64,000 bases of DNA, taken from assembly GCA_902777855.1 (NCBI GenBank), contig CACYVN010000003.1, positions 1 through 64,000 on the forward strand, in the 5' to 3' direction. The notes beneath the pieces were generated by a model. That model was not told where the DNA came from. It saw only the letters and a program-made list of their open reading frames with translations, and made no database searches. The position numbers were made by a program, and so were the translations under genes. Positions 1 through 64,000 of this stretch are shown here, in pieces. How positions within the stretch are numbered: the stretch's first letter is position 1; each line of letters opens with the position of its first letter. This stretch comes from an uncultured bacterium. Its GTDB lineage: Bacteria; Cyanobacteriota; Vampirovibrionia; Gastranaerophilales; Gastranaerophilaceae.

Positions 1-141
1 CAGGGCACGAAACATTATACCTCCGCCGTTGTGAGCGGAACGAAAGTAAAGCGAACGAAGCAATCTTTGATTGCACAGGCGGGGAAAAGCCCGAGCAGAG
101 GCAGGAGCGGTAGCGACAGTTGAGCAATTATGGCAGTAATG
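1..141. other. GC-richer intergenic segment at the left edge
   Basis: No gene is seen here. The stretch lies just beyond the 3' end of mnmE and is clearly richer in G and C than its neighbours. It contains small inverted repeats, for example GCAATC-TTT-GATTGC near 60-75, and a purine-rich run of GAAC/GAAAG/GCGAACG words. The texture resembles the structured spacer at 5.5-5.7 kb but I could not align the two convincingly. It may be the end of a repeat or structured RNA that continues outside the window. Confidence 0.35.
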
Positions 142-1485
142 CTATTTACCAATGCAAAAATGGTCAAAGATATTATTTAAAATTTCATCATTTATGACTT
201 CGCCTGTTATTTCATCGAGGCAAAGCAATGATGATTTTAAATCAATATAAATCATGTCTTGTAATTGGTAATTTTTTGCGCCGTATAAAGCTCTTCCAAG
301 AGCTTCTCTGCAGCGAATAAGACATGTTTGCTGCCTTTGGTTCGTAACAAATTCAATATCATCTGTTGAAAAATCCAATACGGTATTTTTAATTTTTTCT
401 TTTAATTCTTCTAACCCGTCTTTTGTTAGCGTAGATATTTTTAAATCATTATCAAATCCTGCTCTTGATTTATCTGCAATGTCAATTTTATTTGCAATTA
501 TGATATGTTTTTTGTCCTTTATTATGCCATAAATTTCTTTGTCTTGATTCGTTAATCCTTCTGAAGCATCATACATAAATAAAATTAAATCTGAATCTCT
601 TACAGATTGTTTTGAATATTCAATCCCGATTTCTTCAACTTTATCAATATTCTCATTCTTTCTTATCCCTGCAGTGTCAATAAGGGTAACAGGTAAGCCT
701 AAATCTATTGTTTCACTGATTATATCGCGTGTAGTCCCTGCTATTTCTGTTACTATCGCACGATTAAGATTTAATAGAGCATTAAAAAGTGAAGATTTGC
801 CAACATTCGGGCGCCCTGCAATCGTGACCTTTATTCCCTGCCTTAAAATATCTGATGATTTTGCGTTCGCAAGTACTTTATCAATTTCATTTATTGATTT
901 TTCAAAAATTTGAATAAGGTATGGGTAATCCGGTTCGGCAACATCTTCCGGAAAATCAATTCCGGCAACAATTTTTGAAGCAGCTTCAAAAATATCTTTT
1001 TTAATTTCGTTTATTTTTTGCGCCAATACTCCAGACAAATTTTTAGCCGATTGGATTGCAAATTCGGAGGTTTTTGAGTGTATAAGATCATCAACTGCTT
1101 CCGCTTGGGATAAATCTATTCTCTTATTAAGGAAGGCTCTTTTTGTAAATTCCCCGCGTTGAGCTATTCTTGCCCCGTTTTTAATAACAATATCAAGAAT
1201 ATTTTTTACAACGTGAAGTCCTCCGTGACACTGAATTTCAATGACATCTTCCCCGGTGTAGCTGTTTGGAGCTTTAAACGGCAGAATAATTACTTCATCA
1301 ATTTTTTTTGATTTATCTGTAATCCATCCGTGGCAAATTTTACCTGGGGGTAAATTATTGCAGGTGGTTATGTTGTTTGCTATATCAAAACTTTTACTTC
1401 CTGATATGCGTATAACTCCGACACCGCCGGTGCCTAAAGGGGTAGAAATTGCTGTAATTGTATCAAATTCTTCTGTTATATTCAT
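142..1485 (-). CDS. mnmE: tRNA uridine-5-carboxymethylaminomethyl modification GTPase MnmE
   Basis: MnmE acts with MnmG in the cytoplasm to install the (carboxymethyl)aminomethyl group on wobble uridine 34 of several tRNAs. The protein has the N-terminal folate-binding domain (start TAISTPLGTGGVGVIRISGS), a central inserted G domain with GRPNVGKSS (P-loop), TTRDI, DTAG and NKID, and the diagnostic C-terminal FCIGK whose Cys belongs to the family C(I/V)GK motif. Length (447 residues) is normal. A TTG codon nine codons upstream could extend it, but ATG at 1485 gives the expected MNITEEFDTI start. No strong Shine-Dalgarno is visible. It stands alone, divergent from hup. A methyltransferase acting later in the same pathway lies at 56.8-58.1 kb. 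Confidence 0.97.
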   Translation of the reverse strand: MNITEEFDTITAISTPLGTGGVGVIRISGSKSFDIANNITTCNNLPPGKICHGWITDKSKKIDEVIILPFKAPNSYTGEDVIEIQCHGGLHVVKNILDIVIKNGARIAQRGEFTKRAFLNKRIDLSQAEAVDDLIHSKTSEFAIQSAKNLSGVLAQKINEIKKDIFEAASKIVAGIDFPEDVAEPDYPYLIQIFEKSINEIDKVLANAKSSDILRQGIKVTIAGRPNVGKSSLFNALLNLNRAIVTEIAGTTRDIISETIDLGLPVTLIDTAGIRKNENIDKVEEIGIEYSKQSVRDSDLILFMYDASEGLTNQDKEIYGIIKDKKHIIIANKIDIADKSRAGFDNDLKISTLTKDGLEELKEKIKNTVLDFSTDDIEFVTNQRQQTCLIRCREALGRALYGAKNYQLQDMIYIDLKSSLLCLDEITGEVINDEILNNIFDHFCIGK

Positions 1486-1568
1486 AGCTAAATTATATAT
1501 CAAAACCTTCAAAATTCCTCTTGTTGTATGTTTTTTTCGTTAAAAAGTGTAAATAATTCTTAATTCGC

Positions 1569-1596
1569 TTGCATTTATATGAAATTTTGATATATT
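1569..1596 (+). promoter_or_regulatory. Predicted sigma-70 type promoter of hup
   Basis: TTGCAT (1569-1574) and TATATT (1591-1596) are separated by 16 bases and lie about 30 bases upstream of the hup start. Assigned by resemblance to the consensus only. Confidence 0.5.
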
Positions 1597-1626
1597 TATT
1601 GAGTACACAAGAAAAGGAGTTTTATT

Positions 1627-1899
1627 ATGAACAAAGAAGAATTAGTACAAGAAATTTCAAAAAAAGCAAGTGTTACTCAAAAAGAAGCAGCTGAAGTTTT
1701 AACAACTTTAATTGATACTATCCAGAAAACTGTAAAAAAAGGCGGGAAAGTAACATTGGTTGGTTTTGGTACTTGGGAATCTCGTAAGAGAGCTGCAAGA
1801 ATCGGCAGAAACCCGCAAACTGGTAAGGAATTAAAAATCCCTGCAAAAACAGTTCCTGCATTCTCAGCTGGTAAAAAATTCAAAGAATTAGTAAAATAA
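1627..1899 (+). CDS. hup: DNA-binding protein HU
   Basis: A 90-residue HU/IHF-family histone-like protein that bends and compacts DNA as a dimer. The N-terminal helical dimerisation part (MNKEELVQEISKKASVTQKE) is followed by GFGTWESRKRAARIGRNPQT, the classic beta-arm with the conserved RxGRNPxTG. Length is exactly that of bacterial HU. A strong Shine-Dalgarno AAGGAG precedes the ATG, a consensus-like promoter lies upstream and a hairpin terminator follows, so it looks like a single-gene transcript, probably highly expressed. Confidence 0.97.
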   Translation: MNKEELVQEISKKASVTQKEAAEVLTTLIDTIQKTVKKGGKVTLVGFGTWESRKRAARIGRNPQTGKELKIPAKTVPAFSAGKKFKELVK

Positions 1900-1925
1900 T
1901 TTTTCTTGGATTACAAAGAGAATTA

Positions 1926-1960
1926 AGACACTCGTTTGAAAAAACGGGTGTCTTTTTTTT
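1926..1960 (+). terminator. Rho-independent terminator of hup
   Basis: Inverted repeat AGACACTCGTTT / AAACGGGTGTCT followed by eight T residues, 27 bases after the hup stop. Confidence 0.85.
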
Positions 1961-2005
1961 ATCCTTGTTTTTGGTATTATTGATAAAGAGAAAGAGGGAT
2001 AATTT

Positions 2006-2626
2006 ATGTTAGATAATTTACTTGCAGGTTTTATATCTTGGCTTGAACATGTTATTTCAGGTTGGGGCGCGTGGGGAATTATGGGTATTATGGCTTTGGA
2101 ATCCTGTAATATACCTATTCCGAGTGAGGCAACACTGCCTTTTGCCGGTTATCTTGTTTCAAAAGGCGATATGAATTTTCATGTTGCAGCTTGGGCAGGA
2201 GCTATCGGGTGTTTACTTGGGTCAATTCCTTCATATTATTTAGGTTATTTCGGTGGCAGACCGTTTATTGAAAAATACGGTAAATATTTCCTCATATCAA
2301 AAAAAGATCTGGAAGATACTGATAAATGGGTCGAGAAATATGGGGACTGGGCATTTTTTATTTGCAGAATGTTACCGGTTGTAAGGACTTTTATTTCTCT
2401 GCCGGCAGGGATTTTAAGAGCAAAGAAAAGATTTTTCTTCTCAATGACTTTGCTGGGGTCTCTCATTTGGTGCTACATTCTTGTCTGGGTTGGTGTAAAA
2501 TTTGGTCAGCACATGGATTTAATCAAACCTTTGTGGCATAAGTTTGACATTGTCATAATTGTAGGATGCATAATTCTTGGCGTTTGGTATGTTTATCACC
2601 ACTTTAAAAACTTGAAAGAAAGTTAG
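2006..2626 (+). CDS. DedA/VTT-family membrane protein
   Basis: A 206-residue integral membrane protein of the DedA (SNARE-associated, VTT) family. Members are polyprenyl-phosphate or phospholipid translocases that recycle lipid carriers for envelope synthesis; the substrate of this one cannot be told. Visible signatures are the ESxxxPIPSEATLPFAG block (around residues 30-47), GSIPSYYLGYFGGR and the RxLPVVRTFISLPAG block (around 120-137), whose conserved arginines and prolines mark the family. Several hydrophobic segments follow. AGAGGG lies upstream of the ATG. Its stop codon overlaps the end of convergent murI by four bases, so the two share no terminator room. Confidence 0.9.
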   Translation: MLDNLLAGFISWLEHVISGWGAWGIMGIMALESCNIPIPSEATLPFAGYLVSKGDMNFHVAAWAGAIGCLLGSIPSYYLGYFGGRPFIEKYGKYFLISKKDLEDTDKWVEKYGDWAFFICRMLPVVRTFISLPAGILRAKKRFFFSMTLLGSLIWCYILVWVGVKFGQHMDLIKPLWHKFDIVIIVGCIILGVWYVYHHFKNLKES

Positions 2627-3426
2627 CCAAAACTTATAATTTTAACAGAATCTTTAATTTCATAGAACGTTTTTGCTGATTTTTTGAATTTGTCAGGTCC
2701 CGAACTGACATAAAAATCCTCAAAATTCTCTGTATTGTTATCTTTAATCAAACCTGATTTTTCTAAATCATCCTTTACGAACAGCGCAAGATGCTTAGCT
2801 GGGTCTATAAACAAGTCCTTTGGTGCGAATTTAGTTAAAATCGGCATCAGATAAGGATAATGTGTACATCCGAGAACTATCTTTTGCGGAGTGTTTTTAA
2901 GCATTTTATCTAAATCGGATTTAATAATTTTAATACTTTCTGATGTGCTTGTGAGGTTATTTTCAACTATATTAACCCATTGCGGGCAATATTGACCAAA
3001 AACTTGCATCTCATCATTATATTTTGAAATTTCTTTTTCGTAGGCTCTCGAATTTATCGTTGCTTTGGTTGCAAATATGCCAAGCCGTTTAATATCTATC
3101 CGCGCAAGAATTTTTGCAACTGACTGAACAACAGGATAAAGCTTGAAATTGTATGTGTCTTTTATATCCTCATAGATTGTTGATGATGTTGTATTGCATG
3201 CCATAACAACTGCTTTACACCCTTTTTCTTCAAAGAATTTTAAAATATTTTGCGAATACAAAAGCAATTGTTCTTTTGTTTTATCGCCATAAGGCACATG
3301 CAAGGTGTCGCCAAAGTATATAAAATCTTCGTTTGGCAAGAGTTTTTTAACTTCTTTTAAAACTGTAAGACCGCCGACACCGGAGTCAAAGAAACCTATC
3401 GGCGAATTATTTTTTGAAATAGTCAT
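2623..3426 (-). CDS. murI: Glutamate racemase
   Basis: Interconverts L- and D-glutamate, supplying D-Glu for peptidoglycan precursors. The protein (267 residues) starts IGFFDSGVGGLTVLKE, with the N-terminal Asp of the DSG motif, and carries both catalytic cysteines in ACNTT (around residue 75) and GCTHYPYL (around 190). The ATG at 3426 is preferred over a TTG directly before it because AGAGGG sits upstream. The start lies inside the 3' end of the amidase gene (20-base overlap), so the two wall genes are probably co-transcribed and translationally coupled. Confidence 0.96.
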   Translation of the reverse strand: MTISKNNSPIGFFDSGVGGLTVLKEVKKLLPNEDFIYFGDTLHVPYGDKTKEQLLLYSQNILKFFEEKGCKAVVMACNTTSSTIYEDIKDTYNFKLYPVVQSVAKILARIDIKRLGIFATKATINSRAYEKEISKYNDEMQVFGQYCPQWVNIVENNLTSTSESIKIIKSDLDKMLKNTPQKIVLGCTHYPYLMPILTKFAPKDLFIDPAKHLALFVKDDLEKSGLIKDNNTENFEDFYVSSGPDKFKKSAKTFYEIKDSVKIISFG

Positions 3427-5266
3427 CAATACCCTCTGCTATAGCCTTCGCAGTCGCATTTTTTCGGCTTTCCGTAACTAATTGCGCTCTTTCGTTTGGA
3501 TTTGAAATAAATCCTATTTCTACTAATATTGCTGGCGCAGTCGTATGATTAATAACATAAAATTTGGATTTGAACAAGCCTCTGTCTTTAGAATTTATGT
3601 TATTGAGCATAGATGCGTGAATGTGTTTTGCAAGTGTTAAACTGTTTTCTTTATAATAATGAGTTTCAAGTCCTGACGGAGTTTCCGAATTACTTGAATT
3701 AACGTGAATACTTACAAATATATCAGGATTGAAAATTTCACTGAAATCAACTCTTTCCTGTAATGATACATAAGTATCATCTGTTCTTGTCATTGCGACA
3801 TTGTATCCTTTTTTCTCTAATAATGCTTGTACTCGTTTTGAAATATCAAGAGTTATGTCTTTTTCGTTAATACCGTTTCTTATTGCTCCGTGGTCTGAAC
3901 CGCCGTGTCCAGCATCAATTACGATATATTTTTTACCGGCGGTGTGCTTTTTTACAACAGCGGGTACTACAATTTGATCTGTTATCGGCTCCTGTTCTTT
4001 TGGCTCATATTTTGCTGCAGTATGAAGTTTTATCCGTAGTGTTTTACCGTCTGCACCCAAAAAAACATCGCACTTATCATCATTCTTTATTGGTATTGAA
4101 AACTTTACTCCTCCGCTTTTAATATTTGTGGTTTCAATACTTTCAAAAGCTGTTCCTCTTAACTCTGATTCCATTGCGCCTGCAAAATAATTATTCACAT
4201 TAAACAGTGAAAGTTCAATTTTATCATTCAGTCTGTTTATTCCAATAACAAGCGGTTTTGAAAACGCGAATTTGACTGAATGAGTGTTCCCGTCGCTTTT
4301 TTCTGCTGTAACGGCTGTCATATTGCTAATTTCAGAATACAAATTTAGCGGACTTGTATCTTTTGTGTTAAGAAATCCTATTTTTTGTAAATCTCCAAAA
4401 ATTATTGGCAAATATTTTGTAGTATTTTCACTCGTTAGTACAACTCTTGCTGTATTATGATCAAATTGTCCGATTTTTATTATATCGTTTCCCAATGAAA
4501 TGTCTTTATTGCGAAGCATCGGGTTTACAACAGTATTTTTTATATCATAGGCAACTCTGTTTGGGTTTGAAAGGTATATGGGTCTTAGTAGTGTATAAGT
4601 GCCAATGCCGTTTAATATCGGGGTTTCTCCTTTAAGCATAAGAGAGCTTATATAATACTTTGATTTCAGTGATAAATCTTTTTTAGATAATACATAGTCA
4701 CTGCTATTTTGACTATTATCGCTTGTAAAGGCTGAATTTATTTCCCCTAATACATTTTTCTGTGTTAAAAGTTTTTGTTGTATATTTACATTCTCATATA
4801 CAGGAATTGTGCCTGATTCTTTATAAACTTCCTGAAAATAGTAGTTTGTCATAACAGGATTTTTAAATCTGACAAAAAGAGTATTGTTAAGTCTTTTAAG
4901 TGTTATATTTTGAGGATTATAACCCTCATTGTAACGAATTGAAATTCTGACTATGTCAGGTGTTGTAGAGACTTGAGAAATAGAAATTTCATTTATTTCA
5001 TTTGTATTCACGAAATAATTTTTGTTTGTCCCGTTTAGTCTTGCGGGTTGGAGTTCGAAATATGCTTCATTATCTTCTTCGACAAGCATAATTTGTGTTT
5101 TTTCCAGCGGATAATCCAAATTATCAGGACTGTTTATGCTCATGAATGAACCTGAATTATCAAACGTAACGGAAGAAATCCCTAATGATTCCGCACTGCA
5201 AGGTAAAAAAGCCAAATTCAAGATAAATGTAAATATTAAAAGTATTTTTATAAAAATATTTTTCAT
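3407..5266 (-). CDS. N-acetylmuramoyl-L-alanine amidase with AMIN-like N-terminal region
   Basis: A 619-residue exported cell-wall hydrolase that cleaves the bond between MurNAc and the stem peptide. It has a signal peptide (about residues 1-25, ending PCSAES), a long beta-rich middle resembling AMIN domains that in cyanobacteria and proteobacteria direct amidases to the wall, and a C-terminal Amidase_3 domain. The domain shows VIDAGHGGSDHGA (zinc His), the NEKD glutamate, SIHVNSS (zinc His) and LVEIGFISN (catalytic Glu). The architecture is that of AmiC-type division amidases in cyanobacteria. murI overlaps its 3' end. A second AMIN-like exported protein is at 12.6 kb. Confidence 0.9.
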   Translation of the reverse strand: MKNIFIKILLIFTFILNLAFLPCSAESLGISSVTFDNSGSFMSINSPDNLDYPLEKTQIMLVEEDNEAYFELQPARLNGTNKNYFVNTNEINEISISQVSTTPDIVRISIRYNEGYNPQNITLKRLNNTLFVRFKNPVMTNYYFQEVYKESGTIPVYENVNIQQKLLTQKNVLGEINSAFTSDNSQNSSDYVLSKKDLSLKSKYYISSLMLKGETPILNGIGTYTLLRPIYLSNPNRVAYDIKNTVVNPMLRNKDISLGNDIIKIGQFDHNTARVVLTSENTTKYLPIIFGDLQKIGFLNTKDTSPLNLYSEISNMTAVTAEKSDGNTHSVKFAFSKPLVIGINRLNDKIELSLFNVNNYFAGAMESELRGTAFESIETTNIKSGGVKFSIPIKNDDKCDVFLGADGKTLRIKLHTAAKYEPKEQEPITDQIVVPAVVKKHTAGKKYIVIDAGHGGSDHGAIRNGINEKDITLDISKRVQALLEKKGYNVAMTRTDDTYVSLQERVDFSEIFNPDIFVSIHVNSSNSETPSGLETHYYKENSLTLAKHIHASMLNNINSKDRGLFKSKFYVINHTTAPAILVEIGFISNPNERAQLVTESRKNATAKAIAEGIDDYFKK

Positions 5267-5396
5267 GCAATTCTATCCCTATATTAATTATAAAATAGAA
5301 CTTTGCAGGGGCAAATATGTAACACCTTATAATATTTAATTTCTACTTGAAAATCGGTTGTGTTTTGAGTAGTATATTTATACAGCATAAATATAT

Positions 5397-5470
<74 letters not shown>

Positions 5471-5506
5471 AATAAATAGACACCCTTTGTGGGTGTCTAT
5501 TTATTT
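5471..5506 (+). terminator. Terminator after tRNA-Arg
   Basis: Perfect inverted repeat AATAAATAGACACCC / GGGTGTCTATTTATT with the five-base loop TTTGT, starting at the base after the tRNA. It functions in both orientations by sequence. Confidence 0.85.
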
Positions 5507-5554
5507 ATGACAGAATATTGATGAGAACTCTTATGGGAGTTCGGCGGATTTGCG

Positions 5555-5701
5555 TACGGAATGAGTGAAACGAATTCCGGCTAACGAACAGATTTTGTTG
5601 ACAGGTACAAAGTACCGAAAACAAAACTCTGTGAGCGTAGAGTAAATCCAAGAGAGAGGTATTTACGCAAATATTGCGTAAATACAATAAATAATCTACG
5701 C
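5555..5701. repeat. Cluster of nested inverted repeats, possible structured RNA or REP-like element
   Basis: No gene is convincing between the tRNA terminator and the toxin gene. The interval instead holds a chain of hairpins: CGGAAT...ATTCCG (about 5558-5580); ACAGATTTTGTT pairing with AACAAAACTCTGT around an apical GGTAC-AAA-GTACC (about 5588-5632); GCGTAGA (5635-5641) pairing with TCTACGC (5695-5701); and inside it the perfect 12-bp GTATTTACGCAA / TTGCGTAAATAC (5659-5685). An open 79-codon frame on the minus strand looks non-coding because it crosses all these hairpins and has odd composition. Confidence 0.5.
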
Positions 5702-5737
5702 ATTTTAAATTCAGTTCGTAACAGGAATTATACAACA

Positions 5738-5772
5738 TTTTCAATCAACCAAGATCGAAGTTTGTCGATAAT
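5738..5772. repeat. Direct repeat, copy downstream of the toxin gene
   Basis: The plus strand reads CATTTTCAATCAACC, AAGATCG, AAGTTTGTCGATAA. It matches 6360-6396 in the same orientation with a few mismatches. On the minus strand one frame reads DKLRSWLIENVV then stop, similar to the frame in the other copy. Together the two copies bracket the toxin-antitoxin pair. Confidence 0.6.
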
Positions 5773-5773
5773 A

Positions 5774-6052
5774 CTACCATTTGCGAGAGGTATGCAAAAC
5801 TCTCAATACATAAACATTATTATCTCTAACTTGGTACGGTACTATATACTGATATTTTGAGATAACAAGTTCTCTTGTTCTCAACACTCTGCCTGCTCTG
5901 CCAATAGAGGGGGTATCTTTTAATTTTTCAATACATTCAAAAATATGTTTTACTACTTCTTGTGCCGCAGAGAAATTATCACAACAAATATATTTTTTTA
6001 TGGTTCTCAAATCTTCTTGGGCAGAAACGGTAAATACAATATCGTATGGCAT
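5774..6052 (-). CDS. ParE/RelE-family toxin
   Basis: A 92-residue type II toxin of the RelE/ParE superfamily. The pattern fits: IVFTVSAQEDLRTIKKYI at the N terminus, the PSIGRAGRVLRTRELVISKY strand region, and the C-terminal VYVLRVLHTSRKW typical of ParE-like toxins. Whether it cleaves mRNA or poisons gyrase cannot be decided from sequence. It overlaps the antitoxin stop by one base (TAATG), the usual antitoxin-first coupled arrangement. It is flanked by direct repeats, which suggests the pair arrived as a module. Confidence 0.9.
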   Translation of the reverse strand: MPYDIVFTVSAQEDLRTIKKYICCDNFSAAQEVVKHIFECIEKLKDTPSIGRAGRVLRTRELVISKYQYIVPYQVRDNNVYVLRVLHTSRKW

Positions 6053-6279
6053 TATTCAATATTCCATTCTTTTTTTATATCTCGATAAGAAATAACTCTA
6101 CCTTCATCAACATCTTTAAGACCATCTTGTATAGCTCTTATTTGCCATGACTCAAGCTCAAGATATTTTTCAATGGCATCTTGTGCCAAGAATGCTTTTG
6201 TTCTGCCTGTTGCATCCGCAAGTTCTTGAAGCCTGTCTTTTGTAGCTTTAGGAAGCCTTAGAGAAAATTGTTCTGCCAT
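6052..6279 (-). CDS. Ribbon-helix-helix antitoxin (CopG/RelB-like)
   Basis: A 75-residue antitoxin. The N terminus MAEQFSLRLPKATKDRLQEL is a ribbon-helix-helix DNA-binding fold, and the rest is an acidic helical tail that would wrap the toxin. ATG at 6279 is chosen because AAAGGAG precedes it and the upstream extension crosses the promoter/operator. It is expected to autorepress the operon through the palindrome just upstream (6292-6320). It belongs with the toxin at 5774-6052. Confidence 0.9.
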   Translation of the reverse strand: MAEQFSLRLPKATKDRLQELADATGRTKAFLAQDAIEKYLELESWQIRAIQDGLKDVDEGRVISYRDIKKEWNIE

Positions 6280-6291
6280 ACAATACTCCTT

Positions 6292-6320
6292 TGTGTTACA
6301 TATAATTACATTATAACACA
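6292..6320 (-). promoter_or_regulatory. Operator candidate for the toxin-antitoxin operon
   Basis: Inverted repeat TGTGTTA (6292-6298) / TAACACA (6314-6320), 12 bases before the antitoxin ATG, with a further TGTATTACA word next to it. The position suits repression by the ribbon-helix-helix antitoxin. Confidence 0.5.
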
Positions 6321-6359
6321 TTGTATTACATATTTCAAGAATATTAGAAATTTTACGCA

Positions 6360-6396
6360 GCATTTTCCACTAACCAAGTTCGGATTTGTCGACTAA
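6360..6396. repeat. Direct repeat, copy upstream of the antitoxin gene
   Basis: The plus strand reads CATTTTCCACTAACC, AAGTTCG, GATTTGTCGACTAA, matching 5738-5772. The minus strand frame reads SRQIRTWLVENAA then stop and is open for only about 20 codons, so it looks like the remnant C terminus of a gene. Confidence 0.6.
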
Positions 6397-6564
6397 GGGG
6401 GATTGGTTTATTCAATTTTTTTTATTTATTTGGTGCAAAAAATTGCACACTACAAACTGAACATTTTATTTTGTATAATCCGGTGTATCAAAATCAGTAG
6501 CCATACAAATTATATTGATATTTGAATATATTTATTTTAATTGTATTATATTTTTGAGGTATAT

Positions 6565-7122
6565 ATGACGCAATTTGTTTCGGAATATAACGGAATAATT
6601 TCTAATGAAAAATTTGACACTAATAAGGCTGATTTTGCAAAGAAAATTATAATTGGTTTGCAAAATGATGCTTATAATTTTATCAATAGCGGCTATGGAC
6701 CTTTTGTTGCAGCTATTTATGATGAAAATGGTAATCTGATTGCCAAGAGTGGTAATAGTGTTGTAAATGATAAATGTTCAAACAATCATGCAGAAATTAA
6801 TGTCATAAAGGAAGCTGAAATTAAATTTGGGACTTATGATTTGTCCCCGTACAATCTTTCAATTTATGTAACGTCTGAACCGTGTATGATGTGTCTTGGT
6901 GCAATTTTGTGGTCAGGTATTAAGTCTGTATATTACGGGGTTGCATCCTGTGATGTTGAGAAAATTACGGGTTATGATGAGGGCTTTAAGTTGAATTGGT
7001 TTGACGAATTTGCAAAACGTGGTATATGTGTTTACGGGAATATTGAAGCAGATATCGGGAAAAATGTTTTGCTAAAATATGTCTCTGACGGAAATGTTAT
7101 TTACAAACCTTTAAGAAAATAG
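6565..7122 (+). CDS. Cytidine/deoxycytidylate deaminase-family protein, guanine deaminase-like
   Basis: A 185-residue zinc-dependent deaminase. NNHAEIN (zinc His and proton-shuttle Glu) and SEPCMMCLGAI (PCxxC zinc cysteines) are intact. GPFVAAIYDENG upstream and the GYDEGFKLNW segment after the active site resemble bacterial guanine deaminases rather than TadA or CDA, so purine salvage (guanine to xanthine) is the best guess. A tRNA or nucleoside substrate is not excluded. ATG at 6565 has GAGG seven bases upstream; an in-frame TTG at 6541 is less likely. The gene stands alone and diverges from the toxin-antitoxin operon. Confidence 0.8.
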   Translation: MTQFVSEYNGIISNEKFDTNKADFAKKIIIGLQNDAYNFINSGYGPFVAAIYDENGNLIAKSGNSVVNDKCSNNHAEINVIKEAEIKFGTYDLSPYNLSIYVTSEPCMMCLGAILWSGIKSVYYGVASCDVEKITGYDEGFKLNWFDEFAKRGICVYGNIEADIGKNVLLKYVSDGNVIYKPLRK

Positions 7123-7155
7123 CAAATTTTTTTTTTTATCGTTTTTATCAATAGC

Positions 7156-8274
7156 ATGAAAATAGCAAAAATTATAAATTCGAGTATAACTAATTTTAAT
7201 AATTTGAAGTTTGCAAAAATGTCTGAAGATATCTCCGGTTCAAAATTTTCAGATAAAAAATCTGTTGCAGATACATATATGAAAAGTAATTTTTTTAATA
7301 ATGAAAGAGGCGCATTAAAAGATAGTGTTCTTTCACTGATAAGTCAAATTAAAAAGGACATGGTAAATATTTCAGATATTAAAAATGCTGCTAATCCTGA
7401 TGTAAAAAGTAAGGCATTAACTTATGAGTCATTATTAGAAACTCCACAGGATATTCTTGCATTTAAGGTTGATAATCCTAAAGTAACCGCAATGTCTGCA
7501 CAGGTAAAAAGCCTGAGGGGTGAAGAATTTTTCGATTTTACTTTGCACGGTTATTTTGGAGATAAAAGAAAATTTTTAATAAATAATGAAGGTGAAATAA
7601 TTAAAACTGTTTCTCCAAAATTTCTTTCAAAAGAAAAAATGCATGCTTATGATGCGGATAATGTATATTATACTCAGCAAGAGATAAATAACTTGGGTAT
7701 TGATAAATATTTTGGGATATTCCGGGCTGAAATGGCTAAATTTAAAGACCATATGCTGACACCTATATCCCCGGTGGAAACTGTAAAACCTCAAAAGCAA
7801 ATTGATTGGCTTCTTTATATGTATAAACAAAGAGAAACTTTAGATTCTATTCAAAGAAAATTTGGAACCTTGTATGATGGAATAATAGGCCATAGCAGAA
7901 CGTCTGTCCAAAGGAAGAAATTGTCTCAAATATGCGGAGTTAAGCTTCATAAGAAATTTCCTCTCATACAGCTTGAAAATATCAACTCTAAGAATGAATC
8001 TGTTCTGATTAATTTTACACAAATAGGTAAAAAGACAGTAGCTCGTATGGTTGTTTATAATCCGCAATCAAAAATAAACAGGCTTTTTATTAATGGGCAG
8101 CTGGTAGAAGAAAGTCCAAGAAAAGAAAGTAATCCTTTTACGGTAGGGAGAATTGCAAAATTTTATACCCCGCAAGAAACGGATGAACTCAAAATATCAG
8201 AATTATTGAATGATATAAATGACAAGTTATCTGCAAGTTTAAAACAATTAAGGATTTATTTTGGCGGGAAGTAA
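7156..8274 (+). CDS. Hypothetical protein, 372 residues
   Basis: Not recognised. It is a Lys/Asn/Ser-rich cytoplasmic-looking protein with no signal peptide and no membrane segment. The first 45 residues are polar and low in structure, followed by a mixed alpha/beta part. The start has only weak Shine-Dalgarno support. A T-rich run after the deaminase gene suggests a separate transcript. The gene ends at a bidirectional terminator shared with pyruvate:ferredoxin oxidoreductase. Confidence 0.8.
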   Translation: MKIAKIINSSITNFNNLKFAKMSEDISGSKFSDKKSVADTYMKSNFFNNERGALKDSVLSLISQIKKDMVNISDIKNAANPDVKSKALTYESLLETPQDILAFKVDNPKVTAMSAQVKSLRGEEFFDFTLHGYFGDKRKFLINNEGEIIKTVSPKFLSKEKMHAYDADNVYYTQQEINNLGIDKYFGIFRAEMAKFKDHMLTPISPVETVKPQKQIDWLLYMYKQRETLDSIQRKFGTLYDGIIGHSRTSVQRKKLSQICGVKLHKKFPLIQLENINSKNESVLINFTQIGKKTVARMVVYNPQSKINRLFINGQLVEESPRKESNPFTVGRIAKFYTPQETDELKISELLNDINDKLSASLKQLRIYFGGK

Positions 8275-8300
8275 GTTTGATAAATAGTTTATAATTTTAC

Positions 8301-8340
8301 TAAAAAATCCCCCTCTCTTTACAGAAAGGAGGATTTTTTA
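8301..8340. terminator. Bidirectional terminator
   Basis: TAAAAAATCC (8301-8310) pairs with GGATTTTTTA (8331-8340), with further pairing of CTTT and AAAG inside. It sits between convergent genes and carries A and T runs on the two sides. Confidence 0.75.
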
Positions 8341-8354
8341 ATTCTGATGGTGAA

Positions 8355-11300
8355 TTACTTGAGTAATGCGCCGACTGCTTTATAAACATCCATTCTTGTG
8401 GATGCATCTTTTTGAGCCTGAGCATAAAGGTCTTCAGCAGCTTCAGGATTAGTTTTAAGTAATGACTTATAACGTCCTTCCGATCTGATAAATTCCTGAT
8501 AATCAGCCTTAGGTTCTTTTGCATCCCAAGTGAACGGAATTTCTGCTTCCGGATTGTAACGATACAATGGGAAGTATCCTGCTTCAACTGCACGTTTTTG
8601 TTCTGTCTGAGTTTTAGACATATCAATACCGTGAGCAATACAAGGAGCATAAGCAAAGATGATTGATGGTCCGTTGTACGCTTCAGCTTCCTGGAATGCT
8701 TTAAGAGTTTGCGCTCTGTCTGCGCCCAATGCTACGGATGCAACATAAACATAACCGTAAGACATACTCATTAAGCCCATGTTCTTTTTGTATGTTTTCT
8801 TCCCGCCTGTAGCAAATTTTGCAACAGCACCTGTCGGAGTTGATTTAGAAGCCTGACCTCCCGTATTTGAATATACTTCGGTATCAAGTACAAGGATATT
8901 TACGTTCTGACCTTGTGCAAGTACGTGGTCAATACCGCCGTAACCAATATCGTTAGCCCAGCCGTCACCACCGATAATCCAAACTGATTTATCAGTGAAG
9001 TAGTCCTGCAATTCCTGAATTTTCTTGCAGGTTTCACACATATCATCAGTGTGTTTTGCTAATACTTCTTTAACTTTGTTTTGTGCTTCAACTGCTTCAG
9101 GAGTTTTTGAATTATCCCAATGTTTCATTGCGTTTTCTAATGCTTCTTTAACATCAGGTTTAGCATTCGGGTTAGCAAGAACTTTTCCTACATTTTCTTT
9201 CAAAAGTTCTCTGTTTGCATCAACCGCAAGTCTCATACCGAAACCAAATTCAGCGTTGTCTTCAAATAATGAGTTAGCCCAAGCCGGACCTCTTCCTTCT
9301 TTGGTTTTTGTATAAGGAATTGTCGGGAATGTACCCGAGTATATTGATGAACATCCTGTTGCGTTTGCAACGATTGCGTTTTCACCGAATAATTGTGAAA
9401 CAAGTTTAACATAAGGTGTTTCACCGCAACCTGCACAAGCCCCGGAAAATTCAAATAACGGTTTTCTAAGCATAGCGCCTTTGATGGTTTTTGTAGTATT
9501 TTTACCCATTACATTATCAGGTAATTCATCAAAGAATTTTTCATTTACACATTCGCCTGCTGCTTCTTCAGCTTCGATTGATGACCAAGTTAATGCTTCT
9601 TTGCCTGCAACCTTTGTCATAGGACATTGATCAACACAGACTCCGCATCCTGTACAGTCTTTGCAGTAAACCTGAACTTTGAATTTTTCTCCGTGGTCGT
9701 TTGGTTTAGCATCAACTGTTTTGAATGATTCGGGAGCATTAGTCAAATCATTTTCTTCTATCAATTTAGTTCTGATTGCAGCGTGAGGACAAGCAGAAGC
9801 GCAGATACCGCACTGAATACAAGTTTCAGAGTTCCATTTTGGTACACGTGGAGCGATACCACGTTTTTCAAGACATGCTGTTCCTGTAGGAATTACACCG
9901 TCAACGCTCATAGCAGAAACAGGAATATCGTCACCTTTTTGTCTCATTGAAGGTTCAATGATTTTCTTTGCAAATTCATCTGCATTTGCAGGAATCATTT
10001 CAACGTGATCTGCGTGAGCAACGCCGTCTAATGAAGCAGGTATAACAACTTCTTCTGTTGCATTTATAGCGGCATCAATAAGTGCAAGGTTCATGTTAAC
10101 AACGTCATCACCTTTTTTCTTAAAGGTTTTCTTAGTCATTTCTTTCATACCTTCATAAGCCTGTTCAAACGGAATAATTCCGCTGACTTTAAAGTATGCA
10201 ACCATCATAACTGTGTTTGCACCCTTACCTCTTAATCCCGGCTGTTCTTTAATAAGTTTTTCTGCATCTACATTATAGAATTTTATTTTCTTATTAATGA
10301 TTGTTTCCTGCATATCTCTTGTTAAGTGAGAGAAAGCTTCTTCTTTAGACCAAGGTGAATTTAGTAAGAATGTACCGCCTTCTTTAATACCTTTAAGTAA
10401 ATCATATCTGCCGATGTAAGCATGCGCAGAGCATGAAACAAAGTCAGGTGCAGTGATTAGGTATGTTGATTTAATCGGGCTGTCACCGAATCTCAAGTGA
10501 GAAACGGTTACACCGAAGGATTTTTTAGAGTCATAGGCAAAGTATGCCTGAGCATCTTTGTTTGTATACTGACCGATAATTTTAATAGAGTTTTTGTTAG
10601 CACCAACGGTACCATCTGAACCCAATCCCCAGAACATGCAGTTTGTTGTTCCTTTTGGTTCTGTAACTATATGTTCATCAATCGGTAATGATTTATTAGT
10701 TACATCATCAGTGATACCAACGGTGAATCCGTGGAATCCTTCTTTTTCAGAGTGTTTATAAATGGCAAGAACCATTGACGGAGTGAATTCTTTTGAAGCC
10801 AAACCGTAACGTCCGCCAATAACTCTGATTCCTTTGCCTTCTACTGCTGCTACAACATCTAAGAACAAAGGTTCACCAATAGAACCGGGCTCTTTTGTTC
10901 TGTCCATTGCAACAATTCTCTTAACGGTTGAAGGAAGAGCTTCGTTAAATCTTTTAACATCAAACGGTCTGTATAATCTGACTTTAACCAAACCGTATTT
11001 AGTCCCTCTTGTAGAGTTGAGGTATTCGATTGTTTCTTCAATGGTTTCACAGCCTGAACCCATAGCAACGATAACATCAGTTGCATCAGGTGCACCGACG
11101 TAATCAAACGGATGATATTGACGACCTGTAACTTTTGCAACTTTGTCCATATATTCCTGAACAATATCAGGAGTCGCTTCATAGTATTTGTTGGATGTTT
11201 CACGACCTTGGAAGTAAACATCTCCGTTTTGAGCACCGACTTTTGAAACAGGTGCTTCAGGTCTTAGAGCTCTTTGTCTGAATTCTTCTATGTATTTTGG

Positions 11301-11885
11301 TTCAACTAATGAAGCAATATCTTCATAAGAGATTTCTTCAATTTTGTGTACTTCATGAGAAGTTCTGAAACCGTCAAAGAACTGTAAGAACGGAACTTTT
11401 GCTTTATAAGTTGCTAAATGAGCAACCAAAGCCAAATCCATTTCTTCCTGAACTGAATTTGCACTCAACATTGCATACCCTGTATTTCTGCAAGCCATAA
11501 CGTCTGTGTGGTCGCCGAAAATTGCCAAAGATTGAGCAGCCAAAGCTCTTGCTGCAACGTGGATTACGTGCGGGAGCATTTCACCTGCAACTTTGTGCAT
11601 AACAGGAATCATTAATAATAAACCTTGAGAAGCAGTATAAGTTGAAGTTAAAGCACCTGCCGCCAAAGAACCGTGAACAGCACCTGCTGCACCGGCTTCT
11701 GACTGCATTTCGGCAACTTTTACTTCTTTGCCCCAAATGTTTTTCTTGTGTTGTGATGCCCATTCATCAATCCATTCACCCATTGTAGATGAAGGTGTAA
11801 TAGGGTAAATTGCTGATACTTCGCTCAATGCGTACGCAACATGCGCCGCAGCGTAGTTACCATCTACTGTGATAGTTTTAGCCAT
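8355..11885 (-). CDS. nifJ: Pyruvate:ferredoxin (flavodoxin) oxidoreductase
   Basis: A 1176-residue single-chain enzyme that converts pyruvate and CoA to acetyl-CoA, CO2 and reduced ferredoxin, the central step of anaerobic fermentation. The N-terminal pyruvate-binding domain (YALSEVSAIYPITPSSTMGE), the gamma-like domain, a double 4Fe-4S ferredoxin domain with CIQCGICASACPHAA and CKDCTGCGVCVDQCP, and the C-terminal thiamine-diphosphate domain (GGDGWANDIGYGGIDH, YSNTGGQASKSTPTG) are all intact, and length matches the NifJ family. A strong GGAGGT precedes the ATG. It is monocistronic. The O2-sensitive enzyme and the absence of photosynthesis genes fit an anaerobe. Confidence 0.97.
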   Translation of the reverse strand: MAKTITVDGNYAAAHVAYALSEVSAIYPITPSSTMGEWIDEWASQHKKNIWGKEVKVAEMQSEAGAAGAVHGSLAAGALTSTYTASQGLLLMIPVMHKVAGEMLPHVIHVAARALAAQSLAIFGDHTDVMACRNTGYAMLSANSVQEEMDLALVAHLATYKAKVPFLQFFDGFRTSHEVHKIEEISYEDIASLVEPKYIEEFRQRALRPEAPVSKVGAQNGDVYFQGRETSNKYYEATPDIVQEYMDKVAKVTGRQYHPFDYVGAPDATDVIVAMGSGCETIEETIEYLNSTRGTKYGLVKVRLYRPFDVKRFNEALPSTVKRIVAMDRTKEPGSIGEPLFLDVVAAVEGKGIRVIGGRYGLASKEFTPSMVLAIYKHSEKEGFHGFTVGITDDVTNKSLPIDEHIVTEPKGTTNCMFWGLGSDGTVGANKNSIKIIGQYTNKDAQAYFAYDSKKSFGVTVSHLRFGDSPIKSTYLITAPDFVSCSAHAYIGRYDLLKGIKEGGTFLLNSPWSKEEAFSHLTRDMQETIINKKIKFYNVDAEKLIKEQPGLRGKGANTVMMVAYFKVSGIIPFEQAYEGMKEMTKKTFKKKGDDVVNMNLALIDAAINATEEVVIPASLDGVAHADHVEMIPANADEFAKKIIEPSMRQKGDDIPVSAMSVDGVIPTGTACLEKRGIAPRVPKWNSETCIQCGICASACPHAAIRTKLIEENDLTNAPESFKTVDAKPNDHGEKFKVQVYCKDCTGCGVCVDQCPMTKVAGKEALTWSSIEAEEAAGECVNEKFFDELPDNVMGKNTTKTIKGAMLRKPLFEFSGACAGCGETPYVKLVSQLFGENAIVANATGCSSIYSGTFPTIPYTKTKEGRGPAWANSLFEDNAEFGFGMRLAVDANRELLKENVGKVLANPNAKPDVKEALENAMKHWDNSKTPEAVEAQNKVKEVLAKHTDDMCETCKKIQELQDYFTDKSVWIIGGDGWANDIGYGGIDHVLAQGQNVNILVLDTEVYSNTGGQASKSTPTGAVAKFATGGKKTYKKNMGLMSMSYGYVYVASVALGADRAQTLKAFQEAEAYNGPSIIFAYAPCIAHGIDMSKTQTEQKRAVEAGYFPLYRYNPEAEIPFTWDAKEPKADYQEFIRSEGRYKSLLKTNPEAAEDLYAQAQKDASTRMDVYKAVGALLK

Positions 11886-11946
11886 AATATTATAACCTCC
11901 TTATTTAATACTTAATATCCACAACTAACTGATTAAATAATAATAC

Positions 11947-11960
11947 AAACATAGATGTTT
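11947..11960. promoter_or_regulatory. Short palindrome upstream of nifJ
   Basis: AAACAT-AG-ATGTTT, about 60 bases upstream of the nifJ start. It could be a regulator site. Only the symmetry supports this. Confidence 0.25.
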
Positions 11961-11976
11961 TTACATTTTTTCTCAT

Positions 11977-12010
11977 AAAAAAAAGAAGACTTTTTTAAGT
12001 CTTCCTTTTA
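11977..12010 (-). terminator. Terminator of the small gene at 12.0-12.4 kb
   Basis: GAAGACT (11985-11991) / AGTCTTC (11998-12004) with a run of eight T on the minus strand side. Confidence 0.75.
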
Positions 12011-12033
12011 ATTTTTATTTTTTAATAATTTTA

Positions 12034-12384
12034 TTAACCTACTGATGTAAAACTTCCGCAATCGCCACTTGCAAAACTGCTGAATCCTCCGCCGAAATCT
12101 CCACCGAATGATTCAGCGTAAGAACCGATTTCGCTCATGCCTGTCATTGCCTGTGAATATTCGCTTACATATCCCGCACTTGAAAGAACATAGCCTTCAT
12201 TTGCATATTGTGTATAATCGATATCAGCCTGAACAGAGAACATATACATGTCATATTCATTTGCAGCTAAAAGGCTTTTTGGCTGTGTACTTTTTGCCAA
12301 AATACCGGAATTTTCGACCGGATGATTTTTGATATTTGAATTTTTACTTGATTTATGTGCCTTTTCACCGAATAGTAAAATCAT
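12034..12384 (-). CDS. Hypothetical small protein with Gly/Ser/Phe-rich tail
   Basis: Not recognised. A 116-residue protein starting MILLFGEKAHK. There is no membrane segment. The last 30 residues are dominated by Gly, Ser and Phe (GGDFGGGFSSFASGDCGSF), a low-complexity tail like those of sticky or surface-associated peptides. ATG at 12384 is chosen because GGAG precedes it; a TTG four codons earlier is unsupported. It has its own terminator and diverges from the next gene, so it is a free-standing unit. Confidence 0.65.
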   Translation of the reverse strand: MILLFGEKAHKSSKNSNIKNHPVENSGILAKSTQPKSLLAANEYDMYMFSVQADIDYTQYANEGYVLSSAGYVSEYSQAMTGMSEIGSYAESFGGDFGGGFSSFASGDCGSFTSVG

Positions 12385-12557
12385 GTTAATCTCCAAATCT
12401 CACGTGTTCTTACATGTATATAAAGGTCGCAAAATTTGTTCGATTTCAGCATGTGGGTGTTTTGTTACAATTCGTAATATAATATTTAAACCCATGGATT
12501 GATGTACTTTAAAATTAAAAGTTTTAGTATAAGTATGGAGATTAGGGAGGAGAGAAA

Positions 12558-13202
12558 ATGAAAAAAACACTTCTGATACTCGCATTTTTGATTACATTTT
12601 TGATTACAGGTTTGACTGTAAGTGCAAAAAATAATCAGCTTCATACAATAACTCTTGAGCGAAATAACGGGACCTATAATATTATTCTTGATACCGACAG
12701 CATTTCAAAGGTGTCGAGAAAGGTTATTTCAGACAATGAAATAGTACTTGAACTTTCAGGAATAACATCATCTGATACAGTTAATGCTTTATACAAAGGA
12801 GCCGGGGCGGTAGATAATCTTGTAATAGAAAATGCAGGTCTAAATAAGCTAAAAATATATGTTTCAGCCCCAAATATTAAAGTTTCATCAGTTATAATGC
12901 AACCTGTATCAGGGGAAGAAACGCTCGTAGGCGAAACTTTTCCTGTTGATAAAGCTGTCTGGAGCATGTTTGTTCTTGTTGTTCTTGGAGCTGTCATAAA
13001 ACACTCAATTAAGCGTACAAATGAAGATAGTAATATTGCAATCAAACGTGATATCAAGGACAGAGAAATTGCCTTGTACAGACAGTACAGACACAGTCTG
13101 GATGAAGGTGTAAGTATCAAATCCAAGGATGCAAAAATGCAAAATATACTAAAAAAAATTGACAGAAAAATTGATGAAAGACTTTCAATGTCTATAAAAT
13201 AA
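12558..13202 (+). CDS. Exported AMIN-like domain protein with one transmembrane segment
   Basis: A 214-residue protein. A signal peptide (residues 1-23, ending TVSAKN) is followed by a beta-rich region of about 100 residues with the alternating pattern of AMIN-type domains (TITLERNNGTYNIIL, EIVLELSGI, NLVIENAGLNKLKIYVS). After that come a membrane segment near residues 135-152 and a charged cytoplasmic tail of Arg/Lys/Asp helices. The topology suggests a periplasmic sensor or anchor linked to an inner tail. The AMIN assignment rests on pattern and on the similar front part of the amidase at 3.4-5.3 kb. GGAGGA precedes the ATG. Confidence 0.7.
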   Translation: MKKTLLILAFLITFLITGLTVSAKNNQLHTITLERNNGTYNIILDTDSISKVSRKVISDNEIVLELSGITSSDTVNALYKGAGAVDNLVIENAGLNKLKIYVSAPNIKVSSVIMQPVSGEETLVGETFPVDKAVWSMFVLVVLGAVIKHSIKRTNEDSNIAIKRDIKDREIALYRQYRHSLDEGVSIKSKDAKMQNILKKIDRKIDERLSMSIK

Positions 13203-13247
13203 AAATTACTTCAAAAATTTAATATATCCCTAAAACATTTATTTATC

Positions 13248-13275
13248 AGCAAGTTTAATGACTTGCTTTTTTATT
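13248..13275 (+). terminator. Terminator of the AMIN-like gene
   Basis: AGCAAGT / ACTTGCT with a six-base loop, followed by a T run. It lies between convergent genes. Confidence 0.7.
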
Positions 13276-14399
13276 TAGTTAAAGTATTTGTTAATGATTT
13301 GTTCAATACTCATAGCAGAATTACCGGTCCCGTATGGGTTTTGCGCTTTTAACCTGGTATCTGCTTTATCTTTGCCTAAAATATTTTCGCTATAATTTAC
13401 GATTTTATCATAATCAGCACCGACAAGAACTGAAACTCCTGCATCAATACCCTCTTGCCTTTCGGTTTCATAACGCATTACAAAAGTTGGGCATCCAAAA
13501 GACGGAGCTTCCTCCTGTATGCCGCCGGAATCTGTTAAAATCAGTTTCGCATTTTTCATTAGATAAACCAAATTCGGATAGTCTAAAGGTTCCAATAGAT
13601 GAACATTAATGTATTTTTGCAGTTTATCATACACTTTGCCCCTGACATTAGGATTGGGGTGAACAGGCAAAATGAATGTGTGATCCGAATGTTTAGTTAC
13701 AAGATATTCTATTGCATCCAGAATGTGATTTATTCGTTCTCCATGATTTTCTCTGCGGTGGACAGTAATCAAAACCAGTTTATCGTCAATTTTGATATTT
13801 TTATTCTCATAAAATTCTTTTGCATATTGCATTGTTTCTTTACTTAGGCAATACAATGCATCAATTACCGTATTCCCTGTTACAAAAATTGTATTTTCAT
13901 TTATTCCTTCATTTAACAAAGCCAGTTTATTTTTTTCTGTTGGAGCAAAATTCAACGCAGTAACTCTTGATGCCATTTGTCGCATAACCTCTTCAGGAAA
14001 CGGTTCAAAAATATCGTATGACCTTAGTCCCGCTTCAACATGGAAAACAGGAATTTTACGGTAAAAACTCGTTAATGCTCCGCAAAGAACTGTCATTGTA
14101 TCGCCCTGGATAATTGTTGCATCAATATTGTATTTTGAAAATACTTCGTGTTCTAACGATGATAAAATTCTTGACTGAATATCGGCAAGTGCCTGATTTT
14201 CTCTCATGCAATCAAGATTTATATCGGCTTTAAGATTAAAATAACTCAAGGTTTGGTTTGAAAGTTCTTTCTGCTGTTCTGTATTGCAGATAATAACATT
14301 GTATCTGTCAGGATATTTTTTTAATTCCAGTATCACAGGTGCAAGTTTTATAACTTCGGGTCTTGTTCCAAAAATAAAAAGTATGTTTTTATTAGCCAT
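13275..14399 (-). CDS. wecB: UDP-N-acetylglucosamine 2-epimerase (non-hydrolysing)
   Basis: Interconverts UDP-GlcNAc and UDP-ManNAc for surface polysaccharides. The 374-residue protein has the family start FGTRPEVIKLAPVI, HVEAGLRS, EEVMRQM (WecB has EEANR), TGNTVIDAL, the nucleotide-binding TVHRRENHGE and LTDSGGIQEEAPSFG. Length and motif order match the whole family. It is a lone gene with weak Shine-Dalgarno. It indicates ManNAc-containing glycans on the envelope, consistent with the SLH protein at 26.9 kb, since some SLH domains bind such polymers. Confidence 0.95.
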   Translation of the reverse strand: MANKNILFIFGTRPEVIKLAPVILELKKYPDRYNVIICNTEQQKELSNQTLSYFNLKADINLDCMRENQALADIQSRILSSLEHEVFSKYNIDATIIQGDTMTVLCGALTSFYRKIPVFHVEAGLRSYDIFEPFPEEVMRQMASRVTALNFAPTEKNKLALLNEGINENTIFVTGNTVIDALYCLSKETMQYAKEFYENKNIKIDDKLVLITVHRRENHGERINHILDAIEYLVTKHSDHTFILPVHPNPNVRGKVYDKLQKYINVHLLEPLDYPNLVYLMKNAKLILTDSGGIQEEAPSFGCPTFVMRYETERQEGIDAGVSVLVGADYDKIVNYSENILGKDKADTRLKAQNPYGTGNSAMSIEQIINKYFN

Positions 14400-14525
14400 A
14401 ATTTAAGTTTATAATAAACATTAAAGTTTTTCAATTTTAACTATTGTCATTTCGGTTGCGCATTTTGGTTAATTTTTATATTATTTATTTGTTGTTTAAT
14501 ATATTTGCCTAAAGGAGAAATAACG

Positions 14526-14759
14526 ATGCTTGATTTATATGTTTCCCAATACTGTCCTTATTGTAAAAAAGTCATGGACTTTTTGTATGAAAATAATATT
14601 GATTTCAATATTAAGGATGTAAGTATTGAAGAAAATTTCAAAAAACTTGTATCTCTCGGCGGTAAGGATCAGGTTCCGTTTTTAAATGATACTGATAATG
14701 ATGTTTTAATGTATGAATCAAGTGACATAATTGAATACATCAAAAATCTCATGGGATAA
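14526..14759 (+). CDS. Glutaredoxin-like thiol-disulfide protein
   Basis: A 77-residue thioredoxin-fold protein, MLDLYVSQYCPYCKKVMDFL, with the CPYC active site of dithiol glutaredoxins and the cis-proline motif QVPFL near residue 52. The C-terminal part (YESSDIIEYIKN) also fits the GST N-terminal subdomain. ATG at 14526 has AAAGGAG upstream. It ends six bases before the hybrid-cluster-like gene, so the two are almost surely one operon, which suggests a redox partnership. Confidence 0.85.
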   Translation: MLDLYVSQYCPYCKKVMDFLYENNIDFNIKDVSIEENFKKLVSLGGKDQVPFLNDTDNDVLMYESSDIIEYIKNLMG

Positions 14760-14765
14760 ATTTTA

Positions 14766-16376
14766 ATGAATAACAGCAGATATAATTTTTTTAACTTAGA
14801 TAGTGTAGACTGCACATCAAGGGGTGTTTGCACGCTCTCTCCCGGCATTGTTTCACTTCAGGAACTTGTATTGCATTTTATAAAACTTGCATCATTCTAT
14901 ATCGTAAGATTGTCTGATTTTGGACTTCATAATCACAAAATTGAAGACGAAATCATAAACAATATTGCATCTTTAATATATATAAATGAGTACAGCGAAA
15001 AGCAGGTATATGAACTTGCAATGCAGTGTTATTATATTTTTTCAAACAGTAAAAATCGCTATAAATTTGAATGTTCGCAAAAAGATATTGTTCCGGACAG
15101 AATAGAAGAATTTATTGACTTTGATGCAAATTTTACATTGTCAAAATCTATATCTTTTGGCGATATTTTGGTAAGAAGGTTGTATAATCGTATTTCGGGG
15201 GAAAACCGAAATCTCTCGCATATACTTTTTACCGTATTAAAAAGCGCTTGCCAAAATATTTCAAAACTGTTTGATTTTAATATAAGAGATGAATTTGCCG
15301 TTTCAGATGTGTTAAATTTACTTGCTAAATGGCATCAGGTTGAAAACGATAAGACTATATTGAGTGAATTTGTAAATTCGTTATCTATTCTTGATTCGCG
15401 TATTCAGTTAAAAATAGCAAATGCCTTATTTAGTGATTTTGGCGAAATTTCTGATGTCATGGTTTCACATTCTACAAGGAAAGGAAAATGTATTTTAGTT
15501 TCCGGAAATAATTTTAATGACCTGATAAATATTCTTGAAATTACAAAAGATAAAGATATTGATATTTATACTCATTCAGGGTTATTAATAAGCCACAGTC
15601 TTGAAAAATTTAGGAATTATCCAAATCTTAAGGGGCATTACGGCAGTAGCAGCGAGAATTGTATTGTTGATTACGGGACATTTCCCGGGGCTATTCTTCT
15701 TACAAAAAATTCAAAAAATAATACTGAATATTTATACAAAGGGAAAATATTTTCTAATGACTATATTACTCCGCAAGGGGTTATAAAAATTGAAAATAAC
15801 GATTACAGACCTTTGATTGAAAGTGCGATTTCTTCAACAGGGTTTAAAAAAGGTCGTCAAAAACCTGATTCAAATTTAGGATTTGAAGAACAGGAAATAG
15901 ATGAACTGTTAATAAAGCTTTTTAAACGATTAGAAAACGGCAAGCTGCGCCGTTTGTTCATAATCGGTATTAATTCTTTTTCCGAGGTGCAAAAGGAATA
16001 TTTTGACATATTTTTTGCGAATCTTCGTTCTGATGAATTCGCTCTGAGCTTTTATTATGAGTCAGATAAAAATAACGTTTTAACTATAAACATTGGTAAC
16101 TATGTACCGCTTGCAACATATATATTAAATAAATTACTGTCTTGTCATAAATATCTCGATAGAATGTACTTTATTTTTCCAACCTGTGATGTAACATCAA
16201 TTTCCGGGGTAATTAAACTAAAAAACTCCGGTGCGGATAATATTTATATATCTTCCTGTTCCCCGAGAGTTATAAATCCCTCTGTTTTTGATACATTTAA
16301 AACTAATTATAGTATAAAGGTTTCATCGAATCCGATAAGCGATTTAAAAGAAATAAGAAAAAACACCTCTCAATAA
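14766..16376 (+). CDS. Hybrid-cluster protein (Hcp/prismane) homologue lacking the hybrid-cluster ligands
   Basis: A 536-residue protein aligning along its length with Hcp (hydroxylamine / nitric oxide reductase). Clear blocks are GVCTLSPGIVSLQELVL (residues 21-37), KCILVSGNNFNDLINILE (241-258), YTHSGLL (268-274), YGTFPGAILLTKNS (303-316) and the GRQKP start of the last domain (363). By comparison with E. coli Hcp as I recall it, the first two cubane cysteines are absent while C16 and C22 remain. Hybrid-cluster residues are replaced: Cys in TSNC is Ser316, the GGCDG cysteine falls in GINSF (401-405), LACGK becomes SFYYES, GQCNDA becomes GNYVPL, and SWFEQ becomes FPTCD. The fold is probably kept and the catalytic cluster lost. 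The frame is intact, so it is not a decayed pseudogene. Confidence 0.8.
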   Translation: MNNSRYNFFNLDSVDCTSRGVCTLSPGIVSLQELVLHFIKLASFYIVRLSDFGLHNHKIEDEIINNIASLIYINEYSEKQVYELAMQCYYIFSNSKNRYKFECSQKDIVPDRIEEFIDFDANFTLSKSISFGDILVRRLYNRISGENRNLSHILFTVLKSACQNISKLFDFNIRDEFAVSDVLNLLAKWHQVENDKTILSEFVNSLSILDSRIQLKIANALFSDFGEISDVMVSHSTRKGKCILVSGNNFNDLINILEITKDKDIDIYTHSGLLISHSLEKFRNYPNLKGHYGSSSENCIVDYGTFPGAILLTKNSKNNTEYLYKGKIFSNDYITPQGVIKIENNDYRPLIESAISSTGFKKGRQKPDSNLGFEEQEIDELLIKLFKRLENGKLRRLFIIGINSFSEVQKEYFDIFFANLRSDEFALSFYYESDKNNVLTINIGNYVPLATYILNKLLSCHKYLDRMYFIFPTCDVTSISGVIKLKNSGADNIYISSCSPRVINPSVFDTFKTNYSIKVSSNPISDLKEIRKNTSQ

Positions 16377-16396
16377 TTTGAAAGGTGTTTTTCTTA
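16354..16396. terminator. Bidirectional terminator between the Hcp-like gene and rpsG
   Basis: TAAGAAAAAACACCT / AGGTGTTTTTCTTA with a loop of about 14 bases. It overlaps the last codons of the plus-strand gene and also serves the minus-strand ribosomal operon. Confidence 0.75.
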
Positions 16397-16417
16397 TATT
16401 CGTCTGCATACTCAATA

Positions 16418-16888
16418 TTAGTATCTGTAATGAGCGAATGCCTTGTTAGCTTCAGCCATTTTGTGGGTGTCTTCACGTTTTTTGCAAGCTGCACCCGTTC
16501 CGTTTGAAGCATCGATAATTTCGTTTGTCAGTTTATCGGTAAATGATTTTCCGCCTCTTTTCTTAGCGGCTTCAATAATCCATGATGAAGAAAGGGCAAA
16601 ACCTCTGTCTGCTTTAACTTCAATAGGAACCTGATAAGTTGAACCGCCGATACGGCGAGCTTTTACTTCTAATAACGGAGTAGCGTTTGTCATAGCTTTT
16701 TGGAAAATTTCTATCGGATCTTCGTTAGTTCTTGCTTTAATAGCATCTAATGTAGCATAGAAAATTCTTTCAGCTAATGATTTTTTGCCTCGTCTCATAA
16801 TTCTGTTTATGAATTTTGAAACATCTACGCTGTTATATACCGGATCTGCTAAAGGTATTCTTTTTGCAGGTTTAGAACGTCTTGACAT
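16418..16888 (-). CDS. rpsG: 30S ribosomal protein S7
   Basis: A 156-residue S7, a primary 16S rRNA binder that nucleates the 30S head. It starts MSRRSKPAKRIPLADPVYNS and includes IMRRGKKSLAERI, the VKARRIGGSTYQVPIEV block and the C-terminal ANKAFAHYRY. AAAGGAGG precedes the ATG. It follows rpsL after a two-base gap but is then closed by a terminator, so fusA and tuf do not follow as in the classical str operon. Confidence 0.98.
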   Translation of the reverse strand: MSRRSKPAKRIPLADPVYNSVDVSKFINRIMRRGKKSLAERIFYATLDAIKARTNEDPIEIFQKAMTNATPLLEVKARRIGGSTYQVPIEVKADRGFALSSSWIIEAAKKRGGKSFTDKLTNEIIDASNGTGAACKKREDTHKMAEANKAFAHYRY

Positions 16889-16890
16889 TA

Positions 16891-17274
16891 CTATTTACCT
16901 CCTTTTTTATCTCTTTTAGCGCCGTATTTAGATCTTGATTTTGCTCTGTTAGCAACACCTGCGGTATCCAGTGTACCACGGATAATGTGGTAACGAACAC
17001 CAGGTAAGTCTTTAACACGACCGCCTCTAATCATAACAACAGAGTGTTCTTGCAAGTTATGACCGATACCCGGGATGTAAGAAGTAACTTCAAATCCGTT
17101 TGTAAGTCTTACTCTGGCAACTTTTCTTAGTGCTGAGTTTGGTTTTTTAGGGGTTGTAGTGTAAACCCTTGTGCATACTCCACGTCTTTGAGGACAATTC
17201 ATCAAAGCAGGAGATTTAGTTTTTGATTTTAGTACTTTTCTTTCCTGACGTACTAATTGGTTAATGGTTGGCAT
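16891..17274 (-). CDS. rpsL: 30S ribosomal protein S12
   Basis: A 127-residue S12 at the decoding centre: [20 protein letters not shown], the conserved [17 protein letters not shown] with the streptomycin-relevant lysine in its wild-type state, and [14 protein letters not shown]. The lysine-rich tail [15 protein letters not shown] is complete. GGAG precedes the ATG. It is the first gene of the rpsL-rpsG operon. About 160 bases upstream carry no gene and presumably hold its promoter and leader. Confidence 0.98.
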
Positions 17275-17437
17275 AATTTCTCCTTTTTACCAATTTGCCC
17301 ATACTCTGCCTTTATTGAAACACGCTTGGGCGTCACGCTTTCGGCTACTTTAATTGCTAACCGCTTTAATTTCAGCACGCAAAGTCGGTTAGTGTACTTA
17401 TATCAAACATCAAGCAAAGTCTGTTGTCAATAACTTT

Positions 17438-17839
17438 TTAACGTTTTATTAATTCCGATACTTTATAAATAATCGGAAATTTTCCCATTATTGAAAAAAT
17501 TACGCAGTATAGTGTCAGACCAAAAATAAATAACTCCGTAATTGAACGTGAAATAATCACAGGTCTGTTGAATATTAAATCAATCCAAGAAACAAGAATT
17601 TGTATCAGCGGAATTTGTGACAGAATATTAAATAAAATTGCCCAGCCCATACCTATTACAAATATTGTAAATGCAATTATTATTGACTGATAAACGTTAA
17701 ACTTAAAAAATCCTGACGGTGATTTCTTTGCAAAATACATAACAACCAAAGCAATAATTCCGCCCCAACCTGCAGTCAAATATGAAATAGCTGAGCCTAA
17801 ACGACTCCATAGCCCGACATCTTCTCCGACATATCTCAT
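17438..17839 (-). CDS. Small multi-pass membrane protein, possibly Tic20-like
   Basis: A 133-residue hydrophobic protein with three to four membrane helices (around residues 16-36, 47-70, 74-92 and 105-123). The segment KKSPSGFFKFNVYQSIIIAF recalls the helix-turn region of Tic20-family and DUF4870 proteins, where a short amphipathic stretch with Phe/Asn precedes the second helix. That is a weak similarity and the function is unknown. It begins three bases after the stop of the TPR gene and is therefore in its operon. Confidence 0.65.
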   Translation of the reverse strand: MRYVGEDVGLWSRLGSAISYLTAGWGGIIALVVMYFAKKSPSGFFKFNVYQSIIIAFTIFVIGMGWAILFNILSQIPLIQILVSWIDLIFNRPVIISRSITELFIFGLTLYCVIFSIMGKFPIIYKVSELIKR

Positions 17840-17842
17840 AGA

Positions 17843-18895
17843 TTATCCTTTACGTGAAGATTCAATATAGTCTTCCATAACCTGAGAATAAATCAATCTA
17901 TATTCGTCGTTTGTCGGGGCAATTGCAATTGCCGCACGATAAGACTGAATTGCTTGATCTACATCATTATCAAGGTAGTGAGCGTTGCCTAAAAGCTCAA
18001 AGGTCTCAGCATTATTCGGCTCAACCTGCAGTGCTTTTCTGTACGTGTCAATAGCTTCTTTGATTCTGCCCTGATTTGAGTATAAATTAGCCAAAAGCAC
18101 ATAAGCCGGCGATTCTTTTGGTCTGCAGTCAATGGCTTTTTTGTACATACCTTCTGCGATATCAAATTCTCTAAACTCAGAAAGTGAAATCGCATAACAG
18201 ATATAAATTCTGTATTTATCTTCGGTCATTGTCAATGCTTTTTCGTAATATGTATAAGCCTGTTCTCTGTCTTTAACCAGAGTCAAAGCATTTGCTATGC
18301 ATACTGCAATGAGTTCATTGTCAGGAGCAAGCACAAATACTTTCTTAAACAATTTTAATGCTGTTTCGTATTCAAATAATTTGAAACAAACATTACCTAA
18401 ATCTATGAGAGCATTAACATTATCAGGCTCTAAAGACAGGGCTTTTTCATAATATGCTTTTGCCTCAACATATTCTTTGTTATCCTGATACAAAAGCGCA
18501 ATCGCATTATAAATTTCCGCATTGGTCGAATTTAGGTCAATGGCTCTGTTATAATAGAATAGAGCTTTATCAAAGTTTTTCCATTCTGCAAATACGTTTC
18601 CGATATTGTAATAAATCAGGTAATTTTTAGGATTTACTTCCAAAGCTTTATTATAATATTGCAGAGATTTACGGAAATCTCTTTCATAAAACCACATCGT
18701 ACCCATACCTACCAAACCCTGCACATCATCAGGCTTAATAGCAAGTAAACTGTCTAAAACTGACATGACCTTATCATAATTCCGTACCCCGAGATAAAGT
18801 TCTGCAAGTTCGTGGTAGTTTTCAATATTGTTAGGCTCTTGTGCCATTTTTAGTGTCAAAGCACTAATCTTCTCATTTAATTCTTTATTTTCCAT
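17843..18895 (-). CDS. Tetratricopeptide-repeat protein
   Basis: A 350-residue protein built almost wholly of about nine 34-residue TPR units. The A-helix/B-helix signature recurs (for example NYLIYYNIGNVFAEWKNFDK, NAEIYNAIALLYQDNKEYVE, NAETFELLGNAHYLDNDVDQ), with the usual W/L-G-Y-A-P positions. TPR solenoids are protein-protein scaffolds; no catalytic domain is present. There is no signal peptide, so it is cytoplasmic. It is translationally close to the small membrane protein downstream (three-base gap) and may act with it at the membrane. Partners cannot be inferred. Confidence 0.9.
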   Translation of the reverse strand: MENKELNEKISALTLKMAQEPNNIENYHELAELYLGVRNYDKVMSVLDSLLAIKPDDVQGLVGMGTMWFYERDFRKSLQYYNKALEVNPKNYLIYYNIGNVFAEWKNFDKALFYYNRAIDLNSTNAEIYNAIALLYQDNKEYVEAKAYYEKALSLEPDNVNALIDLGNVCFKLFEYETALKLFKKVFVLAPDNELIAVCIANALTLVKDREQAYTYYEKALTMTEDKYRIYICYAISLSEFREFDIAEGMYKKAIDCRPKESPAYVLLANLYSNQGRIKEAIDTYRKALQVEPNNAETFELLGNAHYLDNDVDQAIQSYRAAIAIAPTNDEYRLIYSQVMEDYIESSRKG

Positions 18896-19143
18896 AGCAT
18901 CTATATATTATATTATTACTTTGATTTTGTAAATTAAGTTAAAAAAGTTAATATTTTTAAAAGTCGTTATGATGTTGGGATGTAAAGACGATAAGTTCGT
19001 ATCATTTTATTAATATTAGTAATAAGCGTTCTATATTAAAGCAATTAATTCCCGAAATGAAGCTGACGTCTATAATATATAAATCCAGTATTTCCTTATT
19101 AATAAATACTTTCCGCCCCTTTATATAAAATAATATATACCAA

Positions 19144-19166
19144 TTTTGTTACATTTCTTAACAAAA
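19144..19166. promoter_or_regulatory. Operator-like inverted repeat
   Basis: Perfect TTTTGTTA / TAACAAAA arms with a seven-base spacer, 20 bases upstream of the candidate -35 of the coiled-coil protein gene. A dimeric regulator site is plausible. No match to a named regulator is claimed. Confidence 0.4.
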
Positions 19167-19186
19167 AGCAAACAAAAAGGCAATTC

Positions 19187-19214
19187 TTGAAAACAAAAAT
19201 TTTTTATATAAATA
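19187..19214 (+). promoter_or_regulatory. Candidate promoter of the coiled-coil protein gene
   Basis: TTGAAA (19187-19192) with an AT-rich -10 (TAAATA at 19209-19214, 16-base spacing, overlapping a TATAAA). Confidence 0.4.
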
Positions 19215-19244
19215 CGAGGACACTAACATAAGGATATTAGAACA

Positions 19245-19865
19245 ATGGGTTTCTTATTAGGAGCATACGGTAAACTTGCTGCGGGATCAAGATACAGATC
19301 CTTACAAGCTCGTATGATGCGCATCCAATCTAAAATTAGACGCGCAACCCGAGATGTTGCGAACATGGAAAAGATGTTGGATCGCAACATGAAGCGTGAT
19401 TTACAGAGCCTTACGCTTAATGCTAATGCTACTAAAGGTTTGTATCAGCAAATCATGTACGGTGCTATGACTCCTGAAGTTCTGGCTGCTCAACAGGCTC
19501 TTTCTCAATTCCAAGCAAATCCAAAAGATAAAGACGGTAATCCGACATTATCTAATGAACAAATTGCAGCTTATTCTCAGCAGGTATCCAGTTGGCAATC
19601 AACTATGAATCAGCAGTTATCTACTGCTTCAACAAATCTTGACCAAGGTGTTGCATATCAAAAAGAACAAATTGAAAATTACTATGAACAAATGAGAGAT
19701 CAGTTATTAGAACCTCTCAAAGATGAAGAAGATTCACTGCAGCTTGAAAAAGACACTTTGGAATCTCAGATTCAGGTTGCAAAGGCAGATTACGAAGCAT
19801 GCCAGAAGATGGAACAGGCAGATGTCAAAATGCTTACTCCGAACTACACCGGCGGACAGGGTTAA
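19245..19865 (+). CDS. Hypothetical coiled-coil protein, Gln-rich
   Basis: Not recognised. A 206-residue protein with a basic first 35 residues (GKLAAGSRYRSLQARMMRIQ), a long predicted coiled coil of charged and Gln-rich heptads (roughly residues 30-70 and 135-190), and a polar middle. It has no signal peptide and no membrane segment. The form resembles small helical substrates or chaperones of type III (flagellar-type) export, but this is only a resemblance. It has a long upstream region with an operator-like palindrome and its own strong terminator, so it is an independently regulated gene. Confidence 0.75.
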   Translation: MGFLLGAYGKLAAGSRYRSLQARMMRIQSKIRRATRDVANMEKMLDRNMKRDLQSLTLNANATKGLYQQIMYGAMTPEVLAAQQALSQFQANPKDKDGNPTLSNEQIAAYSQQVSSWQSTMNQQLSTASTNLDQGVAYQKEQIENYYEQMRDQLLEPLKDEEDSLQLEKDTLESQIQVAKADYEACQKMEQADVKMLTPNYTGGQG

Positions 19866-19903
19866 TCAAGTCAGGAAAATCAAAGGCAAGGGATATAATT
19901 TAC

Positions 19904-19938
19904 AAAAAGCGGGACTTATCACAAGTCCCGCTTTTTTG
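19904..19938 (+). terminator. Terminator after the coiled-coil gene
   Basis: AAAAAGCGGGACTT / AAGTCCCGCTTTTTT around a five-base loop, a strong GC-rich stem with T run. Confidence 0.9.
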
Positions 19939-19967
19939 ACTTCTTATTGGAAGGGCGCCAAACTACT

Positions 19968-20018
19968 AATCCCTCCCTTGGGGGAGGGTGCCTAAAAGGC
20001 AGGAGAGGGTAAGGTATT
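19968..20018 (-). repeat. GC-rich repeat, left copy flanking the DUF559 gene
   Basis: Read on the minus strand it begins ACCTTACCCTCTCC and runs to CCCTCCCCCAAGGGAGGG, so it contains its own small hairpin. It is the inverted counterpart of 20386-20428 and related to 62591-62639. It is far more GC-rich than the surroundings. Confidence 0.7.
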
Positions 20019-20366
20019 TTACAAAATGCTATTAATTATAATCTCACAAACTTCGTTAATATTACTGTCTATATCACTATTCCAAAATCTTAAAACCCTA
20101 TAACCGCATGCATTAAAATATTTAGTTCTTGCATTATCATAAAATCTTTTTTCATCAGTATTATGCTGACTGCCATCAAGTTCAATTATAATCATTTTAT
20201 CCTGACAAACAAAATCTGCTATATAATTTCCGATAGGGACTTGTCTTTTAAATTTTAAGCCGTTTAATCTTTTAGCACGCAAGACTTCCCACAAAATATG
20301 TTCATGCGGAGTTTGGTTGGAACGCATTTGTTTTGCATTGTGCAAATTTTTTGAATTGTAATACAT
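20019..20366 (-). CDS. DUF559-domain endonuclease-like protein
   Basis: A 115-residue protein of the DUF559 family, which belongs to the PD-(D/E)XK / very-short-patch-repair endonuclease superfamily. Visible family marks are MRSNQTPHEHILWEVLR, FKRQVPIGNYIADFVC (the Asp of the active site), KMIIIELDGSQHN (the ExDGxxH/K-like acidic motif) and YRVLRFWNSDI near the end. Cellular function is unproven. The gene sits alone between two inverted GC-rich repeats that begin within about 20 bases of its ends, which suggests it travels with them. Confidence 0.85.
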   Translation of the reverse strand: MYYNSKNLHNAKQMRSNQTPHEHILWEVLRAKRLNGLKFKRQVPIGNYIADFVCQDKMIIIELDGSQHNTDEKRFYDNARTKYFNACGYRVLRFWNSDIDSNINEVCEIIINSIL

Positions 20367-20385
20367 AATTTAATTATAACACGAC

Positions 20386-20428
20386 CTCACCCTCTCCCTC
20401 ACTCCCTCCCCATTGGGGAGGGAAGACG
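20386..20428 (+). repeat. GC-rich repeat, right copy flanking the DUF559 gene
   Basis: The plus strand reads ACCTCACCCTCTCC then CTCCCTCCCC-ATT-GGGGAGGGA, matching the minus-strand reading of 19968-20018. Together they form terminal inverted repeats around the DUF559 gene. Confidence 0.7.
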
Positions 20429-20487
20429 ATTTAAACTCTCATTCAGGTGAAGAGTTAAGTCATAACCATTAACTTTTCAATTTATCC

Positions 20488-21600
20488 CTAATCTACATGA
20501 CTTGTAATCCCGATAGAGGCATTGTTATCAATATCAATTACATGTTTGATTATCGAATGTGCCGTCAAAAGCAGATACGGGTTAATTTCTGTTGTCTGTC
20601 CCATATTTACGCTTGCGGTTGCCTTATCGCCTGACGGCTTAAATTCCTTTTTAACCTCATAAGAAGTCAGTGTATCAACACTATAGTGCTTTTTATCTTT
20701 ATCTAAACGGTTATCAAGTTCATCTTTGGGGAAGTTTTCACTGCACTGAATTGCAACCTGAACCGAATTTGATGTCTCTAAATATAATGTTGCAACAACT
20801 GTTCCAAAGTTAATTGTGGTTATGGTAACTGTCAAAATACTGTCGCTTTCACTTGATTCTTCTTTTTGGGTAACTTCAAGGTCAAAATCAACGCCCTCTT
20901 TTAACGGAAGCCATGGAAGATATAGCATCAATAGCAGTTTCATTGTCTTTGTCGGATTATTTTCTGAGGCGACAGAAATGCTTGCGTTAATAAGTTTTGC
21001 CATTTCTTTTAGCTGTGACAGGTCATTTATGCCCATTTTTGAAGCTTGTGTCATTGTCATAATAAGTTTAGTCAGAGCTTCTTTACCGTTAGTCTGAATC
21101 ATTTGGGCAATTTGGCTTAAATTTATCATTCCGTTAGATAAGATTTCAAGATTTTTGAGCGATGCCTGGAGCTGTGTTGACATCTGTTTATTAACTATTT
21201 CAGACATATTTGTAAAATCGAGTCCCTGCAATTGCGCAAGAATTTGAGCCTGTAACTGGGAAATTGAATTTCTTTGTGCTGCAAGCTGAGTGGCAAACAT
21301 TGCATTAAATTGGCCTGTATTCAACCCTCTTTGCATCATATAAATAAATTCATTGATATTTTTTGGAACTCCCATAAGATCTTTCGCATAAATTGCTCTG
21401 TCAAGACTCTTTAGTGTACTCATTTGAAGATTTTGAGTCTGTTGTAGCTGAGGTTCAGGAATAACCGGTTTAGGTGTTGCCGGCGCAGAATTTTGAGGCG
21501 CAGGCTGTACTGATGCTTGACGCTGATTTAAGGCAGCTTGCCGGATTTGCTGTTGCCTTAGCGCATTATTATTGAATTGTCCGATATTAAAGTCTGCCAT
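20488..21600 (-). CDS. Hypothetical Gln/Pro-rich protein, possible FliK-like C-terminal domain
   Basis: A 370-residue protein. The first 60 residues are a Gln/Pro/Ala-rich linker (QQQIRQAALNQRQASVQPAP), the middle is helical and Gln/Met-rich, and residues about 225-300 form a beta-rich unit (PWLPLKEGVDFDLEVTQ, ILTVTITTINFGTVVATLYL) that resembles the C-terminal domain of flagellar hook-length proteins such as FliK. It is not certain. No signal peptide is seen, which suits type III-type export. It is separated from the fliJ cluster at 48.4 kb by 28 kb. Start is the ATG at 21600. Confidence 0.65.
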   Translation of the reverse strand: MADFNIGQFNNNALRQQQIRQAALNQRQASVQPAPQNSAPATPKPVIPEPQLQQTQNLQMSTLKSLDRAIYAKDLMGVPKNINEFIYMMQRGLNTGQFNAMFATQLAAQRNSISQLQAQILAQLQGLDFTNMSEIVNKQMSTQLQASLKNLEILSNGMINLSQIAQMIQTNGKEALTKLIMTMTQASKMGINDLSQLKEMAKLINASISVASENNPTKTMKLLLMLYLPWLPLKEGVDFDLEVTQKEESSESDSILTVTITTINFGTVVATLYLETSNSVQVAIQCSENFPKDELDNRLDKDKKHYSVDTLTSYEVKKEFKPSGDKATASVNMGQTTEINPYLLLTAHSIIKHVIDIDNNASIGITSHVD

Positions 21601-21641
21601 AGAACAATTTTAACAATTTTTGCAAAAATGTCCAGCAAAAA

Positions 21642-22619
21642 CTACTTTAAGTTAGACATTGGCAAATATGCCTGAGGATAACTGTAATCTTCTAAAAATC
21701 CAAGATTTTTGTATAGTCTCAGTGCCTGTAAATTATTTGTTTCGGTTGTTGTATTTATTTCAGTAACATTAGACATTACTCTGTTATTTAAAATCTCATC
21801 CATAGAACGTTTGAGCATAAGTGTTGATAAACCCTTACCCTGGTGTGTTTCGGTCACTCCGACAAGCGGAATATTAACAATAGAATTATTTGTAATATTC
21901 ATAAATGAAAAACCGACAGGGTGTTCATTATGTAGTAAAACACTTGTAGCCTCAGGTAAAAACTTTGCATAAACATCATTTACAACTTTTGAAATAATGT
22001 CACTGCAGCCTGAGATAGTCTTAAATCTCGGGTCAAACAGTGCGTCAGAACTGCTTTTAAATGATTCCTGAATAACCTCGACAGCATCATCAAAGTATTT
22101 ATTATCCCATTTTACTACTCTGTATTCAGGCGGAAGTTCAACCATTCTTGCCCTTGAAAACAGCTCTTTTGACTCTGTGCCATTCATTTTGAAACGTAAA
22201 ACTTCAATCCCGACAAACTGAAAACCTTCTCTTACAACCGTTCCGATTAATGTTTTTTGGTTGCCTAACATAGGATAGCAAACAATTTTTTGTTTGCGAA
22301 TTTCTTTTGTTAATTCCAAAAATTTGCTTAAAAGTTCTCTTGCATGATCAATATAGTTTTCCTGTTCAGTGCAGTGTATAATATTGAGTTCGATAGCCTC
22401 GGAAATAGCCGTTGTATATACCAAAAAACCAACAAGCCTGTGATTATCATATAGCACAATACAATCTATGAACCCTTTTTCAACTGAATCCAAAAAACCG
22501 TCATAATCAATCGGTTCAAGTTCAAAATTATATTCATACTTCGCTTTTGAACAAAAATCATCATAAATTATTTCAAAATTTTCATAATCTTCAAGGGTTA
22601 AAAGTTTGGTGCTGTACAT
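21642..22619 (-). CDS. GNAT-family N-acetyltransferase
   Basis: A 325-residue protein with two GNAT-like halves. The C-terminal half carries the acetyl-CoA pyrophosphate-binding motif in VGVTETHQGKGLSTLML and the following NLQALRLYKNLGF, both standard for the fold. The N-terminal half has the same strand order but a degenerate cofactor site. The acceptor substrate cannot be inferred. ATG at 22619 follows AAGGAG; the preceding TTG is ignored. It starts ten bases after the ribBA stop and is probably the last gene of the ribE-ribBA transcript. Confidence 0.85.
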   Translation of the reverse strand: MYSTKLLTLEDYENFEIIYDDFCSKAKYEYNFELEPIDYDGFLDSVEKGFIDCIVLYDNHRLVGFLVYTTAISEAIELNIIHCTEQENYIDHARELLSKFLELTKEIRKQKIVCYPMLGNQKTLIGTVVREGFQFVGIEVLRFKMNGTESKELFSRARMVELPPEYRVVKWDNKYFDDAVEVIQESFKSSSDALFDPRFKTISGCSDIISKVVNDVYAKFLPEATSVLLHNEHPVGFSFMNITNNSIVNIPLVGVTETHQGKGLSTLMLKRSMDEILNNRVMSNVTEINTTTETNNLQALRLYKNLGFLEDYSYPQAYLPMSNLK

Positions 22620-22629
22620 CAAATTCTCC

Positions 22630-23841
22630 TTATAGTGAATGGTGCATTTTTTCTTTTTTTGTTTCCAGGTACCTTTTATTATACGGAGTAACCTCCGATT
22701 CTACCTTTATTATATCGTTTATTTTTAATCCGTAACCCTCCAAACCAATGACTTTTTTGGGATTATTGGTTATCAGATTAAATTCTTTGTAGCCCAAATC
22801 TCTTATAATTTGTGCTCCTGTTCCGTAATCTCTCAAATCTGATTTAAATCCGAGAGAAATATTTGCCTCAATTGTATCCTGTCCTTGTTCTTGTAATTTG
22901 TAAGCTTTAATCTTGTTGCATAAGCCTATTCCTCTGCCCTCGTGGTCTGTCAGATATACAACCGCACCTTTGCCGTAATCGTTTATATAACGCAAAGCAT
23001 TGTGTAATTGCGAATTGCAGTCGCATTTAAGGCTGTGAAAAATATCTCCCGTCAGGCACATACTGTGAACTCTGACTGCAGGAATTTTATTGCTGCCGTC
23101 ATCTTTTACCAGTGCAACGTGCTCATGTCCGTTCAATTGATTTTTGTATCCTATAAGTTGAAAATCTCCGTATTTTGTCGGCAAATCTGCTTGAGCTTCA
23201 CGAGTGACGAGTTTTTCCGATTTAAGCCTGTAAGCAATTAACTGTGCAACGGTTATGAATTTCAAATTATATTTATCGGCAAACTCCCTTAAATAATCAC
23301 GTCTTGCCATGTGTCCATCAGGTGCCATAACTTCACACATTAATCCTGCAGGGCGATGAGCGCAGATTTTTGCTAAATCTACAACTGCTTCAGTATGCCC
23401 GGTTCTTTCTAATACTCCGCCATTTCGCGCGACACAAGGAAACAGATGCCCGGGTCTGCGTAAGTCTGAGGGCATGGCATCAGGAGCAATTGCAACTTCT
23501 ACCGTTTTTGCCCTGTCAAAGGCTGAAATTCCAGTTGTAACACCATATTTTTCGTCGGCATCAATACTAACGGTAAAAGCTGTTTTCATGCCTTCTGTAT
23601 TTTGATCAACCATTTGAGGAAGTTCAAGTTTGCGCGCAATATCAGGTGAAATCGCCAAACAAATTAATCCTCTGACTTCAGATGCCAAAAAGTTTACTAT
23701 TTCCGGTGTAACCATTTGGGCTGAAACTATAACATCCCCCTCGTTTTCTCTGTCCTCGTCATCTGCTACGATAATAGGTTTCCCCGCTTTAAAATCCTCT
23801 ATTGCATCTTCTATACTGTCAAATCTGAATCTTTCTTCCAT
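22630..23841 (-). CDS. ribBA: Bifunctional 3,4-DHBP synthase / GTP cyclohydrolase II
   Basis: A 403-residue fusion catalysing the two entry steps of riboflavin synthesis. The N-terminal RibB domain has DDEDRENEGDVI and RRPGHLFP plus RTGHTEAVVDL and HRPAGLMCE. The C-terminal RibA domain has the zinc site CLTGDIFHSLKCDC and the DHEGRGIGL loop. Its start overlaps the stop of ribE by one base (TAATG), so the two are coupled. ribD and ribH are not in this window. No FMN riboswitch can be fitted upstream because ribE starts only 35 bases from the previous gene. Confidence 0.96.
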   Translation of the reverse strand: MEERFRFDSIEDAIEDFKAGKPIIVADDEDRENEGDVIVSAQMVTPEIVNFLASEVRGLICLAISPDIARKLELPQMVDQNTEGMKTAFTVSIDADEKYGVTTGISAFDRAKTVEVAIAPDAMPSDLRRPGHLFPCVARNGGVLERTGHTEAVVDLAKICAHRPAGLMCEVMAPDGHMARRDYLREFADKYNLKFITVAQLIAYRLKSEKLVTREAQADLPTKYGDFQLIGYKNQLNGHEHVALVKDDGSNKIPAVRVHSMCLTGDIFHSLKCDCNSQLHNALRYINDYGKGAVVYLTDHEGRGIGLCNKIKAYKLQEQGQDTIEANISLGFKSDLRDYGTGAQIIRDLGYKEFNLITNNPKKVIGLEGYGLKINDIIKVESEVTPYNKRYLETKKEKMHHSL

Positions 23842-24488
23842 TACACAAACCCGTTTTCTTTCAAAAATTCCATACTTATATTGCCATTTGTTTTATTATC
23901 ATTTAATCCAAGTAATTTTTCAACATATTTTGCCAAAATATCCGTTTCAATGTTTACACGGTCGCCTGTTTTAAGGTATTTTAAAACAGTATTTTTGTAT
24001 GTGTGCGGAATTATTGCAACCGTAAAAGTGTTTTCCTTTACCTCAGCAACAGTTAAACTGATGCCATTTATAGTTATTGAGCCTTTATAAACAATATATT
24101 TAGAACTTTTTTGTGGAATTTCAAATTTTAAATTATAAAAATCTGACAGTTTATCAACAGAAATCAATATACCCGTGCAGTCAATATGCCCGGATACAAT
24201 GTGCCCGCCGAGTCTTGTATTTAGCATTAATGCTCTTTCAAGATTAACATAATCCCCTTGTTTAATATCGGAAAAATTAGTAACTTTTAGAGTCTCATCA
24301 CTTAGCATTACGCTGAATGAAGATGAATTGAACTCTATCACTGTTTGACAAACTCCGTTTACACAAATGCTGTCACCAATTTTATCATCTGACAAAATAT
24401 TTTTGCATTCAATGACAAGTTTAGCTCCATTTGAAAGCTTTTCAATTTTTTTAATTTTCCCTAATTCATCTACAATTCCCGTGAACAT
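23841..24488 (-). CDS. ribE: Riboflavin synthase, alpha subunit
   Basis: A 215-residue enzyme that dismutates two 6,7-dimethyl-8-ribityllumazines to riboflavin. The start MFTGIVDELGKI is diagnostic, and the two lumazine-binding repeats each carry the family pattern (GDSICVNGVCQTV and NARLGGH-type NTRLGGHIVSGHID in the first; GSITINGISLTV in the second). ATG at 24488 is chosen from the conserved N terminus over an upstream codon. No Shine-Dalgarno is clear. It is the first gene of ribE-ribBA-GNAT. Confidence 0.96.
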   Translation of the reverse strand: MFTGIVDELGKIKKIEKLSNGAKLVIECKNILSDDKIGDSICVNGVCQTVIEFNSSSFSVMLSDETLKVTNFSDIKQGDYVNLERALMLNTRLGGHIVSGHIDCTGILISVDKLSDFYNLKFEIPQKSSKYIVYKGSITINGISLTVAEVKENTFTVAIIPHTYKNTVLKYLKTGDRVNIETDILAKYVEKLLGLNDNKTNGNISMEFLKENGFV

Positions 24489-24523
24489 AATATTACAATA
24501 GCACAAGTTAATTTTTTTTTAAA

Positions 24524-26677
24524 CTATCTCAAACCATCAGGAACTGCAATGGGAATTTGCTCTGTTTTCGGTATCGGAGCCTGATTTTTCTTAAAGTTGC
24601 TGTTTATTTCAGCAACAGGATTTGTTTGATTTATTGTTTGTGGCGGATTTTTTGTCGCTTCAAGGGCTTTTTCTTTGAGTTCATTAGCTTCTTTCAGCAA
24701 AGCTTCTTCGTCTTCTGATTTTGTAGTTTCACTTTCGGCGTTTTCTTCATCTTCTGCTCCTAACGGTTTACCCTTGTCGTTAAGAATAATTGTCGGATAA
24801 TCAAAATCTTTATGGCCGTATTTTGACGTTGCTACAGTCATAACTTCTTTCCAGATTCTCGCGGGAATTGTACCTCCTGTTAAACCATGCATTTGTTTAT
24901 TATTATCATCTCCGACCCAAACACCAGTTACAATGTTTGGTGTATATCCGACAAAATAAGCATCCCTGTAATCATCTGTTGTACCTGTTTTCCCTGCAGC
25001 TGGTTTGCCGATATTTGCGCCCATGCCTGTGCCGTTTGTAATTACGGTTTTCATCATAGCAGTCATTTCCGCAGCAGTGTTGGAACTTAATTGATGAGAA
25101 GATTTTGTTCCTGATGCTCGATAAAGCACTCTTCCTCTTGAATCTTCTACTCTTTCAATTGCATAAGGTTCAACAACATATCCGCCGTTTGCAAAAGCAC
25201 CGTATGCACGTACAAATTCAAATAATTTTACTCCGTTTGAACCGAGCGAAATGGTGTAGTCTTTTTCAAGCGGGGTTGTTATGCCTAAAACTCTTGCGAG
25301 TTGTATAACGGAGTGAACACCTACTTCTCTTATTACTCTTGCCGCACAAACGTTAGATGATACCATAAGAGCTTTATAAAGCGGAATTTTTCCTCTGTAT
25401 TTATTCCCGTAGTTTCTCGGAGACCATTTTGAAAGTGTAACAGGACTATCGTCAACTATATCATTTGGAGAAAATCCTTTTTCCATTGCCGCAGCGTAAA
25501 CTATCGGTTTAAATGCTGAGCCAGGAGGTCTTATAGCCTGTGTAACTCTGTCATATTGTGATTCCCCATAGTTTTTACCGCCGGCATAAACTAAAATTTT
25601 GCCGTCAATAGGACTAAATGAGAATACAGCTGCCTGTTGAGATTTGTTTGTCAAACCGTAGGCTTTCATATTGGCAAGAATTGATTCGTTTGCTTTTTCC
25701 TGCGCCTTTGAATCAAGCGTTGTTATTACTTTGTAACCGCCATGAATGACCTCAGTTTCGTGGAACCCGAGTTTTTCAAGTTCTTTCATTACAAAATCGC
25801 TGAAATACGGAGCTTTGTTTGCGGTATAAAGCTGAGGAACATCACTGAGTTTGATATCCGCATCAATAGCTTTTTCGTATTCCTCTTTTGTAATATATTT
25901 CATTGTCAGCATTCTTTTAAGAACCTGATTACGCCTTTTTTTTGCTAAATCCTTATTGTTATAGGGGTTATAAACAGACGGAGCCTGAGGTAGCCCGGCA
26001 ATAAGCGCGAGCTCAGGTAAAGTCAGCTGATTTAATTTCTTATTGAAATAAGTTTTTGCAGCTCCGGCAACCCCGTATGAACCTGCACCAAGATAAACGT
26101 TATTGAGGTACATCTCAAGAATTTTATCTTTTGAAATTGTTTTTTCAATTCTTGTTGCAACTTCAAGTTCTTTAACCTTTCTTATCAGTGTTCTTTCGTT
26201 GGAAAGGAACAAAATTCTTGCTAATTGTTGTGTAATAGTACTTGCTCCCTGAACGGTGTGCATTGCAATTACGTTTTGGATTGAAGAACGTACTATACCA
26301 AATAAATCATAACCTTTGTGGTGATAAAAATTTTTGTCTTCGGTTGCAATAATTGCGTTCTTCAGCTGTTCCGGAACATCTTTTAGTTCTATCTTGTCAT
26401 ATGTGTATGCTGTAAAAGTTTTTATTATTTCCCCATCTCCGGAATAAAACTTGGTAACAATATTTGGTCTGAAATCCCTTAAATTATCTATAGGCGGAAG
26501 TGATGAAAGATAAAGATTTAATGCTATAACTCCTGCAATTGCGAGTGCGGAACAAACTATAACAAACATTTTTAAGTAGTTAAAAAAATTGTTAGGTTTA
26601 TTATTTGACCTTTTTCTCTCTCTTGTTGAGCTTTGTTCCGCTCTTTGTTTTTTGTAGGAATCGTACGACCTTGACAT
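24524..26677 (-). CDS. Penicillin-binding protein 1A, bifunctional transglycosylase/transpeptidase
   Basis: A 717-residue class A PBP that polymerises and cross-links peptidoglycan at the inner membrane. A cytoplasmic basic tail and one membrane anchor (about residues 36-57) precede the glycosyltransferase domain with ATEDKNFYHHKG (catalytic Glu), GASTITQQLARILFLS and LNNVYLGAGSYG. The transpeptidase domain has GSAFKP (the SxxK serine), SSN and KTGTTDDYRDAYFVGYTP. The last 75 residues are a Pro/Glu/Lys-rich low-complexity tail. GGAG precedes the ATG. It is followed after 35 bases by ribE. Confidence 0.96.
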   Translation of the reverse strand: MSRSYDSYKKQRAEQSSTRERKRSNNKPNNFFNYLKMFVIVCSALAIAGVIALNLYLSSLPPIDNLRDFRPNIVTKFYSGDGEIIKTFTAYTYDKIELKDVPEQLKNAIIATEDKNFYHHKGYDLFGIVRSSIQNVIAMHTVQGASTITQQLARILFLSNERTLIRKVKELEVATRIEKTISKDKILEMYLNNVYLGAGSYGVAGAAKTYFNKKLNQLTLPELALIAGLPQAPSVYNPYNNKDLAKKRRNQVLKRMLTMKYITKEEYEKAIDADIKLSDVPQLYTANKAPYFSDFVMKELEKLGFHETEVIHGGYKVITTLDSKAQEKANESILANMKAYGLTNKSQQAAVFSFSPIDGKILVYAGGKNYGESQYDRVTQAIRPPGSAFKPIVYAAAMEKGFSPNDIVDDSPVTLSKWSPRNYGNKYRGKIPLYKALMVSSNVCAARVIREVGVHSVIQLARVLGITTPLEKDYTISLGSNGVKLFEFVRAYGAFANGGYVVEPYAIERVEDSRGRVLYRASGTKSSHQLSSNTAAEMTAMMKTVITNGTGMGANIGKPAAGKTGTTDDYRDAYFVGYTPNIVTGVWVGDDNNKQMHGLTGGTIPARIWKEVMTVATSKYGHKDFDYPTIILNDKGKPLGAEDEENAESETTKSEDEEALLKEANELKEKALEATKNPPQTINQTNPVAEINSNFKKNQAPIPKTEQIPIAVPDGLR

Positions 26678-26802
26678 GTTATTCTCTCCCTAATCGAGTG
26701 AGAATATTATAACATGAAAATTAAAAGTCAATAGATTTATGACGTTGCTAAAAAAAATCTACCTTCTTACTTGAAAATCAGACATTTGCAAAACACTATA
26801 AA

Positions 26803-26826
26803 TAAGGTGCGGGAAACCGCACCTTA
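26803..26826 (-). terminator. Terminator of the SLH protein gene
   Basis: TAAGGTGCGG / CCGCACCTTA with the loop GAAA, 24 bases after the stop. Confidence 0.8.
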
Positions 26827-26849
26827 CTTTGTAAATATATCATTTACAC

Positions 26850-28814
26850 CTATTCGTTACATCCAAAGGCGATTGTTATGTGTTCTCTTGGGTTAACTGC
26901 AGAGATTTTGTAACCTCTCGGGTCAACAAGATATGCGAATTCATCACCTGTTGTCTGGAATAAGCCCATTGTCCCGGATACTGCCGTCCTTGTCACATCA
27001 ACAGGTGCTTTGGCTGTTTCGTATAAGCCGTCACCTAAACTTCTTGCCGCTGCGCCGAATTGTCCGGAGAACGAATGACCGAGCATATAACCCGCATCGT
27101 TTGTAACGTTTTCTGCAGCATTACCAAGGTTTGTCAAAATACCGCCTGTTGTTCTGCCGACAACTCCTATAAGCGAGCCTGTCCACGTAAACGGCATCTG
27201 TACAAGTCTTGCAACAGGGTTCAGATTTTTCTGTTTGTTAACTTGAGCCTGCAAAATTTGTTTTGGCAATTTTGCTTTACATTTACCGTTAGAAATGCTT
27301 GTGAAAGCAAGTTTTAGCGCACCTTTGTTACATCCTGAGGGTCTGATGACTTCTACAACCTGACCTGTAACGGTTGAACCGCACGGATATTTAACGCCGT
27401 TAATTGTTACGGCTTCAAGCGTATTTGCTCTGAAATACTGACCTACATGTGAGGATTTGGCATTAACCTGATCTATCATAGACAGCTTTAATGTAGGAAT
27501 TTTTACTATATCTTCTTGTTCAATTAATGCTTTTTTTTCTATCGGACATGCAGGGCAGATATTGTTCGCTGTTCTCGGATTTTTATCGTAACCTAAAGCT
27601 ACTCTTGTATTTTGCATCATTGATGCAATTTCTGCTCTTGTAGCATCACGGTTAGGCATAATCAAGTTCGGATTTGGGCTGTCGCTTAATGCACCGTTTT
27701 GAAGTGATTTTGCAACGGGTATTCTTGCCCAGTTCGGAACTTTGTTTCCGTCTGCATATTTACTTAAAATTTGATCTGCTTTGCATGAGTCGATATCACA
27801 AGTCATACCTTTTGAAATGGATGTTAAGGCTTCAACTCTTGTTACGGAGTTGTGCGGTTTGAAGGTATGGTTTGGATAACCTCTTAATAAATCTTCGTCA
27901 ACGGCTTTTGCAATTGCAGGGTTTGCCCAGTTGTTTGTTGATACATCAGAAAATTTTGATGTTGTGTGACCGTCAGGACACATGTTAAAACCTTTTACAA
28001 GCATTGTTGCAAATTCTGCACGTGAAATATTTCTGTTAGGTTTAAACATCCCGTCAGGATAACCGACTACGACATTGTTTATAGCTAATTTGTCAATATC
28101 GCATGATGCCCAGTAACCGTTCGGAACGTCAGGAAACATTCCGCCTGTGAATGCCGGCGCTGCTGCACCTGTTATATTTTCCTTAATTGTGTAAGGAACT
28201 AATGATTTTTTTACTGCATTGATTGAATTTGATGTTTTAATATCAATCGGGCAACTTTTTTGTCCGTTCATGTTGATACTAACGCCGTTGTTGTATTTAG
28301 GACATTCGTTGAGACAAGGCATAGACGCTGCAGCACCGGTAATCTGACTTTGTGTTTGGGTGGAAATAGTTGTACCTGCAATATCAGCACTCAAACGGGA
28401 TGCAGGGCAACCTTTCATTGCTGTTTCTGTTGAAAAGATAGAGTTTGCAGGTTCGCCCACATAGTTGTTAGTACCGTAAATTGCCTGCGGATAACCGTAA
28501 ACCTGTTTCATTTGTGAACTATCAGGTTTTCCCGATTGCGGACAAAGTGCGGTTGACGGAACAGCAGGTTTGTCGCAGCTGATTTCATCATTACATGGTG
28601 TTTTTACAGGACATGCTTTTTTCTTTTTGCATCCACAATCAGATTTTGTTCTTTTGCATTTGTCACATTGTGTTTTTGCACAGTCTGACGGACCTGTTAC
28701 GACAGGCAATGTTTCATTTTGAGTACACGGACAGGCAGCCATTGCACTATTCAAGGAACACGTTGCTATTCCAACAGCAATTGCCGCTGCCGCAGTTAGT
28801 TTTTTAATTGACAT
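26850..28814 (-). CDS. Exported SLH-domain envelope protein with Cys-rich N terminus
   Basis: A 654-residue exported protein. The start ATG (28814, AAGGAGG upstream) gives a signal peptide ending SAMAACP. The next 60 residues are Cys/Lys-rich (CAKTQCDKCKRTKSDCGCKK). Three S-layer homology modules follow near residues 225-410 (FPDVPNGYWASCDIDKL with VVGYPDGMFKPNRNISRAEF; FSDVSTNNWANPAIAK with the LLRGYPNHTFKPHNSVTR unit; and a third with NPNLIMPNRDATRAEIAS). A C-terminal region with a hydrophobic VVGRTTGGILTNLGNAAENV stretch has no named domain. SLH proteins in Gram-negative terrabacteria tether the outer membrane to the wall, but the usual OprB porin barrel is not evident here. Confidence 0.88.
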   Translation of the reverse strand: MSIKKLTAAAAIAVGIATCSLNSAMAACPCTQNETLPVVTGPSDCAKTQCDKCKRTKSDCGCKKKKACPVKTPCNDEISCDKPAVPSTALCPQSGKPDSSQMKQVYGYPQAIYGTNNYVGEPANSIFSTETAMKGCPASRLSADIAGTTISTQTQSQITGAAASMPCLNECPKYNNGVSINMNGQKSCPIDIKTSNSINAVKKSLVPYTIKENITGAAAPAFTGGMFPDVPNGYWASCDIDKLAINNVVVGYPDGMFKPNRNISRAEFATMLVKGFNMCPDGHTTSKFSDVSTNNWANPAIAKAVDEDLLRGYPNHTFKPHNSVTRVEALTSISKGMTCDIDSCKADQILSKYADGNKVPNWARIPVAKSLQNGALSDSPNPNLIMPNRDATRAEIASMMQNTRVALGYDKNPRTANNICPACPIEKKALIEQEDIVKIPTLKLSMIDQVNAKSSHVGQYFRANTLEAVTINGVKYPCGSTVTGQVVEVIRPSGCNKGALKLAFTSISNGKCKAKLPKQILQAQVNKQKNLNPVARLVQMPFTWTGSLIGVVGRTTGGILTNLGNAAENVTNDAGYMLGHSFSGQFGAAARSLGDGLYETAKAPVDVTRTAVSGTMGLFQTTGDEFAYLVDPRGYKISAVNPREHITIAFGCNE

Positions 28815-28945
28815 TTTAACCTCCTTGTATTGTTCAAGTTTTTGTTTTAATAAACAAAAACCTTTAAAAAACAAACTCATGGAAGATTATTTATATTTGT
28901 GAGTATTAAAACATTAGCAATTTATACAGTCCGACAGGATAGTTT

Positions 28946-29839
28946 TTAATAACTTATTTCCAAAATACCATTTATTAAATTTCCTGTTCCACCTATTGGT
29001 ACGGTAACTTTTGTTTTATCGTGAGTAATTTGATACCCGCCGTAAACTGGGATATTTAGTTCCTGTGCAATTTCATTAAATAGTGTGTCAAGTTGCTCTT
29101 TGTGTTCGTCTATACCTAAAAAATCGCCCAATACTATGGCACAAACATTTTGCTTAAATTTATCAATATTCAAAAGTTGTCTGAATGAGCGGTCGATTTT
29201 GTAAACAGGTTCATTTAAATCTTCTGCAAAGAATATGAATTTTTCGTTCGGCAAAAAATCGGTTCCGCAAAGTGAGCAGACTGTTGCCAAGTTCCCTCCC
29301 CACAAAATACCTTTTACATCTCCTTTTTTGTATGTTTTTAAATTGGGAGCGGTTATTGTTAAGCTATCGCTTGTAAGTGCCTGCCAAAAGCCATTTGCAG
29401 TAAATTTGTCAATATCTTCGGGCTGAAAATCACCCTTCGGCATAGGGGATGAAAATGTTATTAATCCTGCCTGTTTTAAAAACATTAGCGACAAAGCCGT
29501 AATGTCAGAATATCCGCAAAAGATTTTCGGGTTAGTTTTAATCAAATCATAATCAATTTTATCAATTAATCTTAAACACCCGTAACCGCCACGAGCACAA
29601 AATATTGCATTAACATCTTTATCTGCAAAAGCATTGTGTAAATCGTCAAGTCGCTGTTTGTCACTTCCTGCAAGATAGCGGTCAGACTTAAATAGATTTT
29701 GACCTAATTTGATTTTATACCCTAAACTTTCAAAATACTTTACGGAGTTGAGAATTTTACCTTCCTCAACTTGTCCTGCCGGAGCAATAATTGCAATTGT
29801 GTCCGCTTTTTTAAGCTTATTTGGTTTAATTAATTTCAT
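28946..29839 (-). CDS. LD-carboxypeptidase (peptidase S66)
   Basis: A 297-residue serine peptidase of the LdcA / MccF fold, which removes the terminal D-Ala from murein tetrapeptides during recycling. It has IAIIAPAGQVEEGKI at the N terminus, FCARGGYGCLRLIDKIDY, the nucleophile in GYSDITAL, the catalytic Glu in FAEDLNEPVYKIDR, and the His in YQITHDK near the end. Recycling of wall fragments fits the amidase and murI in the window. A MccF-like immunity role cannot be excluded. ATG at 29839. Confidence 0.9.
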   Translation of the reverse strand: MKLIKPNKLKKADTIAIIAPAGQVEEGKILNSVKYFESLGYKIKLGQNLFKSDRYLAGSDKQRLDDLHNAFADKDVNAIFCARGGYGCLRLIDKIDYDLIKTNPKIFCGYSDITALSLMFLKQAGLITFSSPMPKGDFQPEDIDKFTANGFWQALTSDSLTITAPNLKTYKKGDVKGILWGGNLATVCSLCGTDFLPNEKFIFFAEDLNEPVYKIDRSFRQLLNIDKFKQNVCAIVLGDFLGIDEHKEQLDTLFNEIAQELNIPVYGGYQITHDKTKVTVPIGGTGNLINGILEISY

Positions 29840-29931
29840 TCAATCCCCTTTGCTTTTCGGTATTTCCCCATAAAAGGGTGCAAAAATATTTTATTGTATA
29901 AATAATTTTGCTTTGTTATAATAACATTATC

Positions 29932-31791
29932 ATGAATAAAAGTTATGTACCTTTATACAGAAAATACAGACCGCAAAAGCTTGAGGAAATCGTTGGGCAA
30001 GAGCATGTTAAAAAAGCTCTTACTAATGCTATTGAATCAGACAGAATTTCTCATGCTTACCTTTTTACAGGTCCCAGGGGCACAGGTAAAACATCGACTG
30101 CACGTATTTTTGCAAAGTCTTTAAATTGTGAAAAAGGCCCTACCATTTCGCCTTGTAATGAGTGTGAAAATTGTATTAATATAACAAAATCAATTCCTAT
30201 TGATGTAATTGAAATTGACGCTGCAAGTAATCGTTCGGTCAGTGATGCGGAAGAAATTATCCAAAATGTTGCAATGGCACCGATACGCAGTCGTTATAAA
30301 GTCTATATAATAGACGAAGTTCATATGCTAACTCCAACGGCATTTAATGCTTTACTAAAGACACTTGAAGAACCTCCCGCAAATGTAATTTTTATTCTTG
30401 CGACAACAGAAGTTCATAAGGTTTTGGATACTATTAAAAGCCGCTGCCAGAGATTCGATTTTAAACGTATTACAACCGAGGATATAGCAAAACATTTGAG
30501 ATTTATATCCGATAATGAAAAAATTAATATAACAGATGATGCTCTGAATTATATCGCGACAAACTCTGCAGGAGGAATGAGGGATTCAATTGCACTGTTA
30601 GATCAGTTAAGTGTGTTAAATTCAGAAAAAGAAGCTATCAGTGTTGATGATATAAACTGTTTACTTGGTCGCTTGTCATTCGGTTCTTTGAGTGAATTGT
30701 TTGAAAATGTTATAAAATCGGATTCAAATTCTGCACTTATGGTTTTGAATAATATTTATAATCAGGGTAATGAACCATCACAAATTTTATCAAATTTTTT
30801 GGAATATCTGCGCAATGCTCTTATTTTAAAATCAACCGGTTCGAAAACAATTACGGGAATAGTTCAGTTAAATGAAGAACAGATTAAAAAACTTTTGTCA
30901 TACTTAAATGATATTGAAACACATCAAATTGTATCTCTTATTGATAAATGCAGTGCGTATATAAAAGAACTTAAACTTACTACTAATCCGAAATTATGGC
31001 TTGATGTTGCTGTTCTTGATATGTCAAATTTAACAGAAAATACAAAGCTTGAGGATTTACAAAGCAGGTTACAACAGCTTGAAGCAGGACATATTTCAAA
31101 GCCTGTGCTTGCATATAATACTCCTCCGATGCCAGTTAATAAAATGGTGGTAAATGAGATTAAAAAAGAGGAGGTTAAACTTGTCAAGTCTGAACCTGTA
31201 ACTGAGAAAAAGTCACAATCTGCAAAAATAAAAACTCCGCCAGAAGCCCAAAATTCTGGTTCAAATGGTGCAAGCTCCGAAATTAAAATTATTTGGCAAA
31301 AATTTCTTGACAGTATTTCAAGTTTTGCTTCAAGAGCTATACTAAAACAACACGCCCTGCCGGTTAAATTTACGCAGGAAGAAGTTATTATTGCAATAAA
31401 AACAGATAGCTGGCTTACGAAATTCAGGGAAGAACCGGACAGAATGTTGTTGATTGAATCTGCTGCAAAAACGGTGACAGGTGGTAATCCTAAAATTGTC
31501 CTTCGCTCACCGCAAGCAGAGGATGACAAATTAAGAGAGGAAATACCTTCATCAGGTCTTAATACAGAGCCTAAAAAGCCGCTTATTCCGGATAAAACAC
31601 AAAAAGAAGAAGAAATTACTGAAGCTTTAGAGCAAGTTGATTCAGATGAAGATATTTCCGGCACGGATTATGATTCCGCAGAAAAAAAAACTCCGCAAAC
31701 TAATAATTCCGTAAAAAGGGAAGATGCTGCTTTTCATTCTGATAATGTAAATATGGTTATTGATTTATTCGAAGGCAAAATTATTGAATAA
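29932..31791 (+). CDS. dnaX: DNA polymerase III subunit gamma/tau
   Basis: A 619-residue clamp-loader ATPase that loads the beta clamp and organises the replisome. It has YRKYRPQKLEEIVGQEH, the P-loop GPRGTGKTST, the zinc-binding cysteines in CEKGPTISPCNECENC, DEVHMLTPTAFNALLKTLEEPP (Walker B), and sensor 1 LATTEVHKV. The C-terminal 240 residues are the variable tau extension. ATG at 29932 is set by the conserved MNKSYVPLYRKYRP. There is no Shine-Dalgarno and a consensus TATAAT lies only nine bases before the ATG, so the mRNA may be leaderless. A run of nine A occurs at codons 584-586. Confidence 0.96.
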   Translation: MNKSYVPLYRKYRPQKLEEIVGQEHVKKALTNAIESDRISHAYLFTGPRGTGKTSTARIFAKSLNCEKGPTISPCNECENCINITKSIPIDVIEIDAASNRSVSDAEEIIQNVAMAPIRSRYKVYIIDEVHMLTPTAFNALLKTLEEPPANVIFILATTEVHKVLDTIKSRCQRFDFKRITTEDIAKHLRFISDNEKINITDDALNYIATNSAGGMRDSIALLDQLSVLNSEKEAISVDDINCLLGRLSFGSLSELFENVIKSDSNSALMVLNNIYNQGNEPSQILSNFLEYLRNALILKSTGSKTITGIVQLNEEQIKKLLSYLNDIETHQIVSLIDKCSAYIKELKLTTNPKLWLDVAVLDMSNLTENTKLEDLQSRLQQLEAGHISKPVLAYNTPPMPVNKMVVNEIKKEEVKLVKSEPVTEKKSQSAKIKTPPEAQNSGSNGASSEIKIIWQKFLDSISSFASRAILKQHALPVKFTQEEVIIAIKTDSWLTKFREEPDRMLLIESAAKTVTGGNPKIVLRSPQAEDDKLREEIPSSGLNTEPKKPLIPDKTQKEEEITEALEQVDSDEDISGTDYDSAEKKTPQTNNSVKREDAAFHSDNVNMVIDLFEGKIIE

Positions 31792-31840
31792 ATGTAGCAA
31801 ATTATTTTTTTATGTGTTTTAAGCATAAAAAGGAGTTTGT

Positions 31841-32161
31841 ATGAATTTAAGTATCAGTAACGTCAGAAGGATATTTATCCCTAAAGGTAACGGTGTTGTC
31901 AGAAAATATCATAAAAATAACCATGCAAAAAATTTTCTTAATGGTTTTTCTCTTTCAACTGCTGCATGCGGTTTTATTGCTTTAGTATCAAAAGAACCTG
32001 AGGCTGCAACTGCACTTGCAGGTGTGTCGCTTGGTAGTGCAGCATTATCAAATTATTTTAATAAAAATGCAAAAGCACTAAAAAATCAGTTCGACAAAAT
32101 TTTGACAAGGGCAACAAGTATAGAAATTGCTCAAATCCGCAGTTTTAAAAATAAAGTTTAA
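31841..32161 (+). CDS. Hypothetical small protein
   Basis: Not recognised. A 106-residue basic protein with a central hydrophobic part (about residues 33-70, GFSLSTAACGFIALVS then ATALAGVSLGSAALSNYF) that could be a hairpin of two short membrane helices, followed by a charged helix. AAAAGGAG precedes the ATG, so it is very likely translated. It follows dnaX by 49 bases on the same strand and its stop overlaps the convergent typA stop by four bases. Confidence 0.7.
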   Translation: MNLSISNVRRIFIPKGNGVVRKYHKNNHAKNFLNGFSLSTAACGFIALVSKEPEAATALAGVSLGSAALSNYFNKNAKALKNQFDKILTRATSIEIAQIRSFKNKV

Positions 32162-33963
32162 TTGTATATTTTTCTGTTCAAATCAGCTTTTCTTAATCTG
32201 ATATTTTCAGGCGTTATTTCAACAAGTTCATCGTCTGTGATGTATTCTAATGCTTCTTCAAGCGATAAAATTCTCGGAGCTTGCAGAGTAACCATAACAT
32301 CTGCCGTAGAACTTCTCATATTTGTTAATTTCTTTGTTTTACATATATTAACAACTATATCCTGCGGTCTGTTGCCTTCACCGATTATCATCCCACGATA
32401 GACTTTTGTTTTGGGCGTTACAAAGAATACTCCTCTATCCTCAAACTGCGCCAAAGCATATGGAATAGCTTCACCCTGTTCGTGAGCGATTATTGAACCG
32501 CATCTTTGACGGTTTATATCGCCGGCATAAGGTCTGTAATGCAAAAATGTGTGGTACATTATACCTTCACCTCTTGTCATTCGGATAAATTCATTTCTGA
32601 ATCCTATTAAACCTCTTGCCGGAATATGGAAAGTCAAATGAGTTCTGCCCTTGGCTGATTTCATGTCCTTCATTTCGCCCTTACGGTTGGAAAGACGTTC
32701 AATAGCAGAACCTGCATATTCATCAGGAACATCTACAATTAAATTTTCATAAGGTTCACATTGCTCTCCGTTTATGTTTTTGAATATAACTTCAGGCTTT
32801 GATACCGCAAATTCATATCCTTCGCGGCGCATTGTTTCAATAAGTATGCTTAAATGTAATTCCCCACGCCCAGAAACTTTGAAACAATCTGTTGAATCCG
32901 TGTCTTCTACTCTTAAACTGACATTTTTTTCAAGCTCGGTGTAAAGTCTTTTTCTTAATTGTCTTGAAGTAACAAACTTACCTTCCTGACCTGCAAAAGG
33001 GCTGTCATTTACAGAAAAATTCATTTGTAATGTCGGTTCATCAACTTTAATTAACGGTAAAGCCTGTGGATTTTCGCTATCGCATAATGTTTCTCCTATT
33101 TGAATATCGCTAAATCCTGCAATTCCGACAATATCCCCCGCTTTTGCTTCCTGAATTTCAATTCTGCCTAAATCGTGAAAACCGAAAAGTTTTGTAATTT
33201 TTCCTTTTGATTGAGTCCCGTCTGCCTGTATCCAGCAAACAGTATCCTGACTGTGAACTACACCTTGGGCAATTCTGCCGATTACTATTCTGCCGACATA
33301 TTCGTTATAATCTAATGTTGTTGCTCTGAATTGGAAAGGTTTTGTTGAATCTCCTTCAGGAGCGGAAATATTTTCTAAAATACAGTCTAAAAGCGGAACC
33401 ATGTCTTTTGGTTCGTCTTCAAGTTCTTTTATTGCAAAACCGTTTAAACTGCTTGCGAAAATAAACGGAAAATCAATCAAATCTGCTCTGTCAGTTAATT
33501 CCGTAAACAAATCAAATACTTTGTCTAAAGCCGTAAGAGGTTCTGCTGCAGGTTTATCAATTTTATTTATTACAACGATAATTTTCAACCCTAATTCAAG
33601 CGCCTTTGACAGAACAAATCGCGTTTGTGGCATAGGACCTTCAGCAGCGTCAACGATTAAAAGAGCTCCGTCAACCATTCCTAACACTCGTTCAACTTCG
33701 CCGCCGAAATCAGCGTGTCCCGGAGTGTCAACGATATTGATTTTTGTCCCTTTATAGTCAATTGCAATATTTTTTGAAAGAATAGTAATTCCTCTTTCTC
33801 GTTCCAAATCGTTGCTGTCTAATACTCGTTCTTCAACATGTTGATTTTCTCTAAATACACCTGCTTGCTTTAATAAGCAGTCCACAAGTGTTGTTTTACC
33901 GTGGTCAACGTGTGCAATAATTGCTATATTTCTTATATTATTCTCAGCCATATATTCCGCCAT
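32158..33963 (-). CDS. typA: Ribosome-associated GTPase TypA/BipA
   Basis: A 601-residue translational GTPase of the EF-G/LepA group that binds ribosomes under stress and assists 50S assembly. The G domain has IAHVDHGKTTLVD, RGITILSKN, DTPGHADFGGEVERVL, NKIDKP and SSLNG; domains III and V and the BipA C-terminal domain follow, ending near EEALEYITDDELVEITP. Two ATGs are possible, at 33963 and 33951 (MAENNIRN). The inner one matches usual family starts slightly better; neither has a clear Shine-Dalgarno. It is a single-gene unit. Confidence 0.96.
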   Translation of the reverse strand: MAEYMAENNIRNIAIIAHVDHGKTTLVDCLLKQAGVFRENQHVEERVLDSNDLERERGITILSKNIAIDYKGTKINIVDTPGHADFGGEVERVLGMVDGALLIVDAAEGPMPQTRFVLSKALELGLKIIVVINKIDKPAAEPLTALDKVFDLFTELTDRADLIDFPFIFASSLNGFAIKELEDEPKDMVPLLDCILENISAPEGDSTKPFQFRATTLDYNEYVGRIVIGRIAQGVVHSQDTVCWIQADGTQSKGKITKLFGFHDLGRIEIQEAKAGDIVGIAGFSDIQIGETLCDSENPQALPLIKVDEPTLQMNFSVNDSPFAGQEGKFVTSRQLRKRLYTELEKNVSLRVEDTDSTDCFKVSGRGELHLSILIETMRREGYEFAVSKPEVIFKNINGEQCEPYENLIVDVPDEYAGSAIERLSNRKGEMKDMKSAKGRTHLTFHIPARGLIGFRNEFIRMTRGEGIMYHTFLHYRPYAGDINRQRCGSIIAHEQGEAIPYALAQFEDRGVFFVTPKTKVYRGMIIGEGNRPQDIVVNICKTKKLTNMRSSTADVMVTLQAPRILSLEEALEYITDDELVEITPENIRLRKADLNRKIYN

Positions 33964-34032
33964 TCGTAATTTTAAAGGGTAAATTTTACTTTTTCATGAT
34001 AATACAAACATTAAATTTTTCAATATTTATAA

Positions 34033-35421
34033 TTATGCTTGTTTTTTGTCATCGTGATAAGCAATAATTGAACAGGTAAGACAGATTATACCAAATAATA
34101 TTCCGAAGATCATGGTTGTATGGTAAGACTGTAAGAAAGCAATTTGCACCCCGTTTGGTGCAAAAATATTTCTGAAGCTTTCAAACAGTGTAATTGTTAT
34201 TGCAACTCCGAGAATATTGCCTAAGTTTCTTGATAATGACAATATTCCGCTTGCAACCCCCAGTTCGCTCGGTTTTACGCTTGTTATAATGGCATTATTT
34301 GACGGCGATTGGAAAAGCCCGTTTCCGATTCCCATTATGACAGAAGCCAGAACAATCTGCCACATTTGCGTTTTTAAACCGAAAGTAGTAAATATCAAAA
34401 GAGCAAATATATATACTGATGGCCCGATTCTGGTTAAAATTTTGCTCCCGTGCTTGCCGGAGTACGCACCGGCAAAAGGTGCAACAGTTGCTGATGCAAC
34501 AGAGTAAGGCAAAATTAAAAGCCCAGTTGTAAATGCATCGTATTTTAAAATCCCCTGCAAAAACAACGGGAGTAAAATTGCATTTGTAAACATTGTCATG
34601 TATGATGTCATAACTGCGATGTTGCCGAAGGTGAAGGGTTTGATTTTGAACATTTTAAAATTTATCATAGGATAAGATATTTTTTTATCCCTGAAATAGA
34701 ATAACCCACCAAATAACAAAGTCAAAATTCCAAGCAAGGCAATTTGAAGCGACTGCCAGCCCCAGCTTCTTCCCTGGGATATTGCAAGCAAAAGTGACAA
34801 AAGAGAAATCCCGAAGTATAAAAATCCTTTGTAATCAAATTTAAATTCTTTTCGCCTGATAAAAGACGGTACCATTTTAAACGCAAAATATCCGCAAATG
34901 AGTGCAACAGGAATTGACGGAATAAAAATTGTCCTCCAGCCGAAATAATTTATCATTAAACCGCCGACAGCCGGTCCCATCATACCGCCGATTGCGACAA
35001 GTGAGCCGTTTATGCCGAGTGCTTTTCCTCTGTTTTTCCCGTGAAATAGTGTTGCGATGACCGCCGGCCCGTTAGCCATCATAATTGAGGCTCCAAGTGC
35101 TTCAATACACCTTGATGCTATTAGTATCCCGAAATTTGGGGATATTGTGCATAAAATTGCACCGAGAGCAAATGTAAAAAATCCTGTGGCATAAACTTTG
35201 TTTTTAGGGTAAAGATCTCCGATTTTTCCAAAAAACGGCAAAAATACTGTCATAACAAGCATATATGCAATGATAATCCACTGAACATGCGTTAAAGAAA
35301 TATTTAATCCCTGCGAAATAGGATAAAGGGCAAGCTGGACGGTTGTGGAATCAAGCATCCCCAAGAAATTTCCCAAGATAATTATTATGCATATAATCCA
35401 TTTTACTGAAATGTTTTTCAT
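34033..35421 (-). CDS. MFS transporter, DHA2 (EmrB/QacA) type
   Basis: A 462-residue proton-driven exporter with about 14 membrane helices. The start VQLALYPISQGLNISLTHVQ and motif A in FFGKIGDLYPKNKVYATG, then the motif C-like GPAVGGLMINYFGWRTIF, place it in the drug:H+ antiporter-2 family. The substrate is unknown, with drugs, bile salts or organic compounds as candidates. No outer-membrane or membrane-fusion partner is adjacent. It is divergent from the pilin-S74 operon with about 100 bases between. Confidence 0.9.
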   Translation of the reverse strand: MKNISVKWIICIIIILGNFLGMLDSTTVQLALYPISQGLNISLTHVQWIIIAYMLVMTVFLPFFGKIGDLYPKNKVYATGFFTFALGAILCTISPNFGILIASRCIEALGASIMMANGPAVIATLFHGKNRGKALGINGSLVAIGGMMGPAVGGLMINYFGWRTIFIPSIPVALICGYFAFKMVPSFIRRKEFKFDYKGFLYFGISLLSLLLAISQGRSWGWQSLQIALLGILTLLFGGLFYFRDKKISYPMINFKMFKIKPFTFGNIAVMTSYMTMFTNAILLPLFLQGILKYDAFTTGLLILPYSVASATVAPFAGAYSGKHGSKILTRIGPSVYIFALLIFTTFGLKTQMWQIVLASVIMGIGNGLFQSPSNNAIITSVKPSELGVASGILSLSRNLGNILGVAITITLFESFRNIFAPNGVQIAFLQSYHTTMIFGILFGIICLTCSIIAYHDDKKQA

Positions 35422-35456
35422 AGTTAATAAAATAATATCACAAATTGTTAATAATA

Positions 35457-35485
35457 TTGAATGTTACCCTGTAATATGTTATAAT
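35457..35485 (+). promoter_or_regulatory. Near-consensus promoter of the first two pilin-S74 genes
   Basis: TTGAAT (35457-35462), 17-base spacer, TATAAT (35480-35485), 41 bases before the ATG. The promoter of the third paralogue has the same form. Confidence 0.7.
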
Positions 35486-35526
35486 ATTTTGTATAGTATC
35501 AAGTCATTTTGGAGTTATTTTTGAGG

Positions 35527-37329
35527 ATGAATTCAGGGAATAAAAGAGCATTTTCTTTAACCGAAATGTTAATAGTTTTGGTTTGTATAGCCCTTTTATT
35601 TGCAGCAATGGCTCCTATTGTGACTAAAAGGCATATTGCAGAAACTCATGAATCTGAGTCTATCTGGAGTTTTGTAACAGGTGACGCTGAAAAAGATGCA
35701 TATTTTGACCCAGGTGACCCTACATGGACTTCAAGTGTTTATATGGGGATGGTTCCGACCAGTGCAAATAATAATGCGGGTAAAGTTGTTATTGATGCGG
35801 GTCAAATAACTTATAATAGCAATTCATATTGGCAACCTCAGATTCAGTTCAGATTTTCAAAAGACCATCTACAACAAGGCAGAGGATTAAATGCTGCGAC
35901 ATTAAGACTTGATGGTACAAATATTCATTTTGGTACATCAACATCTCCTTATAGTTGTGAGTATTCTACCATATATGGATTATCAAATTTGAATAAAAAT
36001 ATTAAAGCATTTTCTTTATCTGTCATGGGGGATAGTGCTTTGGGGAATGCACAAATTGTCAGTGCTGCAAGTCCATCAAATCAACAGTACATTACTGCAA
36101 TAGGTCACAGGGCTGCGGATAAACTTGGCGCAAGTAATTCATCTGCATCGGTTAAAGGTATATATATCGGAGCAAGCGCGGGTTCAGGAATGGCTGAAAC
36201 AACCGCCCCGCCTAATAATAACGTAATAATCGGATATGGAGCATCTGCAAAAGACGGGAATGCGGGCTCAAACAATGTATTTTTGGGCGCTCATACGGGT
36301 AACGGGTTTAATACTTCAAGTTCATCATACAATACAATTGTAGGCTCTGTATTTTCAGGTACAAGCGCATCTTATAATACTATTGTTGGTTATGGTGTTT
36401 ATACATTCGGGGATCCGACGGTCAAAGCAATGACTGCAATCGGTTATGGGGCATGCGGTTCCGTTGCTGGTAACAACTTAGGTTCAAGAGTTTGTATAGG
36501 GTATAACTCAGGGCTTTCTACAAATAATACTCCGACAACTTTTAATACTGATACGGGTGAACATATTTTTATCGGAGGAAAACCTCAATCTGGAAATACC
36601 GCAGGTTTTGCCGGTCGTTCCATTCTTGAAGTCCATAATAATACTATAAGTGATCAGACATACGGCAACGTTGTAATTAATTCCAACCTCGTAATAAGGG
36701 GTAATTTCTATCCTGCTGATGAAACCGGTAAAGTCTCTTATAATGTGTTTACCGACACTCAAACCGGTGGTGCTGAGAGTGCATATTATCGTTGTAACAG
36801 TGATGCATATCAAAAAATTCTTAATTTTAACAATTATGTTTGCAAAGGGCTGGTTTCTTCAAACCCTAAATCTGTTAATATGCTTGTTAAAGGCGGAAAT
36901 TGTTCTACCTCAGACGGATATCCGAGCGGGAACGGATGTGCAAATGTGGTGTCATCAGATATTCGTTTGAAATATGATTTAACAGAGAATAATGATGGTT
37001 TGGATAAAATTTTGCAATTAAAACCGTACAATTTTACATACAAATCTAATCCCGATGAGCCTCAGGTTGGGGTAATAGCTCAGGATTTACAAAAAGTATT
37101 TCCTGATGCTGTTTCAAAAGATGAAAAGGGCTATTTACAAATCCGTATGGAAGATATGTTCTATGCTCTTGTAAATTCCATAAAACAGCTTGCTCAAAAA
37201 GTTGAGGATATCTTCACAAAAATTGCACAATATGAAAAAGATATTTTGACAATAAAATCCGAGCATAATGATATAAACAAACAAATACTTGTACTTGATA
37301 AGCGTATAAAGAAACTTGAAAGGAAATAG
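35527..37329 (+). CDS. Prepilin-like protein with head repeats and S74 chaperone domain (copy 1)
   Basis: A 600-residue surface protein. A short basic leader MNSGNKRA precedes FSLTEMLIVLVCIALLFAAM, a type III signal of type IV pilins with Glu at +5 and Ala instead of Gly at -1. After a pilin-like neck comes a long region of short repeats with Gly-Tyr-Gly, NTIVG and IGYGA cores, as in YadA heads and tail-fibre proteins. A Cys-containing neck leads to an S74 intramolecular chaperone: SSDIRLK (S477, where family members self-cleave), VGVIAQDLQKVFPDAV and YLQIRMEDMFYALVNSIKQL. A coiled coil (residues 560-600) ends it. ATG at 35527 is preferred to the TTG at 35509. The next gene follows after seven bases. 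Confidence 0.88.
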   Translation: MNSGNKRAFSLTEMLIVLVCIALLFAAMAPIVTKRHIAETHESESIWSFVTGDAEKDAYFDPGDPTWTSSVYMGMVPTSANNNAGKVVIDAGQITYNSNSYWQPQIQFRFSKDHLQQGRGLNAATLRLDGTNIHFGTSTSPYSCEYSTIYGLSNLNKNIKAFSLSVMGDSALGNAQIVSAASPSNQQYITAIGHRAADKLGASNSSASVKGIYIGASAGSGMAETTAPPNNNVIIGYGASAKDGNAGSNNVFLGAHTGNGFNTSSSSYNTIVGSVFSGTSASYNTIVGYGVYTFGDPTVKAMTAIGYGACGSVAGNNLGSRVCIGYNSGLSTNNTPTTFNTDTGEHIFIGGKPQSGNTAGFAGRSILEVHNNTISDQTYGNVVINSNLVIRGNFYPADETGKVSYNVFTDTQTGGAESAYYRCNSDAYQKILNFNNYVCKGLVSSNPKSVNMLVKGGNCSTSDGYPSGNGCANVVSSDIRLKYDLTENNDGLDKILQLKPYNFTYKSNPDEPQVGVIAQDLQKVFPDAVSKDEKGYLQIRMEDMFYALVNSIKQLAQKVEDIFTKIAQYEKDILTIKSEHNDINKQILVLDKRIKKLERK

Positions 37330-37336
37330 AAGCTGA

Positions 37337-39520
37337 ATGTCAGCAGATAAAGGTAAAAAGTTCAATGTATTAAAATTTTCTCCATTGTGTCTGGGAGAAA
37401 ATAAAAAGTCTGCGTTCACTCTTGCAGAACTTATGGTCATTATGGCGGTTTTGACGGTCGTTCTTGCTGCTCTTGCCCCTGTTTTTACTTCAAGATATTC
37501 AAATATCTCACTTGATACTGTTTGGGGAAATGTCGGTGCAAGCAATATGAACGATATTTATTCAGATGCTCCGATTCGTTCTATGATGCAGCAGATTCTT
37601 ATCGGTATTACACCTATTGATTTGGAGGATATAAGAAAAACATATCAACCGTATTCAAAAGTCATTATTCGTTCTTCAAATAAAATCGGCGGTAATAAAT
37701 TGCAAAAACAAATTGAATTTAGGCAAAATGGTTCTAATGTGGGTTATCTTTTTGCAGGAAATGCTAATTTATTACTTGGCGGGAAATATCCGAATTTAAG
37801 TTTTACTTATGTACAACCTGATGTGAATGATATTACGGCAATGCAGATTGGGGAAGGTGCTTCAGGTAATACGGCAATCGGCACGGATGCTCTAAATGCA
37901 CTTACAACTGGTAAAAATAATACTGCTTTCGGTTTTCAAGCATTAAAGAGTATTACAACCGGTTCAGCTAATACTGCTCTCGGTGTCCAAACGGGTTCAA
38001 ATTTAACAACGGCTGAAGGAAATACACTTATCGGATTTCACGCTTATGATGCATCAAGCGGCAATTACAATACAATTATTGGTAATAATACGGCATCAAA
38101 ATCAAATACAAGTAACTATACAACGGCAGTCGGAAATAATATTGCTGTAAAAGGTAATCACAATGTGGCTATTGGTGACAGCTCAGGTGCCGTTGGTGAA
38201 TATAATACAGCAATCGGTTATGGAGCATTGCAGTTATCAAGCACTTCTTCAGATTCATATTCAAATTTTAAATATAATACCGGTATCGGTTACAATGCTT
38301 GTAAGGGTATTGGTCAAAACGCCAAAAAGACTACTTGCATTGGTGGTAGCGGAGTTGACGTATCAAAAATGAGCTCTACTGCCCAAAGCTTTTTTACTGA
38401 CTCAAATGAGCGTGTCCTTATCGGCAGACCTGCAACAGCATACAGTAGTGCTGCAACTTTGGAAGTCCATAATTTAACCACAAACGGAAGTAAATATCCG
38501 TATCCTAACAGTATCAGCGGAATGCCCAATTTGGGAGATTCTTCAGTTGTTGTAAACGGAAATTTGATTGTTCGTGGTCAGACATATATGATTGGACGCT
38601 CCCCGTTCCCGATGGCTCCGGGTGCAGGTGTAAATACTTATGCAAATACAATTTCTTTAATGGGATACAGATTGTATAAAGAATCAACGCTTGCTCATAA
38701 ACCTCTAATTGGTGTTGATGGCAGTGAATTTACCCAAAGAATTAAAAACGCCGACAGCTATATGCGTGAAGCTTATACTGGCAGAGAACATTGTATTTGT
38801 AACTATTCTTGTTCTGCATCAAAAGATTATGCGGGGGGTTCAGGATATTCCGGGAGAGATTCTTATGACTGGTCATATTTAGCATTTAAAGATTATACGA
38901 ATATAATTGATAATTCATTTGGCGGTTATAACTATTTCTGGGGGCATTATCCTCATAAGTGCGGTGCTTCCTACAACGATAACTCTTATACTGCGGCCAA
39001 TATTGAATTGGATCAGGGGCATAACCTTACCGACGGGGGGTCAAATTCTGTTGTAACTCAGCTTATATCGGGTGGATCCTGCTGCCCTATTTTGACTCCT
39101 GCAGGTATCCGAAGAACTGATAGTTTAGGCTCAGGGGAAACATCAAGTGATATAAGACTTAAAAATATAAAATCACCGTTTGAAAAAGGACTTGAATCAC
39201 TCAATAAATTAAATGTTTATAATTATTTCTTTAAAAATGATAAATCTAAAATTACCCATACAGGAGTTATTGCTCAGGATTTAAAACGTATATTCCCTAA
39301 CTCTGTTTCAAAAGATAAAAAAGGCTATTATCAGATTCGCCGAGACGAAATGTTTTATGCGGCAATAAATTCTGTTAAATCTTTATATGTAAAAGTCCAA
39401 AACTTGATTTCAAGATTACAAAATGATGCTAAGAAAATTATTATATTGAAAAAAGAAAATAAAGAATTAAAGGAGAAATTAATAAAATTAGCTAAGGAAC
39501 TTGATGAGTTAGAAAAATAA
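37337..39520 (+). CDS. Prepilin-like protein with head repeats and S74 chaperone domain (copy 2)
   Basis: A 727-residue paralogue in the operon of copy 1. The leader is longer (24 residues ending KKSA) and precedes FTLAELMVIMAVLTVVLAAL, again with Glu5. The middle contains many 14-16-residue repeats such as NTAIGTDALNALTTGKN and NTAFGFQALKSITTGSA. A region unique to this copy near residues 470-600 has cysteine pairs (CICNYSC, SCCP) that could be disulfide-linked. S74 follows: SSDIRLKNI (S604), GVIAQDLKRIFPNSV, YYQIRRDEMFYAAINSVKSL, then a long lysine-rich coiled coil. Trimerisation is expected from both head repeats and S74. Shine-Dalgarno is weak, consistent with coupling. Confidence 0.88.
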   Translation: MSADKGKKFNVLKFSPLCLGENKKSAFTLAELMVIMAVLTVVLAALAPVFTSRYSNISLDTVWGNVGASNMNDIYSDAPIRSMMQQILIGITPIDLEDIRKTYQPYSKVIIRSSNKIGGNKLQKQIEFRQNGSNVGYLFAGNANLLLGGKYPNLSFTYVQPDVNDITAMQIGEGASGNTAIGTDALNALTTGKNNTAFGFQALKSITTGSANTALGVQTGSNLTTAEGNTLIGFHAYDASSGNYNTIIGNNTASKSNTSNYTTAVGNNIAVKGNHNVAIGDSSGAVGEYNTAIGYGALQLSSTSSDSYSNFKYNTGIGYNACKGIGQNAKKTTCIGGSGVDVSKMSSTAQSFFTDSNERVLIGRPATAYSSAATLEVHNLTTNGSKYPYPNSISGMPNLGDSSVVVNGNLIVRGQTYMIGRSPFPMAPGAGVNTYANTISLMGYRLYKESTLAHKPLIGVDGSEFTQRIKNADSYMREAYTGREHCICNYSCSASKDYAGGSGYSGRDSYDWSYLAFKDYTNIIDNSFGGYNYFWGHYPHKCGASYNDNSYTAANIELDQGHNLTDGGSNSVVTQLISGGSCCPILTPAGIRRTDSLGSGETSSDIRLKNIKSPFEKGLESLNKLNVYNYFFKNDKSKITHTGVIAQDLKRIFPNSVSKDKKGYYQIRRDEMFYAAINSVKSLYVKVQNLISRLQNDAKKIIILKKENKELKEKLIKLAKELDELEK

Positions 39521-39553
39521 AAGGCGGGAATTTAATCCCGCCCTTTATTTTTT
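39515..39553. terminator. Bidirectional terminator after pilin-S74 copy 2
   Basis: AAATAAAAGGCGGGA pairs with TCCCGCCCTTTATTT around a short loop. It closes the pilin operon and the convergent hypothetical gene. Confidence 0.85.
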
Positions 39554-40076
39554 AAAAACTGTTTTGTCTTTCCGCTCTGTGATTATATTCTTGTTCGTAT
39601 TGACCTTCTTTGAAAGCGTGTTTTCTTTCTATTGCAACAAGTGTGCTGACTGCTGCCAATGCTAAAAGCCCCAACAATTTCTGTCTGCCTGAAGTTTTTG
39701 CAAGTTTTTCACACCCTGTTTTAATAACATTCGCCAAACCTTTAAGACCTTTTGAAAGATATTTTACAACACCTTTTGAAGATTCAGCTGATTTTGCGAT
39801 ACTTTCAGCGACATATTTATATAAGTCTGCTCCTTTTGCCAATGCTTGATTAATACTTTTATTCCAATTGAAACACTTGCCTTTTGTTGTACAGTTAATT
39901 GCTTTATAACCTGCATAAGTAGCTGCACCCAAAACAGCAGTTTCTGCTGTAGCTTTTGCTTTATTCGCCGCTCTGTGTGCTGTACAGTCTAATCTGTTAC
40001 CAAATGACCCTTTTTTAGAATCAAACATTGTGTAAATAACCGGAGAATTTCCATAACCTGTGTAAATGTTACTCAT
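39552..40076 (-). CDS. Hypothetical protein with one C-terminal hydrophobic segment
   Basis: Not recognised. A 174-residue Lys/Ala-rich protein. Residues about 25-45 (AANKAKATAETAVLGAATYA) and a helix near 135-150 (GLLALAAVSTLVAIERK) are hydrophobic; the rest is basic amphipathic helix. ATG at 40076 has AAAGGTAGG upstream. It lies between pilin-S74 copies 2 and 3 beside metK, so a link to the surface system is possible but unsupported by sequence. Confidence 0.65.
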   Translation of the reverse strand: MSNIYTGYGNSPVIYTMFDSKKGSFGNRLDCTAHRAANKAKATAETAVLGAATYAGYKAINCTTKGKCFNWNKSINQALAKGADLYKYVAESIAKSAESSKGVVKYLSKGLKGLANVIKTGCEKLAKTSGRQKLLGLLALAAVSTLVAIERKHAFKEGQYEQEYNHRAERQNSF

Positions 40077-40195
40077 AAATAACCTACCTTTCATTAACCA
40101 TTAATTAGTAACCTACATAACCTATATTTCTATAAAGTATTTCTTTCTGAAATTATTGATTTATATGGTTTATGATTGTTAATAATTCTTAATAA

Positions 40196-40228
40196 AAAAC
40201 AGACTTCGCATATTACGAAGTCTGTTTA
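40196..40228 (-). terminator. Terminator of metK
   Basis: AAACAGACTTCG / CGAAGTCTGTTT with a seven-base loop and flanking A and T tracts, 20 bases after the metK stop. Confidence 0.85.
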
Positions 40229-40247
40229 TAAGTTATTTAATTATCAT

Positions 40248-41522
40248 TTACAAACAGCAACAGCCGCATGTTGTGGTGCTGTGCTTTAGGTCATCGGCTT
40301 TATCTGTCATTTCCCAAGGGACATTGATATCTGTTCTTCCCATATGACCGTATGCTGCAAGCAGTTGATAGAATTTACCGCCGTTTTTCTTTGGCAGATT
40401 TCTTAAATCAAATTTATTGATGATTCCTGCCGGAGTCAGGTCAAAATTCTTGCGGACAAGTTTTTCAATTTCTTCATCTGCAATTTTGCCTGTTCCAAAA
40501 GTATCAACCATTATTGATAACGGTTCGGCAACACCGATTGCATATGCAAGTTCAATTTCACATTTTTCAGCTAACCCTGCTGCAACGATATTTTTTGCAA
40601 CATATCTTGAAGCATAAGCCGCAGAACGGTCAACTTTCGTCGGATCTTTACCTGAAAAAGCTCCGCCTCCGTGTCTTGAGTATCCTCCGTATGTATCGAC
40701 AATTATTTTTCTTCCCGTTAAACCGGAATCACCTTGCGGACCACCGATTACAAATCTTCCTGACGGGTTGATCAGAATGATTGTGTTTTCATCAGGTTTT
40801 ATAGTACATGATTCAAATACATAATCAATTACAAGATTTTTTAAATCATTTTTAATTATTTCCTGTACTTTCTCATTATCGCTTATACCGTTGATAGTTG
40901 GATTATGCTGAGTTGAAAGTAAAATTGTATGTATTCTTGACGGTTTGCCATCTTTATATTCAACTGTTACCTGAGATTTTCCGTCAGGTCTCAAATAATC
41001 AACGAGTTTTTGTTTCCTTACCTGAGCAAGTCTGTATGATAATTTGTGTGCAAGACTTATAGGTAAAGGCATAAGTTCCGGAGTTTCGTTGCAGGCATAA
41101 CCAAACATAATTCCCTGATCTCCCGCACCGAGTTCTTCTGTTTCAATTATTGATGTATCTGCATTGTTAGAACGAGATTCAAATGCTTTATTAACACCAT
41201 TGCCAATATCTGTTGACTGCTCATCAATACTTGTTAAGACAGCACAGGTATCAGCATCAAAACCACCGGAACAAGTGCCGGTGTAACCGATATTTCTTAT
41301 AGTATTTCTGACAACTTCAGGAATATCTACATAACAATCTGCCGTTATTTCACCGCAAATCAGTGCCATACCAGTTGTTACGGTAGTTTCAGCTGCAACT
41401 CTTGAACGGTTGTCTTTAGTCAAAAATTCGTCCAAAATAGCATCAGAAATCTGATCGCATACTTTGTCAGGGTGTCCTTCTGTTACGGACTCTGAGGTAA
41501 ATAAAAAGTTTTTTCCACTCAT
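40248..41522 (-). CDS. metK: S-adenosylmethionine synthetase
   Basis: A 424-residue enzyme making SAM from methionine and ATP. It has [20 protein letters not shown] (N-terminal signature), [12 protein letters not shown] (ATP-binding), the [19 protein letters not shown]-loop-like segment, and DIRNL-type [12 protein letters not shown]. Tail residues TTTCGCCC give a small cysteine cluster that is not part of the catalytic fold. AAGGAG precedes the ATG and is predicted to pair with an upstream hairpin loop. It is monocistronic and lies between pilin-S74 copies 2 and 3. Confidence 0.97.
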
Positions 41523-41532
41523 TTTTCATTCT

Positions 41533-41577
41533 CCTTAATTTCTATTTTGCCGGTAAGGTTTTTAATTCCGACCCGGC
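41533..41577 (-). promoter_or_regulatory. Candidate H-type pseudoknot over the metK ribosome binding site
   Basis: In the mRNA, GCCGG (41577-41573) pairs with CCGGC (41553-41549). The last five loop bases, CCUUA (41558-41554), are complementary to UAAGG of the Shine-Dalgarno (41537-41533). Loop lengths are 14, 0 and 11 bases, the geometry of a classical pseudoknot that would hide the ribosome binding site. This is the layout of small SAM-responsive riboswitches, but the sequence was not matched to any named class. Confidence 0.4.
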
Positions 41578-41594
41578 ACTACTTCATTTTTAAT

Positions 41595-41623
41595 AGTGTA
41601 ATTCAAACGCTTAATTTATTCAA
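41595..41623 (-). promoter_or_regulatory. Predicted promoter of metK
   Basis: On the minus strand TTGAAT (41623-41618), 17-base spacer, TACACT (41600-41595). The -35 box lies inside the hairpin that follows the pilin gene. Confidence 0.45.
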
Positions 41624-41634
41624 ATAAATTAAGC
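41609..41634 (-). terminator. AT-rich perfect palindrome downstream of pilin-S74 copy 3
   Basis: GCTTAATTTATT / AATAAATTAAGC with a two-base centre. Its place after the pilin stop suits a terminator, but the stem is AT-rich and no T run follows, so it may instead be a regulator site for metK. Confidence 0.4.
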
Positions 41635-41666
41635 ATTATTACGAAGTTTTATTACAAGATATTTGA

Positions 41667-43460
41667 TTACTTATTTTTTAATTTGTTAATACGTAAAGTA
41701 AGTGCTCCCACCTGAGCTTTTAATTTCTTGTTTTCCTTTTCGGCTTTTGTAATCTCTTTTTCTAAGATGTTAACTCTTTTAATTAATGATATAATCTTAG
41801 CATTAAGTTCTTTTATAGAATTAATGACCGCATAAAACATTTCATCAAGACGGATTTTCAAAAAATCATCTCCGCCTTTAAATATAGAATTTGGGAATAT
41901 TTTTTGTAAATCTTGAGCTATAACACCCACATGAGGTGTTTTTGCTTTATCGTCTTTAAATTTATAATTATAGACTTTTAATTGTGTTATTTGTTCAAGT
42001 CCGTCATAGTTTTTGCCTAAAATATTTTTCAATCTTCGGTCACTTGTAATCGGAGCAAGAGTTGCACATTCTCCGGCATTGGAAAATTCGTATGTAACCT
42101 GATTTGCAGCACAATTTACATCTTTGTTTGTTCCAAAAATATTGTTTTGATAGTAAAAAGGATATAGCGTATTGCCCATGGTAAAGTATGTTTTCCCTTT
42201 AACAATCAAATTGCCGTTGATAATTGTTGTTGCATTGGATTTAATGCCGGGTGAATTTATGAGTTTACTGTTTGCATATCCTCCGGAGTTATGTATTTCG
42301 AGTACTGCATCTCCACCATATCTGCCTGATGATTTCCAAGTGCTGTCAGTCAGCGGATTATTTGAATTGTTTAGATTCGGATTCGAACCGATATATGTTC
42401 TTGGGGTTGAATCTTTTTCGTCTAAACCTAATTCTGAGTATACCGGTGTATTGCGTGCGGGACCTGAATTTGCTCCGATACATGTTTTATAAGACTGCCC
42501 TGTTATACCGAAGCAAGCATTATAGCCAATTGCAGTATTATAGCTTCCTGATGTCAAAGCTCCAAGGGCTCCTGAACCGATTGCAACATTATATTTTCCG
42601 TATGTAAGGCTATTCAGTGCTTTATACCCTAAAGCAACATTGTACTTATAATCCCTGTTACTCGTACATGTCGGACATTCCTCCGCATTTCCGGTATTTG
42701 CACCGACAAATGTGTTAAAATCTCCGACCAGAGTTTGTGAATTATAACCGATAAGTGTATTATAATATGCTTCTGTGTTACTCCCTGCATTATATCCGAT
42801 GAATGTATTTCCGCTCCCTGCGAGATTGGCAAGTCCTGTTCTTGCCCCTATAGTAGTATTATCCTTACCTGAGAAATTTATCGGAAGAGAATCATAGCCA
42901 AAAGCAGTGTTGCCTTCTGATTTAGAATTAACCTCGTTGTAATCTTTAATGGAGTTCAAGGCATTAAAACCGAAAGCAACATTATTGACAGGATAAGATG
43001 AGTCGCTCTCTTTTCTCTGAAGCATTGGAAAGTTTGCACCAAATAACAAATTCGAATTATCTGCAATAAAAGAGGCAGCAAGTTGACCGGGATCATCAAA
43101 TGTTGCCCTTCCGTATCTAAGTTGTAGTTGTCTTTGTATTGTGTTATTCGCAAGATATCCTGAGCGTATTACTAATTTTGACAGAGGGGTGTATGAAGAT
43201 TTTATATCATTTTCAGAATCCGGGGTTGTGCCAATATATATTCCACCCAGATAATTTGCGCTTACGGGCTTGTAATATGCATCCATAGGACCTGCAAGAT
43301 AATTTCTGCTTGACCACATCCACATTTCTTGTTTATTTGCTGAATTACGACGTCTTTTGGTTACAAAAGGAGCAAATGCCGCAAATAATATAGTAAGTAC
43401 CAAAAGTACAATCATCACCTCCGCAAGTGTAAATGCAGGTTTTTTATTTGTATCTGACAT
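41667..43460 (-). CDS. Prepilin-like protein with head repeats and S74 chaperone domain (copy 3)
   Basis: A 597-residue paralogue on the opposite strand to copies 1 and 2. The leader MSDTNKKPA precedes FTLAEVMIVLLVLTILFAAF with Glu5. The neck NYLAGPMDAYYKPVSANYLG corresponds to copy 1. Head repeats are regular (NTAFGYDSLPIN, NTFIGYNAGSNTE, NTAIGYNACFG). S74: TSDRRLKNILG (S473), VGVIAQDLQKIFPNSI, FLKIRLDEMFYAVINSIKEL, then a coiled coil of about 45 residues. ATG at 43460 is chosen because GGAGTAAGG lies just before it; an ATG four codons earlier is possible. A near-consensus promoter is upstream. Confidence 0.88.
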   Translation of the reverse strand: MSDTNKKPAFTLAEVMIVLLVLTILFAAFAPFVTKRRRNSANKQEMWMWSSRNYLAGPMDAYYKPVSANYLGGIYIGTTPDSENDIKSSYTPLSKLVIRSGYLANNTIQRQLQLRYGRATFDDPGQLAASFIADNSNLLFGANFPMLQRKESDSSYPVNNVAFGFNALNSIKDYNEVNSKSEGNTAFGYDSLPINFSGKDNTTIGARTGLANLAGSGNTFIGYNAGSNTEAYYNTLIGYNSQTLVGDFNTFVGANTGNAEECPTCTSNRDYKYNVALGYKALNSLTYGKYNVAIGSGALGALTSGSYNTAIGYNACFGITGQSYKTCIGANSGPARNTPVYSELGLDEKDSTPRTYIGSNPNLNNSNNPLTDSTWKSSGRYGGDAVLEIHNSGGYANSKLINSPGIKSNATTIINGNLIVKGKTYFTMGNTLYPFYYQNNIFGTNKDVNCAANQVTYEFSNAGECATLAPITSDRRLKNILGKNYDGLEQITQLKVYNYKFKDDKAKTPHVGVIAQDLQKIFPNSIFKGGDDFLKIRLDEMFYAVINSIKELNAKIISLIKRVNILEKEITKAEKENKKLKAQVGALTLRINKLKNK

Positions 43461-43490
43461 CCTTACTCCCATATCCGAATCTTAGTATTA

Positions 43491-43519
43491 ATTATAACAT
43501 AATATTTGTTCTATTTCAA
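43491..43519 (-). promoter_or_regulatory. Near-consensus promoter of pilin-S74 copy 3
   Basis: On the minus strand TTGAAA (43519-43514), 17-base spacer, TATAAT (43496-43491), about 30 bases before the ATG. Confidence 0.7.
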
Positions 43520-43603
43520 TTATTACAATATTGTTTAACATGTTATTTGAAGTTTATTTTTGTGGTAATCTTTAATTAAGAAGTTAGATAATGAGGATAA
43601 AAT

Positions 43604-46246
43604 ATGACAGTTAAGATTGAAGATTTACCTACCGTTTATGATGCAAAAGAAACAGAAGAAAGTATTTATAAATTTTGGGAAGATAACGGTTTTTTTAAAG
43701 CAAATGCAAATAGTGAAAAAACTCCTTATTCTATTGTTATTCCTCCGCCTAATGTAACCGGTGTTTTGCATATGGGGCACGCACTTGATGAAACGTTGCA
43801 GGATATACTTATTCGTTATCACAGAATGAGCGGGTATGAAACTTTATGGGTTCCAGGTACCGATCACGCAGGTATTGCGACTCAAAATGTTGTTGAAAAA
43901 CAGTTAAGAGAGCAGGGAATTTCCCGTTATGATTTAGGGCGTGAAAAGTTTTTGGAAAAAACATGGGAATGGGCGAATGCTCATAAATCAAGAATTTTAG
44001 ATCAATGCAAGCGTCTTGGAGCATCTTTTGACAGAACAAGAGAAAGATTTACATTTGATGAAGGGTGTTCTGAGGCTGTAAAGGAAGTTTTTGTCAGACT
44101 TTATAATGAAGGTTTAATTTATAAAGGAAAATATATTGTAAACTGGTGCCCTCGTTGTCGTAGTGCAATATCTGATGTTGAAACCGAATATGCTACTGAA
44201 CAGGGACATTTGTGGGAAATTTCTTATCCTCTGAAAAATGAACCGGGTGCAATTATAGTTGCGACGACAAGACCTGAAACAATTTTCGGGGATGTTGCTA
44301 TTGCTGTACATCCAGATGATAAAAAATACTCTGAATTAGTTGGAAAAACTGTTGTTGTTCCGCTTTCAGGCAGAGAGATACCGATTATTGCTGATGATTA
44401 TGTTGACAGAAATTTCGGAACAGGGGCGGTTAAAATTACTCCTGCTCATGACCCGAATGATTATGAAGTAGGTAAGCGCCACGGCTTAAATCCTATCTGG
44501 GTAATTGATGAAGAAGCAAAAATGATTGCCTGCGGAGAAGTGCCTCAAAAATATCACGGACTTGACAGATATGAGGCGAGAAAAGCAATTATTGGAGATT
44601 TGTCTTATCAAAATTTCTTATTAAGAACAAAAGATCACGAACACAATGTAGGTAAATGCCAGCGCTGCGGTACAACTATTGAACCGTTGCTTTCCGAACA
44701 GTGGTTTGTGAGAATGAAACCGCTTGCACAAGAAGCTATTGAAGCTGTACATGACGGAAGAATTAAATTTATTCCTGAAAGATGGGAGAAAAATTACCTT
44801 GGATGGATGGAAAATATCAGAGATTGGTGTATATCCCGTCAACTGTGGTGGGGACACCAGATTCCTGCTTATCACAACAAACAGACAGGTGAAATGATTG
44901 TCGCAAAAGAAAATCCGGATCCTTCATTGTGGGAACAGGAAACGGATGTCCTTGACACCTGGTTTTCTTCAGGATTGTGGCCGTTTAGTACTATGGGATG
45001 GCCAAATACAAACAGTGCTGATTTTAAAAAGTTCTATCCTACAACAACACTTGTAACAGGATTTGATATTATTTTCTTCTGGGTTGCAAGAATGATTACA
45101 ATGGGATTGAAATTTACAGGAAAAGCTCCGTTTTCGACAGTTTATATTCATGGCTTAATTCGTGACGAAAAAGGTCAGAAAATGTCAAAATCTAAAGGTA
45201 ATACCATTGACCCTGTAGTAATTATTGACAAGTATGGCTGTGATGCCCTCAGATTTACGATGACATCACTTTGTACTTATGGCGGTCAAGATATAAAAAT
45301 CAGTGATGAAAGATTTGAGTATGGCAGAAATTTCGCAAATAAAATCTGGAACGCATCAAGATTTGTTTTAATGAATCTTGATGGTGTTGATAATAAGAAA
45401 ATTGATTTTAATACCTTAACTATTGCTGATAAATGGATTTTGGACAAGTTGAATAATATTTCGAATGAAGTAAATGAAGATATAAAAAATTATAGAATTG
45501 GTGAAACTGCTCATGTACTTTATGATTTCTTCTGGAATTCTTATTGTGACTGGTATGTAGAAATTGCAAAAATACAACTTCAAAATCCCGACCTTAAGCT
45601 CAATACACAACGAGTTTTGAAATATGTCCTTGATATGGCATTAAGACTTTTACATCCGATTATGCCACACATAACCGAAAAAGTATGGCAATTAATTCCT
45701 AAAGAAACAGATATCAAAGCTATTATGGTTGCTCCATATCCTGTTTTTGAGGAAAAACTTTCATATCCGAAAGAAGCAAAAGAAATGGAACTTGTCTTTG
45801 AAACTATTTCTTCTTTAAGAAATGTTCGTCAAAGTTTCAATATTCCGCTTTCTTTAAATTTTGATATTGAAATTCACGCATCTGCTGATGAGAAACCAAT
45901 ATTTAAAGAGATCGAAAGCTATGTGAAACGAATGGCAAAAGTTGAAAATATTACTTATGCTGACGGTGAAGTTACCGCAAAGAAATCTGCATGTGCTGTT
46001 GTTTCGGCTTCTAAAATTGTTATTCCGCTTGAAAATCTTATTGATTTTGAACAAGAAATTGCGCGTCAGAATAAAAAACTTGAAAAACTTTCAGGAGAAA
46101 GAAAATCATTAGAAGGCAGAATAAATAATCCTAAATTTGTTTCAAATGCTCCAAAAGAACTCGTAGATCAGACTAAAGCAAGAATTTCCGAGATTTTGAT
46201 TCAGGAATCAGCAATTAATAATCTTATTGCTTCACTTTCAAACTAA
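43604..46246 (+). CDS. valS: Valyl-tRNA synthetase
   Basis: An 880-residue class I aminoacyl-tRNA synthetase charging tRNA-Val. It has PPPNVTGVLHMGHAL (HIGH motif as HMGH), the editing CP1 domain with TTRPETIFGDVAI, zinc-type cysteine pairs CPRC and CQRC, the KMSKSKGN loop (GQKMSKSKGNTIDP), the anticodon-binding domain, and the C-terminal coiled coil specific to ValRS (QNKKLEKLSGERKSLEGRI). GAGG precedes the ATG. A strong terminator follows. Confidence 0.98.
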   Translation: MTVKIEDLPTVYDAKETEESIYKFWEDNGFFKANANSEKTPYSIVIPPPNVTGVLHMGHALDETLQDILIRYHRMSGYETLWVPGTDHAGIATQNVVEKQLREQGISRYDLGREKFLEKTWEWANAHKSRILDQCKRLGASFDRTRERFTFDEGCSEAVKEVFVRLYNEGLIYKGKYIVNWCPRCRSAISDVETEYATEQGHLWEISYPLKNEPGAIIVATTRPETIFGDVAIAVHPDDKKYSELVGKTVVVPLSGREIPIIADDYVDRNFGTGAVKITPAHDPNDYEVGKRHGLNPIWVIDEEAKMIACGEVPQKYHGLDRYEARKAIIGDLSYQNFLLRTKDHEHNVGKCQRCGTTIEPLLSEQWFVRMKPLAQEAIEAVHDGRIKFIPERWEKNYLGWMENIRDWCISRQLWWGHQIPAYHNKQTGEMIVAKENPDPSLWEQETDVLDTWFSSGLWPFSTMGWPNTNSADFKKFYPTTTLVTGFDIIFFWVARMITMGLKFTGKAPFSTVYIHGLIRDEKGQKMSKSKGNTIDPVVIIDKYGCDALRFTMTSLCTYGGQDIKISDERFEYGRNFANKIWNASRFVLMNLDGVDNKKIDFNTLTIADKWILDKLNNISNEVNEDIKNYRIGETAHVLYDFFWNSYCDWYVEIAKIQLQNPDLKLNTQRVLKYVLDMALRLLHPIMPHITEKVWQLIPKETDIKAIMVAPYPVFEEKLSYPKEAKEMELVFETISSLRNVRQSFNIPLSLNFDIEIHASADEKPIFKEIESYVKRMAKVENITYADGEVTAKKSACAVVSASKIVIPLENLIDFEQEIARQNKKLEKLSGERKSLEGRINNPKFVSNAPKELVDQTKARISEILIQESAINNLIASLSN

Positions 46247-46269
46247 TATTATAACAATGATATATAAGA

Positions 46270-46314
46270 AAAGCCCTAAAATATTATTAGCAAAAAAAAT
46301 ATTTTAGGGCTTTT
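46270..46314 (+). terminator. Terminator of valS
   Basis: AAGCCCTAAAATATT / AATATTTTAGGGCTT with an AT-rich loop, followed by T residues. Confidence 0.85.
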
Positions 46315-46334
46315 ATATGCTTGTGAGGTGTAAT

Positions 46335-46997
46335 ATGGATATAAAATATTCAAATAATCAAAATTTTACAAGTGCGTACAGATTTTCCGCAATACAAAAT
46401 AAAAGTTATAAGGATTTGCACAGACTGATATCAAAACCGTCATCAAAAATATTTAATTGTGTGAATGAAAAGGGAGATGTTGTTCTTGTTAATCACTCTT
46501 GTTATGATGAACGTGTAAAAAATTTTATTAAAAAAAATAAATTGTCTTTTCAGTTTTTCCCTAATATTAAACTTAACGATAATTTAACAAAGGACACTCT
46601 TAAATCACTTATTATTCGTGAAATTAAAGAAAAAAATACAATAAGTAATATTTTTGTTTTAAGTGCTCATGTCATGAAAAATAACATTTCAAGAGGAAAA
46701 TCTTTGGTTAAGCATATGAATAATATTTTTAAAACACTGAGATTGAATGTAGATAAACCGGAAATTCATGTTATGGAAAACGGACTTTCAAAAATTCGGG
46801 ATAATTCTAAATTAAGAACTATCTATGTCAGCCCAAACTATGCCTCAAAATACTATGTATATGTTAAACCTGATTCATTAAATCAGGAATCATCAAGATA
46901 TCTTTTATTCCACAATGGTAAAAAACTGATTAAAGAATACAGAACTCCTGAGGAAATTGCAGTTTTTAAAAAGAATTCGTGTATAATCTCTAATTAA
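46335..46997 (+). CDS. Hypothetical protein
   Basis: Not recognised. A 220-residue Lys/Asn-rich soluble protein without signal peptide or membrane helix. The N terminus MDIKYSNNQNFTSAYRFSAI has the spacing of the first residues of the unknown protein at 60.6 kb (INNTYFQGLYKI). ATG at 46335 has GTGAGGTG upstream; a frame start at 46317 is unsupported and would lie in the valS terminator. Confidence 0.65.
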   Translation: MDIKYSNNQNFTSAYRFSAIQNKSYKDLHRLISKPSSKIFNCVNEKGDVVLVNHSCYDERVKNFIKKNKLSFQFFPNIKLNDNLTKDTLKSLIIREIKEKNTISNIFVLSAHVMKNNISRGKSLVKHMNNIFKTLRLNVDKPEIHVMENGLSKIRDNSKLRTIYVSPNYASKYYVYVKPDSLNQESSRYLLFHNGKKLIKEYRTPEEIAVFKKNSCIISN

Positions 46998-47043
46998 AAG
47001 AAATTAAAACTTTAAAAAACTTTACAAGATATTGTTACAAACC

Positions 47044-47072
47044 TTTACATATTTTCTCTGATTTGTTAAAAT
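47044..47072 (+). promoter_or_regulatory. Predicted promoter of rpsA
   Basis: TTTACA (47044-47049), 17-base spacer, TAAAAT (47067-47072), about 60 bases before the ATG. Confidence 0.6.
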
Positions 47073-47131
47073 ATGCTCGTAATATAAAAAGAATGGTAGT
47101 TGTCAATATTAAATTGACGTGGAGTTTATGT

Positions 47132-48220
47132 ATGGCAGTAAAAAAAGGTGTATCCGAAGAGGATTTCGAAAAATTATTAGAACAGTATGATTACAAATTT
47201 AAAAAAGGTGATCTTGTAAAAGGTACTGTATGCGGTTTTGATTCACAAGGTGTATTGGTTGATATTGGTGCAAAAACAACTGCACTTATTCCTAATTACG
47301 AAGCTGTTGATAAGGGAGAAAATGTTGAAGATAAATTTGAAAAAGGTCAACAGGGCGAATTTTTGATTATTAAGGAAGAAGATGAAGACGGTAAATTTTT
47401 ATTATCTAAAAAGAAAGTGGATTTTGCGTATGCATGGAAAGATCTTGAAAAAGCAAAAGAGGCTGATGAAACTATCCTTGGTACTGTTATAAACACAGTG
47501 AAAGGTGGTGTACTTGTTGAAGTAGCAGGAGTTCGCGGTTTCATTCCTTCAAGTCAGTTAAGAGCTAAAGAAACTGATTTGGAAGCCGGTTCAAAAATTG
47601 AAGTTAAAATTCTTACTCTTGATGTTCAGCAAAACAACTTTATTCTTTCAAACAAAAAAGTTTATGATGACACTGTTCAGGAAGCTAAAAACAATCTATT
47701 CTCGCAAATTGAGGTTGGTCAGATTGTAAAGGGTGAAGTTGTAAGAATTACGGATTTTGGAGCATTTGTTGATATCGGAGGTGTGGATGGTTTACTGCCG
47801 CTATCACAGCTTTCCTGGAGATGGATTGATCATCCTACGGATATTTTGCATGTCGGGGACAAAATTGATGTTGAAGTTATACTTGTTGATCATGCAAAAC
47901 AGAGAATCTCTCTTAGTCTTAAAAAACTTGAACCGGACCCATGGATTGAAGCCGAAAAGAATATCAAAGAAGGGGATGAAATAGAGGGTACTATTACAAG
48001 GCTCAAATATTTCGGTGCTTTTGTTGAGGTATTTCCAGGGGTTGAAGCATTGTTACCTCACGATGAAGTTATAGAATATCAAAATGAAAATAAAAACATT
48101 CTTCAGGTTGGTGATAAGATTAAAACACATATCATTAAGTTCAACCCTGCAGACAGACGCATTGCTTTATCTATTCATACACAAAATATTGAAAATGATA
48201 GCGTAAAACCGGAAGAATAA
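47132..48220 (+). CDS. rpsA: 30S ribosomal protein S1
   Basis: A 362-residue S1, which unwinds and docks mRNA on the 30S. Four S1 RNA-binding domains are seen: KGDLVKGTVCGFDSQGVLVD; DETILGTVINTVKGGVLVEV; VGQIVKGEVVRITDFGAFVD, the best conserved; and EGDEIEGTITRLKYFGAFVE. The short form with three to four domains is typical of cyanobacteria and Gram-positives rather than the six-domain E. coli form. ATG at 47132 follows GGAG; an upstream in-frame codon would give an unusual N terminus overlapping the promoter. Confidence 0.95.
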   Translation: MAVKKGVSEEDFEKLLEQYDYKFKKGDLVKGTVCGFDSQGVLVDIGAKTTALIPNYEAVDKGENVEDKFEKGQQGEFLIIKEEDEDGKFLLSKKKVDFAYAWKDLEKAKEADETILGTVINTVKGGVLVEVAGVRGFIPSSQLRAKETDLEAGSKIEVKILTLDVQQNNFILSNKKVYDDTVQEAKNNLFSQIEVGQIVKGEVVRITDFGAFVDIGGVDGLLPLSQLSWRWIDHPTDILHVGDKIDVEVILVDHAKQRISLSLKKLEPDPWIEAEKNIKEGDEIEGTITRLKYFGAFVEVFPGVEALLPHDEVIEYQNENKNILQVGDKIKTHIIKFNPADRRIALSIHTQNIENDSVKPEE

Positions 48221-48240
48221 AACCAATATGTTATATATAA

Positions 48241-48277
48241 GAATCTCAAAATGTTTATGTTTTGAGATTCTTTTTTT
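48241..48277 (+). terminator. Terminator of rpsA
   Basis: GAATCTCAAAA / TTTTGAGATTC with an eight-base loop and seven T. Confidence 0.85.
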
Positions 48278-48373
48278 GTTGACTTTTACTTATTAATAAT
48301 TAAATATATCATACGTTTAGATGTTTATTGCATCTTGTAAATCATACATAATATGGTAGAAAGAGTAGTAAGC

Positions 48374-48814
48374 ATGCCATTTCGATACAGATTGCAAAAA
48401 GTTTTGGATTTTAGAATAAATCAAAAAGAAGAACAATTGATGAGAGTCCAAAAAGCACAGTCTGCGGTGAATGAGGCTGAAAACAATATCAGAAATAATA
48501 ATCAGGCTATTGTTGACACCAAAAACGGTATGCGCTCAGCGGATCCATCTTTATATGATTATTATGACAAGTTTCTTAAACATCTTTATGAAAAAGCAGA
48601 AAAGCTTGAGCAAATCAGGCAAGAGCTTCAGGAAATATTAGATGAAGAAATAAGAAAACTCGTCAAATGTGAACAGAATGTAAAAGTTCTTGAAAAGCAT
48701 AAAGATAAAAATAAAGAAATTTATTTGCAGGAAGAAAAAGCTGAAGAACTTAAACAATTCTCGGAATTAGGTGTAACAAGATTTTTCAGAAAAAAAACTG
48801 AAAATCAACAGTAA
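48374..48814 (+). CDS. fliJ: Flagellar export protein FliJ-like
   Basis: A 146-residue all-helical coiled-coil protein. The start MPFRYRLQKVLDFRINQKEE is the FliJ signature (FRLQKVLxxR), and the remainder is a long antiparallel coiled coil of Glu/Lys/Gln heptads. FliJ is the central stalk of the flagellar type III export ATPase. An ATG seven codons upstream exists, but the inner ATG fits the family start. A FliK-like gene follows after 11 bases and a rod/hook gene after that, supporting a flagellar identity over other coiled coils. Confidence 0.8.
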   Translation: MPFRYRLQKVLDFRINQKEEQLMRVQKAQSAVNEAENNIRNNNQAIVDTKNGMRSADPSLYDYYDKFLKHLYEKAEKLEQIRQELQEILDEEIRKLVKCEQNVKVLEKHKDKNKEIYLQEEKAEELKQFSELGVTRFFRKKTENQQ

Positions 48815-48825
48815 AGGTAGAAAAT

Positions 48826-49695
48826 ATGGGTATAGAAGCAGCATCATCAGCAGTTACAACGGCGACAGCAATACAAAGTACAAGCACATCTTCAACTCAG
48901 AAGACAAATACTTCTGATACATCATTTAAGGAGGAAATGTCAAAAGTTTCAGAGTCCGAATCAAAAAAAGATTCCAAAGCTTCAGAAAAAGATTCAAAAA
49001 ATCTTAAAGGTGAACAAAAATCAGATGTAAAAGATAAAAAATTAGCATCTCAAAAAAATGATAACGAAAATAAAGTAAACGTGCAGAATGCTGAAATGGA
49101 TAACTTGCAGGCTTCATTGTTAAGCGGTCAAATGACAATGAATGATGCTAATATGATGCTGTCAAGCGATATCGCACAAATGATTGATAATACTGTGGCT
49201 GTTAACGGTGCAAATTTAAAGAATTGGACTTTTGGTTTTGGTGATGGAGCATCGAAATCTTCTTTAAAAATGAACGAATCTGATGCTGATTTCTTTATTA
49301 ACCTTACTCAAAATGATAATTTAAATATTCAATCAATACAAGCTCAGGCTCAGGGAATGATTAACAATGGAGCTGAAGCTGTTCAGGTTAAGCAAAATGT
49401 TCAGGTCTCTCAGGCATTATTAGATGCATTAAGTCAGGCAAGAGAAAATAATCAGCCTTTGAGAATTGATTTTGACCAGAATATTTCCGTAATTTTGCGT
49501 GTAGGCAGAGACGGGGCTCTTTCGGCACAGTTTATCCCCGGTGATAAAGCTGTTGAACAGTATTTGAGAAATAATATTGAATCTTTAAAAAATTCTTTTG
49601 ATGAACAGGATTTACCATATCATGAACTTTCATACTCAAACAGTTCAAAAGAGCAAAATCAAAGACGAAGACAAGAAAAACAACAAGGAGAATAA
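48826..49695 (+). CDS. fliK: Flagellar hook-length control protein FliK-like
   Basis: A 289-residue protein. The N-terminal 90 residues are a Ser/Thr/Lys-rich unstructured stretch (SKKDSKASEKDSKNLKGEQK) like the ruler part of FliK. Residues about 185-260 are the C-terminal FliK domain (SQALLDALSQARENNQPLRI, ISVILRVGRDGALSAQFI, YLRNNIESLKNSF), whose strand/helix order switches export specificity. The tail is basic. Its identity is helped by its place between fliJ and a rod/hook protein. The ruler part is short for FliK. Confidence 0.75.
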   Translation: MGIEAASSAVTTATAIQSTSTSSTQKTNTSDTSFKEEMSKVSESESKKDSKASEKDSKNLKGEQKSDVKDKKLASQKNDNENKVNVQNAEMDNLQASLLSGQMTMNDANMMLSSDIAQMIDNTVAVNGANLKNWTFGFGDGASKSSLKMNESDADFFINLTQNDNLNIQSIQAQAQGMINNGAEAVQVKQNVQVSQALLDALSQARENNQPLRIDFDQNISVILRVGRDGALSAQFIPGDKAVEQYLRNNIESLKNSFDEQDLPYHELSYSNSSKEQNQRRRQEKQQGE

Positions 49696-49698
49696 TGT

Positions 49699-50538
49699 AT
49701 GAATGATGCTTTTATTACGGCATTGAACACACAATATGCAACAGTAAACTGGATTGATGTATTGTCTGAAAATATGACGAATACATATACTCCCGGATAC
49801 CGCGAAAAACAGGTTAATTTTAAAACTTTTTTAAATGGTGCTATTGTTGATGATTTCGAAAAAAATAACGGACAAGGTAAGTCTACTCCGGGTACATCAA
49901 AAAATAATTTGTTTATTGAAGGCAAAGGGTATTTCCTGACAAAAACCGCCGAAGGCAAGAGTGTTTATACACGACTTGGAGATTTTGATTTTGACAAAGA
50001 GGGTGTATATCGTGCTAAAAATGGTAATACAGTTCAGGGTTATATTTTGAATGATAAGGGCGAAATAATGCAGGGTACAAGAGCATTGAGTGCAGATTTG
50101 TATCAGGAAACCGCAATGAAAGGCGGAGCACTTGATATTCCTACTACCACAATAAAAATGTGGATTGACCCGAATAATGGTAAATATTTAGGCAAATATG
50201 ATGAATATGAAATCAAAGGCGACGGAACAATTGTCGGTAAAGCAGAAAGTGGCAAAAAGGTCGTTCCTTTATACAAAATTACAACCAGAAATTTCCATAA
50301 TTGTTCCGGATTGTATGAATATAAGGACGGTTTGTTCTTAGAAACAGAAGAATCAGGCAAGCCGGTTTTGGGAGTCGGAGAAATTCGTGCTGGGCTGTTG
50401 GAACTTTCAAATGCGGATTTAAAGGCTAATATTTCTTATTATCAAATGGCTAAACAGCAGATGGAAGTTGTTAATAAGATAATTTCATCAAATAAAGACC
50501 TACTGCAGCAGGCATTGCAGCTTGTCGGAGGTTCATAA
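49699..50538 (+). CDS. Flagellar hook/basal-body rod protein (FlgE/FlgF/FlgG family)
   Basis: A 279-residue rod or hook protein. The N terminus MNDAFITALNTQYATVNWID and SENMTNTYTPGYRE match the rod motif (ANNxANxxTPGYK), the middle NNLFIEGKGYFLTKTAEGKS corresponds to FlgG/FlgF, and the C terminus ELSNADLKANISYYQMAKQQ with VNKIISSNKDLLQQAL is the paired C-terminal helix used for axial assembly. Which of FlgE, FlgF or FlgG it is cannot be decided. It starts three bases after fliK and has a terminator behind it, so the flagellar cluster here has only three genes. Confidence 0.85.
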   Translation: MNDAFITALNTQYATVNWIDVLSENMTNTYTPGYREKQVNFKTFLNGAIVDDFEKNNGQGKSTPGTSKNNLFIEGKGYFLTKTAEGKSVYTRLGDFDFDKEGVYRAKNGNTVQGYILNDKGEIMQGTRALSADLYQETAMKGGALDIPTTTIKMWIDPNNGKYLGKYDEYEIKGDGTIVGKAESGKKVVPLYKITTRNFHNCSGLYEYKDGLFLETEESGKPVLGVGEIRAGLLELSNADLKANISYYQMAKQQMEVVNKIISSNKDLLQQALQLVGGS

Positions 50539-50575
50539 GTTTAAAGATTTTTTACACAGTATTAAACTCCATTTT

Positions 50576-50598
50576 AAGAGGCCAAACGCCTCTTTTTT
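50576..50598 (+). terminator. Terminator of the flagellar cluster
   Basis: AAGAGGC / GCCTCTT with the loop CAAAC, then a T run. Confidence 0.85.
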
Positions 50599-50610
50599 AT
50601 TTGTATGCTA

Positions 50611-50639
50611 TTTACATTTTGGGTTAAAATTAGTACAAT
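50611..50639 (+). promoter_or_regulatory. Predicted promoter of rpiB-rsfS
   Basis: TTTACA (50611-50616), 17-base spacer, TACAAT (50634-50639), 40 bases before the ATG. Confidence 0.6.
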
Positions 50640-50678
50640 ATTATTGTAAATTGTTTTTAGTTTTGTAAGGAGTTAAAA

Positions 50679-51113
50679 ATGGATGATATAAAGGTTGCAA
50701 TAGGTTGTGATCATGCAGGTTTACACTATAAGGAAGCCGTTATTGATTACTTAAAGTTCAGAGGAATAGAATTTGAAGATTTAGGAACATATACTCCTGA
50801 GTCTTGTGATTATCCTGATATTGCAAGAAAAGTTTGTGAAAAGGTTATTCATAATGATGCAAACAGAGGAATTTTGATTTGCGGAACAGGTATTGGCATG
50901 TCAATAGTTGCAAATAAGGTTCATGGTATCAGAGCGGCTCTTTGTGGAGATACTTACAGTGCAAGAGTATCAAGAGCGCACAACAACGCAAATGTTTTGT
51001 GTATGGGGTCAAGAGTAATCGGTGAACATTTGGCTCTCGATATTGTTGATACCTGGTTAAAAACAGGTTTTGAGGGCGGTCGTCATAAAAAACGTGTTGA
51101 TATGATTGAATAG
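50679..51113 (+). CDS. rpiB: Ribose-5-phosphate isomerase B
   Basis: A 144-residue sugar isomerase of the pentose phosphate pathway. It has IGCDHAGLHYKEAV at the N terminus with the phosphate-binding residues, the catalytic Cys/Thr in GILICGTGIGMSIVANK, and the HNNANVLCMGSRVIG block near residue 100. Length is normal for RpiB. AAGGAG precedes the ATG. It is co-transcribed with rsfS, which starts 11 bases later. Confidence 0.95.
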   Translation: MDDIKVAIGCDHAGLHYKEAVIDYLKFRGIEFEDLGTYTPESCDYPDIARKVCEKVIHNDANRGILICGTGIGMSIVANKVHGIRAALCGDTYSARVSRAHNNANVLCMGSRVIGEHLALDIVDTWLKTGFEGGRHKKRVDMIE

Positions 51114-51124
51114 AGGTTAATGTA

Positions 51125-51526
51125 TTGAAAGAAAAAGAATTAAATTCTCATAAATTAGCATGCGTAATAGCGCAATTTTTAGATGACAAACTGGCAAAGG
51201 ATATTACGATTTTAAATATCAGTCATGTTTCATCACTTGCAGATTATTTTGTAATTGCATCGGGGGATTCTACTCCGCAGGTTAAGTCACTGATGGAAAC
51301 AGTTAAAGACAAAATTAAAAAACATTTTTCAAGACTTCCTCTTCGCAACGAAAACGACCAGAAAAACCGCTGGAATTTACTTGATTACGGTGATGTAGTA
51401 GTCCATATTCTTCATAAAGAAGAACGTGAGAACTATGCACTTGAAAAATTCTGGAGTCATGCTTTCAGTATCACAGAAGACGAATGGCGCAAAGAAGCAT
51501 CCGAATATAGTGAATATACAAAATAA
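51125..51526 (+). CDS. rsfS: Ribosomal silencing factor RsfS
   Basis: A 133-residue protein of the RsfS/Iojap family that binds L14 and blocks 50S-30S joining in nutrient limitation. ADYFVIASGDSTPQVKSLME, the WNLLDYGDVVVHILHKEERE block and YALEKFWSHA are diagnostic. The start is TTG at 51125 with GAGG upstream; the nearby ATG is followed at once by a stop, so the TTG is real. It shares the rpiB promoter. Confidence 0.93.
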   Translation: MKEKELNSHKLACVIAQFLDDKLAKDITILNISHVSSLADYFVIASGDSTPQVKSLMETVKDKIKKHFSRLPLRNENDQKNRWNLLDYGDVVVHILHKEERENYALEKFWSHAFSITEDEWRKEASEYSEYTK

Positions 51527-51527
51527 T

Positions 51528-51554
51528 TAAAGCCGGTTTAACACCGGCTTTTAA
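51528..51554. terminator. Bidirectional terminator between rsfS and the phosphohexomutase
   Basis: TAAAGCCGGT / ACCGGCTTTTA with a short loop, between convergent genes. Confidence 0.85.
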
Positions 51555-51555
51555 T

Positions 51556-52995
51556 TTATACTTTAGATTTTAAGCACTCATCAAGGCAATTTATCATTGC
51601 ATCTTTAAATCTGTTACATTCAGCCTCGTTATTTGCCTCAAATCTGAGAGTAAAAACAGGTTCAGTATTACTTTGCCTGATTAATGCAAAACCGCCCTTA
51701 AAAACGATTCTCATACCGTCTAAAGTTACAATATCCAAGATTTTAGAACCAAACATATCAGGATTTTGTTCAACAGTTGATTTTACATATTCAAGAGTTG
51801 ATTTTTTAAGTTCGTTCGGGCAAGGATAACGAACTTCTGCACTTGTATAAACGTGGTTAAACGGTTCTAATAAATCTTCAATTTTGAATTGAGAATTTTT
51901 TGATTTATTTTCTGAAATAATTTCAATCATTCTGCATCCCGCATATACGGCATCATCATAGCCGTAATATCTGTCTTTAAAGAACGTATGACCGCTCATT
52001 TCACCGCCTAAGAGAGCACCTGTTTCTTTCATTTTTTCTTTAATATAGCCATGACCTGTCTTGCACATAATTGCGTGTGCGCCTGTTGCGTTTATCGTAT
52101 CGTACAAAACCTGAGAACATTTAACTTCGGATACTACATTAACATCTGTGCCAAGTTTTTCTATCATATCAAGAGCATAGATTAAAAGCAGTTTATCTCC
52201 TGTCATTGGGTTACCGTTTGAATCAACGACACCTATTCTGTCAGAATCCCCGTCAAAAGCAATCCCTAAATCAGCTTTTTCATCAACTACACGTTTACAA
52301 AGGTCTTTTAATGTTGCAAACACACTTGGATTTGGGTGATGGTTCGGAAATCTGCCGTCAGGTTCGGAGTACAATTCAACGACATCACAGCCGATTTGAC
52401 GATATAATTCAGGTCCGACAACTCCGCCTGTTCCGTTTGCACTGTCAACAACTACCTTTATGCCTTTCCCCGCATTAGCAAACTTTTCTTTCATATCAGC
52501 AATATATTCGGGAATAATATTCATTTTAAAGTTGTTGACCGGAATTGCTGCGTCAACATCATATTTTTCCCAAAGTTTAAATGTTTCCTCTTTAACCTCT
52601 TTAATTTGTGTCTCATTTAAAGTTTGGTGGTTATAAGTCATTTTTAAACCGTTATATTCGCTGGGGTTGTGACTTGCCGTTATTACCATTGCTCCATCTA
52701 AATCGTGTGCAAATTCCGAGTAATATCCGATTGGTGATGGTTCAATTCCGTAATCCTCAATATGTTTAACTCCTGCTTGCATTAAACCGGTAATAAGAGC
52801 ATTTTTAAGAGGTTCAGAATGTAATCTCGCATCCATACAAACACTGATTTTTAAATCCGAAGGCTGTTTGCTGTTTTGTTTTGTAAGCCAGCCTATATAG
52901 CCTAAGCCTATATTGTAAAACAATTCTTCTGTTATATCTTCGCCGTAAATCCCTCTTATATCATTCTTTCCGAAAGCGTGTTCATATTTTTGCAT
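51556..52995 (-). CDS. Phosphomannomutase/phosphoglucomutase
   Basis: A 479-residue alpha-D-phosphohexomutase interconverting hexose 1- and 6-phosphates. It has FGKNDIRGIYGEDITEE at the N terminus, the phosphoserine in VITASHNPSEYNG, the metal site in FDGDSDRIG, the sugar-specificity loop GEMSGHTFF, and the phosphate-binding RQSNTEPVFTLRFEA at the C terminus. The GEMSGH loop is usual for PMM/PGM enzymes that feed nucleotide sugars for LPS or polysaccharides. GGGG precedes the ATG. It is divergent from the permease. Confidence 0.93.
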   Translation of the reverse strand: MQKYEHAFGKNDIRGIYGEDITEELFYNIGLGYIGWLTKQNSKQPSDLKISVCMDARLHSEPLKNALITGLMQAGVKHIEDYGIEPSPIGYYSEFAHDLDGAMVITASHNPSEYNGLKMTYNHQTLNETQIKEVKEETFKLWEKYDVDAAIPVNNFKMNIIPEYIADMKEKFANAGKGIKVVVDSANGTGGVVGPELYRQIGCDVVELYSEPDGRFPNHHPNPSVFATLKDLCKRVVDEKADLGIAFDGDSDRIGVVDSNGNPMTGDKLLLIYALDMIEKLGTDVNVVSEVKCSQVLYDTINATGAHAIMCKTGHGYIKEKMKETGALLGGEMSGHTFFKDRYYGYDDAVYAGCRMIEIISENKSKNSQFKIEDLLEPFNHVYTSAEVRYPCPNELKKSTLEYVKSTVEQNPDMFGSKILDIVTLDGMRIVFKGGFALIRQSNTEPVFTLRFEANNEAECNRFKDAMINCLDECLKSKV

Positions 52996-53029
52996 ATTAA
53001 ATCCCCTTTATTTATAATTAAAGCATACC

Positions 53030-53911
53030 ATGAAAGCACTTTTAAATAAAATGTTTAACAAAGACTCAATATGCGGATGGATATTTATTCTGCCAGCAAT
53101 TTTGGGGATTTTTATATTCATAATAATTCCGATATTTTGTTCTCTCGGTTTGAGTTTTACAAAGTGGGATTTGCTTAATCCTATCCAATTTGCAGGGTTT
53201 GATAATTATAAACTGATTTTCAGCGAGCCTTTATTTTATAAAATTTTATTAAATACTGTTATTTTTGCGTTTTCTGTGTCAATTTTGGGCGTAATTATCC
53301 CGCTTATATTGGCTTCAATTATTAATTCAAAAATAAGAGGAAGCGAGTTTTTTAAAAGTGCCTATTTTTTGCCGTTTATCACTCCGATGGTTGTAATTGG
53401 TATAGTTTGGGCGTGGATTTTTGACCCGAATATAGGTTTTTTGAGTCAAATTATACATATACACATAAATTGGTTGTATGATTCAAAATTTGCCCTGCCT
53501 GCACTGATTATAGTCAATGTCTGGAAGTTAATCGGCTATAATATGATAATTTTTCTGTCAGAATTTTCAAATATTTCACAAAGTCTTTTTGAATCCGCCA
53601 AAATTGACGGTGCTAACCCTGTTCAAACCTTTAAAAACGTGACTGTACCGCTATTATCCCCGACAATATTTTTTGTTGTGATAATTACTGCTGTAAGTTC
53701 TTTTCAGGTGTTTGATTTAATCTATCTGATGACTGAGGGCGGGCCATTTGATTCAACAAATGTGCTTGTTTATGCTATTTATAAAAACGCATTTGAGTAC
53801 TTCAATGTAGGAAAAGCAAGCGCAATAGCTTATGTATTGTTTGCAATAATCCTTGTTTTAACCTTAATTCAGTGGCATTTGCGTAAGAAAATTGTTTATA
53901 ATGAAGAATAA
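53030..53911 (+). CDS. ABC transporter permease, MalF/UgpA-type
   Basis: A 293-residue sugar-type ABC permease with six membrane helices. It has the family start WIFILPAILGIFIFIIIPIF, the first-loop LSFTKWDL and the EAA motif ESAKIDGANPVQTFKNVTVP, which contacts the ATPase, followed by LIYLMTEGGPFDSTNVLV. Such permeases pair with a MalG/UgpE partner, a binding protein and an MsmK-like ATPase; none is in the window, so it is an orphan here. No Shine-Dalgarno is visible before ATG 53030. Confidence 0.9.
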   Translation: MKALLNKMFNKDSICGWIFILPAILGIFIFIIIPIFCSLGLSFTKWDLLNPIQFAGFDNYKLIFSEPLFYKILLNTVIFAFSVSILGVIIPLILASIINSKIRGSEFFKSAYFLPFITPMVVIGIVWAWIFDPNIGFLSQIIHIHINWLYDSKFALPALIIVNVWKLIGYNMIIFLSEFSNISQSLFESAKIDGANPVQTFKNVTVPLLSPTIFFVVIITAVSSFQVFDLIYLMTEGGPFDSTNVLVYAIYKNAFEYFNVGKASAIAYVLFAIILVLTLIQWHLRKKIVYNEE

Positions 53912-53974
53912 TTAAAGTTTTTTGTGATTATTCCGTAAATATACATGTGAAGTTTAATACGGGGCATGTGTATT

Positions 53975-54115
53975 ATGTACGAAGAATTGCTTAATAAACG
54001 CATTATTATTGAATTTAACAACTTAATCAAAGATGCAAAAAACGATGATAAGGATATTGATTCTTATGCACAGTTTATGAAAGAGGTTATCTTAAATACT
54101 TATGGTGTAAACTAA
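53975..54115 (+). CDS. Possible small protein of 46 residues
   Basis: An ATG-to-TAA frame of 46 residues (MYEELLNKRIIIEFNNLIKD with an acidic tail ending NTYGVN) fills the gap between the permease and the flavoprotein. Composition is ordinary for this genome (Asp, Glu, Lys, Asn) and helical. The only Shine-Dalgarno is a weak GGGG. It is not recognised and may not be translated. Confidence 0.35.
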   Translation: MYEELLNKRIIIEFNNLIKDAKNDDKDIDSYAQFMKEVILNTYGVN

Positions 54116-54161
54116 TCAGTTAGGGGATTTAATTATCATAGCAGTGTTTTAAAAGTTTTAT

Positions 54162-55520
54162 ATGAACATTGTTATTATTGGCGGTGTTGCATCAGGTGCC
54201 AAAGCCGCAGCAAAAGTCAAACGATTACTCCCAAATTCTAGTGTTAAGATTTACACTGACGATACACATGTTTCATATTCATCATGTGGTCTGCCTTATT
54301 ATATACAGGGCAATTTTGCCGATTATAGTTCACTTTTGGTTCGCTCACCGGAAGAATTTAAAGCATCCGGTATTGATGTGTTTCTGAATTCAAAAGCGGA
54401 AAAAATTTTGCCAGAGCAACAAGATGTACTAATATCAAATTTGGAAAAATCAGAATTAGTACATTATGACAAACTAATTATTGCAACAGGTGCAAGTCCT
54501 GTACGCCCCAAAATTTCAGGTATAGATAATTTTAATAATATTTTTACTGTTAGAACAATTGAGGACGGCATAAAAATCAGAGAAAAAATGCTAAAATCAA
54601 AAAGAGTAGTAATTATCGGTGGCGGATATATTGGTATTGAAATTCTGGAAGCATTTTCAAGAAACGGTGTTTATACGCATTTATTTGAACGTAGTCCTCA
54701 AATTATGCCAACTCTTGATGCTGAGATGTCTGAAACTGTCAAAAAGCGATTAAATTCAATAGAAAATAAAAATTTTGAACTTCACACTGATACATTGGTA
54801 ACTGAATTTACAGGCAGTAACGGTATACTAACAGGAGTAAAAACATCAGACGGTAAAGAATATGAATGCGAAATGGCAGTTGTTTGTGCAGGTGTCAAAC
54901 CAAACATTGAGCCTGCAAAAGAGGCGGGAATAGAAATTGGAGAGACAGGTGCAATTAAAGTAAACAAGCTCATGCGTACATCGGTCGAAAATATTTTTGC
55001 CTGCGGTGATTGCGCCGAAAAAACGCATATTGTTTCCGGCAAAAAGGTTTGGATTCCGCTTGGTTCAACAGCTAATAAAGAAGGCAGATGTGCTGCGATG
55101 AATGTTGCGGGTGTATATTGCGAGTTTGAAGGCATTTTAGGCTCAATGGTTACAAGATGTCTTAATACAACTATTGCAATGACAGGTTTAACTGAAAAAG
55201 AGGCACTTGAAATCGGTTTTAAACCTGTATCTGTTGTTGTAAGTAAATATGACAAAGTTGCATATATGCCTGATACAGGCGAAATAACGCTAAAAGTAGT
55301 TGCAGATAAAATAACAGGTCTGCTGCTTGGTGCGCAGGCAGTAGGTTCAATAGGCGCAGATAAGCGTGTTAATACTGTTACTTCAGGTTTGATAGGACAT
55401 TTAACAGTAGAAGAATTTAGTAATAATGACCTTACATATTCTCCTGCTTATTCACCAACAATTGACCCGCTATTAAACGCAATGCAGATATTATGCAACA
55501 AAACCGCCCGTTCATGTTAA
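54162..55520 (+). CDS. CoA-disulfide reductase-like FAD/NAD(P)H oxidoreductase
   Basis: A 452-residue flavoprotein of the pyridine nucleotide-disulfide oxidoreductase class I family. It has the first dinucleotide fold IVIIGGVASGAKAAAKVKR, the single redox cysteine in YSSCGLPYYIQG as in CoA-disulfide reductase and NADH oxidase, ATGASPVRP, the second fold VVIIGGGYIGIEILEAFSR and the FAD ribityl motif FACGDCAEKTH. The C-terminal dimerisation domain is intact. Likely roles are low-molecular-weight thiol reduction or water-forming NADH oxidation as O2 defence; no rhodanese domain is fused. It overlaps the convergent FAD gene by nine bases. Confidence 0.88.
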   Translation: MNIVIIGGVASGAKAAAKVKRLLPNSSVKIYTDDTHVSYSSCGLPYYIQGNFADYSSLLVRSPEEFKASGIDVFLNSKAEKILPEQQDVLISNLEKSELVHYDKLIIATGASPVRPKISGIDNFNNIFTVRTIEDGIKIREKMLKSKRVVIIGGGYIGIEILEAFSRNGVYTHLFERSPQIMPTLDAEMSETVKKRLNSIENKNFELHTDTLVTEFTGSNGILTGVKTSDGKEYECEMAVVCAGVKPNIEPAKEAGIEIGETGAIKVNKLMRTSVENIFACGDCAEKTHIVSGKKVWIPLGSTANKEGRCAAMNVAGVYCEFEGILGSMVTRCLNTTIAMTGLTEKEALEIGFKPVSVVVSKYDKVAYMPDTGEITLKVVADKITGLLLGAQAVGSIGADKRVNTVTSGLIGHLTVEEFSNNDLTYSPAYSPTIDPLLNAMQILCNKTARSC

Positions 55521-56795
55521 TTGCTTTTTTATATATTTTGCAACGGCTTCGCCCATAGAAAAACAACTTGCCTGAACTCTTAGTGCTCCTTGAGCCATTT
55601 CATCGGCGCTTAGCCCCCTACCCGCGACAAATAAATTGTCATAATCAGCACTCATCAGACTTTCAACAGGCAATTGGTATTCACCGGTCTTTTCAAGTGT
55701 TGAGGAGTTTTTGTCTTTGGAATGAACATCAACAGGGTAATTTGATATCAATACAGGATTATCAAATTTTTTACCGCTACGTAAATCATCTATAGTGTAA
55801 ATATATTTGCCCTTAATTCTTCTGTATGAACGTATGCCAAGAATATCCGCAATATTTGAAATGTAGGCATTTTCAAATCCGGGTAAATAGACATTACAGA
55901 ATTTTGCTATTCTCGCCATTGCGCACACTCCATCAGTTTTTGCCCTGTTAATATCTGTTTCATCCTCTAAATTGTATGCCTCAAGTAATCTGGGACAATT
56001 AAAAGCCACTGATTGTGGAGTGCCTGCGATGCTAAATATCTGGAAATAGTTTCTGTCACTGTCTTTCAAGACATTTTTTGAGACAGCGTCATCAAATAAT
56101 GGGGCTAAAGCCCAGTGTTTATCAGTATCCCAAGTGTATGCAGTTGAAAAATACGGTTCATTATCTATATATTCAACTGTTGTAACATCCCTGTCCTTGT
56201 CGTATTCACTTAACCATTGTGCAAATTTTTTGTTGTCTATTCCACTCATAATAAATCTGAAACTTATCGGCGGAATTTCTTTTTTATTTTCTAAAAAATT
56301 ACAATTAATATTTTTTGAAAAATCTAAATTTCCGCTTGCATCTACAACATAGTTCGTTCCGATACATACCGATAACATATCTTTGCGCGTAATAATATTA
56401 TTTGTATGTATCGTATCGTAATATACCGATAATATTTTATTGTTTTTAACTTCTGCATGAGTTGCGGATGAATTAAATTTTATATCAACTTTTGCATTTT
56501 TAAGTATTTCGTATAATACATCTTTTAAAATAATCGGATTAAACCAACCGGGATTATCCTGATATGTAATTTGGGCTTTTCTTTTTGCCATTTCATTAAT
56601 TAGTAATTTATAAAAATCAGTGTTGATTTGGTTTTCGCCTGACTTCATAACCGGAACAACAAGCCCGCCTGTCATTGTACCGCCAAGATAAGATTCTTTT
56701 TCAAGCAGTAAGGTTTTAAGCCCCAGGCTTGCGCTATTATATGCACAAGAACAGCCTGCAGTTCCACCGCCTGCTATTACTACATCATAATCCAT
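55512..56795 (-). CDS. FAD-dependent oxidoreductase (GidA-like Rossmann fold)
   Basis: A 427-residue flavoprotein of the FAD_oxidored family: MDYDVVIAGGGTAGCSCAYN for the FAD fold, LLEKESYLGGTMTGGLVVPV, VVDASGNLDFSKN and, near the end, FVAGRGLSADEMAQGALRVQ, the family C-terminal FAD motif. The substrate is unknown. Its start overlaps the end of the mnmD-like gene by 11 bases. In MnmC an FAD oxidase domain is fused behind the same methyltransferase, so this enzyme could play that oxidase role although it belongs to another FAD family. An insertion near residues 130-155 (YYDTIHTNNIITRKDMLSVC) is encoded by repeat copies. Confidence 0.85.
   Translation of the reverse strand: MDYDVVIAGGGTAGCSCAYNSASLGLKTLLLEKESYLGGTMTGGLVVPVMKSGENQINTDFYKLLINEMAKRKAQITYQDNPGWFNPIILKDVLYEILKNAKVDIKFNSSATHAEVKNNKILSVYYDTIHTNNIITRKDMLSVCIGTNYVVDASGNLDFSKNINCNFLENKKEIPPISFRFIMSGIDNKKFAQWLSEYDKDRDVTTVEYIDNEPYFSTAYTWDTDKHWALAPLFDDAVSKNVLKDSDRNYFQIFSIAGTPQSVAFNCPRLLEAYNLEDETDINRAKTDGVCAMARIAKFCNVYLPGFENAYISNIADILGIRSYRRIKGKYIYTIDDLRSGKKFDNPVLISNYPVDVHSKDKNSSTLEKTGEYQLPVESLMSADYDNLFVAGRGLSADEMAQGALRVQASCFSMGEAVAKYIKKQLT
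56354..56378. repeat. Short intragenic repeat, copy 1
   Basis: The plus strand contains TTCCGATACATACCGATAA, the inverted form of the core TATTGGTATGTATCGTTTCG. With the next copy it makes an inverted pair inside the FAD oxidoreductase gene. Confidence 0.55.
56390..56417. repeat. Short intragenic repeat, copy 2
   Basis: AATATTATTTGTATGTATCG then TATCG; it encodes DTIHTNN in the FAD oxidoreductase frame. A partial third unit (ATACCGATAATATT) follows at about 56423-56436. Confidence 0.6.
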
Positions 56796-58065
56796 TATTC
56801 CTCCTTATTTTGAGATATTGAGAACTCGATATCCGGTTACTGTTTTCAACCTCAATTTTATGAGCCGCTATAATAGCCTCATTTGACGCATTTAAATTTT
56901 CATCACGATAAAATATACCTGCCTTTGTATTTAAGAGCCCTAATTGGGCATCTGATAAAGGATAATTTATAAGTGAATTATTTTTTACAGCTACTGTTCC
57001 TAAATATTTATTCAGTCGCTCATTATAAATGTTCCCAATTTCAAATCCTGCCTCTTTCATTGCCGAACGAATTTGTGCGGATGATGAATAGGTTAATAAC
57101 ATTCCGTCATCTTCCATAATTTCATAAAGTCTTTTAAAAAAATCATATGTCCATAAACATGGACATTTTGAGGGTGTAAAAGCATCCAAAAATATCAGAT
57201 TATATAAATTTCTATCTTCTTTTACTACATTTCTTGCATCATCAATTTTTACTGTTAAATTAAAATCCTGTATTTTATACCATTTCAAGTATGTTTTATA
57301 ACAATACGATAGATACCGATAATATATATTATGTAAATTAAAAAGAAAACTACCTGATGATAAATATGTCAAAAGGTATTTATTGACCCCCCTTAAATCG
57401 CTTACTATGAACTTTTTATACTCTCTGTTATCCAGAATAGGCGCTACAAGCGGATTTCGGAGAATTTTAGGCGAATTTTGGGCAATTTTTAATAAAATTT
57501 GAAAATTTATGATATTTTTAATTTTAGGAAAATTTTTGTTTTTCCTGTTGAGATATTTATCTATATCATGTTTATTTATAATGTCAGAATTGTTTTTAAA
57601 ATTTCTTACCCCTGTTTTTATAAAAGGTGATAATCCGAATAAAATTTCATCATTATCTATGGCTGTTACAGAAATTTTGTTGAATGCGTTATTGGTATAT
57701 ATCGTTTCGCTATAATTAACCGTTTTCTCTTTAGAAATATTATTGGTATGTATCGTTTCGATATTTGTTTTTTTTTCAAAATTATTTTTGGAATTTTTTT
57801 TAAGATTATTTTTCTTTTTTAATAATTTTTTTTTATTTTCAAAAATATAATTTAAAAAACTTTTTGTGTTATAACCAATTCCGTAGCAAATATCAAGTAT
57901 GTTAATATCTTCATGCAGCAATAATACATCCCAGTTTATAGGGCATATAAACTTCTCATATGCCTCTGTTAGCGCCCCTGAGGCACTATGATAAATATCG
58001 TCATAATCCTGACTATACAACCCGACTGAACCGTCATTAGTAAAATATGGTTGAAACTCTCTCAT
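56785..58065 (-). CDS. MnmC-type tRNA wobble-uridine methyltransferase (MnmD-like) with a large insertion
   Basis: A 426-residue methyltransferase. The start FTNDGSVGLYSQDYDDIYHS with GALTEA is the MnmC/DUF752 signature, followed by a SAM-fold glycine loop ILDICYGIGYNTKSFL and LIFLDAFTPSKCPCLW, the catalytic DAF(T/S)P motif. MnmD methylates nm5(s2)U34 to mnm5(s2)U34, downstream of MnmE/MnmG. Between the SAM loop and the catalytic domain lies an atypical Asn/Lys-rich, partly repetitive insert (about residues 75-260 in part: KKKLLKKKNNLKKNSKNNF, ETIHTNN, ETIYTNN) encoded by copies of the local repeat. Length is well above the 230-250 of stand-alone MnmD. The reading frame is open. Confidence 0.82.
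   Translation of the reverse strand: MREFQPYFTNDGSVGLYSQDYDDIYHSASGALTEAYEKFICPINWDVLLLHEDINILDICYGIGYNTKSFLNYIFENKKKLLKKKNNLKKNSKNNFEKKTNIETIHTNNISKEKTVNYSETIYTNNAFNKISVTAIDNDEILFGLSPFIKTGVRNFKNNSDIINKHDIDKYLNRKNKNFPKIKNIINFQILLKIAQNSPKILRNPLVAPILDNREYKKFIVSDLRGVNKYLLTYLSSGSFLFNLHNIYYRYLSYCYKTYLKWYKIQDFNLTVKIDDARNVVKEDRNLYNLIFLDAFTPSKCPCLWTYDFFKRLYEIMEDDGMLLTYSSSAQIRSAMKEAGFEIGNIYNERLNKYLGTVAVKNNSLINYPLSDAQLGLLNTKAGIFYRDENLNASNEAIIAAHKIEVENSNRISSSQYLKIRRNNGL
57304..57329. repeat. Short intragenic repeat, copy 3 (inverted)
   Basis: TACGATAGATACCGATAATAT on the plus strand, the opposite orientation to the copies at 57.7 kb. It encodes HNIYYRYLSYC in the mnmD-like frame. Confidence 0.5.
57688..57713. 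repeat. Short intragenic repeat, copy 4
   Basis: GTTATTGGTATATATCGTTT then CG; it encodes ETIYTNN in the mnmD-like frame. Confidence 0.6.
57736..57767. repeat. Short intragenic repeat, copy 5
   Basis: AATATTATTGGTATGTATCG then TTTCGATATT; it encodes ETIHTNN in the same frame as copy 4, 48 bases away. Confidence 0.6.
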
Positions 58066-58143
58066 AACAGTATTTTAAGCCATTCTATCGTATATTTCAA
58101 TTTGTATATTTTTGTAAATTGGCAAAAATAATTTTCAGTTGTT

Positions 58144-58173
58144 TTGGCTTAATTTGCTTATTTTTGGTATAAT
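58144..58173 (+). promoter_or_regulatory. Predicted promoter of thrB
   Basis: TTGGCT (58144-58149), 18-base spacer, TATAAT (58168-58173), 22 bases before the ATG. Confidence 0.55.
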
Positions 58174-58194
58174 TTGAACAAGAAGGAAGTTTTT

Positions 58195-59136
58195 ATGAAA
58201 GTAAGCGTAAAAGTGCCAGCAACAACGGCAAATATTGGCCCCGGATTTGACACCTTAGGTATGGCACTGCCTTTATATAACACAGTTACTATTGAAGAAA
58301 CCGTTTTACCCGGAACCGGTATTGATATCAATGTTATTGCCGATGGTATTGCAATGGACGAATTTGCACTTGAACATATACCTTTAGATGAAAATAGCAT
58401 TGTTTATAAGGCTGTTGAACTTTTATATAACTCCATTGGTCAGTCACCAAGCGAACTTAAAATTACAATTAAATCAGGAATACCTGTTGCAAGAGGATTA
58501 GGCAGCAGTGCATCCGTTATAGTCGGTGCGTTGATTGCTGCAAATGAGCTTTTGGGTAAACCTGCGGATGATTTGGCTCTGTTATCTATTGCTTGCGAAC
58601 TTGAAGGGCATCCCGATAACATTACTCCTGCATTTGTTGGTGGACTTGTAATGTCTTCTCAAGAGGAAGACGGCTCAGTTGTTTACAGAAAGCTTGAATG
58701 GCCTTCAGATTGGGCAATTACGGTTTGTGTTCCTGATTTTGAACTATCAACAGATATTGCGCGATCCGTTCTTCCTAAAGATGTTCCGTTAAAAGATGCC
58801 GTATTTAATGCACAAAGGCTTGCAATGTTTGTTGAGGCTGTACATACAAAAGACGCTGAACTTATGCGTCTTGCTTTAAAAGATAGGCTTCATCAACCAT
58901 ACAGAATGAAACTTATTCAGGGCTTAGATGAAATAATGGATGCATTTAAACACAATGATGATGTTTATGGTTGTGTAATTAGTGGTGCAGGCTCATCAAT
59001 TCTTGTTATCTCAAATAAAAATAATCTTGAAAATATACAAAATGAAGTGCGTGATATTTGGACAAGTTTAAATATCAAGTGTGATATAAAAACACTTAGT
59101 GTTGAACAAAATGGTGCTCAAATTGTAGAAGAATAA
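58195..59136 (+). CDS. thrB: Homoserine kinase
   Basis: A 313-residue GHMP-family kinase that phosphorylates homoserine on the route to threonine. It has the N-terminal VPATTANIGPGFDTLGMALP, the P-loop-like PVARGLGSSASVIVGALIAA, GHPDNITPAFVGGLV and the C-terminal GAGSS glycine motif. ATG at 58195 has AAGGAAG upstream; an in-frame codon at 58174 would overlap the -10 box. It stands alone, without thrA or thrC nearby. Confidence 0.95.
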   Translation: MKVSVKVPATTANIGPGFDTLGMALPLYNTVTIEETVLPGTGIDINVIADGIAMDEFALEHIPLDENSIVYKAVELLYNSIGQSPSELKITIKSGIPVARGLGSSASVIVGALIAANELLGKPADDLALLSIACELEGHPDNITPAFVGGLVMSSQEEDGSVVYRKLEWPSDWAITVCVPDFELSTDIARSVLPKDVPLKDAVFNAQRLAMFVEAVHTKDAELMRLALKDRLHQPYRMKLIQGLDEIMDAFKHNDDVYGCVISGAGSSILVISNKNNLENIQNEVRDIWTSLNIKCDIKTLSVEQNGAQIVEE

Positions 59137-59189
59137 AGTTGATATTCAAAATGTGTTATTACACAAAGAATTTTTCTGATTAATAAATA

Positions 59190-60569
59190 TTAGACTTCTT
59201 TTTCCTTAATTCCTGCGGTTATCATAGCTGCAATTAATAGGCATGCAGCACCGATATAAAACGAATATTCATAGTGATAATTTAACAATTCGCCGTTATG
59301 AATTACGGATTTATCAATTATCCATGCAACAAGGGTGCAAACAAACACCTGCGGACCGGCGATAAATATGTTAAATATGCCCATTACAGAACCTTCAGTG
59401 CCCGGTTTAATATAACGTGAAAGCATTGCGAACGGTAATGCACAAACACTTGCCCATCCTATACCTGACAGTGCCATTCCTGCACCGACAACAAGCTGAT
59501 TATTGTTAAATATTCCCATAATCAGATATGCTATTACCATCGAAATTAATGAAATTATATGCACTTTTTTGTTTCCGAATTTTCCTGCCAAAACACCGAT
59601 AGGAACGGCAATTATAAAGCAGATTAAATTAAATACCGCAAAACAAATTGATGAATAATTTGTAGCACTTGTCTGCGCAGGCAGGTATTGAGTCTGCAGA
59701 TCAGTTGCAAGTTTTGTCAAATCAGGAACACCAAAAACAGTATGGATGGCGAAATTTGTAAAGAAAATCATCATACACATCATACCTATCCAAGTAAAAA
59801 ATTGCATAGTGCAGATTTTCCCAACTTCAGGTGATAATAAGAAAAATTCTTTCATAGACTGCCAAAAACTAACATTATTCTGAGGAGTTTCTTCAGTTTC
59901 GCCTCTGAATGACGTATCAAGTGTTGATTTTTCTTTAATTGTAATGCAAGTCCAAAGCATAGCAAGAGTAAATGCTAAAGCAGCCATAATAAATTGTGCT
60001 GTATATGACATTTGAATATGAAAAGCAAATTTTAAAAACGGAGCAGTTGCCGCTGCAATAACTGAACCAAGCCCAATAGCAAGACTAATCCATGAATTAG
60101 CAAGCGAATGTTGTTCCCGGGGGACAACATCAGGGATAATTGCTCTGTACGGTCCTTGGGCAATATTTATACAGGCATCTATAATCCAGATAAATATAGC
60201 TGCAATCAGTAAACCTGTCCATGCGGGAACGCTGCTTCCGAATAAATTTGCGATATTACCCGAATTCGGGAACAACCACAAAGCGATTGATGCAATTATT
60301 GCACCTCCAAGCAAATATGGTCTGCGTCTGCCAAAGCGTGATTTTGTTTTATCAGATAATGCACCGATTAATGGCTGTACTACCATCCCGGTGAATGGGC
60401 CTGCAAGCCAAATTAAACCGTAAAGCCAAGGTGTTGCACCTAAATTTTCTGTTACCGGGCCAGATAGGATAATTCTCATCTGCCATGCAAATTGCAAACC
60501 TAAAAAACCAAGTGCCAAATTTAAAAAATTTATTGTAGTAAATCTTTTTAGTTCCGTGTTTTCGTTCAT
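59190..60569 (-). CDS. MFS sugar transporter (SLC45/sucrose-transporter-like)
   Basis: A 459-residue, 12-helix transporter of the glycoside-pentoside-hexuronide / sucrose-type MFS branch. It has WLYGLIWLAGPFTGMVVQPL and the motif IGALSDKTKSRFGRRRPYLL, which is the RxGRRxP signature of sucrose and maltose transporters. The substrate is probably a disaccharide or related glycoside, imported with protons. No glycosidase or regulator is adjacent. Downstream, 53 bases away, is convergent thrB. Confidence 0.88.
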   Translation of the reverse strand: MNENTELKRFTTINFLNLALGFLGLQFAWQMRIILSGPVTENLGATPWLYGLIWLAGPFTGMVVQPLIGALSDKTKSRFGRRRPYLLGGAIIASIALWLFPNSGNIANLFGSSVPAWTGLLIAAIFIWIIDACINIAQGPYRAIIPDVVPREQHSLANSWISLAIGLGSVIAAATAPFLKFAFHIQMSYTAQFIMAALAFTLAMLWTCITIKEKSTLDTSFRGETEETPQNNVSFWQSMKEFFLLSPEVGKICTMQFFTWIGMMCMMIFFTNFAIHTVFGVPDLTKLATDLQTQYLPAQTSATNYSSICFAVFNLICFIIAVPIGVLAGKFGNKKVHIISLISMVIAYLIMGIFNNNQLVVGAGMALSGIGWASVCALPFAMLSRYIKPGTEGSVMGIFNIFIAGPQVFVCTLVAWIIDKSVIHNGELLNYHYEYSFYIGAACLLIAAMITAGIKEKEV

Positions 60570-60611
60570 TTAAACCCCTTATCCAATGTTTATTATCACA
60601 ATATTTGAAAA

Positions 60612-60980
60612 TTAAAACGGTAAATCGTCATCTTTATCTTCAGGTTGCTGCCAATTTTCTGTATAATCTGTCCAATCTTCTTTGTGATCGTTACTATAAT
60701 AGTTTATCTCAAATATTTTTTTGAGCAGATTTGAGTACATCATAAGGTTCGACAATGGTTTTGATTTCCAATACTTACCACTATCATTTTTTATACATTC
60801 CTCAAATTCTTTATCTTTATTATCAGGTGTCAGAACATAAATATCATCTTCCCAGTGTTTTTGAGTTGCAATCACGTCATCATTTGACAATATAAACTGT
60901 TCTGTTTTATCACCGACATATTTTCTGTCAATTTTGTATAATCCTTGAAAATATGTATTGTTAATAGGACTGACTTTCAT
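60612..60980 (-). CDS. Hypothetical acidic protein downstream of pyrG
   Basis: Not recognised. A 122-residue soluble protein with an acidic C-terminal third (QQPEDKDDDLPF). The first residues MKVSPINNTYFQGLYKI have the N-x-x-F-x-G/S-x-Y spacing seen at the start of the unknown protein at 46.3 kb. Its ATG overlaps the pyrG stop by one base (TAATG) with GGAG upstream, so it is translationally coupled to pyrG. Confidence 0.65.
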   Translation of the reverse strand: MKVSPINNTYFQGLYKIDRKYVGDKTEQFILSNDDVIATQKHWEDDIYVLTPDNKDKEFEECIKNDSGKYWKSKPLSNLMMYSNLLKKIFEINYYSNDHKEDWTDYTENWQQPEDKDDDLPF

Positions 60981-62590
60981 TATTTTTTGCTCCTTTGTTT
61001 CAATGCCGCATCAATTAAGCCTTTAAATAGCGGATGTGGCCTGTCTGGGCGTGATTTAAATTCCGGATGGAACTGACATGCAACAAACCAGTCAAGTTTT
61101 GGCAATTCAACGATTTCAGCTAACATACCGTCAGGGGACATCCCGGAAAATACCAAACCTGCCTGAGCAAGTCTGTCAATATACTCATAATTGACCTCAT
61201 ATCTGTGTCTGTGACGTTCTGATATTACATCTTTGCCGTAAGCCTTATGTGCAACAGTACCCTTTTTGAGGTGGCAATCGTAAGCACCTAATCTCATTGT
61301 ACCGCCGTAACCTTTAACGTGTTTTTGGTCAAGCATCATATCAATTACAGGGTTTGCAGGATTATCATCAAATTCTTTGGAATTTGCATCCTCAAGTTTT
61401 AAGACATTTCTTGCATATTCAATAACGGTACATTGCAAGCCCAAACACAAGCCCAAGAACGGCAGGTTATTTTCTCTTGCATAACGAATTACATTGAGTT
61501 TACCTTCAATGCCCCTTACACCAAATCCACCCGGTACAACAACTGCATCAATGTCAGCCAGTGCCTTTTTGCAGCAGTCATAATCAACACAATCTTCCGA
61601 ATTTATCCATTTAATTTCAATTGAAGCACTATCAGCATAGCCGGCGTGTTTTAAAGACTCAACAACCGAAATATAAGCATCGGAAAGTTTTGTATATTTT
61701 CCTGCAATACCTACTTTTAACGATTTTGTCGGATTTTTAATTTTTTCAACAAGTTTTACCCACGATTTTAAATCCGGTTTTTTATCTTTAACACCGAGCA
61801 TCTTTAATGCAACTGAGCAAAGCCCCTGTTCTTCAAGCGCCAAAGGTACTTCATAAATTGTTTTCATATCTCTGCACTCTATAACTGCATCTTTTGTAAT
61901 AGAACAGAACAGAGCAAGTTTTTCTCTTTCTGTTTTCGGTATCGGTTTTTGAGTACGGCAGACAAGAATTTCTGGCTGAAGCCCGTAACTTCTTAACACA
62001 TTAACGCTGTGTTGTGATGGCTTTGTTTTTAATTCTCCTGATGTCGGCAGATACGGAAGCAATGTACAATGAATAGAAATAGCATTACCATAGCCCATTT
62101 CCGCTTTATACTGTCTTATCGCTTCAATAAACGGTAAAGATTCAATGTCACCTATTGTACCGCCAATTTCAATGATATGAAAATCAGGATTAAACTGCTT
62201 TGTAGCACCGACAATTCTTGATTTAATTTCGTTTGTAATGTGCGGGATAACCTGAACGGTTGCGCCCAAATAATCGCCTTTACGTTCTTTTTCAATAACT
62301 TTTTGGTAAACACTGCCTGATGTTACGTTATTAAATTTACCCAAATTAGTATCGGTAAATCTTTCGTAATGACCTAAATCAAGATCTGTTTCGGCACCGT
62401 CATCGGTAACAAAAACTTCACCATGCTGAAACGGACTCATTGTTCCCGGGTCAACATTAATATACGGGTCAAACTTTTGATTGATAACACTGTAACCTCT
62501 TGACCTTAACAATTTTCCCAATGATGCGGCAACTATCCCTTTTCCTAATGAACTAACAACACCGCCTGTTACAAATATATATTTAGTCAT
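60980..62590 (-). CDS. pyrG: CTP synthase
   Basis: A 536-residue enzyme making CTP from UTP with glutamine. The synthetase domain begins MTKYIFVTGGVVSSLGKGIV and has SPFQHGEVFVTDDGAETDLD and GTIGDIESLPF. The glutaminase domain has the nucleophile in FLGLCLGLQC and the His-Glu pair in CQFHPEFKSRP. A frame extension upstream would add the peptide PSPACGRGGRGEG, which is translated repeat and not real; ATG at 62590 has GAGGG just upstream. gatC precedes it by 49 bases, and an unknown gene overlaps its stop. Confidence 0.97.
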   Translation of the reverse strand: MTKYIFVTGGVVSSLGKGIVAASLGKLLRSRGYSVINQKFDPYINVDPGTMSPFQHGEVFVTDDGAETDLDLGHYERFTDTNLGKFNNVTSGSVYQKVIEKERKGDYLGATVQVIPHITNEIKSRIVGATKQFNPDFHIIEIGGTIGDIESLPFIEAIRQYKAEMGYGNAISIHCTLLPYLPTSGELKTKPSQHSVNVLRSYGLQPEILVCRTQKPIPKTEREKLALFCSITKDAVIECRDMKTIYEVPLALEEQGLCSVALKMLGVKDKKPDLKSWVKLVEKIKNPTKSLKVGIAGKYTKLSDAYISVVESLKHAGYADSASIEIKWINSEDCVDYDCCKKALADIDAVVVPGGFGVRGIEGKLNVIRYARENNLPFLGLCLGLQCTVIEYARNVLKLEDANSKEFDDNPANPVIDMMLDQKHVKGYGGTMRLGAYDCHLKKGTVAHKAYGKDVISERHRHRYEVNYEYIDRLAQAGLVFSGMSPDGMLAEIVELPKLDWFVACQFHPEFKSRPDRPHPLFKGLIDAALKQRSKK

Positions 62591-62639
62591 ATTACCCTCA
62601 CCCCTACCCCCTCTCCCGCACGCAGGCGAGGGGAATTTA
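62591..62639. repeat. Solo GC-rich repeat between gatC and pyrG
   Basis: Plus strand ATTACCCTCACCCCTACCCC then CTCTCCCGCACGCAGGCGAG and GGGAATTT. It is related in composition and the TACCC/CCTCTCC words to the copies around the DUF559 gene. Read on the minus strand its end GAGGGTAAT forms the Shine-Dalgarno of pyrG. It fills the whole gap. Confidence 0.6.
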
Positions 62640-62921
62640 TTAATTAATCTTCGGCACTTTGAAAAATCCGTTTTCTTCATCAGGAGCATTTGACATTAAT
62701 GCTTCTTTTGAAATTTCCTGATTTGGTACATCTTCTCTTGTTACATTACAAAAATCAACAACCTGAGTCATAGGTTTTACATCAGACGTATCAACTTCAT
62801 TCATCTGGTCAACGTATTTTAAAACATCCCCGAGCTGCTTGGTATATAAGACTTTTTCGTCTTCTGTTAATTCAAGTCTTGCTAATTTTGCAACATGTTC
62901 AACATCTTTTACTGTAATCAT
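62640..62921 (-). CDS. gatC: Aspartyl/glutamyl-tRNA amidotransferase subunit C
   Basis: A 93-residue GatC, the belt subunit of the GatCAB complex that converts Glu-tRNA-Gln and Asp-tRNA-Asn to the correct amides. It has MITVKDVEHVAKLARLELTE at the start, YVDQMNEVDTSDVKPM in the middle and the tail ENGFFKVPKI, a family hallmark. ATGATG leaves the start ambiguous by one codon; the inner one has better spacing from AGGAG. gatA and gatB are not adjacent. pyrG follows on the same strand. Confidence 0.95.
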   Translation of the reverse strand: MITVKDVEHVAKLARLELTEDEKVLYTKQLGDVLKYVDQMNEVDTSDVKPMTQVVDFCNVTREDVPNQEISKEALMSNAPDEENGFFKVPKIN

Positions 62922-62953
62922 CATCTCTCCTAATCAACTAAATTTATATATAG

Positions 62954-63010
62954 ATAATATCATAAACAAAACATAATAAACGAGAAATTAATAAATATTT
63001 ATGATATTAT
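62954..63010. promoter_or_regulatory. Long inverted repeat between gatC and the sigma factor gene
   Basis: ATAATATCATAAA (62954-62966) and TTTATGATATTAT (62998-63010) are perfect 13-base arms separated by 31 bases in the divergent promoter region. It could be a pair of regulator half-sites or an extruding hairpin. Confidence 0.4.
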
Positions 63011-63041
63011 TAAAAAGTCAGGGGACATTGAGTGATTTATT

Positions 63042-63809
63042 ATGACGGATATTGAGCAGTTAGAAGAAAAAATTTATCTGTTTAAGCATGAAACAAATGC
63101 AAGAAAAAAACACATTTTCTACCTAAATCTTGTAGAGGAATCACTTAAACTCGTCAATAAAATCGTGTCTTCAGTTTATCCTATTCCGGTTACGGTCTCA
63201 AGAGATGACTTGGTTCAGGTCGGGGCAATTGGGGTTTTAAAAGCCATAGACACATATGAAATTAAAGATAAAGGTAGTTTTAAAACATACGCTTCAAAAT
63301 TTATAAAGGGAAAAATTTTACAATATTTAAGAGATAAGGCAAATCTTGTCAAAACACCCAGAGAAACTGCTGAGAATATTAATACCGTGAAAAATTATAT
63401 TGAAAACTTAAACAGTAATATTGCGCCTTCAGTAAAAGATATTGCCTCCGCGCTTAAAATGCCCGAATGCCGTGTTCAGGATATTTTAAATACTGAACTT
63501 ATAAAAAATATGGTGTCTCTTGATCAAAAATTTTATTCTTCGGACGGTGTTGAAACACTTGCAGACAGATTACAATCTGATGACGATAAGGAATATGAGA
63601 AAAATTATGAAAATAAAAAAATAATAGAATTTGCCCTGCAAAAATTACCTAAAGATGAAAGAACAGCAATTTACAAGTATTATATTGAAGAAGAAACAAA
63701 AAAAAGTATTGCACAAGAACTCGGAGTTTCACAAACACAGGTTGCAAGACTTATCAAGCGTGCATTGAACAAAATGTACGATATTATCAGTGAGGAGGGG
63801 GAAAAATGA
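63042..63809 (+). CDS. Alternative sigma factor of the SigF/SigB/FliA group
   Basis: A 255-residue sigma-70-family factor. Region 2 is DDLVQVGAIGVLKAIDTYE then FKTYASKFIKGKILQYLRD, region 3 is PRETAENINTVKNYIENL onward, and region 4 is LQKLPKDERTAIYKYYIEEE with the helix-turn-helix TKKSIAQELGVSQTQVARLI. Absence of region 1.1 and the region 2 sequence place it with group 3 factors. In cyanobacteria SigF controls type IV pilus and motility genes. Its stop overlaps the start of the prepilin peptidase (ATGA), so the two are coupled. Confidence 0.88.
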   Translation: MTDIEQLEEKIYLFKHETNARKKHIFYLNLVEESLKLVNKIVSSVYPIPVTVSRDDLVQVGAIGVLKAIDTYEIKDKGSFKTYASKFIKGKILQYLRDKANLVKTPRETAENINTVKNYIENLNSNIAPSVKDIASALKMPECRVQDILNTELIKNMVSLDQKFYSSDGVETLADRLQSDDDKEYEKNYENKKIIEFALQKLPKDERTAIYKYYIEEETKKSIAQELGVSQTQVARLIKRALNKMYDIISEEGEK

Positions 63810-64000
63810 TTTGTATATTAGCATTTATATTCATAATAGGGCTTGTTGTCGGCAGCTTTTTAAACGTTGTTATATTAAGAACGGTCAGTAATGAATCAAT
63901 AGTTTTTCCCGGTTCAAAATGTCCGAAATGCCAAACTTCTCTGAAGTGGTACCACAATATTCCGGTTTTATCATACATTTTTTTAAAAGGGAAATGCGCT
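63806..64000 (+). CDS. pilD: Prepilin peptidase / N-methyltransferase, N-terminal part
   Basis: The first 65 codons are present and the gene runs off the window. ATG at 63806 has GAGGAGGGGG upstream and overlaps the sigma stop by four bases. The sequence has a membrane segment with LVVGSFLNVVILR, the family signature, and the zinc-type cysteines CPKC with a later GKC, then LKWYHNIPVLSYIFLKGKC, exactly the PilD/GspO pattern. It cleaves type IV prepilin leaders and N-methylates the new Phe1, so it is the expected maturation enzyme for the three pilin-S74 proteins. Confidence 0.92.
   Translation, partial: MICILAFIFIIGLVVGSFLNVVILRTVSNESIVFPGSKCPKCQTSLKWYHNIPVLSYIFLKGKCA

Follow-up and report, generated by a model that had tools for sequence, protein, structure and literature searches.

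Convergent XerC-side half-sites around a predicted dif suggest an undescribed terminus architecture in a family of gut bacteria

Bacteria separate their completed chromosomes at a site called dif, and the translocase FtsK pauses at Xer/dif. In Bacillus subtilis, XerD bound at its sites is described as unloading SMC at the chromosome terminus (PMC10945525, PMC12322038). Known replication fork traps arrange ter sites in two opposing groups with dif between the innermost members, and the ter sites of B. subtilis are 32-bp imperfect inverted repeats composed of one strong and one weak half (PMC10331603, PMC13220808). Host Xer recombination is also exploited by the elements termed IMEX (PMC9765430). 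A published dif from Acinetobacter baumannii reads TGTTCGTATAA-TGTATA-TTATGTTAAAT (PMC10132070), and a survey by Kono et al. (2011) obtained no dif prediction for any of the Cyanobacteria it covered (PMC3025954). Our search of the open-access literature returned neither an account of arrays of XerC-side half-sites flanking dif nor one of a dif from Gastranaerophilales.

The locus described here lies in a stretch of 64,000 nucleotides (the window) from an uncultured member of the Gastranaerophilaceae, whose nearest relatives with a name in the database are Candidatus Gastranaerophilales, gut bacteria that are related to cyanobacteria but do not photosynthesize. An earlier note, made from the sequence alone, had reported at least five copies of a repeat in both orientations, all lying inside the coding sequences of two neighbouring genes. 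The repeat is real in each of these respects, and the count can be made exact: six copies of a ~31-bp element, TATWWCGNNN-CGATAYATACYRATAA-TATTT, are present at 56350-57765 (within 1.4 kb), and one of them (57307) belongs to a predicted dif site. The core originally proposed for the repeat, TATTGGTATGTATCGTTTCG, yields three matches in the window at up to three mismatches, against 0.02 expected, and these are the sole matches at that threshold in the whole 1.94-Mb genome. A refined core, CGATAYATACNRATAA, matches four of the six copies exactly, one with one mismatch and one with two, and a search of the same genome outside the window revealed no copy at zero or one mismatch. The features of the locus are as follows.

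55512..56795, minus strand: FAD-dependent oxidoreductase gene (PF12831, 5.2e-68), holding the three left-hand half-sites
56785..58065, minus strand: MnmC2/MnmD-like methyltransferase gene (PF05430, 2.8e-23; NF033855, 1.1e-26, under the curated cut-off), holding dif and the two right-hand half-sites
56350..56380 (core 56360-56375), plus strand: candidate XerC-side half-site left of dif, pointing toward dif, antisense in the FAD gene; 32.7 bits
56393..56423 (core 56398-56413), minus strand: candidate XerC-side half-site, one half of a back-to-back palindromic pair, encoding DTIHTNN; 31.3 bits
56407..56437 (core 56417-56432), plus strand: candidate XerC-side half-site, the other half of the back-to-back pair, pointing toward dif; 33.7 bits
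57297..57339, plus strand: predicted dif with extended left arm, TATAACAATA-CGATA(GATACCGATAA overlapping)-TATATA-TTATGTAAATT, antisense within the MnmC-like gene, where it encodes HNIYYRYLS; XerC arm 57312-57322, 6-bp centre 57323-57328, XerD arm 57329-57339
57684..57714 (core 57689-57704), minus strand: candidate XerC-side half-site right of dif, pointing toward dif, encoding ETIYTNN; 30.4 bits
57735..57765 (core 57740-57755), minus strand: candidate XerC-side half-site right of dif, pointing toward dif, encoding ETIHTNN; 36.2 bits

In this part of the window (55512-58065), the PF12831 oxidoreductase stands beside the MnmC2/MnmD-like methyltransferase in place of the usual MnmC1 domain, and it is possible that the pairing constitutes an alternative split MnmC pathway.

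The copy at 57307, in the middle of mnmC, runs on into GATACCGATAA-TATATA-TTATGTAAATT (57312-57339). This sequence has the 11-6-11 layout, and its XerD arm matches TTATGTTAAAT of the A. baumannii site at 9 of 11 positions. The string ATAA-TATATA-TTATGTAA is nearly invariant across 95 loci and is present also in other families of the order. Furthermore, coding-strand-corrected GC3 skew changes sign at the repeat cluster in three genomes, with clusters at 805-806 kb in G069, at 244.7-246.0 kb in G072 and at 56.3-57.8 kb in the window, where the flip itself is located at 56-64 kb. Among further genomes, the skew flips near dif in G129, is one-sided in G170 and is ambiguous in G127; G131 is too short, and the contigs of both G131 and G127 end near dif. 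One XerC-like protein (304 amino acids) and one XerD-like protein (290 amino acids) are encoded in the genome of the window, and each scores best to its own family, just under the equivalog cut-offs. From these sequence features, we identify the locus as the predicted chromosome replication terminus with its dif. An origin was considered and rejected, as the distance to dnaA varies among genomes and the sign of the skew, like the sequence of dif, points to a terminus. The dnaA gene (G000:C3:66006-66530) and dif are ~8 kb apart in the genome of the window (G000), but ~255 kb apart in G006 and ~300 kb in G069.

The remaining five copies are very probably extra XerC-side arms of dif that carry an upstream extension. 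Each such half-site can be read as a pseudo-palindromic block, TATWWCG-NNN-CGATA, which runs into the predicted XerC arm ATACYRATAA and lacks the 6-bp centre and the XerD arm. A 31-bp weight matrix (TATWWCG-NNN-CGATAYATACYRATAA-TATTT) was built from 39 loci of the genus and 60 loci of the family, oriented on mnmC. At a threshold of 9 bits or more, this matrix, which was trained on the same loci that it then scored, yields 577 matches in the fetched genus and family loci, compared with 8 for a reversed control. Conservation extends to two bases outside the 16-mer used for selection, C(-5) at 91-98% and G(-4) at 81-89%, and this is true of both orientations.

The copies are arranged symmetrically with respect to dif. 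All 94 family loci that have dif carry further copies (mean 4.9), and copies are present on both sides of dif in 89 of them. When back-to-back pairs are left out, 336 of the 350 copies in these 94 loci point toward dif and 14 point away. The best convergence point falls between -300 and +50 bp from dif, and 96% of copies converge there. Typically there are two to three copies per side, mostly within about 1.4 kb, and neighbouring copies are spaced 30-84 bp apart with no clear helical period discernible by eye. Back-to-back pairs number 57 in all, and their cores overlap through CGNNNCG; the inverted pair that the earlier note had recognized at 56354/56398 does exist. The layout in the window, with a plus-strand copy followed by a minus/plus pair to the left of dif and two minus-strand copies to the right, illustrates this geometry, and the layout of the array is unchanged by the orientation of the operon on the chromosome. 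No repeats of the right arm of dif were found in the flanks of the loci tested.

Comparisons among relatives indicate what the array follows. Of 46 genomes from the genus, 37 contain exact cores, nearly all in the mnmC-FAD operon (the reversed pattern gives 0-1), as do 69 of 241 genomes drawn from across the order, all 69 being from the window's own family; most of these genomes are probably metagenome-assembled, and related genomes are not independent. Of 30 exact matches examined from other genera, 28 sit at or beside the mnmC/FAD locus. The FAD gene adjoins dif in most genomes checked. In family genomes where mnmC is not detected or is located on another contig (G127, G129), dif is intergenic, mostly beside the FAD gene, and is still flanked by convergent copies, whose cores carry changes that follow those of the local dif arm (e.g. 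CGATTGGTAACGATAA). More generally, across 67 genomes the dif arm is closer to the copies in its own genome than to foreign ones, at p of about 1e-6 prior to any phylogenetic correction. Other families of the order carry dif within mnmC at the same codons and with a similar extended arm (e.g. TATTTCT-ATT-AGAAATAGACCGATAA), and no extra copies were found in the 1.5-kb flanks of dif in those families. As judged from these comparisons, the array is linked to dif and not to mnmC. In several genera (loci L105, L113, L117, L122, L136, L169-L171 and L185), 0.5-2.6 kb of DNA is inserted between mnmC and the FAD gene beside dif, and in L008 a pilin-like gene is inserted there, making this gap possibly an insertion hot spot.

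All six copies in the window fall within coding sequence, two near the N terminus and one in the middle of the MnmC-like gene, and three in the adjacent FAD gene. As the earlier note had pointed out, three of them give (E/D)TI(H/Y)TNN in two different proteins, which is confirmed by the translations. The other three, which lie in different frames or on the antisense strand, correspond to LSVCIG, ILSVYYD and IYYRYLSY. Across the family loci, copies besides dif are found in frame 1 sense of mnmC (174), in frame 0 antisense (157) or frame 1 sense (50) of the FAD gene, or outside both genes (72). The earlier note had remarked that both proteins look longer than their families, and MnmC indeed has 426 amino acids here compared with about 340-370 in other families of the order. 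Where a genus has a short MnmC, the N-terminal copies sit upstream of the gene, outside the coding sequence. An AlphaFold2 model of the MnmC-like protein has a mean pLDDT of 49.8, and the segment bearing the repeats (91-127) scores below 50, a confidence too low to be informative, if compatible with a loop.

The copy in the middle of mnmC is encoded as CAT-AAT-ATA-TAT-TAT in 92 of 92 genes, even though in the gene set as a whole these codons are chosen for their amino acids in just 77, 79, 44, 77 and 77% of instances, respectively. Likewise, TTA opens the antisense copies in the FAD gene in every one of 162 cases, and the third position of their fifth codon is almost always C. Such codon fixation is seen across about 30 genera and in several frames, a sample whose effective number is reduced by kinship. 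Synonymous positions are held constant on either strand and in several frames, so selection acts on the DNA, and what is conserved is the nucleotides rather than the residues. Relatives with the same residues but without the DNA repeat, which would have pointed to chance or to ordinary conservation of protein sequence, were not seen.

Sites resembling dif are also present on phage contigs. Three viral contigs from IMG/VR (L427:3310, L428:14130 and L429:3130) and one phage-like sequence (L137:2995, on G002:C39) carry an extended arm followed by TAAATA or TAAAAA and then TTATGTAA(C/G)AA. These sites reach 39 bits, which is above many chromosomal dif copies, and each has one extended arm and no array. 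They look like attachment sites of elements of this family that likely use host Xer recombination in the manner of IMEX. The occurrence of the full extended arm in such sites ties the arm to Xer recombination, and not to fork arrest or gene regulation. A plasmid search with one of the phage dif-like sites gave short matches at chance level only. The genome of the window also contains further dif-like right halves (e.g. ATAACATATATTATGTAA), located at C2:127566, C2:127910, C7:294384, C10:167, C18:107 and C23:91, three of which are less than 200 bp from contig ends; these are possible pdif-like or Xer-mobile elements.

We propose that the half-sites of the array are occupied by the host XerC-type recombinase, and that a second, dimeric protein probably rests on the pseudo-palindromic block TATWWCGNNNCGWWATA. 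Since the centre and the XerD arm are missing, the half-sites should bind protein but not recombine. To translocases that approach along either replichore (SMC, or FtsK during division), an array bound in this manner would signal that dif has been reached, and the translocases would then be unloaded or paused there, much as XerD sites unload SMC at the B. subtilis terminus. The copies would be located inside genes simply because dif is inside a gene, and would be accommodated in variable protein segments. A full-length SMC is encoded in all 10 genomes tested. Given that XerD unloads SMC and that FtsK pauses at Xer/dif, marking of the terminus for translocases seems the most likely job for the array. 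We assign a probability of about 0.5 to the complete reading, namely that inward-pointing XerC-type half-sites, arrayed around dif, show translocases where the terminus is. The role in unloading or pausing SMC or FtsK is by itself offered tentatively, at slightly less than even odds. The known SMC-unloading sites are XerD sites, whereas it is the XerC-side arm that is repeated here. Moreover, the conserved block is longer than the 11-bp XerC arm, and therefore another protein may be the true reader.

The same convergent polarity, with dif between opposed sites, also fits a replication fork trap, and this is the strongest rival explanation. The half-sites would then be Ter-like, and a terminator protein would admit forks to the zone around dif and block their exit from it. 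In keeping with this arrangement, the sites are asymmetric and form opposed groups on the two sides of dif, at the skew flip and with a strong bias toward dif. However, the core of the element is dif's own XerC arm, the back-to-back pairs would block forks in both directions, and the same extended arm is borne by phage sites, where fork arrest would be senseless. We consider a fork trap unlikely, if better placed than the other rivals. Control of the dif reaction ranks third among all readings and is likewise improbable. Under this explanation, the half-sites would be accessory to recombination, serving in XerC loading, sister-dif pairing or a synapsis filter, as in plasmid Xer sites. It would account for an arm that is the same as that of dif, adjoins dif and is retained in phage dif-like sites, and other families, where the reaction could dispense with the repeats, indeed show none within 1.5 kb. 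Nevertheless, the phage sites hold one extended arm and no array, and copies on both sides, up to 1-2 kb away and facing dif, would be an odd layout for a synaptic complex.

Two other explanations are already contradicted by the data. That the copies are functionless remnants, half-sites left behind as dif-using phages repeatedly integrated and decayed, gains some plausibility from the existence of such phages, but integration regenerates whole sites with XerD arms, yet the right arm is unrepeated in the loci tested. In addition, conservation at the codon level in about 30 genera, fixed positions and the high degree of convergence demand selection, leaving this origin very improbable. Least credible of all is a function in the mnmC-FAD operon, either as operator or RNA elements or as a conserved (E/D)TIHTNN peptide. 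Although most copies are in or beside the two genes and three window copies encode the same peptide, the copies occupy both strands and several frames, genomes with dif outside mnmC retain the repeats around dif, and genera with a short MnmC carry the N-terminal copies outside the gene. An operator or RNA hairpin was also rejected specifically, given that the array follows dif, that copies lie on both strands and that the inverted copies in the window are non-complementary at their variable positions. A parS centromere was ruled out as well: no ParB_N domain was found in the window's own genome, the sole genome searched, and no canonical parS was found at one mismatch or fewer. With no ParB_N found in that genome, SMC loading must differ from that in Bacillus, a point against the translocase reading, and chromosome segregation in this organism may proceed without ParABS.

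In a broader proposal, convergent half-site arrays around dif constitute a new Xer-based terminus system, which acts as a polar barrier or unloading zone for forks or translocases and differs from Tus, RTP, MatP and the XerD-site system. We regard this proposal as plausible but a little short of an even bet. If true, such a terminus system spans a whole family of non-photosynthetic cyanobacterial relatives, at least one of which apparently lacks ParB. A dif sequence can now be given, as a prediction, for an order of the Cyanobacteriota, the phylum for which the 2011 survey predicted none. The terminus architecture, a predicted dif with convergent XerC-side half-sites maintained by nucleotide-level selection inside two genes, points to a hitherto undescribed organisation of the end of replication in a family of gut bacteria. 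It would also offer an independent natural test of whether Xer proteins act at the terminus beyond dimer resolution, and a handle on phages whose integration in these bacteria apparently takes place at dif. Finally, it illustrates how DNA that serves chromosome maintenance can impose what look like insertions in proteins.

Compared with known systems, the array shares individual traits with several. The earlier note had likened the repeat to Rickettsia palindromic elements, which are short palindromic repeats situated in frame inside genes. An in-frame repeat of palindromic character is indeed present, but the array is confined to a single locus, with exact cores nowhere else in its genome; it occupies several frames and both strands, is found outside the two genes as well and tracks dif, and a dispersed element of the Rickettsia type was therefore rejected. 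With classical dif/XerCD, the locus shares a XerC arm, a 6-bp centre, a XerD arm (TTATGTAA), a position at the skew flip, XerC- and XerD-like proteins and use by phages. It differs in that the left side is extended by a pseudo-palindromic block, and in that the site lies within an MnmC-like gene and is surrounded by convergent extra left arms. Tus/ter and RTP/ter likewise place dif between two opposing sets of asymmetric sites, but the sequence here is dif's own arm and is found also in phage attachment-like sites. The phage sites resemble the dif-like sites of IMEX and the pdif sites of Acinetobacter in having a XerC arm, an altered centre and a XerD arm, whereas the chromosomal half-sites lack both the centre and the XerD arm. 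The XerD sites (XDS) of B. subtilis are likewise sequences resembling Xer half-sites that cluster next to dif at the terminus, in an organism with SMC; in the Gastranaerophilaceae it is the XerC-side arm that is repeated, in an extended form, symmetrically and facing dif within about 1-2 kb.
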